DNA of 48,142 bases from Clostridiales bacterium. GTDB taxonomy: Bacteria; Bacillota; Clostridia; Oscillospirales; CAG-272. The notes below the pieces were generated by a model. The model was not told the DNA's origin. It did no database searches and worked only from the letters and a program-made list of their open reading frames with translations. The stretch spans positions 1 to 48,142 of the forward strand of contig JAAYQM010000095.1 in the NCBI GenBank assembly GCA_012519315.1, given 5' to 3'. Shown one piece after another: positions 1 to 48,142 of the stretch (positions are counted from its first letter, which is position 1; every line of letters begins with the position of its first letter). The position numbers were made by a program, and so were the translations under genes.

Positions 1-45
1 AAGACTTTGCTTAAATTCTTCATCATATTTTCGATAAGTACTCAT
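1..45 (-). CDS. IS3-family transposase OrfA, N-terminal 15 codons only (partial)
   Basis: The start codon at 45-43 is preceded by AAAAAGGAGATA, a good ribosome binding site. The 15 visible residues are MSTYRKYDEEFKQSL. This has the MSxYRKYDEEFKxS form seen at the start of many IS3-family OrfA proteins, which carry the helix-turn-helix that binds the element ends. The rest lies outside the window, so whether the gene is intact or is followed by a frameshifted OrfB cannot be seen. Confidence 0.6.
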   Translation of the reverse strand, partial: MSTYRKYDEEFKQSL

Positions 46-75
46 TTTTTTATCTCCTTTTTATTGTCTACTGAA

Positions 76-105
76 ATTATACTGCATTTCACTATCCGCT
101 GTCTA
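76..105 (-). promoter_or_regulatory. Sigma-A-type promoter of the IS transposase
   Basis: The minus strand reads TAGACA (105-100), an 18-bp spacer, then TATAAT (81-76). It lies inside the IS end and about 30 bp before the transposase start, so it is the likely transposase promoter. Confidence 0.5.
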
Positions 106-121
106 CTTTATTAGTATACAT

Positions 122-358
122 CCAATCGTAGAAAACATGAGCTATGCTCAGTGCCCCGACTGCGGACGCAAAATAGAGTTGTTTGGCGAGAGCAATGTGG
201 ATGCCGCCGTCGATAAACACAAAATCCCGGTCACCGCTAAGCTTCCCATCGATCCAAAGCTTTCCGCTGCCTGCGACAAAGGCATGATCGAGCTGTATGA
301 AAACAGCGCTCTTGATCTCCTTGTCGAGAGCCTTGAAAAATTGTCTGAAGGAATCTGA
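122..358 (+). pseudogene. mrp: 3' fragment of an Mrp/NBP35-family iron-sulfur carrier ATPase gene, truncated by the IS
   Basis: The open frame continues from the IS junction without a start codon of its own and ends at 358. It encodes IVENMSYAQCPDCGRK, then a GES motif, LPIDPKL and an acidic end. This is the C-terminal third of Mrp/ApbC P-loop proteins: the ENMS segment, the CxxC that binds a bridging Fe-S cluster, and the LPxDP motif are all family hallmarks. The P-loop half is missing and would lie beyond the IS. Translation from the internal ATG at 137 would give 73 residues without an ATPase domain, so the fragment is probably non-functional. A bidirectional terminator follows at 376. Confidence 0.65.
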
Positions 359-375
359 CACTGCAAAACAAATGA

Positions 376-414
376 AAAAGATGAGGCGAAAAATAAACGT
401 CTCATCTTTTTTTA
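376..414. terminator. Rho-independent terminator after the mrp fragment
   Basis: Arms at 376-388 and 398-410 pair over 13 bp with one G-U pair. The loop is AAAAATAAA and a T run extends to about 413. An A run precedes the left arm, so it could act in both directions. Confidence 0.7.
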
Positions 415-616
415 TATGAAATTCGATCTGTCTTTCTTAATTTGTAAAAGATTCAAATCCTCTAAAAAAAGATTCCTTAACACAGTTAAAGCACGGATTT
501 CAGACTAAAACAACGTAACCTTCCACAAAAATTTATAGCGAAAACTGTGTAATTTGTGGATTTGAATAAATTTATAATAATTAGCAAATTTTTGGAAAAA
601 AATATATAATTATGTA

Positions 617-645
617 TTGACAAGCAGGTTTTTATATGTTATATA
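617..645 (+). promoter_or_regulatory. Sigma-A-type promoter upstream of the 168-aa hypothetical gene
   Basis: TTGACA (617-622), a 17-bp spacer, then TATATA (640-645). The predicted start at about 652 would give a leader of roughly 210 nt before the ATG at 865. The stretch 415-616 before the promoter is AT-rich and I see no gene in it. Confidence 0.55.
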
Positions 646-651
646 TATATC

Positions 652-864
652 ATAAAATCAAATATTGGGATTTTTTAGGGATACATCGATGATTACTGCT
701 TTATGTGGGCACTTTGCAGTTTTCGGAGTATATAGTGCAACCGACCCTGCCTTATTGCACATGGTTTGCAATTAACAGGCAGGGTTCTCATTTATTATCA
801 ATCTTTTCTGACAAAATTCAGCAATTTAAAAACTAATTTCGACAATACGAAACGGAAGCAAATT
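652..864 (+). promoter_or_regulatory. Long 5' leader with nested inverted repeats
   Basis: The leader between the promoter and the start codon contains an outer 8-bp repeat, ACCCTGCC (744-751) with GGCAGGGT (778-785). Nested inside is TTGCA (755-759) with TGCAA (767-771). Upstream, GCACT and AGTGC near 705-738 can also pair. No long T run follows the 744-785 hairpin, so it is not a typical terminator. I could not match it to a riboswitch class I know; the regulatory role is inference. Confidence 0.35.
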
Positions 865-1371
865 ATGAAACAAAGCAAAAACGATCAAAATCATCTCCTG
901 AATATGAATGCCGAGTTTATCTATCAGTTCAACACAGGCATTCACAACAAAGATCACCAGTCTGACACCCATCTTGAAGAATTTATCGACCTATACCATA
1001 ACTGCTATCAAATATATTTTAATGAAGAGTATCTACCGGTTTATTATGCACATCGGGCAGCATTTGCCTCACTTATCTCGGCATACTTCTCTCTTCCCCA
1101 CCCTGATAATGCTACAGACGAGAGGGTTTGCAGCCTTGTCGAAGTCTCGACTGCTGAATCAAATGCCCTGATAGATTCGGGCATCATGCATTTTCACCGA
1201 AAAATACTCAAGGCCGCCGAAAATAATGAATACGACACCGCCATCACCCTTTTCTACCGTCTTGTGGCCTCCTTATCTGATTTAATGGATATGCTTGAAT
1301 CTCAAAGAATAAGGGCAGAGCAGTTGATAAAAGTCTTGCCCGCCCAAGACTGCTCCGGCATAAACAAATAG
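865..1371 (+). CDS. Hypothetical helical cytoplasmic protein, 168 aa
   Basis: I do not recognise this family. The frame is open from 766, but the first 33 codons would start with TTG inside a hairpin. The ATG at 865 follows GGAAG with a 6-base gap, giving 168 residues starting MKQSKNDQNHLL. There is no signal peptide or membrane segment. The protein is rich in predicted helix, with alternating charged and aromatic residues (for example DLYHNCYQIYF), and its C-terminal third resembles an amphipathic helix ending near QRIRAEQLIKVL. It has its own promoter and leader and a terminator at 1497, so it is monocistronic. The helical make-up and lack of enzyme motifs are compatible with a ligand- or protein-binding regulator, but that is only a guess. 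Confidence 0.6.
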   Translation: MKQSKNDQNHLLNMNAEFIYQFNTGIHNKDHQSDTHLEEFIDLYHNCYQIYFNEEYLPVYYAHRAAFASLISAYFSLPHPDNATDERVCSLVEVSTAESNALIDSGIMHFHRKILKAAENNEYDTAITLFYRLVASLSDLMDMLESQRIRAEQLIKVLPAQDCSGINK

Positions 1372-1496
1372 TTGTTTCGCCTTATCCGCAACTGTATACA
1401 TACTTAAAATCTATATTTTTAAAAATCTATCCTCCCATCACCAACAACAGGATGGTTACATTCCCCTTACTATCCTGAGAACAAATAACAGGTAAA

Positions 1497-1542
1497 TAAG
1501 CAAAAGCCGGATACAGTAAAGACTGCATCCGGCTTTTGCTTA
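1497..1542. terminator. Bidirectional hairpin terminator
   Basis: A perfect 16-bp inverted repeat pairs 1497-1512 with 1527-1542, with a further CAGT/ACTG pairing inside (1514-1517 with 1522-1525). The right arm contains TTTT. It separates the 865-1371 gene from the convergent lipoprotein gene at 1622-1825. The stretch 1372-1496 holds nothing else I can identify. Confidence 0.65.
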
Positions 1543-1621
1543 TTATGGATTTATATGTAATGGAGGCCATATTGGCTCTCCTGTTAACACAAATCCATAT
1601 TAATTTGCTGTCAGCTGTGTT

Positions 1622-1825
1622 TTACGCTTGAGCAGCTGTGGTTTCTTCTTCTTCTTCTTCAGCTGTGGTTTCTTCTACTGTGGTCTCATCATCAGCTGCG
1701 GTTGTGGTCTCATCAGCAGCAGCGGTTGTGGTGTCTTCACCATCTTTACCGTTACAAGCCCAAACGCTGAGGATAGTTGCAAGAAGAACTGCTGTAATTA
1801 CTAAATATCTTAACAAAGTTTTCAT
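1622..1825 (-). CDS. Small Thr/Ala/Glu-rich putative lipoprotein, 67 aa
   Basis: MKTLLRYL is followed by a hydrophobic segment ending SVWAC at residue 24, a plausible though imperfect lipobox (Trp at -2). The rest, from about residue 25, is a low-complexity tail of repeated ETTTAA, ETTVEETT and a run of six Glu. It resembles only the linker of larger Clostridial lipoproteins, with no folded domain behind it. It could be a real surface peptide or the remnant of a lipoprotein whose domain has been lost. AGAAAGG lies upstream of the start. The consensus promoter at 2014-2042 would drive it through a leader of about 180 nt that contains the hairpin ATTGCC-gtca-GGCAAT (1867-1882). Confidence 0.55.
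   Translation of the reverse strand: MKTLLRYLVITAVLLATILSVWACNGKDGEDTTTAAADETTTAADDETTVEETTAEEEEEETTAAQA
1628..1740. repeat. Degenerate internal repeats with a GAA/TTC microsatellite
   Basis: Within the lipoprotein gene, variants of AGCTGTGGTTTCTTC and GGTTGTGGTCTCATC recur. A pure TTC run (about 1648-1660) encodes the poly-Glu stretch. All units are multiples of three, so length changes would alter the tail without a frameshift. Confidence 0.5.
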
Positions 1826-2013
1826 TTAAAAAATTGCCTACCTTTCTAAATATTTATTTATGTCCAATTGCCGTCAGGCAATCGAGCACATACTAATTTG
1901 TGGCAGCTTAACCAAAAAGCCAATCTGCAAAAATGCCTTGAAATCCCTTGATTTAAAGGAAAGATCAAACCTGCCGCACTCTTATAAATGTGCATTTCTT
2001 CACAGGTATATGC

Positions 2014-2042
2014 ATTATATATGAAAATATATAAAATGTCAA
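2014..2042 (-). promoter_or_regulatory. Consensus sigma-A promoter (first of four in the gap)
   Basis: On the minus strand TTGACA (2042-2037), exactly 17 bp, TATAAT (2019-2014): a perfect consensus at both hexamers. It most likely drives the small lipoprotein gene at 1622-1825. Confidence 0.8.
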
Positions 2043-2156
2043 TCCTTGTTTATAAGCAGAATATCGCCATATTGATGACCTGTTTAATTACATTCTGCCT
2101 GTAAAATCGCTGTCTATAATTGGATTCCTTTTAAGTATATTGGCAATCTAGGATAG

Positions 2157-2185
2157 ATTATACATTTGTTTTTTAAAAAAGTCAA
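2157..2185 (-). promoter_or_regulatory. Consensus sigma-A promoter (second of four)
   Basis: On the minus strand TTGACT (2185-2180), 17 bp, TATAAT (2162-2157). About 20-100 nt downstream, GCAGAAT and ATTCTGC form a 7-bp inverted repeat at roughly 2060-2103. No ORF of note begins there, so the transcript may simply run on into the lipoprotein gene. Confidence 0.65.
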
Positions 2186-2246
2186 TATAAATTAAAATAT
2201 TCTTCTATTTTCAACAAAAAACTACATAAACAGAACACCGAAAACA

Positions 2247-2333
2247 GTAATTAGCCCAATTGAGCGGGTGCCAAAGAGCGGAATATACCGCGTACCGAGT
2301 AGCGCTAAAGTAATAGTCGCTACAATCGCCGGC
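2247..2333 (-). ncRNA. Candidate structured RNA transcribed from the 2339-2367 promoter
   Basis: The predicted transcript start is about 2333. The next ~85 nt hold GTAGCG (2299-2304) pairing with CGCTAC (2318-2323), a hairpin GCGG-aatata-CCGC (2278-2291), and GGC/ATTG against CAAT/GCC segments at the two ends that could close a multibranch structure. The stretch is clearly GC-richer than its AT-rich surroundings and contains no reading frame. A short T-rich stretch follows at about 2215-2220. I do not recognise a known RNA family; function is unknown. Confidence 0.35.
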
Positions 2334-2338
2334 CTCTT

Positions 2339-2367
2339 ATAATAACATCTCTGCATTCTTTTGTCAA
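2339..2367 (-). promoter_or_regulatory. Consensus sigma-A promoter (third of four)
   Basis: On the minus strand TTGACA (2367-2362), 17 bp, TATTAT (2344-2339). It sits immediately in front of the GC-rich structured segment at 2247-2333. Confidence 0.7.
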
Positions 2368-2424
2368 GATAATAACGCAAAAAGCCGCGAAATGATACAA
2401 ACCAATCATAAAAGGCGAGAAAGA

Positions 2425-2583
2425 CTATATCTTTTCACCGCTTATAATCCTATCCTTGTCTATAGACGATAGCTCGGGGCAAAAAGTTCCCAAGATTTTT
2501 ATTTTTTTAAATTTATATAATCTTTTTACCTCAAGGGCAGAGGTCACAGTATATTCTTCAAGGACAAAATGGCTGATTTTCAC
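2425..2583 (-). CDS. Possible small protein, 52 aa, unknown function
   Basis: A GTG start at 2583 is preceded by AAAAGGGAAGG and opens a 52-codon frame ending with TAG at 2425. The product begins VKISHFVLEEY, has a basic middle (KRLYKFKKIKIL) and contains a single Cys in GTFCPELSS. It has no membrane segment or signal peptide. It lies about 65 nt downstream of the near-consensus promoter at 2654-2682, the main reason to take it seriously. I recognise no family. A chance ORF in AT-rich DNA remains possible. Confidence 0.35.
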   Translation of the reverse strand: MKISHFVLEEYTVTSALEVKRLYKFKKIKILGTFCPELSSIDKDRIISGEKI

Positions 2584-2653
2584 CCTTCCCTTTTCATAAA
2601 AAACAAACGAGAGAATAAAATTACAAAATTTACCTATAATATACTACATGCAT

Positions 2654-2682
2654 ATTATGACACATTTATAACACATTGTCAA
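2654..2682 (-). promoter_or_regulatory. Consensus sigma-A promoter (fourth of four)
   Basis: On the minus strand TTGACA (2682-2677), 17 bp, CATAAT (2659-2654). It would transcribe the possible 52-codon ORF at 2425-2583. Confidence 0.7.
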
Positions 2683-2863
2683 CACTTTTTTTATTTAAAT
2701 GCCTCTCCCTTGGTTATCCCTGTCTTCCTGTTTACAATTATATCTTAATATGATAAACTGAAGGGGGCATAAGTCCCTTAAAATATATCCGACAATCTGT
2801 TTATGTGAGGAGGGAGGGCATACGGACAGAAAAAAAAGGGCAGCATTCAAGACAGCGGCGCTG

Positions 2864-4363
2864 ATGGTCACCGTGACCCTTCTGTCAAAGCTTTTCGGTA
2901 TGTACCGAGATATCCTGCTCGCAGCCCATTACGGCACTACCCACGCCGCAATTGCCTTCGAGACGGCAAGCCGGCTGCCCCTCATCCTATTCGATCTTGT
3001 AATCGGGGGGGTTATTACCGCTTCCTTTATCCCGATTTACAATGAACTGCTGGTGAAAAAAAACAAAGAGGAGGCTATGCTTTTTGCCAATCAGTATGTT
3101 AATTTGATTTTTTTCATCACGGTATTGATCAGTTTTATCGGCATTTTCCTTGCCTCCCCTCTTATTGAGCTTCTTGCGCCCGGTATCGCCCCTCAGACAA
3201 AAAGCCTGGCAATCAGCCTCTCGCGCATGATGTTTCCAATGATTATCTTTACAGGATTTGCTTTTTCCTTCACCGGAATTTTGCAATCCTTAGGCGAATA
3301 TAATATTCCCGCTCTTATCAGCCTTGTTTCAAACTGCGCTCTGGTAGTCTATTTTTACACCTTAAACACCCGATTCGGCATCTTTGGGCTTGCGTTGGCA
3401 ATGCTTATAGGATGGCTTTTGCAGGCGGCTGTCCAAATCCCGAAGCTACACTCCTTCGGCTACCGCTGGCGTCCGACACTCAAATTAAAATCCCCCTATA
3501 TCAGACGATCAATGACACTGGGGGCCATCATACTTGTAGGAAGCTGGACGCAGCCCCTCTGTGTCCTTGTAAACACCCGCTTTGCCTCCAGGCTTGAAGG
3601 AGGGCGAGCGATTACTGCCCTCAGCTACGCAAACAAAATTTATATTGTAATCGCGGGAATTTTCTCCTTTGTGGCAACCAATCTTCTCTTTCCTTATCTG
3701 TCAAAGGCAATCTCAGGGGGAAATCTCTCCCAGGCGCGCCGCATCGGCTCCGGCGCCTTAAAGCTTTTATGGCTGGTTATTCTGCCGTTATCGGTGGGAG
3801 TTCTTATCCTTGCCGAACCGATTGTAAAAACCATCTACCTGCGTGGAGTTTTTACCGAGAGTGATGCTCTGCTCACCGCCCAGGCGCTGCGTTTTTTGGC
3901 TATCGGGATGCCTGCCTTAGCGGCAAATGAAATTTTCACAAAAATATTTTATGCTCGGCAAAGGAACACTCTGCCCATGATTTGCGCCCTTGTCTCAATG
4001 CTTTGCAATTTTCTTTTTCTCGCTTTTTTAACTGAGGCTATGGGTCTTAAGGGGATCGCCCTTTCCTCCAGTCTTGCCATATCGGTCAACGCCGCTCTCA
4101 ATTACATCCTCCTTTACAAAAGCGGGGATCCCCTCTTCTCGCTGCGGGATCTTTACGACATCCTTTGTATGCTTCTTTGCGCCGTTGTCATGGGGGGAGT
4201 CCTCTTCTTCATTCAGCCCCATATTCAATATCTCGGTCTCCTCCCGTTTATGCTGATATCAACCCTCTCTGGCGTTTTCGTATATGGGTTTCTTCTGCTT
4301 TTGTTGCCAATATCCGAAATTATGGCCGCAAAATCGGCATTTTTTAATAAACTGAAAAGGTAG
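2864..4363 (+). CDS. murJ: Lipid II flippase MurJ (MviN family)
   Basis: This polytopic membrane protein of 499 residues shows about 14 hydrophobic segments along its length. Near the N-terminus it has SKLFGMYRDILLAAHYG, matching the SKxLGxxRexxxaxxFG signature of the MurJ/MviN branch of the MOP superfamily. MurJ flips the peptidoglycan precursor lipid II across the membrane; sporulating Firmicutes also carry relatives. The downstream GT4 gene starts 3 bp after the stop, so the two form an operon. The start is doubtful: ATG 2864 lacks a ribosome binding site. Upstream codons 2828-2863 (RKKRAAFKTAAL) look like the true cytoplasmic N-terminus, but no ATG, GTG or TTG is in frame there. GAGGAGGGAGGG lies at 2807-2818. 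Confidence 0.88.
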   Translation: MVTVTLLSKLFGMYRDILLAAHYGTTHAAIAFETASRLPLILFDLVIGGVITASFIPIYNELLVKKNKEEAMLFANQYVNLIFFITVLISFIGIFLASPLIELLAPGIAPQTKSLAISLSRMMFPMIIFTGFAFSFTGILQSLGEYNIPALISLVSNCALVVYFYTLNTRFGIFGLALAMLIGWLLQAAVQIPKLHSFGYRWRPTLKLKSPYIRRSMTLGAIILVGSWTQPLCVLVNTRFASRLEGGRAITALSYANKIYIVIAGIFSFVATNLLFPYLSKAISGGNLSQARRIGSGALKLLWLVILPLSVGVLILAEPIVKTIYLRGVFTESDALLTAQALRFLAIGMPALAANEIFTKIFYARQRNTLPMICALVSMLCNFLFLAFLTEAMGLKGIALSSSLAISVNAALNYILLYKSGDPLFSLRDLYDILCMLLCAVVMGGVLFFIQPHIQYLGLLPFMLISTLSGVFVYGFLLLLLPISEIMAAKSAFFNKLKR

Positions 4364-4366
4364 TGC

Positions 4367-5497
4367 ATGAAATTGATAAAGGTTCTTCACGTCATCAGTG
4401 ATACTAATATCGGTGGTGCTGGCACCGTCCTTATCACCTGCCTGAAAAATTTCAGGCGTGACCAATTTGATATAAAGGTAATTCTTCCCAATGGCAGTCT
4501 GCTTCGCCCTCGAATTGAGGCGGAAGGATACCCTGTCATAGAGACGGAAGGGGGCGCGGACAGGTCCTTTGACCCTAAAGCTATCCGGGAATACCGCCGG
4601 ATTTTTAGTTCTGAGCGCCCCGACATTGTGCACACCCACGCCTCTCTCTCGGCAAGAATTGCCGCCCTGCTGGAGGGGATAAAAATCCGCATTTACACCC
4701 GTCACTCCACCTTTCCGCCCAAAAAAACTCTCACCCGTTTTCCCGGTCGCCAGATCTGCGGACTAGTTAACAATACCCTGTCTACCGGCATTGTGGCGGT
4801 TTCTCATTCGGCAATGGAAAACCTCGTTGACACAGGGGTAGATCCCGACAAAATTACCGTTATAATAAACGGCACACAGCCCCTGAGAGAGGTCTCTCCC
4901 GATGAGACAGCGGTCCTCAAGGCAAGCCTTGGTATTGCACCCGATGATTTTGTCGCCGGTATGTCCGCAAGGCTCGATGCCGTCAAGGGCCACCGCTATT
5001 TTATAGAGGCGGCAGAATCGGTTCTGCAAAAGTATCCGAAATCAAAATTTCTCATCATCGGAACAGGCGCAGAAGAGGACGCCCTGAAGCGGCAGGTCGC
5101 ACAGCTTTCGCTGGAGGGGGCGGTGATTTTTACCGGCTTTGTCACCGATGTTGCCCCGTATATTGCAGCTATGGATGTCATCGTCAACTGCTCATATGGA
5201 ACAGAGGCCTCCAGTATGGCTCTGGCAGAGGCAATGAGTCTCTCAAAGCCTGCAATCGCCTCCGATTACGGTGGCAATCCTCATATGATCAAAGACGAGA
5301 TAAACGGCATTATCACAAAACAAAAGAATGTAAAAGAGCTGGCTTATGCACTGGAACGAATGATCACAAATCCCGCCCTGCGCACCGAAATGGGGAGAGC
5401 CGCTCGCAAAAGATTTGAGACCGAATTCAATGGCGCAACAATGACAAAAAAACTCGAACAATTCTATCTGAAAGAATACCTCAAGAAAATAAAATAA
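4367..5497 (+). CDS. GT4-family glycosyltransferase, 376 aa
   Basis: This GT-B fold enzyme begins MKLIKVLHVISDTNIGGA, the nucleotide-sugar transferase N-terminus with its glycine-rich loop. The C-terminal half contains GMSARLDAVKGH, the usual start of the donor-binding domain, and SMALAEAMS followed by PAIASDYGGNPHMI, the EX7E-type donor-sugar motif of GT4. The protein is soluble or membrane-peripheral. It probably transfers a sugar to a cell-surface lipid or polysaccharide; donor and acceptor cannot be read from sequence. It starts 3 bp after murJ with AAAAGG as ribosome binding site, so translation is probably coupled and a cell-envelope role is likely. Confidence 0.85.
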   Translation: MKLIKVLHVISDTNIGGAGTVLITCLKNFRRDQFDIKVILPNGSLLRPRIEAEGYPVIETEGGADRSFDPKAIREYRRIFSSERPDIVHTHASLSARIAALLEGIKIRIYTRHSTFPPKKTLTRFPGRQICGLVNNTLSTGIVAVSHSAMENLVDTGVDPDKITVIINGTQPLREVSPDETAVLKASLGIAPDDFVAGMSARLDAVKGHRYFIEAAESVLQKYPKSKFLIIGTGAEEDALKRQVAQLSLEGAVIFTGFVTDVAPYIAAMDVIVNCSYGTEASSMALAEAMSLSKPAIASDYGGNPHMIKDEINGIITKQKNVKELAYALERMITNPALRTEMGRAARKRFETEFNGATMTKKLEQFYLKEYLKKIK

Positions 5498-5507
5498 GTT
5501 GTATCTA

Positions 5508-5536
5508 TTGACAAACCTTTGTTGCCATACTATAAT
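5508..5536 (+). promoter_or_regulatory. Perfect consensus sigma-A promoter
   Basis: TTGACA (5508-5513), 17 bp, TATAAT (5531-5536), only 10 bp after the glycosyltransferase stop. The only downstream plus-strand frame is the 46-codon remnant at 5602, followed by the terminator at 5816. Confidence 0.75.
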
Positions 5537-5601
5537 CATTCCGGAATATAATAGAAAGGAAAGCTTAAATCAAGGTTTTTTGATTCTGAGCGTTCACAGC
5601 C

Positions 5602-5742
5602 ATGCCGTTAATTGATATGCCCCTTGCTAAGCTAAGAGAATATAAGGGGATCAACCCAAAGCCCGCCGATTTCAGCCACGAGAATCTTCCCGACTGGGCA
5701 GACATCGAATACTCCCATATAATCAATTTCTTTAAAAATTAA
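5602..5742 (+). pseudogene. N-terminal remnant resembling acetylxylan esterase / cephalosporin-C deacetylase
   Basis: A 46-codon frame reads MPLIDMPLAKLREYKGIN followed by PKPADF. This closely matches the opening of AXE1-family acetylxylan esterases (MPLxDMPLxxLxxYxGxNPxPxDF). After that the sequence (SHENLPDWADIEYSHIINFF) no longer resembles the family and the frame stops; the alpha/beta hydrolase domain is absent. No clear ribosome binding site precedes the ATG. It is most simply a deletion remnant behind a still-intact promoter. A functional short peptide cannot be excluded. Confidence 0.5.
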
Positions 5743-5815
5743 GCTTCTTTCGCGGTTCATATTTAGCAGCTTCTGTGCATAACCAGCGCAACAAAATTCA
5801 ATTATAATGAAAAAG

Positions 5816-5862
5816 TCACCGCTCAAGATACTCTATCCCTGTATCTTGAGCGGTGATTTTTT
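5816..5862. terminator. Strong bidirectional terminator
   Basis: A perfect 15-bp stem pairs 5816-5830 with 5842-5856 across an 11-base loop. TTTTTT follows on the plus strand and an A run precedes it. It serves both the 5508 transcript and the convergent spoIIR gene. Confidence 0.85.
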
Positions 5863-5872
5863 CTTACGTTTA

Positions 5873-6520
5873 TTAATCTGTCTTGTCCTGCTTTTTCTGT
5901 TTCGGACTGAAAAGCTGCTCAAATACCTCAACGATCTTAAACTTCAGTCTATACTTCGGATTCTCGCTCTCGGTGATAATCTTATACTGCTCGGGGGTAA
6001 AACCGGCAGATATAAACTTCTTTTCTGCCCCTTCATCCCTTTCCGGCTCGTCAAGAGCGGCGGAGAGGCAGAGAGGCGGAAAGAGAACGCACCACCAGTT
6101 TTTCCCTGCTCCATCGCCGATTATAACCTTTAAGGAGGTGTATTTCCCTGCAGGAAGAGCGAACCCGTCATAAGACCGCTGCGGATAATATTCTCTGCAA
6201 AGCTCCGCGGTCACCTCATAGAAATATCCCTCTGAAGCAACTACCTCAGACGCCGCCTTGATTATATCCGAGATTCGGCTCTCAACCGACGCTCTGGCAT
6301 CCTCATAATCGTCATAGCCGCTGAATGCCGTTCCAAACCGGCGCAAAACCTCGTCCCTAACTAGCAATTTCAGCGCCTGATCCTCTTCACTGTCTGAATT
6401 TGCTATAACATGCAGCCTGATAACGTCATCATAAACCTTTCCTTCCCCCTCAAGCGGTATAAAGCCGATAAGGGAAATTGCAATAAGTATGCAAATCGTA
6501 AAATTTAAAATATAACGCAT
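5873..6520 (-). CDS. spoIIR: Stage II sporulation protein R (SpoIIR)
   Basis: The 215-residue protein has an N-terminal hydrophobic signal or anchor (residues 5-21). The family signature IRLHVIANSDSEEDQALKL follows at about residues 34-52, then VRDEVL. SpoIIR is made in the forespore under sigma-F, exported into the intermembrane space, and triggers SpoIIGA to process pro-sigma-E in the mother cell. AAGGGG lies 8 bases before the ATG. No convincing sigma-F promoter was found in the upstream 150 bp. The terminator at 5816-5862 lies just downstream. Length and signature fit the family well; the C-terminal tail is Lys-rich. Confidence 0.9.
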   Translation of the reverse strand: MRYILNFTICILIAISLIGFIPLEGEGKVYDDVIRLHVIANSDSEEDQALKLLVRDEVLRRFGTAFSGYDDYEDARASVESRISDIIKAASEVVASEGYFYEVTAELCREYYPQRSYDGFALPAGKYTSLKVIIGDGAGKNWWCVLFPPLCLSAALDEPERDEGAEKKFISAGFTPEQYKIITESENPKYRLKFKIVEVFEQLFSPKQKKQDKTD

Positions 6521-6659
6521 ATTTATAACCCCTTAAAATTCATTCCCTCGCCAAAATATCGGTCAAGTTAATGTACTTTAATTATTAACAGGGTTTTATC
6601 CTATTATTCATAAAAAAATTATAATTGTAAAATTTTTACTTTTTCTGCAAACAAATAAA

Positions 6660-6690
6660 CAAAGCCCCCGAAAAAAAATCGAGGACTTTG
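6660..6690 (-). terminator. Hairpin terminator downstream of obgE
   Basis: On the minus strand CAAAGTCCTCGA pairs with TCGGGGGCTTTG using two G-U pairs, around a T-rich loop and followed by TTTATTTGTTT. It ends the der-obgE transcript. Confidence 0.6.
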
Positions 6691-6695
6691 ATGCT

Positions 6696-7970
6696 TTATT
6701 TCATGAACTCAAATTCAAAATCATAAATGCTGACGGTATCACCGTCCTTGACACCGTGCTCAACCAGAAGATCGATCACTCCGCTCCTTTGAAGCACACG
6801 CTGGAAAAAGCTCAGGGATTCCCAGTCATCTAAATTAACCTGACCCATAAGATTGTAGAGCCAATCTCCCTTTACAACATATACGCCGTCCACCAGCTGA
6901 ATTTCAGTCTCACGGGCAGAGGGTATTGCTTGTTCCTCCGGCTCGATTTCAGGCTCATAAATTTTCAGAGGAGGAAGGAGACGGAGCCGGTCACCAACCA
7001 AACGAACCAGACGATCAAGACCGTCTCCCGTTGCCGCCGAAACATAAACCAGTTCCCACTCATTCTCATCAACAAAGCGTTCAAATGCCTTTATATCCAC
7101 CTCAGAGCTCTCAAGCATATCCGACTTATTCGCCACAATAATCTGAGGGCGCTGCGCCAACTCCTCGCTGTAATTTTTCAGTTCGGCATTGATTTTAATG
7201 ATGTCCTCTACAGGATCTCTTCCCTCGGTACCCGCAATGTCAACAACGTGCAACAGAAGGCGGCAACGCTCGATATGCCGCAAAAAATCATGCCCAAGCC
7301 CCGCTCCCTCAGCGGCTCCTTCAATAAGCCCGGGAATATCGGCAGCAACAAATCCGCTTCCCTCCCCGATTCTGACAACGCCGAGATTCGGAGAAAGGGT
7401 GGTAAAATGATAGTCGGCAATCTTAGGACGCGCGGCACTGATTCGAGCAAGGATAGACGATTTTCCCACATTGGGAAAGCCGATAAGCCCGACATCGGCA
7501 AGCATCTTTAGCTCAAGCAGAAGATGCCTTTCCTCCCCTTTGCGCCCGCTTTTTGCAAATCGGGGGGTCTGCCTTGTGGCGGTTGCAAAGCGGCGGTTTC
7601 CCCAGCCCCCTTTTCCCCCTCGGCAGATCACAAAAGGATCGCAATCGGACATATCCTTGATAATCCTGCCCGTCTCGGCATCACGAATAAGCGTTCCGGA
7701 CGGCACCTTTATCACAAGATCCTCACCTGATTTTCCGTGAAATTTTGCCGGCTTGCCCGGCTCGCCGTTCATAGCGATAAACTTACGCTTATACCGAAAG
7801 GCAAGGAGGGTATTAGTCCCCTCATCAATCATAAAAATCACGTCGCCGCCCTTGCCGCCGTCCCCGCCGTCAGGACCACCGGCCGGCACATACTTCTCGC
7901 GACGAAAGGAGACCGCACCTGCGCCGCCGTCTCCCGCCTTTACATATATTTTCACATTATCGACAAACAT
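6696..7970 (-). CDS. obgE: GTPase ObgE/CgtA
   Basis: The 424-residue protein has the three Obg domains in order. A glycine-rich Obg fold (1-158) holds AGDGGAGAVSFRREK and GGPDGGDGGKGG. The G domain has P-loop GFPNVGKS (164-171), DIPG (211-214) and NKSD (281-284). A C-terminal OCT domain spans about 350-424. Obg binds the 50S subunit during late assembly and links GTP/ppGpp levels to growth and, in Bacillus, to sporulation and stress signalling. AGGAG precedes the ATG. In many Firmicutes obg follows rplU-rpmA; here it follows der, which is unusual but functionally coherent. Confidence 0.96.
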   Translation of the reverse strand: MFVDNVKIYVKAGDGGAGAVSFRREKYVPAGGPDGGDGGKGGDVIFMIDEGTNTLLAFRYKRKFIAMNGEPGKPAKFHGKSGEDLVIKVPSGTLIRDAETGRIIKDMSDCDPFVICRGGKGGWGNRRFATATRQTPRFAKSGRKGEERHLLLELKMLADVGLIGFPNVGKSSILARISAARPKIADYHFTTLSPNLGVVRIGEGSGFVAADIPGLIEGAAEGAGLGHDFLRHIERCRLLLHVVDIAGTEGRDPVEDIIKINAELKNYSEELAQRPQIIVANKSDMLESSEVDIKAFERFVDENEWELVYVSAATGDGLDRLVRLVGDRLRLLPPLKIYEPEIEPEEQAIPSARETEIQLVDGVYVVKGDWLYNLMGQVNLDDWESLSFFQRVLQRSGVIDLLVEHGVKDGDTVSIYDFEFEFMK

Positions 7971-8069
7971 ATTGTCTCCTAATTGTTTATTTTAAATATA
8001 TACTTCCAAAAATATCACCAAACGATACCAAAGACAACCCATCCTCAATGTCTCACTCGCGGTGTATCG

Positions 8070-9401
8070 TTAGTTTCGCTCCTCCCCACGCTGACGAATA
8101 ACCAATCTTATCGGCGTACCCTCAAAACCGAAGGTCGTTCTGATATTATTCTCAATATAACGCTGATAGGTAAAATGAAATAGCTCCGCATTATTGCAGA
8201 ATATAACAAAGGTAGGGGGCGCAACCGACGATTGGGTCATATAATAGATTTTAAGGAGCTTACCCTTGTCCGTGGGGGGCTGATGTCTCGCCGTTGCATC
8301 GTTGAGCATATCATTAAGATTGCCTGTAGTCACCCGCTTATTCGTCTCTTCGTATACCTTCTTTATCAACTCGAACAGGCGGGGGATACGCTGACCGGTC
8401 TTTGCCGAAACATAAACAACCGGCGCGTAGGTCATGTAAGAAAGGGCCTGATATACATCCTTTGTATACTGCGCGGTGGTGTTGCTGTCCTTTTCAACCA
8501 TATCCCACTTGTTAATAACAATGATTGACGCCCTGCCCGCATTATGAGCGATACCTGCAATACGCTCATCCTGTTCGGTAACGCCCTCGACAGCATCAAT
8601 CATAATAAGACAAACATCGGCACGCTCAACCGCCGCTTTTGCGCGGAGGACGCTATATTTCTCAACAGTGTCCTCAATCTTGCTTTTTCGGCGGATGCCT
8701 GCCGTATCAATCAGATTAAAGCTGCCAAATTCGTTGTCAAGACGTGTATCAACGGCGTCTCGTGTGGTGCCCGGGATATCAGAAACAATAAGACGATCGA
8801 CACCGAGCATCTTATTAATAATTGAAGATTTTCCTGCATTAGGCTTGCCGATAACGGCAACATTGATCACACCCTCCTCATGGGTATCCTGCCCTTCCTG
8901 CGGCATAGCCTCGACAATTTGATCAAGCAGGTCCCCTGTTCCGCTGCCATGCAGGGAAGAAAGAGAAATAGGATCAATATCGAATCCTAGCTCATAAAAC
9001 TCATAAAATTCAAGCGCAGGAGCGCCGGGGGTGTCGTCCTTATTTACACACAGAACAACAGGTTTTCCGCTTTTCTTCAGCATCTCTGCGATCTCCCGAT
9101 CGTCGGGAAGAAGACCGCTTCGAACATCGCAAAGAAAGATAATAACATCGGCGGTATCAATGGCGATCTGTGCCTGAAGGCGGGTCTGCTGAAGAATGAC
9201 ATCATCGGTTTTGGTATCGATACCTCCGGTATCAACAAGGATAAAGCTTCTCCCGCACCATTCGGCCTCGCCGCAAATGCGGTCGCGGGTCACCCCGGGC
9301 ACATCCTCCACAATGGAGCGACGTTCCCCGATTATTCTGTTAAACAACGTGCTTTTTCCCACATTGGGACGGCCAACTATGGCCACGATTGGTTTTGACA
9401 T
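8070..9401 (-). CDS. der: Ribosome biogenesis GTPase Der (EngA)
   Basis: Two tandem G domains mark this family. The first P-loop is GRPNVGKS (10-17) with NKDD at 120-123; the second is GKPNAGKS (185-192) with NKWD further on. A KH-like C-terminal domain ends in IRLVIRQR. Der is essential for 50S assembly. The frame could begin 15 codons upstream (9446), but MSKPIVAIVGRPNVGKS is the conserved N-terminus, so 9401 is chosen, giving 443 residues. The ribosome binding site is weak. The gene lies between the lipoprotein gene and obgE on the same strand, consistent with one transcript. Confidence 0.95.
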   Translation of the reverse strand: MSKPIVAIVGRPNVGKSTLFNRIIGERRSIVEDVPGVTRDRICGEAEWCGRSFILVDTGGIDTKTDDVILQQTRLQAQIAIDTADVIIFLCDVRSGLLPDDREIAEMLKKSGKPVVLCVNKDDTPGAPALEFYEFYELGFDIDPISLSSLHGSGTGDLLDQIVEAMPQEGQDTHEEGVINVAVIGKPNAGKSSIINKMLGVDRLIVSDIPGTTRDAVDTRLDNEFGSFNLIDTAGIRRKSKIEDTVEKYSVLRAKAAVERADVCLIMIDAVEGVTEQDERIAGIAHNAGRASIIVINKWDMVEKDSNTTAQYTKDVYQALSYMTYAPVVYVSAKTGQRIPRLFELIKKVYEETNKRVTTGNLNDMLNDATARHQPPTDKGKLLKIYYMTQSSVAPPTFVIFCNNAELFHFTYQRYIENNIRTTFGFEGTPIRLVIRQRGEERN

Positions 9402-9530
9402 GTATTTATTATCCGAAAACCTCAACTTTATACTCTTGCCGATCATATATAAGAAAAGATCGACAGAGGCTTCGAGTTACTCCTTTTCAATTGATAAAAA
9501 CAGGCTTATACACCCTTTGCGGCATATGAA

Positions 9531-10400
9531 TTATCGGTTAGCCGCCGAAACGAGCGCGCCAACAGGCTTGTTTGCCGTATTAAGATAGGGCGCCGCATCG
9601 GAAATCGAGAGAGCAAACTGTACGCACTGACTCTGCCAGCCGGGGGCTCCGGCAACCTCAAGATTCATACAAAAATCGGTATCGGTGAAATAATAATAGG
9701 GATAAATCTGATATTCCGAGCGATAACGCATTATCAGATCGGAAAGCGGAGTCTTTTTGGCAACATCCTCAATCCCGCCAATCTGCCTGAAATCCCCCTT
9801 TAAAAACTTGCTTTTAAGACTGTCAAAATCCTTGACAATCTCCTCAGAGGTAAGCCCCTCCAGCGTATCGAGATCAATATTGATCGTAAAGAAAAACTCT
9901 GCATTCCCGGGATTTTCAAAGGGGATTTCGACACGTACAGTACCCCGGACAATAATCGATACAAAATCCGGGGTCAGGCAGGTCACCGCTGCCTCCTCGG
10001 TTTTATAGTCAATATAGGCCTCTTGCTCCAACAGGGTATTAATATTAGGGAGTATTTCTTTATACTTCTCCTCACAGACCTGTACGATGTAGTTATTCAG
10101 CGCCTCAGTCTTTTCCTCATCGGCAAAACCGCTGAATACCGGATAAATCAGCGTCTTATCGCTCTGAGTCCTCTCATCGATGATAAAATCCTTTTGTACT
10201 ATTGTATAGGTAACAGGGTCTGGTTCAGATGAATCGTCAGATCCTTTTGTTGTGTCATTAGTTGTGATCTGTCCTGTTGTTTCTTCCGCTGACGATGTGA
10301 CAGGCGCTGTGGTTGTGTCATCCTTCTTATTTGATTTTGAGCAGCCTACAAGGGATATGGCGAGGAGAGCGATAAACACGATATAAAGATACTTTTTCAT
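9531..10400 (-). CDS. Lipoprotein with RsiV-like DUF4163/DUF3298-type domain
   Basis: MKKYLYIVFIALLAISLVGC is a classic lipoprotein signal peptide with Cys20 as the lipidation site. A Thr/Ser/Asp-rich linker runs from about 25 to 65. The folded part begins YTIVQKDFIIDE and contains YPVFSGF with ALNNYIVQ, resembling the DUF4163/DUF3298 proteins that include the extracellular part of RsiV and PdaC-type envelope proteins; this assignment is from memory and tentative. The C-terminus has PYYYFTDTDFCM, a beta-rich pattern. AAGGAG precedes the ATG. It sits between DUF512 and der. A lysozyme- or peptidoglycan-sensing role would be speculation. Confidence 0.7.
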   Translation of the reverse strand: MKKYLYIVFIALLAISLVGCSKSNKKDDTTTAPVTSSAEETTGQITTNDTTKGSDDSSEPDPVTYTIVQKDFIIDERTQSDKTLIYPVFSGFADEEKTEALNNYIVQVCEEKYKEILPNINTLLEQEAYIDYKTEEAAVTCLTPDFVSIIVRGTVRVEIPFENPGNAEFFFTINIDLDTLEGLTSEEIVKDFDSLKSKFLKGDFRQIGGIEDVAKKTPLSDLIMRYRSEYQIYPYYYFTDTDFCMNLEVAGAPGWQSQCVQFALSISDAAPYLNTANKPVGALVSAANR

Positions 10401-10501
10401 AAATACTCCTTGAGGATCGGCTAAAAAGCCATCCCTTTATCCTTATCAAATATTTACGGTGATCAAAGAATAAACACAAGACCTTTCGGCTAATAAGCGG
10501 C

Positions 10502-11875
10502 TCAGTCATCAAGAGGGTCGATATCAAGAATGGCACCAATAAGAGAGGCGCCTCCCTTTTCGACAATGCGAACGGGAACATCAAGCGCACCGGACAGCTC
10601 CTCGGGCGTCATGCCGCAAAGGAAGAGATCGCGATCTGCACGCAGGGAGACCGCCGGAACAAGCAGCTCGTCACAAAGCTCGGTGCCGGAGAGCTGAGCG
10701 GCAATATCAACGCCTGTTATAAGACCGGCAACGGTAATAGATTCCCCGAAAAAATTGTTTTTTATTTTATATACCTTTACCTTTATATTATAACATCTTT
10801 CTTCCAATTTTTCAATAAGCGTACAAATAAAGTCAAAAGCCGCATCCCCCGTTACAAGCGAGACCCTTCGTACCGCATCTCCATGCTTTAACCGGTATTT
10901 TTCGAGATACTTCTCGATACTTTCAAGCTCGACCTCAAAATCATCCCGAAGATCGGTGATAAGACCTACACCGTTTTCAAGCTGGGGGTAGCCCTCATAA
11001 TAGTCGGCATCGGGGGGCGTCCTTCCGCATTTTACAAAAAATTCATCCGCACAGTAAAAAAGACGCCTACCGTACACCCTCCGACATCCCTCCGCAAAAA
11101 GATCCACCATTTTGATAATTAAGGCGCACTCCTCAGGAGTAAAGGGTTCAAGAGGATATAATCCCTCTCTGTGAGCTGTAAGTCCCGCAGGTACAATCGA
11201 GACGCTCTCAAGAGCAGGATAGAGCCCGGCAAGATCGTGCATGGTTCGCTCAAGCTCGACGCCGTCATTCACCCCGCGGCAAAGAACAATTTGACAGTTA
11301 AGGGAGATTCCTGCCCTTGAGAGCTTGTTAAGATAAGAGAGCACCTCTCCCGCACGCTTGTTTTTCATCATTTTACAGCGCAGATCAGGATTTGTGGTAT
11401 GCACCGAGATATTTATCGGAGATATTCGCATTTTTATTATACGATCAATATCCTCATCCTTCAGATTGGTTAAGGTAATATAGTTTCCATGCAAAAAGGA
11501 AAGACGGGCGTCGTCGTCCTTGAAATAAAGGGTCTCCCGCATCCCTTTCGGCAGCTGATCGATAAAACAAAAGATGCATTTGTTTTTACATGAGAGTTTT
11601 TGATCCATCAAGGGAGTCTCAAACTCAAGCCCGATATCCTCATATTCCTCCTTGACAATCTCCGCTCTATGCTCTTTCTCCCCTCGGCAGAACAGCAGCA
11701 CAACTCTTTTTTCCGTCAGGTAAAAGCGATAATCAAGGACATCATTTATATCATGAGCGTTAATCGATATGAGAAAATCGCCGGCACGGAGACCCGCTCT
11801 CTCCGCCAAAGACCGATGGGCAACACCGGTTATCCTAACCATAATCCTCTCAGCCGGAGACATATTGCCGGCCAT
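10502..11875 (-). CDS. DUF512-family radical SAM / PDZ-like protein
   Basis: From the chosen start the protein is 457 residues. A PDZ-like domain (about 10-75: VAHRSLAERAGLRAGD) is followed by Cys-rich CKNKCIFC (C96, C100, C103), the radical-SAM-type cluster site of DUF512 proteins. The C-terminal DUF512 domain contains FFVKCGRTPPD and a GxxTGxD region near ITVAGLITGVDI. The biochemical role is not established; the gene neighbours der in many Clostridia, as here. The frame extends to 12019, but that part overlaps a hairpin and lacks family similarity. Two starts are plausible, 11875 (M) and 11863 (M); AAAGAAAGG lies just upstream of both. Confidence 0.85.
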   Translation of the reverse strand: MAGNMSPAERIMVRITGVAHRSLAERAGLRAGDFLISINAHDINDVLDYRFYLTEKRVVLLFCRGEKEHRAEIVKEEYEDIGLEFETPLMDQKLSCKNKCIFCFIDQLPKGMRETLYFKDDDARLSFLHGNYITLTNLKDEDIDRIIKMRISPINISVHTTNPDLRCKMMKNKRAGEVLSYLNKLSRAGISLNCQIVLCRGVNDGVELERTMHDLAGLYPALESVSIVPAGLTAHREGLYPLEPFTPEECALIIKMVDLFAEGCRRVYGRRLFYCADEFFVKCGRTPPDADYYEGYPQLENGVGLITDLRDDFEVELESIEKYLEKYRLKHGDAVRRVSLVTGDAAFDFICTLIEKLEERCYNIKVKVYKIKNNFFGESITVAGLITGVDIAAQLSGTELCDELLVPAVSLRADRDLFLCGMTPEELSGALDVPVRIVEKGGASLIGAILDIDPLDD

Positions 11876-11956
11876 GCCTTTCTTTAGAATAAATTTCTTA
11901 GCACCAAAGGAAGGTTTCCCCTTGCGCTTTGCGTAAAATGAAGCAGATGCGCAAAC

Positions 11957-11988
11957 GGGCTGCCGGCGATAAGCAACGCAGGCAGCCC
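11957..11988. terminator. Inverted repeat between serA and the DUF512 gene
   Basis: GGGCTGCC (11957-11964) and GGCAGCCC (11981-11988) form an 8-bp GC-rich stem. The only T run is on the plus-strand side (11995-12001). For the minus-strand serA transcript it is at best a weak terminator or a processing or leader structure of the DUF512 gene. Confidence 0.35.
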
Positions 11989-12099
11989 CTAACCTTTTTT
12001 TCAGTCGCACCCAAAACAACCGCTATTCAAAAACGAACAGACCGATTGTGAAATGCCGCGGCGATAATCTCGCTTTAGGCAACACGCAACAAAACAGGG

Positions 12100-13266
12100 T
12101 TATTTAATCACATTGACCCGGATCATACCCTTGATTTGCTTAAGCCTTTCAACAACAGATTCGGGAAGGATTCCTTTTGTCTCAACAATTGTATAGGCAA
12201 GATCGCCCTTGGAGCCGTTGCTCAAATTTTCAATGTTGATATTCTCATTTGAAACGGCGCCGGTAATCTGAGAGAGAATCGTAGGAATATTCTTATGGAA
12301 AAGGCAAATGCGGGCATCTCCGTTGTGAGGAATGGAAACCGTCGGGAAGTTGACGCTGTTTTTAATGTTTCCGTTCTCAAGGAAATCGAGGAGCTGATGA
12401 GCAGCCATTACAGCACAATTATCCTCTGACTCCACTGTCGAAGCACCGAGATGCGGGATATTGATAATACCGGGAACTCCAACAGTTTCCTCGGTGGGAA
12501 AGTCGGTTACATAGCAAGACACCCTGCCCGTTGTAAGCGCCTCTTTAATGTCGGCTGCATTGACAAGATCCCCACGGGAAAGATTGATAATCCTTATGCC
12601 GTCCTTCATCATATCAAGGGTCTCTTTACAGATCATATTTTTGGTTTGGGGAGTTGAGGGAACATGAAGGGTGATATAATCGGCTGTCTGGTATATTTCG
12701 TCATAAGAGGCCGCTTTTCTGATAGCACGAGAAAGCCCCCAAGCCGCTTCAACGGTGATATACGGGTCATAGCCGATAACCTCCATGCCGAGATTCTTTG
12801 CCGCATTGGCAACCATGCCCCCGATTGCACCAAGACCGATGACACCAAGACGTTTCCCCTCAAGCTCATTGCCCACAAAAGCAGACTTGCCGCCCTCGAC
12901 CGCCTTAGCAATACCGGTTGTGCCCTCCAAGGTTTTAACCCACTCAATGCCGCCTATGATATTGCGGGCTGCAAGCAAAAGGGCTGCTATCGTCAGCTCC
13001 TTTACGCCATTTGCATTGGCGCCGGGGGTATTGAATACGACAATACCCCGCTCAGAACATTTTTCGATAGGGATATTGTTAACGCCTGCACCGCAGCGGG
13101 CAATCGCCTTAAGGTTTTCTGGAAATTCCATATCATGCAGGGACGCCGAGCGAACCATAATAGCCTCAGGATTTTCTACATCGGCATCGACACAGTACCG
13201 GTCGGCACAAAAAACCTCGGTGCCGATCGATGCTATTTTATTCAATAGCTTTATATTGGTTTTCAT
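12100..13266 (-). CDS. serA: D-3-phosphoglycerate dehydrogenase, short form with ACT domain
   Basis: This 388-residue D-isomer-specific 2-hydroxyacid dehydrogenase catalyses the first step of serine synthesis, oxidising 3-phosphoglycerate to phosphohydroxypyruvate with NAD. The Rossmann motif is GLGAIG (144-149); INLSRGDLVN holds the catalytic Arg, and HLGAST carries the catalytic His. Residues about 315-388 form an ACT-type regulatory domain beginning ICLFHKNIP. The length matches the short class found with serC in anaerobes. It lies 110 bp downstream of serC on the same strand. The intercistronic gap holds the 10-bp palindrome GTGATATCAC (13318-13327). Confidence 0.93.
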   Translation of the reverse strand: MKTNIKLLNKIASIGTEVFCADRYCVDADVENPEAIMVRSASLHDMEFPENLKAIARCGAGVNNIPIEKCSERGIVVFNTPGANANGVKELTIAALLLAARNIIGGIEWVKTLEGTTGIAKAVEGGKSAFVGNELEGKRLGVIGLGAIGGMVANAAKNLGMEVIGYDPYITVEAAWGLSRAIRKAASYDEIYQTADYITLHVPSTPQTKNMICKETLDMMKDGIRIINLSRGDLVNAADIKEALTTGRVSCYVTDFPTEETVGVPGIINIPHLGASTVESEDNCAVMAAHQLLDFLENGNIKNSVNFPTVSIPHNGDARICLFHKNIPTILSQITGAVSNENINIENLSNGSKGDLAYTIVETKGILPESVVERLKQIKGMIRVNVIK

Positions 13267-13376
13267 AAAAGTTGTTCCTTTCCGGGAGAACGCTCCCCAT
13301 CGGTTTTCTGCCGGCAGGTGATATCACACCTCGCAAAATCAGGCACAGCCCTGATTCCGGCTCAGAATTTTATATC

Positions 13377-14465
13377 TCAGCCTTTAGGATTGTTTTTTGC
13401 AAATTCCTTCATAAATTCAATCAGGGTGACTACCCCTTCATAGGGCATTGCGTTGTAAATCGATGCGCGCATACCACCAACCGAACGATGTCCCTTAAGA
13501 TTCTTCAGACCGGCGGCAGACGCCTCTTTCGCAAATTTCTTATCCAAAGTTTCGTCTCCGGTGACAAAGGTAACATTCATCATCGAGCGGCTCTCCGCAG
13601 AGACAGGCGCAAAATAGTAATCCTGGCTGTCAAGATAATCGTAAAGAGCCGATGCCTTGCGCTGATTCATCCTTTGCATCTCCTCAAGACCGCCGAGGGA
13701 AAGAACCCACTCAGCAACCAGCTTAAGCATATATATGGAATAGCAGGGCGGAGTGTTGTACATTGAATCATTGTCCGCCATAATCTTATAATTCAGCATC
13801 GCCGGCGTCTCGGGACGTGCGCGACCGAGCAAATCCTCACGAATGATTACAACAGTCACACCGGCAGGCGCCATATTTTTCTGCGCGCCGGCATAAATCA
13901 CACCGAATTTTGAAACATCGACAGGCTCGGAAATAATGCAGGAGGACATATCGGCAACCAAAGGAATATCGCCGGTTTCGGGAATATAGGGGAACTTTGT
14001 TCCGTAAATAGTGTTGTTGTAGCAGATATGTGCATAATCGGCATCAGGGCGGAAGCTGCTCCTGTCAACTTTCGGAACATAGGAGAAGTTTTTATCCTTT
14101 GAGCTGGCGGCAACAACCACGTCGCCGTATTTTCCCGCCTCATCATATGCCTTTTTGGAAAATTGACCGGAAATTATATAGTCAGCCTTGCCACTGCCTG
14201 AAAGCAAATTGAGGGGAACGGCGGCAAACTGGGTAGAGGCGCCTCCCTGCAAAAAAAGAACCTTATAATTTTCAGGAATATTCATCAGCTTGCGCAGCGC
14301 CGACTCGGCTCCCGCAATAATTTCTTCAAATTCAGCGGATCTGTGGCTCATTTCCATAACCGACATTCCGCTGTCGCCGTAACAAACCAGCTCCTTTTGT
14401 GCTTGCTCAAGAACAGGAAGCGGAAGCATAGATGGTCCCGCCGAAAAATTGTAAACACGCTTCAT
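13377..14465 (-). CDS. serC: Phosphoserine aminotransferase
   Basis: The 362-residue class V aminotransferase transfers the amino group of glutamate to phosphohydroxypyruvate, the second step of serine synthesis. MKRVYNFSAGPSMLP is the conserved N-terminus and fixes the start at 14465. GGASTQF (74-80) contacts the cofactor phosphate, and Lys196 in GAQKNMAP is the PLP lysine. The frame stays open a further 67 codons upstream (to 14666), but that part does not belong to the family and lies in a structured leader. It is first in a serC-serA operon; a separate phosphoserine phosphatase is not visible here. Confidence 0.95.
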   Translation of the reverse strand: MKRVYNFSAGPSMLPLPVLEQAQKELVCYGDSGMSVMEMSHRSAEFEEIIAGAESALRKLMNIPENYKVLFLQGGASTQFAAVPLNLLSGSGKADYIISGQFSKKAYDEAGKYGDVVVAASSKDKNFSYVPKVDRSSFRPDADYAHICYNNTIYGTKFPYIPETGDIPLVADMSSCIISEPVDVSKFGVIYAGAQKNMAPAGVTVVIIREDLLGRARPETPAMLNYKIMADNDSMYNTPPCYSIYMLKLVAEWVLSLGGLEEMQRMNQRKASALYDYLDSQDYYFAPVSAESRSMMNVTFVTGDETLDKKFAKEASAAGLKNLKGHRSVGGMRASIYNAMPYEGVVTLIEFMKEFAKNNPKG

Positions 14466-14680
14466 AGTAATATGGACACCTTGCACTGCCCCGGCGAATA
14501 ATTGAGCCAACCATCTCTTCGATCGGCACTTAAAAAATCGCCTGACAGCTTTCCTTTCGTGAGAGTTGTATAATAAGTTGTTAAAGAAAAGACCCGGTTT
14601 ATCTGCCGCATCACACAAAAGAGTATTCAAAGCCCCATTGATAAAGTAGCAGATACCCATAAACAAAAAATTCTATATAC
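14466..14680 (-). promoter_or_regulatory. Structured 5' leader of serC-serA
   Basis: About 215 nt separate the promoter from serC. On the minus strand TATCTGC near the 5' end pairs with GCAGATA about 55 nt later (perfect 7 bp). Further down, GGCGAT and GTGCC segments near 14525-14545 can form another hairpin. I looked for the T-box TGGNACC sequence, glycine-riboswitch and SAM-riboswitch cores and saw none. The length and pairing suggest a regulatory leader of unknown type. Confidence 0.4.
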
Positions 14681-14685
14681 TAATT

Positions 14686-14714
14686 ATTATATAACCTTTA
14701 AGAAATGAAGTCAA
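14686..14714 (-). promoter_or_regulatory. Sigma-A promoter of serC-serA
   Basis: On the minus strand TTGACT (14714-14709), 17 bp, TATAAT (14691-14686), about 220 bp before the serC start. Confidence 0.75.
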
Positions 14715-14803
14715 GTGTTATTTATGCCGAGGAACACAGGGAAAGTTCACTCCTCGAAACAAAAAGCAGCTGCCGAATCCCTTGAACTGCTGTTTTTTCA
14801 ACT

Positions 14804-14840
14804 AAAAAAATGCAATGGGAGGTTAATTCCCATTGCATTT
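14804..14840 (-). terminator. Terminator downstream of the DUF378 gene
   Basis: A 13-bp perfect stem pairs 14808-14820 with 14828-14840. On the minus strand it is followed by a T run (14804-14810). A weaker AGCAG/CTGCT repeat lies further downstream at about 14766-14791. Confidence 0.8.
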
Positions 14841-14899
14841 CCAAGAATTTGCGCTCGGTTATGCAGTGCATAATGCGAAAGCTTTCGTTTTATATGCTT

Positions 14900-15112
14900 T
14901 TACTCAACCGAGGTGATTTCTTCGCGGGGACGGAAAAGAAGAGAGATACACCAAATACCTGCGAGACCAACGATCGTATACACGATTCTGCTCGCCAAGT
15001 CTCCCTGCCCTCCAAAGATCCAGGCAACGATATCAAATTGAAAAAGTCCTATGCTTCCCCAGTTCAATGCACCAATGATAACAAGTATCAGGGCAATTCT
15101 GTCAAGTATCAT
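14900..15112 (-). CDS. DUF378-family small membrane protein
   Basis: The 70-residue protein begins MILDRIALILVIIGALNWG, matching the LxxIGALNWGxxG signature of DUF378 proteins such as Bacillus YuzA. Two membrane segments (about 5-32 and 42-60) are separated by a short loop, with a charged tail RPREEITSVE. Function is unknown. AAGGAGG lies 6 bases before the ATG and is preceded by a small AAGGC/GCCTT hairpin. It is flanked by a terminator on the downstream side and is probably monocistronic. Confidence 0.85.
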   Translation of the reverse strand: MILDRIALILVIIGALNWGSIGLFQFDIVAWIFGGQGDLASRIVYTIVGLAGIWCISLLFRPREEITSVE

Positions 15113-15597
15113 TTTGTTCCTCCTTAAATTTAAGGCGTCTTCTGCCTTTTAAGACAAGCGGATATATCCGGATAAGGTAATATCGTACTTTTGCTTTATA
15201 GTCACTCAATCAGAGAAGCCTCAATCAATTACCCGGTCAAAAGCCTAGGCAATCATCAATCGGTTTCTTATAATTGAGCTGACTGTCACGGATGTTATTC
15301 CGTTCACTATATAGCTTTTACCGAAAATCACAAATCTACTGATAAAATTTAAAAATTTCAGATAGAAAATTATGCCATGCTTTTTTAATTATTATCCGGA
15401 TATCTTTAAAAGATTATTCCCTTTTAATTAATTTTTATTACACAACAAAAATATCCGACGGCCAAAACTCCGTCGGATATTCATTTCTTCAACATTTTTT
15501 TACAAATATGTGTCACATTTGAGATAATCCTCCAATTTTTCAAGAGCCGCCTTCTCTATTCTTGATACATAGGAACTCGCTTAATGACAAGAAAAAA
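15113..15597. other. Intergenic region without a recognised gene
   Basis: The 485 bp between the DUF378 and recombinase genes hold the AAGGC/GCCTT hairpin next to the DUF378 ribosome binding site (about 15128-15144) and the terminator at 15450-15481. No ORF longer than a few dozen codons with a ribosome binding site is visible. A DUF378 promoter was not clearly seen. Confidence 0.5.
15450..15481. terminator. Terminator of the serine recombinase gene
   Basis: A perfect 12-bp stem, AATATCCGACGG (15450-15461) with CCGTCGGATATT (15470-15481), runs into TTTTTG on the minus strand. The plus side is also T-rich. Confidence 0.8.
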
Positions 15598-17136
15598 TCA
15601 GGTCTCCTGCCGATATTTTACATAAACCGCCAAACTTTTGTCATCACCAAGCTCTATTCTTTCAATCATCGAAAACAGTAGCAGTCGATTTTTATCCGCC
15701 TCCCCGAAAAACCGTATCGCCTCAAGGATAAGCTCTTCTCTTTCCGCATCCTCCGACCTTGGCGTCCGGGCAGCTATTCGCCGCTGAAGCTCCTCCCTCT
15801 CTTTGCGTATGCCGTCATACATTCTTGAAAAATCCTCCTGTTCCAGGAGCCCGCTAGCTCTGTCCTCATACAAGGCGTCCAATTTTTTTGACAATACCGA
15901 CAATCGCTGAGAAAGAGCCTGTGTTTTTTCTCTCTCCTTAGCTTTAGGACGATTTGCGGCTGCGGCGGCAAGGGTCGCAGGATCAACAGCCCTTCGCACA
16001 TCAGCAGTCAGCCTTGCTGCCACCTCCGCGCACAAGCGATCGGCTCTTGCGCTGTGACTGGTGCACCCCTTCACCCCCGACAAACGCCTATAATTGCGGC
16101 AAAAAAAATAGAGCGCCTCCCCCGACACAAGCTTTCTCGCCGTCACGCCCAGCTTGTGACCGCACTCCCGGCAGTAAAACAATCCCCGAAGCAGATAGTC
16201 ATGCCGGCGATGCCGGGTGCCTGCCCGTGCCGAAAGCAGCTCGCCGACACGACGAAAATCCTCCTCTTCAATAATCGGCTCGTGAGTTCCTTCTGCAACT
16301 GCCCATTGTTCGGGAGGCAACCGCACCACCATTTTCGACTTATAGCTCAATTTCTTCACCCGGCCCTGCACCATATTGCCGATATAAACCTGATTTTTGA
16401 GCATATGAGAAATTTTCTCCCCGCTCCACAGTCCTGAAAAGCGCCCCTCCCTTTTGATTTTCAGCGCCGCGTATTCCGCAGGGGTCGGTATCCCCTCGGC
16501 ATTCAGTACACCGGCAATCTCACGACAAGAGCGACCGGCAAGAGCCATAGCAAAAATTCGCCTCACAACAGCGGCGGCTTCATCATCGATGATAATTTTG
16601 TTTTTCTCGTCGGGGGATAATTTGTAGCCGTAATAAGCCTTCCCCCCTATAAAAAGTCCCTGCTTTTGCTTATATCTCTTGACACTGCGTATTTTTCTTG
16701 AGGTATCCTTTGCATACATATCATTCATAATGGCTCGAAATGGGGATATATCGTTTGCGCTGCTTTCCGAGGCGGTGTCCACACCGTCAAGCAATGCCAG
16801 ATAACGAACTCCATGCTCGGGAAAGTACCGCTCCATATAATATCCGGTCTGAATATAGTCCCGCCCTAGCCTTGACATATCCTTTGTGATGACCATATTC
16901 ACCTTTTTTTCCTCGATATCGGCGATCATGCGGCAAAATCCGGGACGGTCAAAAGTGGTTCCGCTCACTCCATCGTCTATGTAGAAATCGTAAACCGGTA
17001 TGCAATTTATTGACGCAAATTCGAGTAGCAGCTTTCGCTGATTGGCTATGCTTTCTGACTCGGACTCCCCCTCATCCTCCTTGGAAAGCCGGATATAAAG
17101 GGCAGCCGTGTAGCCTTCCGGATCGATATTTTTCAT
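15598..17136 (-). CDS. Large serine recombinase (site-specific integrase/transposon type)
   Basis: The 512-residue protein has a resolvase catalytic domain at the N-terminus, with YIRLSKEDEGESES carrying the nucleophilic Ser (S18). The arginine-rich SRLGRDYIQTGYY motif and the recombinase domain (KAYYGYKLSPDEKN onward, GIPTP) follow. Next comes a zinc ribbon (CRECGHKLGV, then CRNY and GCTSH), and a coiled coil (about 375-450) of the type that controls directionality. MKNIDPEGYTA at 17136 follows AAGGGGG; the frame could start at 17160. No cargo genes adjoin it and the flanking genes are housekeeping, so it is either a minimal element or a domesticated recombinase. A small ORF lies directly upstream. 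Confidence 0.88.
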   Translation of the reverse strand: MKNIDPEGYTAALYIRLSKEDEGESESESIANQRKLLLEFASINCIPVYDFYIDDGVSGTTFDRPGFCRMIADIEEKKVNMVITKDMSRLGRDYIQTGYYMERYFPEHGVRYLALLDGVDTASESSANDISPFRAIMNDMYAKDTSRKIRSVKRYKQKQGLFIGGKAYYGYKLSPDEKNKIIIDDEAAAVVRRIFAMALAGRSCREIAGVLNAEGIPTPAEYAALKIKREGRFSGLWSGEKISHMLKNQVYIGNMVQGRVKKLSYKSKMVVRLPPEQWAVAEGTHEPIIEEEDFRRVGELLSARAGTRHRRHDYLLRGLFYCRECGHKLGVTARKLVSGEALYFFCRNYRRLSGVKGCTSHSARADRLCAEVAARLTADVRRAVDPATLAAAAANRPKAKEREKTQALSQRLSVLSKKLDALYEDRASGLLEQEDFSRMYDGIRKEREELQRRIAARTPRSEDAEREELILEAIRFFGEADKNRLLLFSMIERIELGDDKSLAVYVKYRQET

Positions 17137-17159
17137 AATGCACCCCCTTACGATAGGCA

Positions 17160-17384
17160 CTAATCCTCACAATCTTCCGCTTCTCTGCTCTTCAGATAAA
17201 TTAAGAAGGACTCGGTGACAATTTTGGCAAGAGCGGGACCTTCGTTGCAATAGATAATCTTGATGCTATTACAGGGATCCGCCGCCGTCAACCGTTTTCT
17301 ACGTTCCTGTTTCGCCGTATCTGTTTCCCCTTTCGCAATTACCCGATTATCGGCAACATTTTTATCTGTCGTATCCACAAGCAT
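17160..17384 (-). CDS. Small charged protein upstream of the recombinase, 74 aa
   Basis: The frame ends 23 bp before the recombinase start. The product has a polar N-terminus with a basic patch (KQERRKRL, about 26-33) and a C-terminal amphipathic part, NSIKIIYCNEGPALAKIV followed by TESFLIYLKSR. Small proteins in this position in serine-recombinase elements are often TnpW-like or directionality factors. The similarity here is only in layout, so function is inferred. GGGGG lies very close to the ATG, a poor ribosome binding site. A possible promoter (GGGACA, 18 bp, TATAAT) lies near 17510-17540 on the minus strand. Confidence 0.5.
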   Translation of the reverse strand: MLVDTTDKNVADNRVIAKGETDTAKQERRKRLTAADPCNSIKIIYCNEGPALAKIVTESFLIYLKSREAEDCED

Positions 17385-17764
17385 ACCCCCAAATTTCGGT
17401 TTTCGGACAAAAGCAACAACTATAGAAAAGGGCCGTGGAAAAAGCCGCCATGCTGTCGCTCATGTGTAATATATGTTTGTTGGATACGAATTTTGCCTGT
17501 CCTTCGGAATTATACGGAAACTATAGCGATATTGTCCCTTTTTTCAAAATCCCGTCAAAAAACAAACAAGCCCTGCGACGAACGCAGGACTTGTTTTGGC
17601 TGATTCACAAAGGATCATAAAAAATTGCTCTGATGCTCTTGTGACAATGTATCGATTCGGGCAGACTCGTTACAACTATTTACAAGAAACAATGCCAAAC
17701 AAGCGGCATAAAGCATAAAACAATCAATCCCTCTCCATTTTCCTCAGCATTGTAACATAATCTT
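17385..17764. other. Intergenic region without a recognised gene
   Basis: The 380 bp between the recombinase partner ORF and the TIGR03936 gene contain the terminator at 17564-17596 and the possible promoter of the partner ORF. I see no further ORF, attachment-site duplication or RNA gene. Confidence 0.5.
17564..17596. terminator. Bidirectional terminator between TIGR03936 and the recombinase cluster
   Basis: AAACAAGCCCTGCG (17564-17577) pairs with CGCAGGACTTGTTT (17583-17596) with one mismatch and a loop of ACGAA. T-rich tracts lie on both sides. Confidence 0.75.
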
Positions 17765-18541
17765 TTATTTAAACGGGGTTATTTTATCGTGAAGATAAAG
17801 CTGCGTGCGCAAAATGGAATAATACTCCTCGGTCACAGATCCATGAAGAATCCCGACATGCTCGGAAAGGGCACCTACAAGAAGCTCAGGATTTGTATAA
17901 TTTGCGCTATCGGCAGGCAGCAGCGTTTCAATGCAGATCTCACCGGACAATCTGTCAAAGCGAACCTCCAGCCTTGCAATCAATGAGCTAAGATCGATCT
18001 CCCCCTCCCCCCTCTTGCTGCGCTTGATAATTTTAAGGGGAGACCTGAGAATTTTGTCACAAGCTGCGGCAAGCCCTTCATCAGCACCGATTGTATAAAT
18101 TTTTATTCTGTACTCCGAAAAGGCAATTGTCGAAAATTTTGCTAAAGGCTGATCGCCCTGGGTATACACATCAACAATTCTAAGACCCTCAGGCATGGTT
18201 GCCAATAGTGCCGACTTGATTTTTTCGCAATCGGGTGGCTCGGTTGTTTTAATGTCACAGAACTCGCAAACGCTCTCAATCCCCACCGATAGCGGAGCGG
18301 CAAATATCAGCTTCGGATGGGGATTGAAGCCCTCGGTATACCATACAGGAACCCCGGCGCGCACTATCCCACGGGACAGGGTGCGATTTAAATCAAGATG
18401 AGATATATACTGAAGCTGCCCCGTCTTTTCAAACTTTACACGCAAAGGATATGTGCGTGTGGGCAACGGATTAGCAGGTTGACTCACCGCACGGGCTGGC
18501 GGTTGAGTGCTTTTTATATCTTTTTTGATTTCGGGCACCAC
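17765..18541 (-). CDS. TIGR03936 family protein (radical-SAM-linked, DUF2344)
   Basis: The 258-residue protein has an unstructured, Pro-rich first 28 residues, then the DUF2344 domain beginning YPLRVKFEKTGQLQYISHLD. The family signature GFNPHPKLIFAAPLSVGIES follows at about 71-90. In Clostridia this protein is encoded next to the TIGR03960 radical SAM protein, as here, where the two genes overlap by 28 bp and are probably translationally coupled. Its biochemical role is unknown; it is thought to work with its partner. No rng/cafA gene follows, although that is a common neighbour. Confidence 0.85.
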   Translation of the reverse strand: MVPEIKKDIKSTQPPARAVSQPANPLPTRTYPLRVKFEKTGQLQYISHLDLNRTLSRGIVRAGVPVWYTEGFNPHPKLIFAAPLSVGIESVCEFCDIKTTEPPDCEKIKSALLATMPEGLRIVDVYTQGDQPLAKFSTIAFSEYRIKIYTIGADEGLAAACDKILRSPLKIIKRSKRGEGEIDLSSLIARLEVRFDRLSGEICIETLLPADSANYTNPELLVGALSEHVGILHGSVTEEYYSILRTQLYLHDKITPFK

Positions 18542-20385
18542 TTCATCTCCCCTCCTAACCGATTAGCGCCGCATGCCGAACATTTTTCCTTACAGCTCGG
18601 GGTCGTTGCGCCCTTATATGCCAATTCCCTCTCACGCAAAAGAAAGGTCTTGTCAACACCGCAGTCGATCACATCCCAGGGTAGAATTTCATCTACGCCG
18701 ATCTCTCTGTTGGCATAATAGTCCGGATCTATGCCGCAATCTTCAAAAACCTTCATCCATGCCTCATAGTCAAAGCACTCGCTCCACGCATCAAAGCGAA
18801 GCCCCCGACGGCAAGCAAGGACAAGAGCGGGCGCAAGCCGCCTGTCCCCTCGCGCAAAAACGGCCTCAAGTCTTGATACTTTAGCGTCATGATAATTATA
18901 GCGAATCTTCCTGTCGGTGATGCGTGAGCCGAGATACTGCTGCTTTTCAACACACAGTTCCAGACTGTCCTGCGCCTCCCACTGAAATGGGGTAAATGCC
19001 TTCGGAACAAAGCAGGAGACAATTACCGTAACAGAAGGAGGTCTTGCTTTGTTGCGCTTCGGATTATTGTAAAAATTGTTTATAACCTCTTTGGCAAGAT
19101 CAGCAATGCCGTCGAGATCCTCAAAGGTCTCGGTAGGCAACCCCTGCATGAAATAGAGCTTGACACTGTTTTTTCCTGCCTCAAAGGCCACATTCACCGC
19201 ACGAAGGAGATCCTCCTCGGTTACATTTTTATTAATAACATCCCGGAGCCGCTGGCTGCCTGCCTCAGGGGCAAAGGTCAAGCCTCCGGTACGCACCGAT
19301 GAAACCTTATCCATCAGCTCCCGGGTAAAGCTGTCCACCCGAAGGGAGGGCAGGGACAGATTGATCTTTTTATCCTCGGTGAAGGCAAGCATCATATCGG
19401 TCAATGTGTCGATCCGGGAATAGTCGCTGATGCTCAGGGAGGAGAGTGAAATTTCATCATATCCGGTCTTCTCAAACAAGCGCATCGCCTGCTCACAAAG
19501 CACATTCGGGCTTTTCTCTCGCACAGGGCGATAAACCATCCCCGCCTGACAGAATCGGCAGCCGCGAATACAACCACGATAAACCTCAAGCATGATCCTG
19601 TCATGCACCGTTTCAATAAAAGGCATGACAAGCTGATCCGGGAAATATGCCGTATCCATATCCCGAACAATGCGTTTTTTTGCTTTTGCCGGCGCCTCGG
19701 GCACAGTCGGTCTTATCGATGTGATTTTTTTGTCCTCCCCATAGGTCACCTGATAAAAAGAAGGAACATAGCACCCCTCAATAGCGACTGCTCGGCGAAG
19801 AAAGGCCTCCTTTGTATAACCGCCCTCCTGTTTCATTTCGATATACAGACGGCAGAGCTCGACAAGAGACTCCTCCCCCTCCCCGATCAAAAACAGATCA
19901 AAAAAATCAGCAATCGGCTCAGCATTATAGGTACAAGGTCCCCCTCCGATAACAAGAGGCATCGTATCGTCCCGCTCGTCACTATGCAGAGGAAGACCGG
20001 CAAGGGACAAAAGATTTAGCACATTTGAATAGGAAAGCTCATACTGAAGGGTGTAACCGATCATATCGAATTCACAGACGGGATCCCCGCTTTCATGGGC
20101 ACAAAGGGGGAGCCCGAGAGCACGCATTTTTTCTTCCATGTCGATCCAGGGAGCATAAAAACGCTCGCACCAAATATCGGGCTGGGTATTCATCAACCCG
20201 TAAAGGATCCGCACTCCGAGATTTGACATCCCAATCTCATAGGTGTCCGGAAACCCAAAGGCAAAGCGCAATTTTATTTGCGACTTATCCTTGATAATCT
20301 GTCCAAACTCTCCGCCGGTGTACCGCCCCGGCTTTTCCACCGATTTAAGCAGCCCTGACAGATACTTTTTGTCTTTACTAATCAT
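18514..20385 (-). CDS. TIGR03960 family B12-binding-type radical SAM protein
   Basis: The 623-residue protein begins with the GFPDTYEIGMSNLGVRILY region typical of the cobalamin-binding-like N-terminal domain. The radical SAM cluster motif YRGCIRGCRFCQAG follows near residue 275. The TFAPEAGSQRLRDVINK motif is characteristic of this subgroup. A C-terminal Cys-rich tail (CKEKCSACGANR and CPKSK) may bind metal. The reaction is unknown. AGGGAG lies 10 bases before the ATG. The last 28 bp overlap the downstream TIGR03936 gene. The gene follows the 20516-22942 gene on the same strand, but a hairpin at 20420 probably separates the transcripts. Confidence 0.9.
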   Translation of the reverse strand: MISKDKKYLSGLLKSVEKPGRYTGGEFGQIIKDKSQIKLRFAFGFPDTYEIGMSNLGVRILYGLMNTQPDIWCERFYAPWIDMEEKMRALGLPLCAHESGDPVCEFDMIGYTLQYELSYSNVLNLLSLAGLPLHSDERDDTMPLVIGGGPCTYNAEPIADFFDLFLIGEGEESLVELCRLYIEMKQEGGYTKEAFLRRAVAIEGCYVPSFYQVTYGEDKKITSIRPTVPEAPAKAKKRIVRDMDTAYFPDQLVMPFIETVHDRIMLEVYRGCIRGCRFCQAGMVYRPVREKSPNVLCEQAMRLFEKTGYDEISLSSLSISDYSRIDTLTDMMLAFTEDKKINLSLPSLRVDSFTRELMDKVSSVRTGGLTFAPEAGSQRLRDVINKNVTEEDLLRAVNVAFEAGKNSVKLYFMQGLPTETFEDLDGIADLAKEVINNFYNNPKRNKARPPSVTVIVSCFVPKAFTPFQWEAQDSLELCVEKQQYLGSRITDRKIRYNYHDAKVSRLEAVFARGDRRLAPALVLACRRGLRFDAWSECFDYEAWMKVFEDCGIDPDYYANREIGVDEILPWDVIDCGVDKTFLLRERELAYKGATTPSCKEKCSACGANRLGGEMKWCPKSKKI

Positions 20386-20419
20386 TATTTTTCTCCCTAA
20401 TTGCCTAAAAAGCGACAGT

Positions 20420-20442
20420 GCCCGATAAAAAATTTATCGGGC
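20420..20442 (-). terminator. Hairpin between the P-type-ATPase-like gene and TIGR03960
   Basis: GCCCGATAAA (20420-20429) and TTTATCGGGC (20433-20442) form a perfect 10-bp stem. On the minus strand a TTTTT run follows about 8 bases further on, so it is a fair terminator. Confidence 0.55.
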
Positions 20443-20515
20443 GCAAGTCTGTATCATTTTTGATAAAACGATAAAATATTAAAATGAAATCGAAAGGTTT
20501 TACCCCGGCTTTCCG

Positions 20516-22942
20516 CTATATAAACAGCATTGTAACGACAAAGGCAGGCAGCAGCCAGAATATCTGATAGAGTGCGATATATACAGAGGGCAGAGCGATG
20601 CTGTCCGGGCTGAATGCCATCAAGAAGGCCATGAGCAAAAGACTGACCATAAATGCAGAAACCTTAACAAAATTGTTTGTCCTAATGGCGCTGTATAGCT
20701 TTTCACACAGCACCATAACATTGAGCAACGACTTTGTAGAGGCGCGGGAAACAACACCGCTGTCAAGGCTATCCTCAACAACGCCAAGCTTATCCTTCAA
20801 ATTGCATTTTGCGATTTTAACGGGATATTTCGATATTCTTATTGCGCTGGACAAGAGCATATCGTCAATATTCGGATCAAAGGTTTTAATAACGGCGCAC
20901 AGTCCGTTCTTGTAAAGCTGCTTTATGACAGACTCAAAATCAGCGTCCATTGTATATTGAATATAAAGCTTTGCCGATAGAACATCGCCCTGAGCCACAT
21001 ACATAATGCTAACATTACTGCTTTCAAAATCATCAAAATCCGCCATATCCTCGGGCACAAAAATATCATATGCCCCGATAAAATCGGCCTTCCCGACAAG
21101 CACCCGCCTGCCGTCAACCAAAGCCTCGATCCCTCGATCCTCCGCTTTGGTGATCTCTACCGAATCCGATTGTCCCAGCTCAAGGGTTGCCAGGTGAAAG
21201 ACGTCGGAAAGAGGACCGCCAACACTGGAAAACAGACTGGAAAGATCATATAACAGGGTATCTATACGATTGTTGCCGTAAACCTTAACTCTTTTAACCT
21301 TCACGCCGTAGGACGGAAAAATATCCTTATCCTCGAAAACCACTGCCGACGCGCCAGCATATTCTGCGGGAGCTCCGTTGCCGATAATGGCGCCGTCATT
21401 ATCAAAGGCCTTACGCGAGGCTCTATAAAGGGGATGAGCGTTCGCGATAAAGATAACCGCAGGCATACAGAAAAGAAAGGCGGTATTGGCTCTTGTTAAG
21501 GAAAGCACCAAATCACGGCTCTCGGCAAAGGAGATAATGAACAGAACAAGCATTATCATGATAACAAGGGGGATCATCAGGGTATTGAACAATCCCTCCT
21601 CCGGAACACAAGAGCGCTTGAAAAAATTGTTGACAAAATTAGTTTTTTTAACGCGCAGGATACCTGGCTGTACCTCAGGGATACTGTCGTAGAGGGCAAC
21701 CACCTCAGATACCGCATCCTCCGGCTCTAGATGGCTCATAGCATACTTTGTACGGTTAGAGGAAACAATATTAAAGCTGTAGATATCCCGCTTGAGATTC
21801 ATATATTCAAACAATAATACAAGGCAGATCGAAATAGCGGCCGGCAGACTATATAATCTAACTTTTTCATCGGCATAGCCGCAAACGAGAAAGCTGTACA
21901 GCACCTGAACAAAGGAAACGGCAAAGGCGGCACTTTCCGGTGTGGGACGCAGGCGGAACAATGCCTTCGCTCCAGAAAAAATGCTGCGATAGGCAAGGGC
22001 GGCGCAAAGTACAAAGAGCTGAAGTCCGACCATCACATATATAAGAGGATTTTCTGCCGGTAAGAGGGCAGACGCAAGACTAATACCGAGGATTCCCGCA
22101 TTTTCAAACACAAAGATTATCGCTGTCAGAACAATTGCCAAAGCAAGGCGAAGCTTGACCCCTGAATAGCGGCGTCTGAAGCTGGCCATAACTTCCTTTG
22201 CCTGGGAACGATCGGTAAATTCAAATCCGGAAGTATCGCATACGGTACACTCGCTATCCAGCTTTTTCTGAATCTCGGTAATTTTATCGATTCCCACCGT
22301 TTCAGCAAGCTCGTCCTCAAGACCGAAGGCAAGCATCAGATTAATATCGCTGGCATCAAGCTCTGTTTTGTCAAAGGACCTAGTCTCAAATGCCGAAGGA
22401 TCAGGCATCTCAGGCATCTCATGCACATTGGCGTCGGCATAATCAGGCTGTGTCTCTGTGACAGGCATATCATCTTCATCCGAGGAATAGGCAAAAGTTT
22501 CGCTTTCCGCTGTTTCGCCTGGCACATAGCGTCTGAAACGATATTTCATCGGTCGCCTTTTTGCTGTCTCAGCCTCGACACCGGAAATCAAAAACTCGGT
22601 CGTCATAGCCTCGTCCTGCTCGATGTGTTCATCAGGTTCTTCAGACGGCAAAGACTCCCCTGCAGCGTTCTCTTCCTCCTCAAAATCCTGAGTTTTGACC
22701 GGATGGATTTTTTCTATCGTTTCAATCTCGTCTCCGTCATCATTTTTCAGATATTTTTTTATCAAAAATTCAATAGAGGTCTCGTTATCCTCGGGCACCT
22801 TTTTTATGTCCCCGTACACTGCGGACAACTCGTTCATACGTTCCTCTTCTGATTTGTTTGCAACATCCGCCTTCAGCCTTTGCAGCAATTCATCAATCGA
22901 TAAATCTGCGTCACCTGAGCCGGTTTTCTTGTTTTTTCTCAT
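20516..22942 (-). CDS. Membrane protein related to P-type ATPases but lacking the catalytic motifs, 808 aa
   Basis: About 260 acidic, low-complexity N-terminal residues precede paired membrane segments at about 265-285, 300-320, 338-357, 367-384, 455-473 and 486-501, with two more at 760-780 and 788-808. After the sixth, the order resembles the P1B-ATPase cytoplasmic loop: AIIGNGAPAEYAGASAVVF, then EDKDIFPS where DKTGTLT is expected; VDGRRVLVGKADFI like the N-domain end; and LYIQYTMDADFESVIKQLYK then IKTFDP where TGD is expected. GDGxNDxP is absent, and so is the CPC transport motif. It therefore looks like a pseudo-ATPase that cannot form the phosphoenzyme. The ATG at 22942 follows AAGGAG by 10 bases. 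Function is unknown; a regulatory or scaffold role is inference. Confidence 0.7.
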   Translation of the reverse strand: MRKNKKTGSGDADLSIDELLQRLKADVANKSEEERMNELSAVYGDIKKVPEDNETSIEFLIKKYLKNDDGDEIETIEKIHPVKTQDFEEEENAAGESLPSEEPDEHIEQDEAMTTEFLISGVEAETAKRRPMKYRFRRYVPGETAESETFAYSSDEDDMPVTETQPDYADANVHEMPEMPDPSAFETRSFDKTELDASDINLMLAFGLEDELAETVGIDKITEIQKKLDSECTVCDTSGFEFTDRSQAKEVMASFRRRYSGVKLRLALAIVLTAIIFVFENAGILGISLASALLPAENPLIYVMVGLQLFVLCAALAYRSIFSGAKALFRLRPTPESAAFAVSFVQVLYSFLVCGYADEKVRLYSLPAAISICLVLLFEYMNLKRDIYSFNIVSSNRTKYAMSHLEPEDAVSEVVALYDSIPEVQPGILRVKKTNFVNNFFKRSCVPEEGLFNTLMIPLVIMIMLVLFIISFAESRDLVLSLTRANTAFLFCMPAVIFIANAHPLYRASRKAFDNDGAIIGNGAPAEYAGASAVVFEDKDIFPSYGVKVKRVKVYGNNRIDTLLYDLSSLFSSVGGPLSDVFHLATLELGQSDSVEITKAEDRGIEALVDGRRVLVGKADFIGAYDIFVPEDMADFDDFESSNVSIMYVAQGDVLSAKLYIQYTMDADFESVIKQLYKNGLCAVIKTFDPNIDDMLLSSAIRISKYPVKIAKCNLKDKLGVVEDSLDSGVVSRASTKSLLNVMVLCEKLYSAIRTNNFVKVSAFMVSLLLMAFLMAFSPDSIALPSVYIALYQIFWLLPAFVVTMLFI

Positions 22943-23036
22943 AAGCCGCAAACTCCTTGTCAGTTTATTGGATTATCCCGTTCCCGAACCGGAACGCAAA
23001 ATATATAGCTATATAAAAATGCTCATTTCAAAGCTG

Positions 23037-24119
23037 TTATTTGCTCTTCTGTTTAAAGCCGGCAACATCTCCCGAATGTCGCTGTCTTGCGGCCTCGCTC
23101 AATAAAACAGCCGCTGCCACCGAGACATTGAGGGAATTAACCTTGCCATACATGGGAATGGATACGATAAAATCACTTTTATCTTTAATGAGCCTGGAGA
23201 CACCGGTCCCCTCGCTGCCAAGAACCAGCGCCATGGGAAGATTAAAATCGGCATTATAATACTCATTCCCCCCCACCTCGGCAGCAAAAATCCAAAGTCC
23301 CCTTTTCTTTAGCTCTTCAATCGTCGCGGCAATATTGGTCACCTTGGCAACAGCCAGATGCTCAAGAGCGCCGGCCGATGCCTTTGCCACCGTAGGCGTC
23401 AATCCGCAGGCACGCCTTTTCGGTATAATTATGCCATGGGCGCCGGCACACTCGGCAGAACGGATCAGTGCTCCGAGATTATGCGGATCCTCGATTTTAT
23501 CAGCAATTACTATAAGAGGATGCTCTCCACCTTCCTCGGCAAGCCGAAAAACATCATCAATTGTCGAATAGGAGCGTTCTGCCGCCATGGCCACAACTCC
23601 CTGATGATTTACACCGCCCGAATAGGTATCCAGCCTGCCCCGTTCAACCTCTATAACAGGGATCCCCCGACCTCGCGCTTCGGCGATTAACGCAACAATC
23701 GACCCCTCACGGGCACCTTTGAGCACAAAAAGCTTGTCAATATCCCGTCCGCTAACCAAAAGCTCCTTTACGGCATTCCTACCTGCAACCGCCGAGGTTG
23801 TTCCTATATCATCCCTGTGCTCGGAAAAGTCTTGATAAAAGATCGGCTCTTCACTCTCAGTCGTTTTCGGCTTTATTAAAGTTTCGTCGTAAAAATTTCC
23901 TGAATCGGAAAGCTTATCCGATGGAAAGATATTTTTCGGTCGGCTCCCCCGCTCCTTGCGGGGTCTGTAAGCTTTATCGGAATCAATCTTATGAATATCG
24001 GTGCGTTTATCGCCCCTTGCAGTTGTCCTGTGCATCTTTAGTTTACTGTCTCTATTCTCTTTCGGTCTACCCTTTTCGACAAAACCGGGACCCTTTTTCT
24101 TGTAATTGTTCGACGGCAT
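23037..24119 (-). CDS. rlmB: 23S rRNA (guanosine-2'-O-)-methyltransferase RlmB / TrmH-family protein
   Basis: The C-terminal two thirds are a SpoU/TrmH methyltransferase. AGRNAVKELLVSGRDIDKLF begins the substrate-binding L30e-like domain. The knotted SAM-binding core has IADKIEDPHNLGALIRSAE, VLGSEGTGVS and IPMYGKVNSLNVSVAAAVLL, the three SpoU motifs. The N-terminal 110 residues are basic, Lys/Arg-rich and probably disordered, longer than in the Bacillus enzyme. Start 24119 (MPSNNYKKKG) is preferred over a GTG at 24176, but neither has a clear ribosome binding site. In Bacillus rlmB lies near sigH; here a SigH-like gene lies 0.9 kb upstream. The chemistry is secure; G2251 specificity is inferred. 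Confidence 0.88.
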   Translation of the reverse strand: MPSNNYKKKGPGFVEKGRPKENRDSKLKMHRTTARGDKRTDIHKIDSDKAYRPRKERGSRPKNIFPSDKLSDSGNFYDETLIKPKTTESEEPIFYQDFSEHRDDIGTTSAVAGRNAVKELLVSGRDIDKLFVLKGAREGSIVALIAEARGRGIPVIEVERGRLDTYSGGVNHQGVVAMAAERSYSTIDDVFRLAEEGGEHPLIVIADKIEDPHNLGALIRSAECAGAHGIIIPKRRACGLTPTVAKASAGALEHLAVAKVTNIAATIEELKKRGLWIFAAEVGGNEYYNADFNLPMALVLGSEGTGVSRLIKDKSDFIVSIPMYGKVNSLNVSVAAAVLLSEAARQRHSGDVAGFKQKSK

Positions 24120-24580
24120 ATATTGCTTACGATTGTTGCCAGGTATTGCAATGAAGCAGCTCCCGGCAAGAATCACCCTTTCGCATAAGCTGTTGAATTT
24201 TTTGTTGAGGTTATATATAAGTATTTTATCCCAAAAGCTGTCTCATACCCATTTATGCAATCTTCATAACCGAAACAAATTCATCCTTGCAAAATTCACT
24301 ACAAAACGATAAAATGCTACGCTTATCCAAGATATTATAACACACAAAAACCGATTTGTACATACATAAAACTAAATAATTTGCCGATTTTACCGCACTC
24401 TGTCCAGAACAGGCAGGCAAATACACATTTTTATTGATGTAATTATCCAAATTGTATAATATATCCTCTCTTTTATGTGTAAGCCTGAGCGATAAGGCTC
24501 AAATTGACGCATAAAAGCACATGTTGCGGCAATAATACCGCAACATGTGCTTTTTATCGATTAAACGATATTGCTATTAC
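24120..24580. other. Intergenic region upstream of rlmB
   Basis: Besides the terminator at 24513-24554, there is an AGCCT/AGGCT repeat (about 24482-24498) and a TATAAT on the plus strand near 24455 without a matching -35. I see no gene in it. Confidence 0.4.
24513..24554. terminator. Strong bidirectional terminator after the zinc-ribbon gene
   Basis: A perfect 17-bp stem, AAAAGCACATGTTGCGG (24513-24529) with CCGCAACATGTGCTTTT (24538-24554), has A/T runs on both sides. Confidence 0.85.
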
Positions 24581-24853
24581 CTAAACTTTTTTGGCCGCAT
24601 AGCATTCGCTGCAAAAGACCGGTCTGTCATTAGAGGGCTGGAAAGGAACTTTAGCTTCCTGACCGCACTCTGCACATATAGTTGTAAACAGCTCTCTCTG
24701 AGCTTTCCCAGAGTTTTTGCGGGCGTCACGGCAGGGCTTGCATCTTTGAGGCTCGTTCTGAAATCCTCTTTCAGCATAAAACTCCTGCTCACCTGCTGTG
24801 AAAACAAACTCTGAACCACAGTCTTTGCAAATTAAATTTTTGTCCTGATACAT
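24581..24853 (-). CDS. Zinc-ribbon domain protein, 90 aa
   Basis: The protein begins MYQDKNLICKDCGSEFVFT, with AGEQEFYAERGF and CKPCRDARK, matching the probable zinc-binding domain proteins of Firmicutes. A second Cys pair follows, CAECGQEAKVPF with CSECYAAKK, so four CxxC pairs could bind two zinc ions. There is no membrane segment. The start at 24853 follows GCGAGGT by 7 bases; the frame extends to 24910 without family similarity. It sits between the SigH-like gene and rlmB. The role is unknown; nucleic acid or protein binding is likely for such ribbons. Confidence 0.85.
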   Translation of the reverse strand: MYQDKNLICKDCGSEFVFTAGEQEFYAERGFQNEPQRCKPCRDARKNSGKAQRELFTTICAECGQEAKVPFQPSNDRPVFCSECYAAKKV

Positions 24854-25036
24854 TTTTTTTACCTCGCTTAAAAATATGGATATAATAATTTTGCCCTCGA
24901 CGGATTTCAACCGACACCTTTGCCAAACAACGCTCTTAGATTAAGCTATACGGGCATATATAAATGGATCCTGAATTATATATTGTTAAAGAAGATAAAA
25001 ATAGAAGGGTTTGATCTATTATATAACAAAATCCAA

Positions 25037-25663
25037 TTAACACAATAGTTTTTTCAGCTTTACTCTAATACGGCAAATGGCATTGTCGATGGACTTATGC
25101 GATTTTCCAAGCGAGGCAGCAATATCCTTTGCAGAATGACCGCCCATATAAAGGGCGAAAACCTTGTTCTCAAAGTCTGAAAGATTCTCATGAATCAAAC
25201 ACTTAAGCAGGCGAAAACTCTCCTTATCAATGATTAAATCAGAGGGGTCGCTTTGCTCGTCAAAAAGATAATCGGCGCTGACTCCAAGCTCACGCAATTC
25301 TTCCAATGAATATAAGTAATGCTGTTTAAGCCGTCCGGACTTCCGCATCCGGGAGATAATGTAATTGCTGATGCACACTTTAGCATACAGACCAAAGCTA
25401 ACTTTATTTTGTGTCAGATCATAGGCAATTGCGGCGTGATAAAGGGCAAGAGTCGCTTCCTGAAGCATGTCTTCATATTCGCCGGCATCCTGCTTTCCAC
25501 ACAGACGCAAAACCGTGTTGCTAAGCAAAGGGAAATAACGTTCTGACAACTCTGCAAAAGCGGTCTGGCTTGTATTATTATCTTCTTTAACAAGAGCCAG
25601 CAACTCTTGCAGTGATAAATCTTTCATTGTCATACCGTTTTTAATTGTATTATGTTTTAACAA
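25037..25663 (-). CDS. sigH: SigH-like RNA polymerase sigma factor
   Basis: The 208-residue sigma-70 factor has region 2 around YEDMLQEATLALYHAAIAYD and region 4 as ENKVFALYMGGHSAKDIAAS followed by KSHKSIDNAICRIRVKLKK. The latter closely follows the end of Bacillus SigH. SigH starts the transition to sporulation. Nearby rlmB supports the assignment because rlmB and sigH are neighbours in Bacillus. The chosen TTG start at 25663 follows ATAGGTG; ATG codons at 25633 and 25627 lack good ribosome binding sites. A strong sigma-A promoter lies at 25785-25812. An alternative is another sigma-30/ECF-like factor, so the symbol is less certain than the class. Confidence 0.75.
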   Translation of the reverse strand: MLKHNTIKNGMTMKDLSLQELLALVKEDNNTSQTAFAELSERYFPLLSNTVLRLCGKQDAGEYEDMLQEATLALYHAAIAYDLTQNKVSFGLYAKVCISNYIISRMRKSGRLKQHYLYSLEELRELGVSADYLFDEQSDPSDLIIDKESFRLLKCLIHENLSDFENKVFALYMGGHSAKDIAASLGKSHKSIDNAICRIRVKLKKLLC

Positions 25664-26021
25664 TTGGCACCTATAAAATATGTAACAAAATTATACAAAT
25701 ACTATGATTAAAACTGCTTGTCAGAAAGATGTTCATCAAAATCACATCAGCATTTTTAATAAACATAATACCCAACTCAGTTGTATTATACCATTAAAAT
25801 GCATAATGTCAATAGGTTTTTTTAATTTTTTTTTGTAGTATTGCATTATTTTTTACCGAATTGTGAATATTGAACAATTATTTACAATCAATTTTGAGCA
25901 TTGTATATACCAATATATACCAAAAATATTTTTATTGACATTTCATGTCGATATCTTAATTTACGCCGTCAGCCTCAAATATTTTAAAGGAGGTGTGCAT
26001 TTCCCGCTTTTCTTATGAGAT
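25664..26021. other. AT-rich intergenic region with promoter, palindrome and repeats
   Basis: Besides the sigH promoter it holds tandem copies of TATATACCA (25904-25912 and 25914-25922), the palindrome GACAT-ttc-ATGTC (25937-25949) overlapping a plus-strand TTGACA, and an isolated AAAGGAGGTG (25986-25995). The last would be a perfect ribosome binding site but has only 7-9 codons behind it. Confidence 0.5.
25785..25812 (-). promoter_or_regulatory. Sigma-A promoter of the SigH-like gene
   Basis: On the minus strand TTGACA (25812-25807), a 16-bp spacer, TATAAT (25790-25785); the leader is about 115 nt. Confidence 0.75.
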
Positions 26022-26567
26022 TTAGGAAAGCAGATAATCAACCTCACCTGACAGCAGCGCCATAACACCTCGATAAATAACCTCAGGACGCTCCTCAAAA
26101 ATTTTTTTCATTATATCAAGCTGTGTTTCCGAATTAATAACCACCGACAAATCAAAGATCGGCTCTTCCTCCTCGGTAATCAAGCAATGCAGCTTATACT
26201 TCCCGTCCGCGCACTCCTCAGATTCACATTTCAGCTTTGCACCCCGCTTTTGAAAAGAAAGAAGTCGAAGTGCGCTCTTTAAGCTTTTCTCCCGTATCGG
26301 GGCAAGAAGGCTACTCTGTAGCTGGCTTGCCACATGGCTGCCCGTCGGCGAAATCGCATAATGGGAGACACCGTCAACATTCGTCTCTATGATGTGCCCT
26401 GCGTCAAGCAGCTCGGCAAAACACTCGGCAAAGTCAAAATAGCCGACAAACTCGTTTTGCATCACAATATCATTGACCGTCACAAAATCCAGCGGATAAT
26501 TGATATTCTCAAGCAGATACAGAATAAATATTTTTATATCATTTTTATCATTCAACGGTGTTTTCAT
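26022..26567 (-). CDS. DUF4364 family protein
   Basis: The 181-residue protein begins MKTPLNDKNDIKIFILYLL and continues with a winged-helix-like N-terminal half (ENINYPLDFVTVNDIVMQN, then LLDAGHIIE). This matches the DUF4364 family, common in Clostridia and thought to be DNA-binding. The C-terminal half (LHCLITEEEEPIFDLSVVIN onward) is a beta-rich domain. The start follows GGAGGAAGT closely; the frame extends to 26666 without family similarity. A regulatory role is inferred from the fold only. Confidence 0.82.
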   Translation of the reverse strand: MKTPLNDKNDIKIFILYLLENINYPLDFVTVNDIVMQNEFVGYFDFAECFAELLDAGHIIETNVDGVSHYAISPTGSHVASQLQSSLLAPIREKSLKSALRLLSFQKRGAKLKCESEECADGKYKLHCLITEEEEPIFDLSVVINSETQLDIMKKIFEERPEVIYRGVMALLSGEVDYLLS

Positions 26568-26708
26568 ACTTCCTCCGGCAAAACCTTTCTGTAAAAGCGT
26601 TTGGTTAGCGTTACGCCCGCATAACATAATTATAACAAATAATATTAATTCCGTACATAAAAGCATTCGACTTTAATCTGCCCTTGCAGTAAAATCCGCC
26701 CTATGGAA

Positions 26709-26744
26709 AAACAAGATGTTGCGCGCAAGTGCAACATCTTGTTT
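26709..26744. terminator. Bidirectional terminator after the oligopeptide-binding protein gene
   Basis: AAACAAGATGTTGC (26709-26722) pairs perfectly with GCAACATCTTGTTT (26731-26744); loop GCGCAAGT. Confidence 0.75.
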
Positions 26745-26841
26745 GATATCGATATAATTTAGATATCGGTCAAACTTAGACCGTCGTTATATGTTTGTCA
26801 TCGGACTGTTTCTATTTAAGACACAATAGGGAAGGATCGAA

Positions 26842-28641
26842 TTATTCCACAGGGGCATCTGTTTCGATATACTTCTCATAATCCTTAAGCTTAGCCTTTT
26901 CAAGCTGCCGATAACCAAACCATGCTGACTTTACATTTTTAAGCTCTTTACTAATCAGATAAAAATCCTTGTTGAAAACAAGCGGTATAATCGGCATTTC
27001 ATCTACGAGAAATTCCTCAGCACGATGAAGAATCTCTGCTCTCTTATTTATATCCTTTTCAGCAAAGGCCTCTTCAATGATAGCTGTGTACTCGTCATTG
27101 TCGAATCCGGTAATGTGGGGAATCAACTCATACTCACCCGACTCCATGTCGATGCCCATGCCCGAAAACTCCTTAGAAAAGGAAGCCAGAACAGCGAAAG
27201 CGTCGGTAGAAAGCATATTATGATCAATTGCAATGACATCAAAATCCCTGCTCCGGAAAGCGATCATAAAGGAATCAAGGTAATAGGGGTCGGGCTCCTT
27301 GGTTATACGGTCAATAACCGTGATCAATTCAGAGAGAAGAGGTCTTAAGGTTACCGTAAAGCCGAGGGACTCCCATACGCCTTTAACATATTCGGCAACA
27401 GCTTTATCAGCCTCATTCAGCTTGTAGGTGATAGTAAAGCTTCCGCTTTTAACACCGGCTTCGTTCAGCAATTTCTGCGCCTCTTGCATATTTGCCGTTG
27501 TTTCAATCAGTTTTCCGCCCGCGTCTCTGAAGTCCTTGCGGCTCTTGCCCTCAAAAACCTTAGGCGTGATAACACCTGTCGCCGGTTCGGCAAAGGTAAG
27601 GATTCTGGCGATTTCCTCCCGGTCAAGAGCCAGGGAGAGTGCTTTTCTTACCCTTGCATCCTCAAAGAGCGGATTGTCAAGGTTGAAGAAATAGGTATGA
27701 GCCGAGGCAATATCGGTTACAACAGCCTTTTTCTCATATTCGGCGCGCTTGTCAAGGGGCAGATCGCCCAAATAGAAGAGCTTGCCGTTAAGGAAATCGT
27801 CAAGAAGGGTGTTAAGATCGGACGGCGACATTGTAACGCCAGAGACTGCTTGCTCCGGATCTCTCTTAAACTCCACTTTGAATCTGAAAGGGTTAACAGT
27901 CTTTTTCAACGAATCCTTCTCGGTATCCCGGAAGTAATAAGGATTGCGCTCAACATTGAGCTTTCCCTCGTCATAGTCCAGCCCTTTAATTGAAAAGGGA
28001 CCGTTCGAAACAAGGGAGGTATACTTCTTAGACCAATAATCGGTATTACGGGATACGATATCTTCTCTGAGGGGGACCAGAGCGGGGCTGGCGCACTTCA
28101 TAAGAAAATCTTCGTAATCAATATCGGTCTCAAAAGTGATTTCCAAAAGTCGTATATCTTCCGCATAAAGCCCTACGTCATCAATTGAAGCCTCGCCCTG
28201 CTTGGCTGCGCGGGCATTTTTTATATCAAAAAGCAACGCGGAAGCACTGCTGGCAAAATCAGAAGAAAGAATGCGTTTCCACGCAAAAACAAAGTCCTCT
28301 GCGGTAACCGCACGACCATCGTTCCACTTCGTATCCTTAAGGGTTATTTGAAGTTTATATTCATCCTTCAGCGGGTCTTTAAAATATTTCCAGCTTTTAG
28401 CGATTGCTTTTTCCATCTTCCCCTTTGCGTTGATTCGGGTCAGACCTTCAAAAATAAGCCCCAACATCTTCATCTGAGCATCGTCGACAAAACCGTAGGA
28501 TGGGTCATAATCGTAAAGCTCAGAAGCTATGTAGGAAGCGATAATCGCGCCGTCATCTTCTTCTTTATTTCCGCCCGCACATCCGGCAAAAATCGGAAGG
28601 GCGGTCAACAGACATAAAAGCAGTGCAAAAGCTCTTTTCAT
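26842..28641 (-). CDS. Peptide ABC transporter substrate-binding lipoprotein (SBP family 5)
   Basis: The signal peptide MKRAFALLLCLLTALPIFAG with a lipobox Cys21 is followed by a full-length family 5 solute-binding protein of 599 residues. Family features are the FEGLTRINAKGKMEKAIAKS region, DTKWNDGRAVTAEDFVFAWK, SNGPFSIKG and DARVRKALSLALDREEI, all typical of OppA/DppA. It would sit on the outer face of the membrane and deliver peptides to a permease. No permease or ATPase genes are adjacent, so its partner is unknown. AGGAGG lies 11 bases before the ATG and the promoter is at 28826-28854. Confidence 0.9.
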   Translation of the reverse strand: MKRAFALLLCLLTALPIFAGCAGGNKEEDDGAIIASYIASELYDYDPSYGFVDDAQMKMLGLIFEGLTRINAKGKMEKAIAKSWKYFKDPLKDEYKLQITLKDTKWNDGRAVTAEDFVFAWKRILSSDFASSASALLFDIKNARAAKQGEASIDDVGLYAEDIRLLEITFETDIDYEDFLMKCASPALVPLREDIVSRNTDYWSKKYTSLVSNGPFSIKGLDYDEGKLNVERNPYYFRDTEKDSLKKTVNPFRFKVEFKRDPEQAVSGVTMSPSDLNTLLDDFLNGKLFYLGDLPLDKRAEYEKKAVVTDIASAHTYFFNLDNPLFEDARVRKALSLALDREEIARILTFAEPATGVITPKVFEGKSRKDFRDAGGKLIETTANMQEAQKLLNEAGVKSGSFTITYKLNEADKAVAEYVKGVWESLGFTVTLRPLLSELITVIDRITKEPDPYYLDSFMIAFRSRDFDVIAIDHNMLSTDAFAVLASFSKEFSGMGIDMESGEYELIPHITGFDNDEYTAIIEEAFAEKDINKRAEILHRAEEFLVDEMPIIPLVFNKDFYLISKELKNVKSAWFGYRQLEKAKLKDYEKYIETDAPVE

Positions 28642-29100
28642 AATTGGGAATTCCTCCTAAAGCGGATCCGGCGGTATCAAAACAAGACACAACCGAAACG
28701 CTGATTTAAAATATATTTGCCAATAAAACAGTGATTATGCACATTCCCGACAGCGAAAAAAAACGCCTCAATGCCGAAAACGAGCATAAATGCACATATG
28801 CATATTAATAGAAATTACTTTCGATATTATAACATTAATATCGCTTTTTAGCAATCACCTAATTGCATAAAACTTAAAGATTCAGACAGATGCACAATAT
28901 TTGTCGATATTTTTATGCAACTTTCACAGTAATTATTAATTTTTTCATTTTTCAAAACCGCTCTGAGGTAAATATGTTTTCTCTCATAAATATATTATCT
29001 GAAATATTATGAAAATACAAAAACATTATTATATTTCTTACAATATTGGGTATAATTTCAAGTATCAACTAAAGCTATCTGCAATTAAAGGGGCACCAAT
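28642..29100. other. Divergent intergenic region between the SBP gene and gpr
   Basis: It holds the SBP promoter and leader on the minus strand. On the plus strand GGGTATAAT (29048-29056) fits the GGNNANANT form of forespore sigma-F -10 regions, but no good -35 was found 15 bp upstream, so a sigma-F/G promoter for gpr is only a possibility. No ORF is apparent. Confidence 0.35.
28826..28854 (-). promoter_or_regulatory. Sigma-A promoter of the SBP gene
   Basis: On the minus strand TTGCTA (28854-28849), 17 bp, TATAAT (28831-28826). The leader is about 180 nt. Confidence 0.6.
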
Positions 29101-30021
29101 ATGAAAAACTTCGAAGAATACAACCGAACCGATCTTGCGTGTGAAAAAATCATTCCAAAGGCTGAGGACGGTGAGGAAAGCGGCGTTATTTATTCCGAAT
29201 CGGAAGAGAGCGGCGTGCTGATCAGCCGGCTGGAGGTAATCTCCGAAAAGGGTCAGGAGGCAATCGGGAAGCCGATGGGAAAATATATCACCCTCTTTTG
29301 CGGCAACATCTGGCAATTTGAGGAGGATCAGTTTGAGGGTGTCGCCACCGTCATTGCCGACGAAATCCGCCGTCTTACCGATGAAATACTGGGCAGGGAA
29401 ACTAAAGAGGACTGCACCCTTCTGGTGGTCGGGCTCGGCAATCAATATATTACCGCCGATGCAATCGGTCCGCAGACGGTCAAACAAATTACCGTAACTC
29501 GTCATATCCGGGAGATGGACTCCGAGCTTTTCAGCAAGATGAATTGCTGCGCCATATCTGCCATCACTCCGGGCGTGCTCGGTCAGACCGGCATCGAGGC
29601 AGTCGAGCTTATTCGCGGCGCCGCAAAGGATGTCTCACCTGATCTTGTCATTGTTGTTGATGCGCTGGCGGCCCGCTCCTGCGAACGTCTGGCATCAACC
29701 ATTCAGCTCAGCGACACCGGCATCAACCCCGGTTCAGGCATCGGAAACATGAGAAAGACAATCAACAGTGAAACAATCGGCTTTCCGGTAGTCGCACTGG
29801 GGGTTCCAACCGTTGTCGATTCCTCAACCCTTGTTTATGATGCTCTGCAAAAAGCGGGAATCGAGAATATCAGCGACGAACTAAAAACAGTTTTGAACAA
29901 CGGCCGGGGCTTTTATGTCTCACCAAAGGAAAGCGATATAATTACCAAGGAGATTGCAAAGCTTCTGTCCACTGCCATTAATCGCGCTTTTTATGCCGAA
30001 TTTTCCAGCATGACGGGTTAA
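29101..30021 (+). CDS. gpr: GPR endopeptidase (germination protease)
   Basis: The 306-residue protein matches the spore protease that degrades small acid-soluble DNA-binding proteins during germination. NRTDLACE near residue 8 corresponds to the RTDLAVE auto-processing site of the zymogen. VVGLGNQYITADAIGPQTV, ITPGVLGQTGIEA, VVDALAARS and STIQLSDTGINPGSGIGN form the conserved catalytic core, and LGVPTVVD follows. It should be made in the forespore. AAAGGGG lies 7 bases before the ATG. spoIIP follows on the same strand after about 160 bp, the same pair order as in Bacillus. Confidence 0.95.
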   Translation: MKNFEEYNRTDLACEKIIPKAEDGEESGVIYSESEESGVLISRLEVISEKGQEAIGKPMGKYITLFCGNIWQFEEDQFEGVATVIADEIRRLTDEILGRETKEDCTLLVVGLGNQYITADAIGPQTVKQITVTRHIREMDSELFSKMNCCAISAITPGVLGQTGIEAVELIRGAAKDVSPDLVIVVDALAARSCERLASTIQLSDTGINPGSGIGNMRKTINSETIGFPVVALGVPTVVDSSTLVYDALQKAGIENISDELKTVLNNGRGFYVSPKESDIITKEIAKLLSTAINRAFYAEFSSMTG

Positions 30022-30184
30022 ATCGTTATATTTGACTTCAAATAACCCCAAAAAAAGCGACCCCCCTGCTTTTACGACGGGAATTCGCTGTCACCTGTTT
30101 CTCCTCTCATTTAGCCGAATCTATCATAATAATATGATGCCATTAATATATTATGGTATAAGGTTAAATGAAAGGAGAGATAAA

Positions 30185-31504
30185 ATGCAAGATACTTATT
30201 CAAAAATGCTTATAACAACCAGCAGTTCCATTCCAAATTTTGAGGATAGATTTGACGACTTCGTTATTAAAAAGCGCAGGCGGGCAAAGGGCATCAACAC
30301 GGATATCCTGCGCAGGCGCCTGTCCGCTCTTGCTACCTGCCTTTGCGTAACACTTGCGTTGTCATCATTGCTGTTTACAGGAATCGACGCCGCCGATAAG
30401 ATGCTGTTCAAGGGCGGCGTAATGGAATTTATCATCACCGATGTCTTTGGCATGGAAAGTGAATACGGAGCCTCAAATTTTACCGAGCTGATGATGGAGC
30501 AAAGCTTTTGGGGAAATATAAACAAATCCTTTGCCGACAAGAATGTCAACACAAGCAAAAAATATCCCTTACCCGCATTTAGCAGACTGCATCTCCCTAT
30601 AGAGGAGGGGGTAAAGCCGGTGATTGCCACCCCCAAAGATCCTGAGCCTGACGAAACCAAATACACGCTTGAACAGCTCTACGCATTTGATCCTTCTAAG
30701 GTTCCAAGCGGTCACCTGCCTATTATCCCAAGGGACATGTCCCATGAATACGACGGAAAACTAAAGCTCAGCAATGAGACAAAATACACGCCGAACCTTG
30801 CGGCTATTGCCGAAAGCAACAACACCGTCCCCGCCTTTCTTCCGACGAAAGGGGCAAGCAACGAACCCTTGATTTTAATCATTCATACCCACGGGACAGA
30901 GTCCTTTTCGGAGGAAGGAAGCGTCTCATACAGCAACGACTACAATATCCCCCGCTCCTCTGATATAACTAAAAATGTTGTTGCTGTAGGCGCCGCAATG
31001 GCAAATGTTTTTGAGGAGGCCGGAATCCCTACACTACACTGCAAAATCATGCACGATCTTGAGTCTTACAAGGATTCATACAATCGGGCAGCCGCAACCA
31101 TAAAGAGTTACCTTGCCGAGTATCCTTCCATTAAATATATATTTGACGTTCACAGAGACTCTATACTGCAGGCCGACCAAAGCAAAATCCGTCCGGTCAC
31201 TTTAATCAACGATCTTCCCACCGCTCAGATTATGTTTGTTGTCGGAACCGATTACTTCGGAGCAAATCACCCAAACTGGATGCAAAATCTGACCTTTGCC
31301 GTGCGGATACAAAGCACACTCAATGCCAACTATCCGGGCTTTGCCCGTTCGATCTATCTTCGCGGCGCCGCCTTCAACGAGCAGTACACCCCCGGCTCCC
31401 TCCTGCTTGAAGTCGGTTCCTGCGGAAATACCCTTTCCGAAGCCTTGCGCGCAGGGGAAACCCTCGCCCAAACCCTTACCGCCATCATCAAAAGCGGGTG
31501 GTAA
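30185..31504 (+). CDS. spoIIP: Stage II sporulation protein P (SpoIIP)
   Basis: The 439-residue protein has a basic cytoplasmic N-terminus (KKRRRAKG), a membrane segment at about 50-70 and an extracytoplasmic catalytic domain. That domain contains LILIIHTHGTESFSEEGS, FDVHRDSI and LLEVGSCGNT, the SpoIIP signature with its metal- or catalysis-linked His and Glu residues. SpoIIP is a peptidoglycan amidase/endopeptidase that works with SpoIID and SpoIIM during engulfment. AAAGGAGAGATAAA places the start at ATG 30185; the frame extends to 30032 without family similarity. It follows gpr, as expected. Confidence 0.93.
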   Translation: MQDTYSKMLITTSSSIPNFEDRFDDFVIKKRRRAKGINTDILRRRLSALATCLCVTLALSSLLFTGIDAADKMLFKGGVMEFIITDVFGMESEYGASNFTELMMEQSFWGNINKSFADKNVNTSKKYPLPAFSRLHLPIEEGVKPVIATPKDPEPDETKYTLEQLYAFDPSKVPSGHLPIIPRDMSHEYDGKLKLSNETKYTPNLAAIAESNNTVPAFLPTKGASNEPLILIIHTHGTESFSEEGSVSYSNDYNIPRSSDITKNVVAVGAAMANVFEEAGIPTLHCKIMHDLESYKDSYNRAAATIKSYLAEYPSIKYIFDVHRDSILQADQSKIRPVTLINDLPTAQIMFVVGTDYFGANHPNWMQNLTFAVRIQSTLNANYPGFARSIYLRGAAFNEQYTPGSLLLEVGSCGNTLSEALRAGETLAQTLTAIIKSGW

Positions 31505-31538
31505 CATAGAATTATCCAAAACCGAAAGGATGTGTAAA

Positions 31539-31931
31539 ATGAAGAGCAAAAAAACAGGACGATATATATTGCTTTTCCTCTTGCGCATGACAAGAATTCT
31601 TTGCTTTTTCCTCTGCTGCACACTGCTGTTCCTGTTTCTCTCTCCGACACAAGCAAGCACCATTGCGTATGTTTCCGATTTTCCGGATAACACCTCCGAG
31701 TGCAGCAGCAACATCGAAATCTTCGGCAAGGTGTTTGTTCTCGACCCCAACATAATTATGCCGATTGCAGAAAAAACAAAGGACATTCTGGCTACAAACA
31801 TTGTCTATCTCGATACCCTCACCCGCACCTGCCTGAAATTTCTGACCGAAACCTTCGGCGCCGTCGCCGAACGCCTGACCGAAGCCTTTCCCTTAACGCC
31901 CAAATATAACGGAAGCGCCTCCCTAGCATAA
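31539..31931 (+). CDS. Small exported or membrane-anchored protein downstream of spoIIP, 130 aa
   Basis: MKSKKTGRYILLFLLRMTR is a basic start leading into a hydrophobic segment (about 9-37, with FFLCCTLLFLFLS) that ends near SPTQAS, resembling a signal peptide. The mature part (about 40-130) is polar with two Cys residues (SECSSNIE and RTCLKF) and an amphipathic C-terminal helix. I recognise no family. The start follows AAAGG by 9 bases and lies 34 bp after spoIIP, so it is probably co-transcribed and may act at the septum or engulfing membrane; that is inference from position. A strong terminator follows at 31962. Confidence 0.6.
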   Translation: MKSKKTGRYILLFLLRMTRILCFFLCCTLLFLFLSPTQASTIAYVSDFPDNTSECSSNIEIFGKVFVLDPNIIMPIAEKTKDILATNIVYLDTLTRTCLKFLTETFGAVAERLTEAFPLTPKYNGSASLA

Positions 31932-31961
31932 AAATCGTCTCGGAGAGATCCTGCCGCGACA

Positions 31962-32004
31962 AAAAATCAAGGCAAGCCTATAATATGGGCTTGCCTTGAT
32001 TTTT
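31962..32004. terminator. Strong bidirectional terminator
   Basis: A perfect 17-bp stem pairs 31962-31978 with 31988-32004, including A/T tracts at both ends. It serves the gpr-spoIIP side and the convergent 97-aa gene. Confidence 0.85.
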
Positions 32005-32028
32005 AATGTATAGTGCTTAGGAGAAAGC

Positions 32029-32322
32029 CTACTCTTTGACAATAGCAAGGGTGCCTAAAATCAAAAACAGACAAATGGGCAAAGCAGCAAAGGGTGATAT
32101 CATGCCCCTCTCCATACCGCCCACCACGCCAAGTATAATAAGAAGGGCTCCTGCCGAAATCAGGGGGCGCGTGACACCGCTTTTTATTTTCTTTAATGAG
32201 CACTCGACAAGCAGCACAAAAAAGGAGAGAATTCTCGTAAAAAGATCACGCCTTACATTACATCTAGCTCTTGATATAGGTCGGCCCTTGCGGTTGGGTA
32301 TCATTTCTCTTGTGCAGTTCAT
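32029..32322 (-). CDS. Small membrane protein divergent from an S24 repressor, 97 aa
   Basis: The ATG at 32322 is preceded by GAGGAGG at 7 bases and by the consensus promoter 32368-32396, so expression is well supported. The N-terminal half is basic (NRKGRPISRARCNVRR) with a hydrophobic segment LFTRILSFFVLLVEC. The C-terminal half forms two membrane segments, PLISAGALLIILGVVGG and PFAALPICLFLILGTLAI. I recognise no named family. It is divergent from the repressor gene across shared repeats and is a likely target of that repressor. A small stress-induced membrane protein is one possibility (inference). Confidence 0.6.
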   Translation of the reverse strand: MNCTREMIPNRKGRPISRARCNVRRDLFTRILSFFVLLVECSLKKIKSGVTRPLISAGALLIILGVVGGMERGMISPFAALPICLFLILGTLAIVKE

Positions 32323-32367
32323 TGGAGTGCCTCCTCTATTTTTCCATTTTAGATATCAACTGACACA

Positions 32368-32396
32368 ATTCTACAACATTTTTTCCGATTTGTCAA
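32368..32396 (-). promoter_or_regulatory. Sigma-A promoter of the 97-aa membrane protein gene
   Basis: On the minus strand TTGACA (32396-32391), 17 bp, TAGAAT (32373-32368). Its spacer contains one copy of the 12-bp repeat described at 32379-32412. Confidence 0.75.
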
Positions 32397-32412
32397 TAGA
32401 TTTTTTCCGATT
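32379..32412. repeat. Two direct 12-bp repeats spaced 22 bp apart, candidate operators
   Basis: TTTTTTCCGATT occurs at 32379-32390 and 32401-32412, exactly 22 bp (two helical turns) start to start. The second copy continues to TTTTTTCC-gattct-GGAAAAAA, a dyad. They lie between the divergent promoters of the membrane protein and the S24 repressor, one inside the promoter spacer of the former. Binding by the adjacent repressor is inferred. Confidence 0.55.
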
Positions 32413-32446
32413 CTGGAAAAAATATTTCATTTTTTTCATTTTTCCC

Positions 32447-32475
32447 TTTACATACAGGAGAATTTGTGATATGAT
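32447..32475 (+). promoter_or_regulatory. Sigma-A promoter of the S24 repressor with overlapping palindrome
   Basis: TTTACA (32447-32452), 17 bp, TATGAT (32470-32475). The palindrome ATGATATCAT (32471-32480) overlaps the -10 and could be an autoregulatory site. Confidence 0.6.
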
Positions 32476-32617
32476 ATCATCAAGATAATCAAAACAAGCA
32501 GCAAACGGTGGCAAAATCTATACAACAATGACTATAATAGAGCAGCTTGCCGCCTTTGCGTGCTTTTTTGAAAAACTCCATCATTATATTCTATCTTGTT
32601 ATGAAAGGGAATTTGTT

Positions 32618-33460
32618 ATGAGCTTTGCCGCCCGTGTGAAAATTCTTAAAAAGCAAAAGGGACTCACCAACGACAAGCTTTCAGCTATGACCGATATCCC
32701 CTTGGGGACTCTCAGCAAGATTCTAGCCGGCGTCACCGGCGACCCAAAGCTCTCGGCAGCAGCTGCCATCGCCGACGCTCTTAACACCTCTCTTGACTTT
32801 TTATGCAACGGAAAAGCAGATGCGCCCCCCTCTCTTTCCCTCTCTCTAAACGAGACGATACTTATAAAGAAATACCGTGCTCTCGACGAACACGGACGTG
32901 AAATCTGCGACTTTATCATATCAAAGGAGTACGACCGGATCATAGGAATGTCCGAATTTGAGGAGAGCTTATCGGCGACAAGAAACCCCGCCGCAATAAA
33001 ATCACCGCAAATCCCCGCTGTTAAAAAACCGTCCGTAGCCGCAAAAGCTCCGGCTCCCTCTACCCACACCGCCGAACCCTCTCGGTATAAAAAGAATATT
33101 CCCCTGTTCCATCTGCCGGTTGCCGCCGGCGACGGCATCTATCTTGACGGCGATGACCATGATACCATCACCGTAACCTTAAACGAGCGCACCGCCGACG
33201 CCGACTTTGCCCTTCAAGTCAAAGGAGACAGTATGCTCCCCCTCTATTCAGACGGGGATACTTTGCTTGTCCGTAGGCAGGATACCGTTCCCGTCGGAGA
33301 GCTTGGCATATTCATTGCCGACGGAGAGGGATATTTTAAAAAATTCGGCGGCGACCGTTTAATCTCCCTGAATCCCGAATACAAGGATCTTCCCCTCTCC
33401 GCTTTCAGCTCGGTCCTCTGTCAGGGACAGGTCATCGGACGGCTAAAGCGGCGCGGCTAA
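32618..33460 (+). CDS. XRE-type helix-turn-helix regulator with LexA-like S24 peptidase domain
   Basis: Residues 1-65 form an XRE helix-turn-helix (LTNDKLSAMTDIPLGTLSKI). A linker of about 90 residues rich in Pro/Ala follows, then an S24 peptidase domain. It has an Ala-Gly cleavage site in PVAAGDG (170-171), the catalytic Ser205 in VKGDSMLP and a Lys at 241/242 in GYFKKFG. Such proteins repress genes until RecA-stimulated self-cleavage, as in LexA and phage CI; LexA itself has a different DNA-binding domain. AAAGGG fixes the start at 32618, although the frame is open from 32528. It is divergent from the 97-aa membrane protein gene and may regulate it and itself. Confidence 0.85.
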   Translation: MSFAARVKILKKQKGLTNDKLSAMTDIPLGTLSKILAGVTGDPKLSAAAAIADALNTSLDFLCNGKADAPPSLSLSLNETILIKKYRALDEHGREICDFIISKEYDRIIGMSEFEESLSATRNPAAIKSPQIPAVKKPSVAAKAPAPSTHTAEPSRYKKNIPLFHLPVAAGDGIYLDGDDHDTITVTLNERTADADFALQVKGDSMLPLYSDGDTLLVRRQDTVPVGELGIFIADGEGYFKKFGGDRLISLNPEYKDLPLSAFSSVLCQGQVIGRLKRRG

Positions 33461-33504
33461 CACTCATGCTTTGCACAGCTTAATTTACACTTATTCTAAT
33501 ACGA

Positions 33505-33541
33505 AACCGGCACAAGCCTCCATTAGAGCCTTGTGCCGGTT
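33505..33541. terminator. Hairpin between the S24 regulator and hisE
   Basis: AACCGGCACAAG (33505-33516) pairs perfectly with CTTGTGCCGGTT (33530-33541). It ends both convergent transcripts; the T runs are short. Confidence 0.65.
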
Positions 33542-33548
33542 CTCTGTC

Positions 33549-33878
33549 CTATGTATTTTTATCAATCTCTTTCATATTCTTAAAATTGCCTATTTTTTTC
33601 GACCGGCGGGCCAGTTCGTCGGTTATCGCTTCAAGAGGCATCTCGCATTCCACCATCATCACAATAATATGGTAAAGAAGATCGCAGATCTCGTCCCGCA
33701 AAAGCACCTTATTTGTCCCCTTTGCGGCGATAATTGTTTCTGCCGATTCCTCTCCTATCTTTTTTAATATCTTGTCAATTCCCTTTTCAAAAAGATAAGA
33801 AGTATACGATCCCTCCTGGGGCTCGACCTTCCTTTGCTGCACCACCTCATATAGTGAACGAAACACGTCTTTTTCCAC
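33549..33878 (-). CDS. hisE: Phosphoribosyl-ATP pyrophosphatase
   Basis: The 109-residue MazG-like enzyme hydrolyses phosphoribosyl-ATP to phosphoribosyl-AMP, step 2 of histidine synthesis. SYTSYLFEKGIDKILKKIGE with EESAETIIAAK and DLLYHIIVMM carry the Glu/Asp residues that bind magnesium. The start is GTG at 33878 with AAAGGAGG 7 bases upstream. It is the last gene of the his operon. HisE is separate from HisI here, not fused as in enterobacteria. Confidence 0.93.
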   Translation of the reverse strand: MEKDVFRSLYEVVQQRKVEPQEGSYTSYLFEKGIDKILKKIGEESAETIIAAKGTNKVLLRDEICDLLYHIIVMMVECEMPLEAITDELARRSKKIGNFKNMKEIDKNT

Positions 33879-33946
33879 AACGGAACCTCCTTTACAAAAG
33901 CTTATGTCATTATTTTTCTTTGATTTATTAAGATATTATTGCCCCT

Positions 33947-34303
33947 TTATTTATCGTCTTCAAGAGCAAGAGTTCTGTAAAAGCAGCTAAACGCTCCGGT
34001 ATGGCAAGCAGCCCCCCTCTGTCTGACCAGCAAAAGGAGAGTGTCCTTGTCACAATCATAACGAATCTCACAAATGTGTTGAAAATTTCCCGAAGTCGCC
34101 CCCTTGTTCCACAGTTCTTCTCGCGAGCGGCTATAATACCATGCGGTTCCGGTTTGAATGGTTAAATCAAGGGATTGTCTATTCATATAAGCCAGCATGA
34201 GTACCTGTCCGCTATCGATATCCTGTGCAATCGCCGGAATAAGCTCGGATTTTTGAAAAAAATCATCAAGCTCATGCCCCTCTGATTGATTTAGTTTCAT
34301 CAT
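33947..34303 (-). CDS. hisI: Phosphoribosyl-AMP cyclohydrolase
   Basis: The 118-residue zinc enzyme opens the adenine ring of phosphoribosyl-AMP (step 3). The signatures are [32 protein letters not shown] and [15 protein letters not shown] followed by GAACHTG, where the Cys residues bind zinc. GGGAGGG precedes the start; ATG at 34303 or 34300 are both possible. It lies 11 bp after hisF and 68 bp before hisE. Confidence 0.95.
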
Positions 34304-34314
34304 GCCCTCCCTTT

Positions 34315-35073
34315 TTATAGCCTAACATTAATACCCGATGCCAAAAGATGCTTCTTAACCTGAGGAATACTAAGCTCTTTAAAATGGAAAAGGGTTGCGG
34401 CAAGAGCCGCCGTTGCAGCGGTTTTTTCAAACACCTCGGAGAAGTGCTCAAGGGCTCCGCAGCCGCCCGAGGCAATGACCGGAATCCTCACCGCCTCCGA
34501 GATAAGCCGGGTCAGCTCAATGTCATAGCCATCCTTAGTCCCGTCGGCATCAATAGAAGTCAAGAGAATCTCGCCGGCGCCAAGCCTTTCACCCTCAAGA
34601 GCCCATTCCAGGGCATCAATCCCGGTGTCAACCGCGCCGCCGTTAATATAAACTGTATAGCGACCGTCGGCATTTTTCTTTGCATCAACGGCAAGGATCA
34701 CGCGACTGCTGCCGAATTTTTTGGCCGATTCGGCAAGGAGCTTTTTGTTCTTTACAGCGGCGGAATTAATGCTCGCCTTATCGGCGCCCGCCTCAAACAA
34801 AGCATAAAAATCCCCTACCTCGCTAATCCCGCCCCCGACAACAAGGGGCACCTCTATCACCTGCGCCGCCCTCGCCACAACGTCGAGCATCGTTTTTCGG
34901 TTCTCCGTTGAGGCGGCTATGTCAAGCAGCGCAATTTCATCCGCCCCCTGTGCGCTGTAATATTTTGCGATCTCAACCGGATCTCCGGCATCCTTAAGAT
35001 TCACAAACTTTGTGCCCTTTACCACTCTGCCGTCCTTCACATCAAGACATGGAATAATGCGTTTGCTTTCCAT
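34315..35073 (-). CDS. hisF: Imidazole glycerol phosphate synthase cyclase subunit HisF
   Basis: The 252-residue TIM barrel begins [19 protein letters not shown] with catalytic Asp11. Asp130 in ILAVDAKK is the second catalytic Asp, and GGGISEVGD and ASGGCGAL bind the substrate phosphates. HisF normally receives ammonia from the glutaminase HisH, but no hisH gene lies in this operon. It follows hisA by about 27 bp. Confidence 0.96.
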
Positions 35074-35100
35074 ATATTTTCCTCCGGTTTTTAAAAAATT

Positions 35101-35826
35101 TTACCCCCGACTGACACGCAACGCCTCATCAAGATCAAGGGTTTCTTCATAAAGGGATTTACCGCAAATGGCGGCATAAACTCCCATTGAAAGGAGCCTT
35201 TTAATATGATCGATATTCTTAATTCCCCCGCTTGCGGTGATTTTAACCTTTACCGCAGACATGAGCCTCTCCAGTTGTTCAAAATTGGGGGATGTCAGAG
35301 TTCCGTCCCGCTCGATATCGGTGAAAATAATGTTGCCAACACCGATATCCTCCATTTTCTTAGCAAAATCAAGGTAGGAAATTTCGGACGAGCGAGTCCA
35401 CCCCTCAACACAAATCATCCCTTCCCTAGCATCAATACCCACGGCAATCCTCTCGCCAAACTCCTTTACCGCCTCCTCAACGAATGTGCGGTTTTGCAGG
35501 GCCGATGTGCCCAGTATCACCCGCGCGATTTTGGCAGATAGATACTGCTCTATTGTTTTCATGTCCCGAATGCCGCCCCCAACCTCAACGGGAATATCAA
35601 GGGAGGCGACCATATCGGCAATCAATTGAAAGTTCACCGCCCTCCCCTCCCGTGCCCCGTCAAGATCCACAATATGAAGCATTTGTGCGCCCGCCCTTTC
35701 AAAGCTTGCCGCTGTCTCAAAGGGATCGGCAGCAACTTTATGTGCGGTATCATACTCCCCCTTGAAAAGTCGGACACAACTGCCGCCCAGAATATCAATA
35801 GCCGGTAATATCAGCATTTTTTTCAC
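35101..35826 (-). CDS. hisA: ProFAR isomerase HisA
   Basis: The 241-residue TIM barrel carries LPAIDILGGSCVRLFKG with the catalytic Asp, VGGGIRDMKTIE for phosphate binding, and FTDIERDGTLTSPN with the second catalytic Asp. It isomerises ProFAR to PRFAR (step 4). Two starts are possible: GTG at 35826, 3 bases after AAGGAG, or ATG at 35817, 12 bases after. The N-terminal MLILPAID would fit the family start at 35817. Only 28 bp separate it from hisB, where hisH is usually found. Confidence 0.95.
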   Translation of the reverse strand: MKKMLILPAIDILGGSCVRLFKGEYDTAHKVAADPFETAASFERAGAQMLHIVDLDGAREGRAVNFQLIADMVASLDIPVEVGGGIRDMKTIEQYLSAKIARVILGTSALQNRTFVEEAVKEFGERIAVGIDAREGMICVEGWTRSSEISYLDFAKKMEDIGVGNIIFTDIERDGTLTSPNFEQLERLMSAVKVKITASGGIKNIDHIKRLLSMGVYAAICGKSLYEETLDLDEALRVSRG

Positions 35827-35854
35827 AATCTCCTTTTTACAAGCAATTTAGCCC

Positions 35855-36436
35855 TCAGAGCACGCCTTTTGTTGACAGCACGGTTTCCCCTGTTATTTTA
35901 GAGGCCTGTGATATTGCCCGTGCCGCCGCTTTGAAAAGAGCCTCGCATCGGTGATGCTCATTGTCGCCGTACAGCAAGGACAGATGAAGGGTCGCCCCCA
36001 TATTATATGCCAGGGCGCGAAAGAATTCTTTAGTTAACTGAGTGTCATATGCTCCAACCATCGGCGCTGTGGGATCGGCGTCAAACACAAGATAGGGGCG
36101 ACCGGAAATATCGACAACGGCGCGGGCAAGGCTTTCATCCATGGGAACAAGACTGTCCCCGAATCGGGCGATACCCCTTTTGTCCCCCAGTATCTCTGCA
36201 AAAAGCTGACCAAGCACAATGCCTACATCCTCAACAGTATGATGTCCGTCCACAAAGAGGTCCCCCTGCATCTCCAGCGCAAGATTAAAACAGCCGTGAG
36301 TACAAAATGAATTGAGCATATGGTCAAAAAAGCCTATCCCGGTGGAGCCGGACAGGCGGCCTTCCCCGGAATCCAATGTCAGGGTCATTGTGATTTCAGT
36401 TTCACCGGTTGTACGTGAAAGTTTTGCACTTCTCAT
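35855..36436 (-). CDS. hisB: Imidazoleglycerol-phosphate dehydratase
   Basis: The 193-residue monofunctional enzyme (step 6) has the two metal-binding motifs DGHHTVEDVGIVLGQ and DNEHHRCEALFKA, plus FFDHMLNSFCTHG near the N-terminus. There is no histidinol-phosphatase domain, so that activity must come from another gene. The start at 36436 follows AGAGG; upstream codons in the open frame are not family-like. Confidence 0.96.
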   Translation of the reverse strand: MRSAKLSRTTGETEITMTLTLDSGEGRLSGSTGIGFFDHMLNSFCTHGCFNLALEMQGDLFVDGHHTVEDVGIVLGQLFAEILGDKRGIARFGDSLVPMDESLARAVVDISGRPYLVFDADPTAPMVGAYDTQLTKEFFRALAYNMGATLHLSLLYGDNEHHRCEALFKAAARAISQASKITGETVLSTKGVL

Positions 36437-36497
36437 AATTGTTCCTCTCAAATAACTGCAATTTAAATCGAATCTGCTTATATTCAAGCATATTTAA

Positions 36498-37574
36498 TCA
36501 ACGATTTTTATGTTTTCTGGCAAGATGAGCTTCGAACGCCTTTATAAATTTCTCGGTTTCCTCCTTTGACCCGGCTGTGATACGCAGGTAGGGAGGCATA
36601 CACCGAATTTTTATACCCTCTTCGCAAAGTACGGTGTAGATATTATTCGCATCATCGTCATCGCATTTAATCAATACAAAATTCGTGTCGCTGGGATAAA
36701 CCACAAAGCCGTAGACCTCGGACAATGTGCAGAGCCGCTCAAAAAGCCGCTCTTTTTCACGAATAACAGCGCCGATAAGAGGCGCATACTCCTCCTTGTG
36801 CCGCAGGGCGGCAAGGGCAAACAACTGGGTCAGGGTGTTGACATTATACGGACTTTTAACCTTGCGTATCGCCGATGCCAGCGCAGGATTTGCCACAGCA
36901 AAGCCAATGCGCAGAGCCGCAAGACCATAGGCCTTGGACAAGGTGCGCAATACAATCAGATTATCGGTCTTGACAGACCGGTCCAGCACACTGCAGTCAA
37001 AGCCGCAAAACTCGGCATATGCCTCGTCAACGATCACCAGCGTCTTAACACGGGAGACAAAATCCATAATTTCATCCCGATGATAGGCGCGTCCGGTGGG
37101 GTTGCAGGGATTGGAAAAAATGAGGGCTGAGGGGCGGCTTTTTTCGACAACAGACAGCATCTTATCAAAATCAATGCCGTGATCCTCACTTTTCGGCAGT
37201 GTCAGAATCTCTACTCCCCGCAAGGCTCCATAGAATTCATACATCGAAAAATCGGGAGCGGTTACAAGCAGCCTCTCTCCCTCAGACAAAAATCCGTTGA
37301 CAATTACCGAAATCAGCTCATCCGATCCGTTTCCCGCCACAACATTTTCGGGCGCCACACCATGCGCCTTTGCAAAGGCAGAGGCAAGCTCTTTCGCCAA
37401 TGGGTCGGGATAACGATTGTAGTCAATCTTTTTCACCGCCTCGGCAAAAGCGCCCATCACCCCAACAGGAGGCGAAAAGGGGCTCTCATTTGCGTCCAGC
37501 CGTACAGGATAGGAGCCGACTCCCGGTCTGTATTCTTCAATTTTATTAAGGCGATTGGGGATATATCGGTTCAT
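36498..37574 (-). CDS. hisC: Histidinol-phosphate aminotransferase
   Basis: The 358-residue class I/II PLP aminotransferase (step 7) has LDANESPFSPP near the N-terminus, SNPCNPTG (154-161), VDEAYAEFCG (182-191) and SKAYGLAALRIGFAVA with the PLP Lys214. It uses glutamate to aminate imidazole acetol phosphate. It lies within the his operon between hisD and hisB, with gaps of about 42 and 61 bp. Confidence 0.95.
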   Translation of the reverse strand: MNRYIPNRLNKIEEYRPGVGSYPVRLDANESPFSPPVGVMGAFAEAVKKIDYNRYPDPLAKELASAFAKAHGVAPENVVAGNGSDELISVIVNGFLSEGERLLVTAPDFSMYEFYGALRGVEILTLPKSEDHGIDFDKMLSVVEKSRPSALIFSNPCNPTGRAYHRDEIMDFVSRVKTLVIVDEAYAEFCGFDCSVLDRSVKTDNLIVLRTLSKAYGLAALRIGFAVANPALASAIRKVKSPYNVNTLTQLFALAALRHKEEYAPLIGAVIREKERLFERLCTLSEVYGFVVYPSDTNFVLIKCDDDDANNIYTVLCEEGIKIRCMPPYLRITAGSKEETEKFIKAFEAHLARKHKNR

Positions 37575-37616
37575 TTTGAACTATATTATACTCCTTATCA
37601 TAATATCATAAAAAAC

Positions 37617-38894
37617 TCACTTCTTAAGCCGGACGGTCACCGAATTTGCATGGGCTGAAAGCCCCTCGGCATTGGCAAAGCCCTCAACCTCGGCGCCGAT
37701 AGCCTCAAAGGTCTCCTTGCTATAATAGATGTAAGAGGACTTCTTTACAAAGCTCTCCACCGAAAGGGGAGAGGCAAAACGGGCGGTACCGTTTGTGGGC
37801 AAAACGTGATTCGGTCCGGCGAAATAGTCCCCCAGCGGCTCGGGGGTGTAGTCCCCGAGAAAAATCGAACCAGCGTTCCTCACCTCCCCCAAAAGATCAA
37901 AGGGGGCACGGACGGCAAGCTCCAGATGCTCCGGCGCTATAATGTTTGAAATGCGTACCGCCTCCTCAAGGGAGTCTGCTACAAGAACAGAGCCGTAGGT
38001 CTCAAGGGATTTTCTTATGATATCCCGTCTTGAGAGCGATTTAATCTGCCCTTTGATTTCCTCGCATACCCTGTGCGCCAACTCCGGAGAGGTAGTAATC
38101 AATATGGCGGCGGCAAGAGGGTCATGCTCTGCCTGTGACATCAAATCGGCGGCGATATAGCTAGGATTTGCCTCCTCGTCGGCAATTATCAGCACCTCGC
38201 TCGGTCCGGCAATCATATCAATATCGACGGTGCCGTAAAGCAGCTTTTTTGCCATAGCCACATAAATATTGCCCGGTCCTACCACCTTATCCACACGGGG
38301 AATGCTCTCGGTACCGTATGCAAGGGCTGCCACCGCCTGCGCCCCTCCCACCGTAATGATTTCGTCAACACCGGCGACATCGGCGGCATAGACGACGGCA
38401 GGATTTATTCCCTCCGGCTTTGGGGGCGTTACCATAACAACATTCGAAACGCCGGCCACCTTTGCCGGTATGGCATTCATCAGCACCGACGAAGGGTAGG
38501 CGGCAGTGCCCCCCGGCACATACAGCCCTACCCGCCGCAGGGGAATAACCCGCTGACCCATAACCCTCCCACCGTTGCTCATAATATAGCCGCTTTGCCT
38601 TTGAGGTTCATGAAACGCTCGAATATTGGCAGCGGCAGTATCAATGATTTTCCGCAATGCGGGAGGTACCTTTTCTGAGAGACTTTCTCTCTCTCGGGGG
38701 GAAAGATAAAAGCTGTCGCACCGTATCCCATCAAAACGCTCGGTTAAGTCACGAAGCGCGGCATCCCCCCGTGTTTTGACATCCTCTATAATTTCAGCCA
38801 CCGACCGGACAATCTGAGGGGAAATAGATTCCGCCCGTGCCTGCAGCCTGTCTAATAAAAGATCGGTCTCTGATTGTTTATATATTTTGAGCAT
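37617..38894 (-). CDS. hisD: Histidinol dehydrogenase
   Basis: The 425-residue zinc enzyme oxidises histidinol to histidine in two NAD-linked steps (steps 9-10). Signatures include VPGGTAAYPSSVLMNAIPA, the IDMIAGPSEVLIIADE stretch, SQAEHDPLAAAILIT and GPNHVLPT, which together form the zinc- and substrate-binding site. It starts 13 bp after hisG and belongs to the same transcript. Confidence 0.96.
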   Translation of the reverse strand: MLKIYKQSETDLLLDRLQARAESISPQIVRSVAEIIEDVKTRGDAALRDLTERFDGIRCDSFYLSPRERESLSEKVPPALRKIIDTAAANIRAFHEPQRQSGYIMSNGGRVMGQRVIPLRRVGLYVPGGTAAYPSSVLMNAIPAKVAGVSNVVMVTPPKPEGINPAVVYAADVAGVDEIITVGGAQAVAALAYGTESIPRVDKVVGPGNIYVAMAKKLLYGTVDIDMIAGPSEVLIIADEEANPSYIAADLMSQAEHDPLAAAILITTSPELAHRVCEEIKGQIKSLSRRDIIRKSLETYGSVLVADSLEEAVRISNIIAPEHLELAVRAPFDLLGEVRNAGSIFLGDYTPEPLGDYFAGPNHVLPTNGTARFASPLSVESFVKKSSYIYYSKETFEAIGAEVEGFANAEGLSAHANSVTVRLKK

Positions 38895-38907
38895 AACCGA
38901 CCTCCTT

Positions 38908-39537
38908 TCACTTTTTTTCGATAACCGAATTCAGCCGGTCCAGCAGATGATCAAATTCAGGCTTTTTTAGCTTCAAACTTGCCGGATTAACTACAAATCG
39001 TGCCGAAACAGGGGCTATTTCCTCATAGATTTCAAGCCCGTTTGCCAAAAGGGTATTACCTGTTTCCACAATATCAACAATCGCATCGGCAAGGGAAAGC
39101 AGTGGCGCAAGCTCAACCGATCCCTCGATTTTTACCACCTCGACGTCAATTCCCCGGCTGTGCATATATTTTTTTGCCACGTTTGGATATTTTGTTGCAA
39201 TAACCTTGTGTGAATAACCGTTGTAAAAATTTTTCCCCTTGATCCCGGCAAGACAGAAGCGGCATTTTCCGAATTTGAGATCCATCAGCTCATAAAGACC
39301 GCCGCCATGCTCCATCAGAGTATCGGCACCCACAACCCCCGCATCACAGACCCCATGCTCGGCATAGGTGATAACATCGGCGGCCTTGGCAAGTACCACT
39401 TCTATATCCCCGTCTCCCACCGGAAAAAGCAATCGCCTGCCCTTATCCACAAGCGCTGTGCAATCATAGCCGGCGGCACGCAAAAGCTCAACCGCCCCCT
39501 CTTCGATTCGTCCCTTTGTAAGAGCTATTCGAATCAT
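38908..39537 (-). CDS. hisG: ATP phosphoribosyltransferase, short form HisG
   Basis: The 209-residue protein begins MIRIALTKGRIEEGAVELL. It contains ADVITYAEHGVCDAGVVGAD and the PRPP-binding DAIVDIVETGNTL. The short form lacks the C-terminal regulatory domain and requires HisZ, which is encoded just upstream with a 4-bp overlap. It commits ATP and PRPP to histidine synthesis (step 1). Confidence 0.95.
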   Translation of the reverse strand: MIRIALTKGRIEEGAVELLRAAGYDCTALVDKGRRLLFPVGDGDIEVVLAKAADVITYAEHGVCDAGVVGADTLMEHGGGLYELMDLKFGKCRFCLAGIKGKNFYNGYSHKVIATKYPNVAKKYMHSRGIDVEVVKIEGSVELAPLLSLADAIVDIVETGNTLLANGLEIYEEIAPVSARFVVNPASLKLKKPEFDHLLDRLNSVIEKK

Positions 39538-40718
39538 ACCTCCTCGCCCCCCGCTAAATTAATAATTTCCTCGATTCCGACCGCCTTGGCATATGCGACG
39601 CTTTGCTTGTAACAGTTAAAGAGAGACAGCTCGACACAGCGCCCCTCTCCCTCAAGCCGACGCCGCAGCTTTTCGGCAGCGGCAAAATCTGAGGGGGAAA
39701 AGTGAATAAGGCAATCGGGCATCGGTTTCGGAGACATTGCACCCGTCCTCTTCAACGCATCCGCCACAAGGCAGAGATTGATGGCAAAACCGATCGCCGG
39801 CAGATCGCAGTCAAATTGCCTGATAAGATTATCATATCGCCCGCCAAGCAAAACCGGCTCCCCCGCCCCGGCGATATAGCCCCTGAAAACAATGCCGGTA
39901 TAATAATCATGGGTATGAACAATTCCGAGATCCAGCATAATATTATCAGCATAGCCGGCATCGCAGAGAATATTATAGGTCTGACGCAAAGTGGCAAGGG
40001 CGTCATTGGCCTCCTTATTTCCCTCGGCAAGCTCGGCCGCCTTATCAAGTATCTCCCCCTTTCCGTAAAGGCGGGGAAGCATCCTCAGCTTGTCAACTCC
40101 TGAGAGATTCTTAATAAATCCGAGTGAAACCACATTTTTTGTATTGACATAATGCCGCACCTCCCTTTGCTGCTGAGGACTAAGAGAAAGGCGGGAAATA
40201 ATCGCATTGCAAAATCCTGCATGACCTATCTCAAGCACAAAATCGGCGCCAAGAGCGCCAAGGGCACGAAGCGCCGTTGACAAGCAGGCAAGATCGCTTT
40301 TAATACCGCCGGTGCCGATAAGCTCTATCCCGCTTTCGATAATCTCATTCCGCCGACCGGAATAATCGTTGTTTACACGGTAAACATTTTGCTTGTACCA
40401 CAGCTTTTGGGGCAACGGCTGCCCTCTCAGCTTTGTCGCCGCGACCCTGGCAATCGGTGTTGTATTGTCAGCCCGAAGCACAATCAGCCTGCCGTTAGAA
40501 TCGGTCAGCTTATACATCGCCTCTTGTCCAAGAGACTGTCCCTCATAGTCAAAAACATCATAATATTCAATGGCAGGGGTCATAATCTGCGAAAAACCAT
40601 CAGATTCATAGACATCTGCAAGCCTGCGTTTTGCCTCTGTCAGGAGTCGAAGCTCATCATAAAGCAGATCACGAGTACCGTCAGGAATGTTTTTGTTGTT
40701 TTTCTGCATATCAGCCAC
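39534..40718 (-). CDS. hisZ: ATP phosphoribosyltransferase regulatory subunit HisZ
   Basis: The 394-residue protein resembles the catalytic part of histidyl-tRNA synthetase. PDGTRDLLYDE is at the N-terminus, then motif 2-like PQKLWYKQNVYRVN and YDYEGQ/DYYTGIVF-type segments, with GGRYDNLIRQF. It lacks an anticodon-binding domain and partners with short HisG. The start is GTG at 40718 with AAAAGG 5 bases upstream. As the first gene of the operon, it follows the promoter and operator at 40758-40799. Confidence 0.9.
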   Translation of the reverse strand: MADMQKNNKNIPDGTRDLLYDELRLLTEAKRRLADVYESDGFSQIMTPAIEYYDVFDYEGQSLGQEAMYKLTDSNGRLIVLRADNTTPIARVAATKLRGQPLPQKLWYKQNVYRVNNDYSGRRNEIIESGIELIGTGGIKSDLACLSTALRALGALGADFVLEIGHAGFCNAIISRLSLSPQQQREVRHYVNTKNVVSLGFIKNLSGVDKLRMLPRLYGKGEILDKAAELAEGNKEANDALATLRQTYNILCDAGYADNIMLDLGIVHTHDYYTGIVFRGYIAGAGEPVLLGGRYDNLIRQFDCDLPAIGFAINLCLVADALKRTGAMSPKPMPDCLIHFSPSDFAAAEKLRRRLEGEGRCVELSLFNCYKQSVAYAKAVGIEEIINLAGGEEV

Positions 40719-40757
40719 ACAATCCTTTTCTGAGTAATACCATTTTTGCCCTTTACT

Positions 40758-40785
40758 TTAGTTTGCTAACATGATAGCATACTAA
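40758..40785. promoter_or_regulatory. 28-bp dyad operator over the his promoter
   Basis: The arms TTAGTtTGCTA (40758-40768) and TAGCAtACTAA (40775-40785) are inverted repeats around ACATGA, matching at 10 of 11 positions. The dyad covers the -10 and start of the his promoter. The ACTA/TAGT half-sites recall TrpR-family operators (E. coli TrpR, YerC/HisR-type regulators). A histidine-responsive repressor is therefore likely but inferred. Confidence 0.6.
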
Positions 40786-40799
40786 TTTGAAAAAGTCAA
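40771..40799 (-). promoter_or_regulatory. Sigma-A promoter of the his operon
   Basis: On the minus strand TTGACT (40799-40794), 17 bp, TATCAT (40776-40771). The leader to hisZ is only about 45 nt, too short for a T-box or attenuator. Confidence 0.75.
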
Positions 40800-40852
40800 G
40801 GATAATATTAATAACAATCTCAAATTTTTCCCGACTGCGTGAACAAAAACTT

Positions 40853-40889
40853 CCCCCGAAAATCAGACCCCTTGTCTGTTTTTCGGGGG
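40853..40889. terminator. Terminator downstream of polC
   Basis: CCCCCGAAAA (40853-40862) pairs with TTTTCGGGGG (40880-40889), and CAGAC/GTCTG pairs inside. T tracts follow on both strands. Confidence 0.75.
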
Positions 40890-40931
40890 AAGGATTTTTA
40901 CTTTACAAATCCTGCTCCGTCTAAGCCTTTG

Positions 40932-43900
40932 TCAGAAAAAGGAGAGTTGATCGGTCTCGGAAAGGAAGTCGATAACCCCGTTTCTCTTCAGCACCTCGAT
41001 AACCGTTTTTGTAACCTGAGCGCGCTGGCGCAAGTCCTCTACAGAGGAAAACTCTCCCTCCACCCGCGCGGTGCCGATCCTAAGGGCGGCAGTATCCCCA
41101 AGACCGGGCAGGCAATTTAAAGGCATCCGTATTTTCCCGTTTTCGGGCAGGAAATGATAGGGATGAGACTTATAAAGATCCACCGGAAGAAACTCGATGC
41201 CGCGGGCAAGACATTCATTTGCAAGCTGCAGAGCGGCCAGCATTTCCGTTTCCTTCGGGGTAGCATCCTTACCCTTTTCCTCTATAGCCGTAATGAGGGA
41301 AAAAATGTGGGAGCGTCCGCGCATGACGATCTCTCCGTCAAATCCGCCCGGCGCCACCGAGAAAAACGCAGCATAGAACTCCAGCGGGTAATACACCTTA
41401 TACCAGCCGAGACGCAAGGCGGACATAACATAGGCAGCGGCATGGGCCTTTGGGAACATATACTTTATTTTTTTACAGGATTCGATATACCACTCGGGCA
41501 CATCGTTTGCCAACATAGCCTCCTCATATTCAGGACGGAACCCTCGCCCTTTGCGAACATCCTCCATTATGCTAAAGGCCATGCTCTTGTCAAGTCCCTT
41601 ATAAATCAGGTAAACCATGATATTGTCACGTGTTCCCACAACATCGGAAATTGTGCATATATCATTTTTGATCAGATCCTGCGCATTCCCGACCCAAACA
41701 TCGGTACCGTGGGATAGACCGGAAATCTGCAAAAGATCGGAAAAACACTTCGGCTTTGTTTCAAGCAACATTTGACGGACAAACTTAGTCCCGAACTCAG
41801 GCATACCAAAGGTTCCCGTTTCGCTGTTGATCATTTTCGGGGAGACCCCAAGCGCCTCGGTTGAGGCAAAGAGGCTGAGCACCTTCTTGTCATTCAAGGG
41901 AATTGACAACGGGTCTACACCCGAATATTGCTGCATCATCTTATATTTAGTAGGTACATCATGCCCCAGAATATCCAGCTTCAAAATAGTGTCATGCAAA
42001 TATTCAAAAGGGAAATGAGTGGTGATAACTCCCGATTTCACATCATCGGCGGGATACTGGACAGGCGTAAAGTCATAAACCTCATATTCACGGGGGATAA
42101 CAATAATGCCTCCGGGATGCTGACTCGTTGTCCGCTTAACGCCGATACACTTGCCTATAAGATAATCAACCTGAGCACGGCTAAGGGAAATTTCCCGTTT
42201 TTCAAGATATTTGGCGACAAAGCCAAAAGCTGTTTTTGACGCCAAGGTTCCCAGCGTCCCCGCGCGGAACACATTCTCCTCGCCAAAAAGCACCTCGGTA
42301 TATTTGTGTGCCTCCGCCTGCACATCACCCGAAAAATTGAGGTCGATATCGGGGGATTTGTCGCCATAGAAGCCAAGAAAGGTTTCAAAGGGAATATCGT
42401 GCCCGTCTCCGTCCATGGGTATTTTGCAATTCGGACAGTCCTTTTCAGGCAGGTCAAAGCCGGATCCTACCGATCCATCATCGATGAATTGGGAATAATG
42501 GCATCTCGGACAAAGATAGTGTGGGGGCAGCGGATTCACCTCGGTAATCCCCGCCATGGTGGCCACAAAGGAGGATCCTACCGACCCGCGGGAACCTACA
42601 AGATAGCCCCGCTCCTCGCTGTTTTTAACCAGCTTACGTGCGATCATGTACAAAACGGCGAACCCATGCTTGATGATTGCTTCAAGCTCACGGGTCAGTC
42701 TTGTTTCAACCTGAGGCGGGAGGTTCTCACCGTATTTTTCATGTGCGGTCTGCCAGCAGATCCGCTGAAGATCCTCTTCCGCACCCTCCATTTTCGGGGT
42801 ATACTGTCCCTCCGGAATGGGGCGCACATCTTCTATCATATCGGAGATAAGGTTGGTGTTCTTCACCACCACCTCATAGGCGGTCTCCTCTCCGAGATAG
42901 GAAAACTCGGCGAGCATCTCCTCGGTAGTGCGAAAATAAAGGTTAATGTCTCTGTCGGCATCGTTATATTTCATCCCGTCAAGCAATATTTTCCGGGCGA
43001 TTTCGTCCTCTTTGTTAAGAAAATGCGCATCACAGGTAGCCACAACCGGACGATTCGCCTTGCGTCCGATCTCGACAATTTTACGGTTAAGATTGCGCAG
43101 CCCCTCCTCATCGGCGACCTTTCCGTTTTCTATCAAAAAACGATTGTTTGAAATAGGCTGTATTTCAAGATAGTCATAATATTTCGCAATCTTCAACAGA
43201 TCGGACTCGCTGCGTCCGTCAAGCACGGCGGAAAACAGCTCCCCCGCCTCACAGGCAGAACCGATAATCAGCCCCTCCCGATGTTCGTTCAAAACTGTTT
43301 TCGGAACGCGGGGATTGCGCCTGTAATACTTAAGATAGCTCATTGAAACCAGTTTGTACAGGTTTTTTAGTCCCTGCCTGTTTTTCACAAGAATAATCTG
43401 ATGATATGGTCTGATTTTCAGCGGATCCGCTTTTTCGCTCATGGCATCGAGCATAGAGTCGGTATCTGCGATTCCCTCGGCACGCAGCTTTTCCACCATG
43501 CAGTAAAAAATCTTTGCAAGCATCTCGGCATCATCGCTTGCCCGGTGATGATTAAAGGAGCCAAGATTAAAATAATCGGCAAGGACATTAAGCTTATGAC
43601 TACTCAGCTCAGGATTTACATAACGGGACAAGGCCACCGTATCAAGATAGGCATTAGCGAAGGGCAGACCACATTGCTCGGCGGCATAGCGAATAAAGCC
43701 GGTGTCAAAGGCGGCATTATGAGCCACTAGCACCCGGTCACCGATAAAATCAAAAAACTCGGGCAGCACTTCGCAAATCCTCGGAGCATCGGCCACCATC
43801 TCATCGGTGATACCGGTCAGCCTTGTAATTTCTTGTGGAATCGGCACACCCGGATTAACATATGTATTGTAGATATCTGTAACCTCTCCCCCCTTCACCT

Positions 43901-45317
43901 TAACAGCCCCAATCTCGGTGATATGGTTGTTTAATGGGGAAAGCCCGGTTGTTTCTATATCAAAAATGACGAATTCATCATCAAAGGACGTATTAGTCTC
44001 ACCATAGAGGGCACGGGCGGTATCATCGACAAAATAAGCCTCCATGCCATAGATGATCTTCACACCGCTTCCTTTTGCGGCAAGCATCAGCTCAGGAAAA
44101 GCCTGCACATTTCCGTGATCGGTCACGGCAATGGCTGAATGTCCGAAGCGGCTCGCCGTCTCTACAAGCTCTTTCGGTCGGATAAGGGCATCCATCGACG
44201 AGAGGCAGGTATGCAGATGCAGCTCCACTCTTTTTTCGGGAGCGTTATCCTGCCGCTCCAGCTTTTTTATTTTGGCAATGGCGCTTGGCGCGATAATCGT
44301 CTCCCCGTCAAATTTGTCTGTGCGCACCCGCCCCTTCACCGCAAGAGGAACTCCCGGTTTCACCTGATTAAGCCAGCCCGTCTCTCCCTTCTTCAAGGAC
44401 ACACGCACATAAACGGCAACATCCCGGTCGGTAATCGATATGGTGATATGCTGCTTGTCCCCCCGTCTTGTTTCCTTTTTGACAACCTCAACAACCTCCC
44501 CAAGCACCGTCACCCCCGTCCCCGGCACAAGCACGCGGATCGGTGTCGGCTCCCCAATATCAATCCCTTCGCCGTAAATCACGCAAGGAGAGTCGATGTC
44601 AAAGCGCATGAACCCGACAGCATAAGTCGTCTCCCCGATTTTTTCGGCAACATCGGAGCAATCGGGGTGCAGAGAGGCTACCCGTGCAAAATTTTGATTT
44701 TCCTCAAAGGGAGCTGTCTCCCGCTGAGATTTTGCTAAAGAGGTGGCAGTAATCTCCGCAATGCTGCGGTCAAGGGCGGCAATCTGCCGCTCCTGCTCCA
44801 GCCGGCGCGCCTCCTCATATTGAGCCAAATTTTTTGACTTAGTGATTTGAACGGTAAAGTCAAGAGAAAATTCACTTTTTATAATATTAGAGATTATCTC
44901 GTTGGTTTTTGCCCCGTTCAAAAGATAAATCCCCCCATCGACAAAGGGGAGCTCAATGACAATCGTATCCTCCTGCAACTCAAATTTAGAATCATCGAAG
45001 AATCCCTTCGACACAGTGCCGATACGTTCGGTCTCCGTAAGTATCTCGGGCATATAATCAAGGGAGAAAAGCTCGGAAGGGTATTTCGGCAGAATCCGCA
45101 CCAGACTAAGTCCATGCGCCAATGCGGTCTCCCCCTCAATAGCATATAAAACGCTTTTTCTGACAAGAGATGGCAGCCTTAGAATAACCTCGACAATGCG
45201 GTTTTCCCGATCAAAGCGTGTTTTTTCCACCTTGCTTTTTTCCAGTATTCTTGAATAGATATTTGATGGTTGATACTTTGTAAATATCTGCAAAAAGGTC
45301 TTTTGCGGTTTTCCCAT
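40932..45317 (-). CDS. polC: DNA polymerase III PolC-type alpha subunit
   Basis: This 1461-residue Gram-positive replicase has N-terminal domains (1-230), an OB fold (about 240-350) and a PHP domain with VELHLHTCLSSMDALIRP (364-381). A DEDD 3'-5' exonuclease is inserted in the PHP domain (VIFDIETTGLSPLNNHITE, D453/E455; HNAAFDTGFI; HHRASDDAEML). The polymerase core follows: a zinc ribbon CPRCHYSQF...CPNCKIPMDG, then GDKSPDIDLNFSGD with catalytic Asp residues and HPGGIIV. It performs proofreading chromosomal replication. Length and domain order match full PolC. AAAGGAAC precedes ATG 45317. Confidence 0.97.
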   Translation of the reverse strand: MGKPQKTFLQIFTKYQPSNIYSRILEKSKVEKTRFDRENRIVEVILRLPSLVRKSVLYAIEGETALAHGLSLVRILPKYPSELFSLDYMPEILTETERIGTVSKGFFDDSKFELQEDTIVIELPFVDGGIYLLNGAKTNEIISNIIKSEFSLDFTVQITKSKNLAQYEEARRLEQERQIAALDRSIAEITATSLAKSQRETAPFEENQNFARVASLHPDCSDVAEKIGETTYAVGFMRFDIDSPCVIYGEGIDIGEPTPIRVLVPGTGVTVLGEVVEVVKKETRRGDKQHITISITDRDVAVYVRVSLKKGETGWLNQVKPGVPLAVKGRVRTDKFDGETIIAPSAIAKIKKLERQDNAPEKRVELHLHTCLSSMDALIRPKELVETASRFGHSAIAVTDHGNVQAFPELMLAAKGSGVKIIYGMEAYFVDDTARALYGETNTSFDDEFVIFDIETTGLSPLNNHITEIGAVKVKGGEVTDIYNTYVNPGVPIPQEITRLTGITDEMVADAPRICEVLPEFFDFIGDRVLVAHNAAFDTGFIRYAAEQCGLPFANAYLDTVALSRYVNPELSSHKLNVLADYFNLGSFNHHRASDDAEMLAKIFYCMVEKLRAEGIADTDSMLDAMSEKADPLKIRPYHQIILVKNRQGLKNLYKLVSMSYLKYYRRNPRVPKTVLNEHREGLIIGSACEAGELFSAVLDGRSESDLLKIAKYYDYLEIQPISNNRFLIENGKVADEEGLRNLNRKIVEIGRKANRPVVATCDAHFLNKEDEIARKILLDGMKYNDADRDINLYFRTTEEMLAEFSYLGEETAYEVVVKNTNLISDMIEDVRPIPEGQYTPKMEGAEEDLQRICWQTAHEKYGENLPPQVETRLTRELEAIIKHGFAVLYMIARKLVKNSEERGYLVGSRGSVGSSFVATMAGITEVNPLPPHYLCPRCHYSQFIDDGSVGSGFDLPEKDCPNCKIPMDGDGHDIPFETFLGFYGDKSPDIDLNFSGDVQAEAHKYTEVLFGEENVFRAGTLGTLASKTAFGFVAKYLEKREISLSRAQVDYLIGKCIGVKRTTSQHPGGIIVIPREYEVYDFTPVQYPADDVKSGVITTHFPFEYLHDTILKLDILGHDVPTKYKMMQQYSGVDPLSIPLNDKKVLSLFASTEALGVSPKMINSETGTFGMPEFGTKFVRQMLLETKPKCFSDLLQISGLSHGTDVWVGNAQDLIKNDICTISDVVGTRDNIMVYLIYKGLDKSMAFSIMEDVRKGRGFRPEYEEAMLANDVPEWYIESCKKIKYMFPKAHAAAYVMSALRLGWYKVYYPLEFYAAFFSVAPGGFDGEIVMRGRSHIFSLITAIEEKGKDATPKETEMLAALQLANECLARGIEFLPVDLYKSHPYHFLPENGKIRMPLNCLPGLGDTAALRIGTARVEGEFSSVEDLRQRAQVTKTVIEVLKRNGVIDFLSETDQLSFF

Positions 45318-45348
45318 TTATGCTGTTCCTTTCGTCAATATCCCCTCC

Positions 45349-45377
45349 ATTATATCATTCGCAAGAGAACTTTTCCA
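45349..45377 (-). promoter_or_regulatory. Probable polC promoter
   Basis: On the minus strand TGGAAA (45377-45372; 4 of 6 to consensus), 17 bp, TATAAT (45354-45349), about 30 bp before the polC start. Confidence 0.45.
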
Positions 45378-45424
45378 CAGAAATTCATCAAAATCAGCAA
45401 AATTACCGAAAACAGCAGCAAGAC

Positions 45425-45450
45425 GGCCCCTCCAAAACTTTGAAGGGGCC
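45425..45450 (-). terminator. Hairpin downstream of the serpin gene
   Basis: GGCCCCT (45425-45431) pairs with AGGGGCC (45444-45450), and CAAA/TTTG extends the stem. There is no long T run, so it is a moderate terminator candidate. Confidence 0.5.
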
Positions 45451-45494
45451 ATCCTTATTGTTATTTTTTTGCTTAACACAGCCACAAACTCGCT

Positions 45495-46763
45495 TTATCC
45501 GGAAATATTCATAACCGTTCCCAGAAAAACGGGCAATCCGGTTGCGTTGTCAACAATGGCATAGACAAAGGGGCGGTCAAGGCGCACAATTTTTGTCTCA
45601 ACATAGGCTTCATCCACTATCTCCACCTTAGTCACAGCTCCGGCCTTCGTCCCCAGCTCGTCAACCGAGATAAAGGTTTTATGCAAAACCTTCCCGATAA
45701 AAATGTTTCCTCTTGAGGATTCCCCCAGCCGTGAAAAATCAGCAGTACTACCGTAAAAAGCATCGGGCATGCCAAGCTCCTTCAGCGCATCATTCATTTT
45801 AACGGAATAATCATAGCTGAATTTTGGCAGATAAGCGCTGACAAGGGTTGAGGTTGCGCCCTTAATTGTAGCGGCAAAGCTTTCTCCCGTCAGGGATGCG
45901 ATATAATCGTCAATCGGGACATCCTCGTCAGGCAGGAGAGCCACAAAGCTGTAATGCCCGTCGGCATAGGGTTTGATAAAGCCGATAGCGCGCCCGTCCT
46001 CAAGGTATTTGTTTTCCTCAGAGAACATAAACTCAGCCGTCTGCTCCTCACCCGATATTGAAGTAAACTTTCCGCTGGCGATATTGGCTTTGTTATAAAC
46101 AGTCTCCCAGCGGGCGTCAAAGACCACCGCGTTAATGAGATACATCACCGCATCCTCGGAAATACTGTCGAGAATTTTATCGATCATTCCGTCAGTTTTA
46201 TCCTTAACCCAGTTGTTGATGTCATCAAGGGTTGCCTTGTCCTCAAAGGGAGCCTTATATGCCGCAGCATTGTAATAGTTGGCATTCCGCTGCAAAAAAT
46301 CGGGTTTTGCGGTAAATCTGCCCTCATCATCACGGAACCAAATGGAATTGGCAACACCAAGCTTTGACTTTTCGGTGCTTTTTAGGCTGTTTATATAGGT
46401 ATAAAGATACTCATTCAGCTCATCAATGGAAATACCGTCGCCAAGCACCGCTTCCATCTGTTCGAGGGTGTTCCCGTCAGCGCCGTTTGCCGTCATGGCA
46501 AGGGCGAGAAACACCGACAGGGGGGACACGAGGCTGTTTTCCTCGTCATCAATCGTCTTTTTGAAAAGATTGAAGTAAAAGTCAGACACCGCCGACAAGA
46601 ACTTGTCATCCGACGTTTTCCCCTCCACCTCTTCCGCCTTTATCCCCTTCATAAGGTCGGTAGCACTGATATCAAGGGAAAGCATGGAGCAGGAGACGGC
46701 ATTAAACACAACCGTCGCAAAGAGAATAAGACAACCAATACTCAGCATCACTTTTCGTTTCAT
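45495..46763 (-). CDS. Serpin-family protease inhibitor, predicted lipoprotein
   Basis: A signal peptide ends in FNAVSC (Cys25), suggesting attachment to the outer face of the membrane. The rest is a full-length serpin fold: SPLSVFLALAMTANGADGNT, VANSIWFRDD, LINAVVFDARWET, FIGKVLHKTFISVDE and RPFVYAIVDNATGLPVFLG are canonical serpin segments. The hinge is GTKAGAVT (371-378), where inhibitory serpins have GTEAAAAT. Counting Gly371 as P15 puts P1-P1' at Glu385-Ala386. Small hinge residues suggest an inhibitor rather than a non-inhibitory serpin. It begins 30 bp after the anti-sigma-like gene and is probably co-transcribed with the ECF sigma factor. Serpins are rare in bacteria but known in gut Clostridia. 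Confidence 0.92.
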   Translation of the reverse strand: MKRKVMLSIGCLILFATVVFNAVSCSMLSLDISATDLMKGIKAEEVEGKTSDDKFLSAVSDFYFNLFKKTIDDEENSLVSPLSVFLALAMTANGADGNTLEQMEAVLGDGISIDELNEYLYTYINSLKSTEKSKLGVANSIWFRDDEGRFTAKPDFLQRNANYYNAAAYKAPFEDKATLDDINNWVKDKTDGMIDKILDSISEDAVMYLINAVVFDARWETVYNKANIASGKFTSISGEEQTAEFMFSEENKYLEDGRAIGFIKPYADGHYSFVALLPDEDVPIDDYIASLTGESFAATIKGATSTLVSAYLPKFSYDYSVKMNDALKELGMPDAFYGSTADFSRLGESSRGNIFIGKVLHKTFISVDELGTKAGAVTKVEIVDEAYVETKIVRLDRPFVYAIVDNATGLPVFLGTVMNISG

Positions 46764-46793
46764 TTTCTAATAACCACCTTTCTTCGTATAACA

Positions 46794-47336
46794 CTATTCT
46801 ATCAGGGCGTCGATCAGTCTAAACAGCCTATCAGCCTGTGCCGTTGTCAGGGTGTGATAAATATCATTAATTGCAATCACTCGATTTTTAAAACAAAGAA
46901 CGGTCATCTCAACTCCGTCCCCATAGGTCAGGCGGAGGATATATCCGTCAAGCGGATAGTTTTCTTCCAGACCATCGCCGCTCTCATCAACCGATTCACC
47001 AAAGGAAAGAGTATCAAAAAAATCCCCTAGTTTCTTCACATCCTCATCCTTCTCTCCGACGGCATCCCTCTCCTTTATCAGATCGTTCGACGGGTACCGG
47101 CTAATCGCAACCGAGAGAATACCCGCCCCGTCAACAACCGCGCTTTCGGTATATGAATCGGTTGATATATCACTCTGATTTAGCAACCGGGGCAGCACTC
47201 CTATACCAAAGACAAATACCAAAGCGACCACTGGCAGCAGCGTCATCATTCTTTTTTTTCTCGCAGCTTTTTTTTTAATAAAATAACGATCTCTCTTTTC
47301 GTAAATGCTTCTCTTAAATTCCTCTCTGCTTTTCAC
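46794..47336 (-). CDS. Putative anti-sigma factor, single-pass membrane protein, 180 aa
   Basis: A basic cytoplasmic N-terminus (KRDRYFIKKKAARKKRM) precedes one membrane segment (about 30-48) and an extracytoplasmic domain that ends LTTAQADRLFRLIDALIE. The GTG start overlaps the sigma gene stop (GTGA), the usual layout of an ECF sigma factor with its anti-sigma partner. The N-terminal part is short and lacks a clear ZAS zinc motif, so the anti-sigma role is inferred from position. The outer domain is unassigned. The serpin gene follows 30 bp downstream. Confidence 0.65.
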   Translation of the reverse strand: MKSREEFKRSIYEKRDRYFIKKKAARKKRMMTLLPVVALVFVFGIGVLPRLLNQSDISTDSYTESAVVDGAGILSVAISRYPSNDLIKERDAVGEKDEDVKKLGDFFDTLSFGESVDESGDGLEENYPLDGYILRLTYGDGVEMTVLCFKNRVIAINDIYHTLTTAQADRLFRLIDALIE

Positions 47337-47884
47337 AGCTCAAACCCCTCCTTTCCCAAGGTGGCTTTGAGTGCTTTTTTTGCGCGATATACCAAGTTTT
47401 CAATCTGCTTCTTGCTCTTTTTCATAACCCTTGCCGCACTCTCATAGGACAGCTCCTCAAAATAAACAAGATGAATCGCCGCACGATAATCGGGCTGAAG
47501 CTGCTCAATCGCCCTATCAAGGGCACGGTAATCCTCCCGACGCAAAAGCTGCACCTCCGGCAAAGAGGTCTCGTCAGACTCCCTTGTCTGCAGTTCATGC
47601 ATATCCTCGGTCTGATATTTTCCCGCCCTCTTGATATAATTGACCGCCTTGTTTCGCCCTATCGTGTACAGATAGGTTTTCAGGGAATTTTTAAAATTAT
47701 ACCGTCTCGGATGTATCAACAGCTCAAGGAAGGTATCCTCGGCAAGATCCTCGGCTGTATCAAGATCATGCACATAACGGTTAATGAAAAATATCAATCC
47801 CTCCCGGTAAAGATCTAAAATTTCGTCAAAAGCGCTCTCGTCACCTTTAAGAAAACGGTGGTAGCTACTTGCACCGTTATCCAT
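47333..47884 (-). CDS. ECF-type RNA polymerase sigma factor
   Basis: The 183-residue sigma factor has region 2 as ESAFDEILDLYREGLIFFIN then DLDTAEDLAEDTFLELL, and region 4 as YRAAIHLVYFEELSYESAAR followed by KKSKKQIENLVYRAKKALKA. The chosen ATG at 47884 follows AAGGAGG by 6 bases; the frame extends to 47962 without family similarity. It overlaps the downstream anti-sigma-like gene and heads a three-gene unit ending in the serpin gene. The signal it responds to is unknown. No clear ECF-type autoregulatory promoter was identified in the 115 bp upstream. Confidence 0.9.
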   Translation of the reverse strand: MDNGASSYHRFLKGDESAFDEILDLYREGLIFFINRYVHDLDTAEDLAEDTFLELLIHPRRYNFKNSLKTYLYTIGRNKAVNYIKRAGKYQTEDMHELQTRESDETSLPEVQLLRREDYRALDRAIEQLQPDYRAAIHLVYFEELSYESAARVMKKSKKQIENLVYRAKKALKATLGKEGFEL

Positions 47885-48119
47885 TACTGCCTCCTTGTGA
47901 GGGAAAATATAAAAAACCAAAGAACCATGGCTCCTTTCAGGCCTTGAAATATCTCCCTGCATTTATTATTCAATTCAACTCGCAAAAACACTCACTTTTA
48001 TTAAGTTTTTTTATTTAGGCAGATTGTAAAATGAAGTTGCACTAACAAAAAGAATCCACAGCGATGAAACTTATGGTAGAATTGAGTTACGACACACCAA
48101 TTCTGAAAGGATCATCACT

Positions 48120-48142
48120 ATGGACAATCCAAATTGTAGCAC
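48120..48142 (+). CDS. Start of an unidentified gene, possibly a transposase (partial)
   Basis: The ATG at 48120 is preceded by GAAAGG at 9 bases and encodes MDNPNCS before the window ends. The sequence before it (GATTGTAAAATGAAGTTGCAC, about 48022-48042, partly shown) and the short product recall IS30-type ends in Firmicutes, but this is a weak recollection. If correct, both window edges lie in insertion sequences. Confidence 0.35.

Follow-up and report, generated by a model that had tools for sequence, protein, structure and literature searches.

The gene at positions 20516–22942 of the window, which is the whole stretch of 48,142 nucleotides analysed here, almost certainly encodes a dead derivative of a P1B-type ATPase. 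The best explanation overall, to which we assign a probability of roughly 0.6, is that a pump of the CopA type died a single time and has since been retained in another function, namely as a membrane scaffold or adaptor. The features of this gene, hereafter the pseudo-pump gene, and of its upstream neighbour are given below; the AAGGAG ahead of the ATG identifies 22942 as the correct start.

20516–22942, minus strand: pseudo-P1B-ATPase gene, 808 codons plus stop, ATG at 22942, stop codon at 20518–20516 (sequence, profiles, model, alignment)
22953–22958, minus strand: Shine-Dalgarno sequence AAGGAG, 5' of the ATG at 22942 (sequence)
22871–22900, minus strand: short N-terminal motif SIDELLQRLK, residues 15–24, a predicted helix opening the disordered region (model)
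22367–22744, minus strand: acidic linker, residues 67–192, predicted to be disordered with pLDDT below 50 (model)
21398–22210, minus strand: six N-terminal membrane helices MA, MB and M1–M4, M2 and M3 being separated by the actuator remnant (model and alignment)
21593–21763, minus strand: actuator domain remnant of 57 residues, TGE and its surroundings deleted (alignment)
21458–21469, minus strand: CPC equivalent, in which proline P494 alone is retained (alignment)
20738–21397, minus strand: pseudo P/N region, i.e. HAD plus nucleotide-binding domain (profile, model, Foldseek, alignment)
21314–21334, minus strand: DKTGT site, reading E-D538-K-D-I-F-P (motif count, alignment)
21212–21220, minus strand: Ser-Glu-His-Pro ATP-binding motif, reading Gly-Gly-Pro (alignment)
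20873–20884, minus strand: TGD site, T687-F-D689-P690 (alignment)
20764–20765, minus strand: junction of the ~32-residue deletion that removes GDGxND (alignment)
20522–20737, minus strand: M5 and M6, with the Cu ligands Tyr-Asn and Met-Ser replaced and a new conserved Q and W796 (model and alignment)
23037–24176, minus strand: rlmB, encoding the 23S rRNA G2251 2'-O-methyltransferase, upstream neighbour (profile matches, locus comparison)

The pseudo-pump descends from P1B copper pumps

The initial annotation had called the 808-residue protein a homologue of P1B-ATPases, and several independent comparisons bear this out. Searched as a single sequence, the protein matches NCBIfam model TIGR01525 (heavy-metal P-type ATPase) over residues 454–690 with E=3e-8, and a Pfam search of the same protein gave no significant match. 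A family profile built on an alignment of 51 relatives returned P1B ATPases from the PDB, among them LpCopA (3rfu, E=4e-34) and further pumps for Cu and Zn. The AlphaFold model, which has a mean pLDDT of 80 overall and exceeds 90 across most of the core, resembles CopA folds: among PDB structures, Foldseek ranks CopA 4bbj (E=4.5e-16), 3rfu, ATP7B and other P1B pumps highest. The global TM-scores of these matches are ~0.4, a value to be expected of a multidomain protein whose domains have shifted and which is disordered over much of its length.

When 78 family members were aligned jointly with 12 true CopA-type pumps, no gap interrupted the window protein between M3 and the far side of the phosphorylation site, and only minor indels occurred from there to the TGD site. 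Model and alignment together give eight membrane helices, MA and MB among them, and all parts of the P-type fold are found, that is a membrane core, an actuator reduced to about half its size, and a HAD P-domain with an inserted N-domain. Membership of an unrelated membrane family is ruled out by profile, fold and the gapless alignment with CopA. The likeness to the CopA-type P1B-1 pump of Legionella (3rfu/4bbj) extends to the fold, the eight-helix MA/MB topology, the position and order of the P and N domains and the alignment from M3 to the phosphorylation site. Unlike CopA, the pseudo-pump has a half-size actuator, is devoid of HMA, TGE, CPC, DKTGT, His-Pro, GDGxND and Cu ligands, and has gained an acidic disordered N-terminus.

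All motifs required for pumping are lost family-wide

The sequence elements quoted in the initial annotation, i.e. GAPAEYAGASAVVF, VLVGKADFI, VIKQLYKNGL, EDKDIFPS and KTFDP, are all found in the translated reading frame, and its judgement that the protein is catalytically dead extends to the whole family, across which DKTGT, GDGxND, TGE, His-Pro and the Cu ligands are lost. None of 60 members keeps DKTGT or GDGxxD; one additional match (L066) was excluded from this count as a true pump. GDGxND, which had been noted as absent, is indeed absent, and more precisely it has been deleted and not mutated, its columns being gapped in 78/78 aligned members. The proposed replacement of TGD by KTFDP is correct as regards the sequence KTFDP, but T and D are not lost (T687-F-D689), and D689 is kept in 99 percent of the family. 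Among the same 78 members, the TGE columns are almost wholly gapped and the actuator has shrunk to ~57 residues, Ser-Glu-His-Pro reads Gly-Gly-Pro with His outside the seven commonest residues at its column, and proline is the sole survivor of CPC.

The transport site fares no better. The M5 Tyr-Asn of pumps is lost, and in M6 Met has become Gln (65 percent) and Ser has become Trp (88 percent). Across the family alignment, the membrane helices contain no conserved Cys, His or Met, and a Pfam search of 51 members gave only two low-complexity matches and no HMA domain. At the same time, other residues have become conserved in the family: D538, Y663 and W796, and also P504 in the membrane part. 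D538, present in 91 percent of relatives, lies at the phosphorylation site or one residue past it, since the profile alignment and the multiple alignment disagree by one residue, and Tyr663 replaces the hinge Asp of active pumps in 99 percent of the family.

Because GDGxND, TGE, DKTGT, His-Pro, the Cu ligands and the metal-binding domain are lost, the protein is unable to pump. Judged by its sequence, it descends from P-type ATPases but lacks the motifs that define them. Pseudoenzymes are well known for kinases and phosphatases, and the pseudo-pump would likewise classify as one, as its catalytic residues are lost family-wide while purifying selection is retained.

The family is confined to one order and strongly constrained

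A direct search detected a homologue in 58/59 genomes of the host's order, the window's genome included; judged by genome content, the order would be one of Oscillospirales-type Clostridia. Matches better than 1e-50 were obtained in 275/295 genomes of the order, and in 220/226 (97 percent) when good-quality genomes are considered. The family was not found outside the order in ~370 genomes of the class: there, the best match is limited to the pump core and reaches 112 bits, a score typical of true pumps, as compared to at least 290 bits inside the order. Small genomes that are 99 percent complete retain the gene, e.g. G580 with 1.2 Mb, which suggests a housekeeping role. A role restricted to sporulation is unlikely, because the gene is kept in nearly all genomes of the order, very small ones included. 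Two closely similar copies of the gene on separate contigs of one genome (L024 and L071, both G011) reflect either a duplication or a strain mixture.

For the dead HAD region, dN/dS values of 0.01–0.15 were calculated by the Nei-Gojobori method from close species pairs of five genera with a synonymous divergence below ~0.8; saturated pairs were computed as well and given little weight. These values are comparable to those of RlmB, and in most pairs they are below or near the value of the membrane part. The loss of every catalytic motif would be compatible with a decaying pump or pseudogene. However, reading frames are intact over 24 families with two exceptions, and low dN/dS coincides with presence in 97 percent of good genomes, so that this reading is refuted and its probability negligible. 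The argument of the initial annotation that an intact frame of 808 codons speaks against decay is upheld, and the changed motifs turn out to be fixed order-wide under strong purifying selection. One family member (L039, 4173–6539) carries a single in-frame TGA and another (L045, 8221–10445) is split into two ORFs, each due to either an assembly error or rare decay.

The pseudo-pump gene is linked to rlmB

In 38/40 inspected loci rlmB lies immediately upstream on the same strand, usually at a distance of -4 to 50 bp. The two genes are adjacent in 102/104 genomes for which both coordinates are available, and the two exceptions have the genes on different contigs. No terminator-like site was detected between rlmB and the pseudo-pump gene on the minus strand, and both genes probably share an operon. 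They are also usually absent together, with 16 genomes lacking both (Fisher p ~1e-21, a value that derives partly from physical linkage and assembly gaps); in one apparent exception (G447) the contig stops ~420 bp past rlmB. Five genomes without pseudo-pump and rlmB are 95–100 percent complete, and five or six in all look complete; therefore the pseudo-pump is not strictly indispensable.

The downstream genes are variable: the window has the TIGR03960/TIGR03936 radical-SAM pair, and other loci have this pair or a gene for an EF-G-like GTPase. The latter is located immediately 3' of the pseudo-pump gene in several families (L055, positions 5862–8021; also L048, L053, L063 and L039). On the other side of rlmB, the window contains a gene for a double treble-clef zinc protein (24581–24910), which is placed between rlmB and a sigma factor gene (25037–25663) whose product is SigH-like and falls under the NCBIfam cut-off (E=5e-21). 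The order sigma factor, zinc protein, rlmB recurs in five further loci (L032, L036, L037, L064 and L067). The RlmB protein of the window (23037–24176) has ~127 extra N-terminal residues before the SpoU core; lengths of ~370–400 amino acids also occur in L047, L061, L065 and L069, some of which are possibly start artefacts of the ORF caller.

Further genes of the window include the germination protease gene gpr and spoIIP on the plus strand (29101–31504), i.e. the host carries sporulation genes. A bacterial serpin, a serine protease inhibitor (45495–46763; Pfam E=2e-88), adjoins the gene for a PolC-type DNA polymerase III alpha subunit (40932–45317). A large serine recombinase (15598–17160) with resolvase, recombinase and zinc-ribbon domains shows weak likeness to cassette-chromosome recombinases and is possibly the remnant of a mobile element.

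A possible origin in an rlmB-copA operon

Outside the order, the gene following rlmB usually encodes an NYN-domain (YacP-like), sigma-factor or ACT-domain protein, as named from the sequences. In one family of another order (f42), a CopA with an HMA domain is encoded 0–13 bp after rlmB in 5/14 genomes, which represent five genera (G075, G109, G136, G163 and G185). DKTG is present in 5/5 of these proteins and GDG in the three full-length ones. The f42 pumps share with the pseudo-pump the genomic slot 3' of rlmB on the same strand and the P1B core, but differ in possessing the metal-binding domain, DKTG and, in the three complete sequences, GDG, which makes them active pumps by sequence. This arrangement suggests that rlmB and copA ancestrally shared an operon and that the pump died afterwards.

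In the phylogenetic tree, the pseudo-pumps form one clade (UFBoot 100) nested within the CopA-type pumps. Their nearest relatives are two CopAs without rlmB linkage (support 97) and not the f42 pumps; the stem of the clade measures 1.5 substitutions per site, and the exact sister group is therefore unreliable. With so long a branch, descent in place can be neither demonstrated nor dismissed from the tree. In the scenario that we propose, a CopA-type (P1B-1) pump would have died once in the ancestor of the order, probably within an rlmB-copA operon, and would have been kept for another job.

The acidic N-terminus carries a loose short motif

The long acidic N-terminus recorded initially proved to be a linker that is predicted to be disordered and is conserved in kind and not in sequence, its net charge commonly ranging from -10 to -130 across relatives. 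Near its start, the pattern S-x-[DE]-[DE]-[IL]-L occurs in 36/77 relatives as compared to 2.4 expected by shuffling; this excess is indicative only, as the pattern was composed after inspection and the set holds some close relatives. The motif is loose, 41/77 relatives failing the regular expression. When 14 genomes were searched with a DNA pattern of the strict motif, no other protein with the motif at its N-terminus was found. A docking signal common to other proteins of these genomes was rejected accordingly, since the pattern returned this family together with unrelated internal or off-frame matches.

What the pseudo-pump may do

We give slightly better than even odds to the role of a static scaffold or adaptor anchored in the membrane, because the moving parts are gone, the cytosolic part is the most constrained and a tethered motif has been added. 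The membrane core would serve as anchor, and the frozen pseudo-HAD/N domain may provide a binding platform (D538, Y663, D689-P-N-I, G617). By means of the S-x-D-[DE]-[IL]-L motif, the long acidic linker could capture a cytosolic partner, which may, speculatively, come from ribosome maturation or translation. Such a partner is proposed because rlmB is directly upstream and an EF-G-like or TIGR03960 radical-SAM gene often follows 3'. Linkage to rlmB suggests a translation-related role; it may also be a relic of the pump era that is uninformative on present function. The more specific idea that the pseudo-pump, as a hallmark of the order, became a central scaffold for ribosome biogenesis or for translation at the membrane, where it would act with RlmB or the ribosome via the acidic tether, is tentative and rather doubtful.

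The strong conservation of D538 and D689 makes a ligand-gated switch the main rival: the pseudo-HAD/N region would bind a nucleotide or phosphate ligand and signal through the membrane core without hydrolysis. Both aspartates rank with the best-conserved positions and are sited at the old active site, the DxD/E resembles HAD motif I, and the ATP pocket retains part of its glycine motif (G604, G617). Such a switch is nevertheless unlikely, given that the strand with GDGxND, which coordinates Mg, is deleted throughout the family, the His-Pro that contacts adenine has become Gly-Gly-Pro and the hinge Asp has become Tyr in 99 percent. It is quite improbable that the old transport core operates as an ATP-independent channel, facilitator or lipid/peptide handler in which the M6 glutamine and W796 form a new path or plug. 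The retained P494 of the broken M4 helix and the newly conserved P504 and W796 in the membrane part would fit this activity, but conserved polar residues inside the membrane are few and the cytosolic HAD region is under stronger selection than the membrane part in most close pairs.

Since several true P-type ATPases are encoded in every tested genome of the order, the pseudo-pump might also act on one such genuine pump by hetero-oligomerisation, as its partner subunit or as a dominant regulator. Linkage of the gene to rlmB and not to pump genes, the differing number of true pumps among genomes and the fact that P1B pumps generally work without a partner subunit render this distinctly improbable. 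A metal sensor or transceptor that uses the old transport site for Cu or Zn would be in line with CopA descent, yet we regard it as highly improbable, as CPC, M5 Tyr-Asn and M6 Met-Ser are lost, the HMA domain is missing and the membrane helices are devoid of conserved Cys, His and Met. Thus, of the functions first envisaged, i.e. regulator, scaffold or sensor, the former two stay tenable, whereas a metal sensor is disfavoured.

Relation to known systems and significance

A P-type body within a larger non-pump protein is present in alveolate guanylyl cyclases, which differ from the P1B-derived pseudo-pump in that their P4-ATPase-like domain belongs to the eukaryotic P4 class and is fused to a cyclase. 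No activity of this domain had been demonstrated by 2017 (PMC5746546), and the title of another report states that P4-ATPase domain activity is required for Plasmodium cGMP synthesis (PMC7858053). A 2023 review of P-type ATPases distinguishes families P1–P6 and anticipates more in prokaryotes (PMC10654040); a text search of this review revealed no inactive family, and we found no report of a bacterial pseudo-P-type ATPase family in the open-access literature.

Taken together, nearly all members of one order of Clostridia from gut and rumen possess the pseudo-pump, which belongs to no Pfam family and is constrained about as strongly as an rRNA methyltransferase. The intact copA in the equivalent slot of another order may allow both the loss of the pump and the gain of its new role to be reconstructed.
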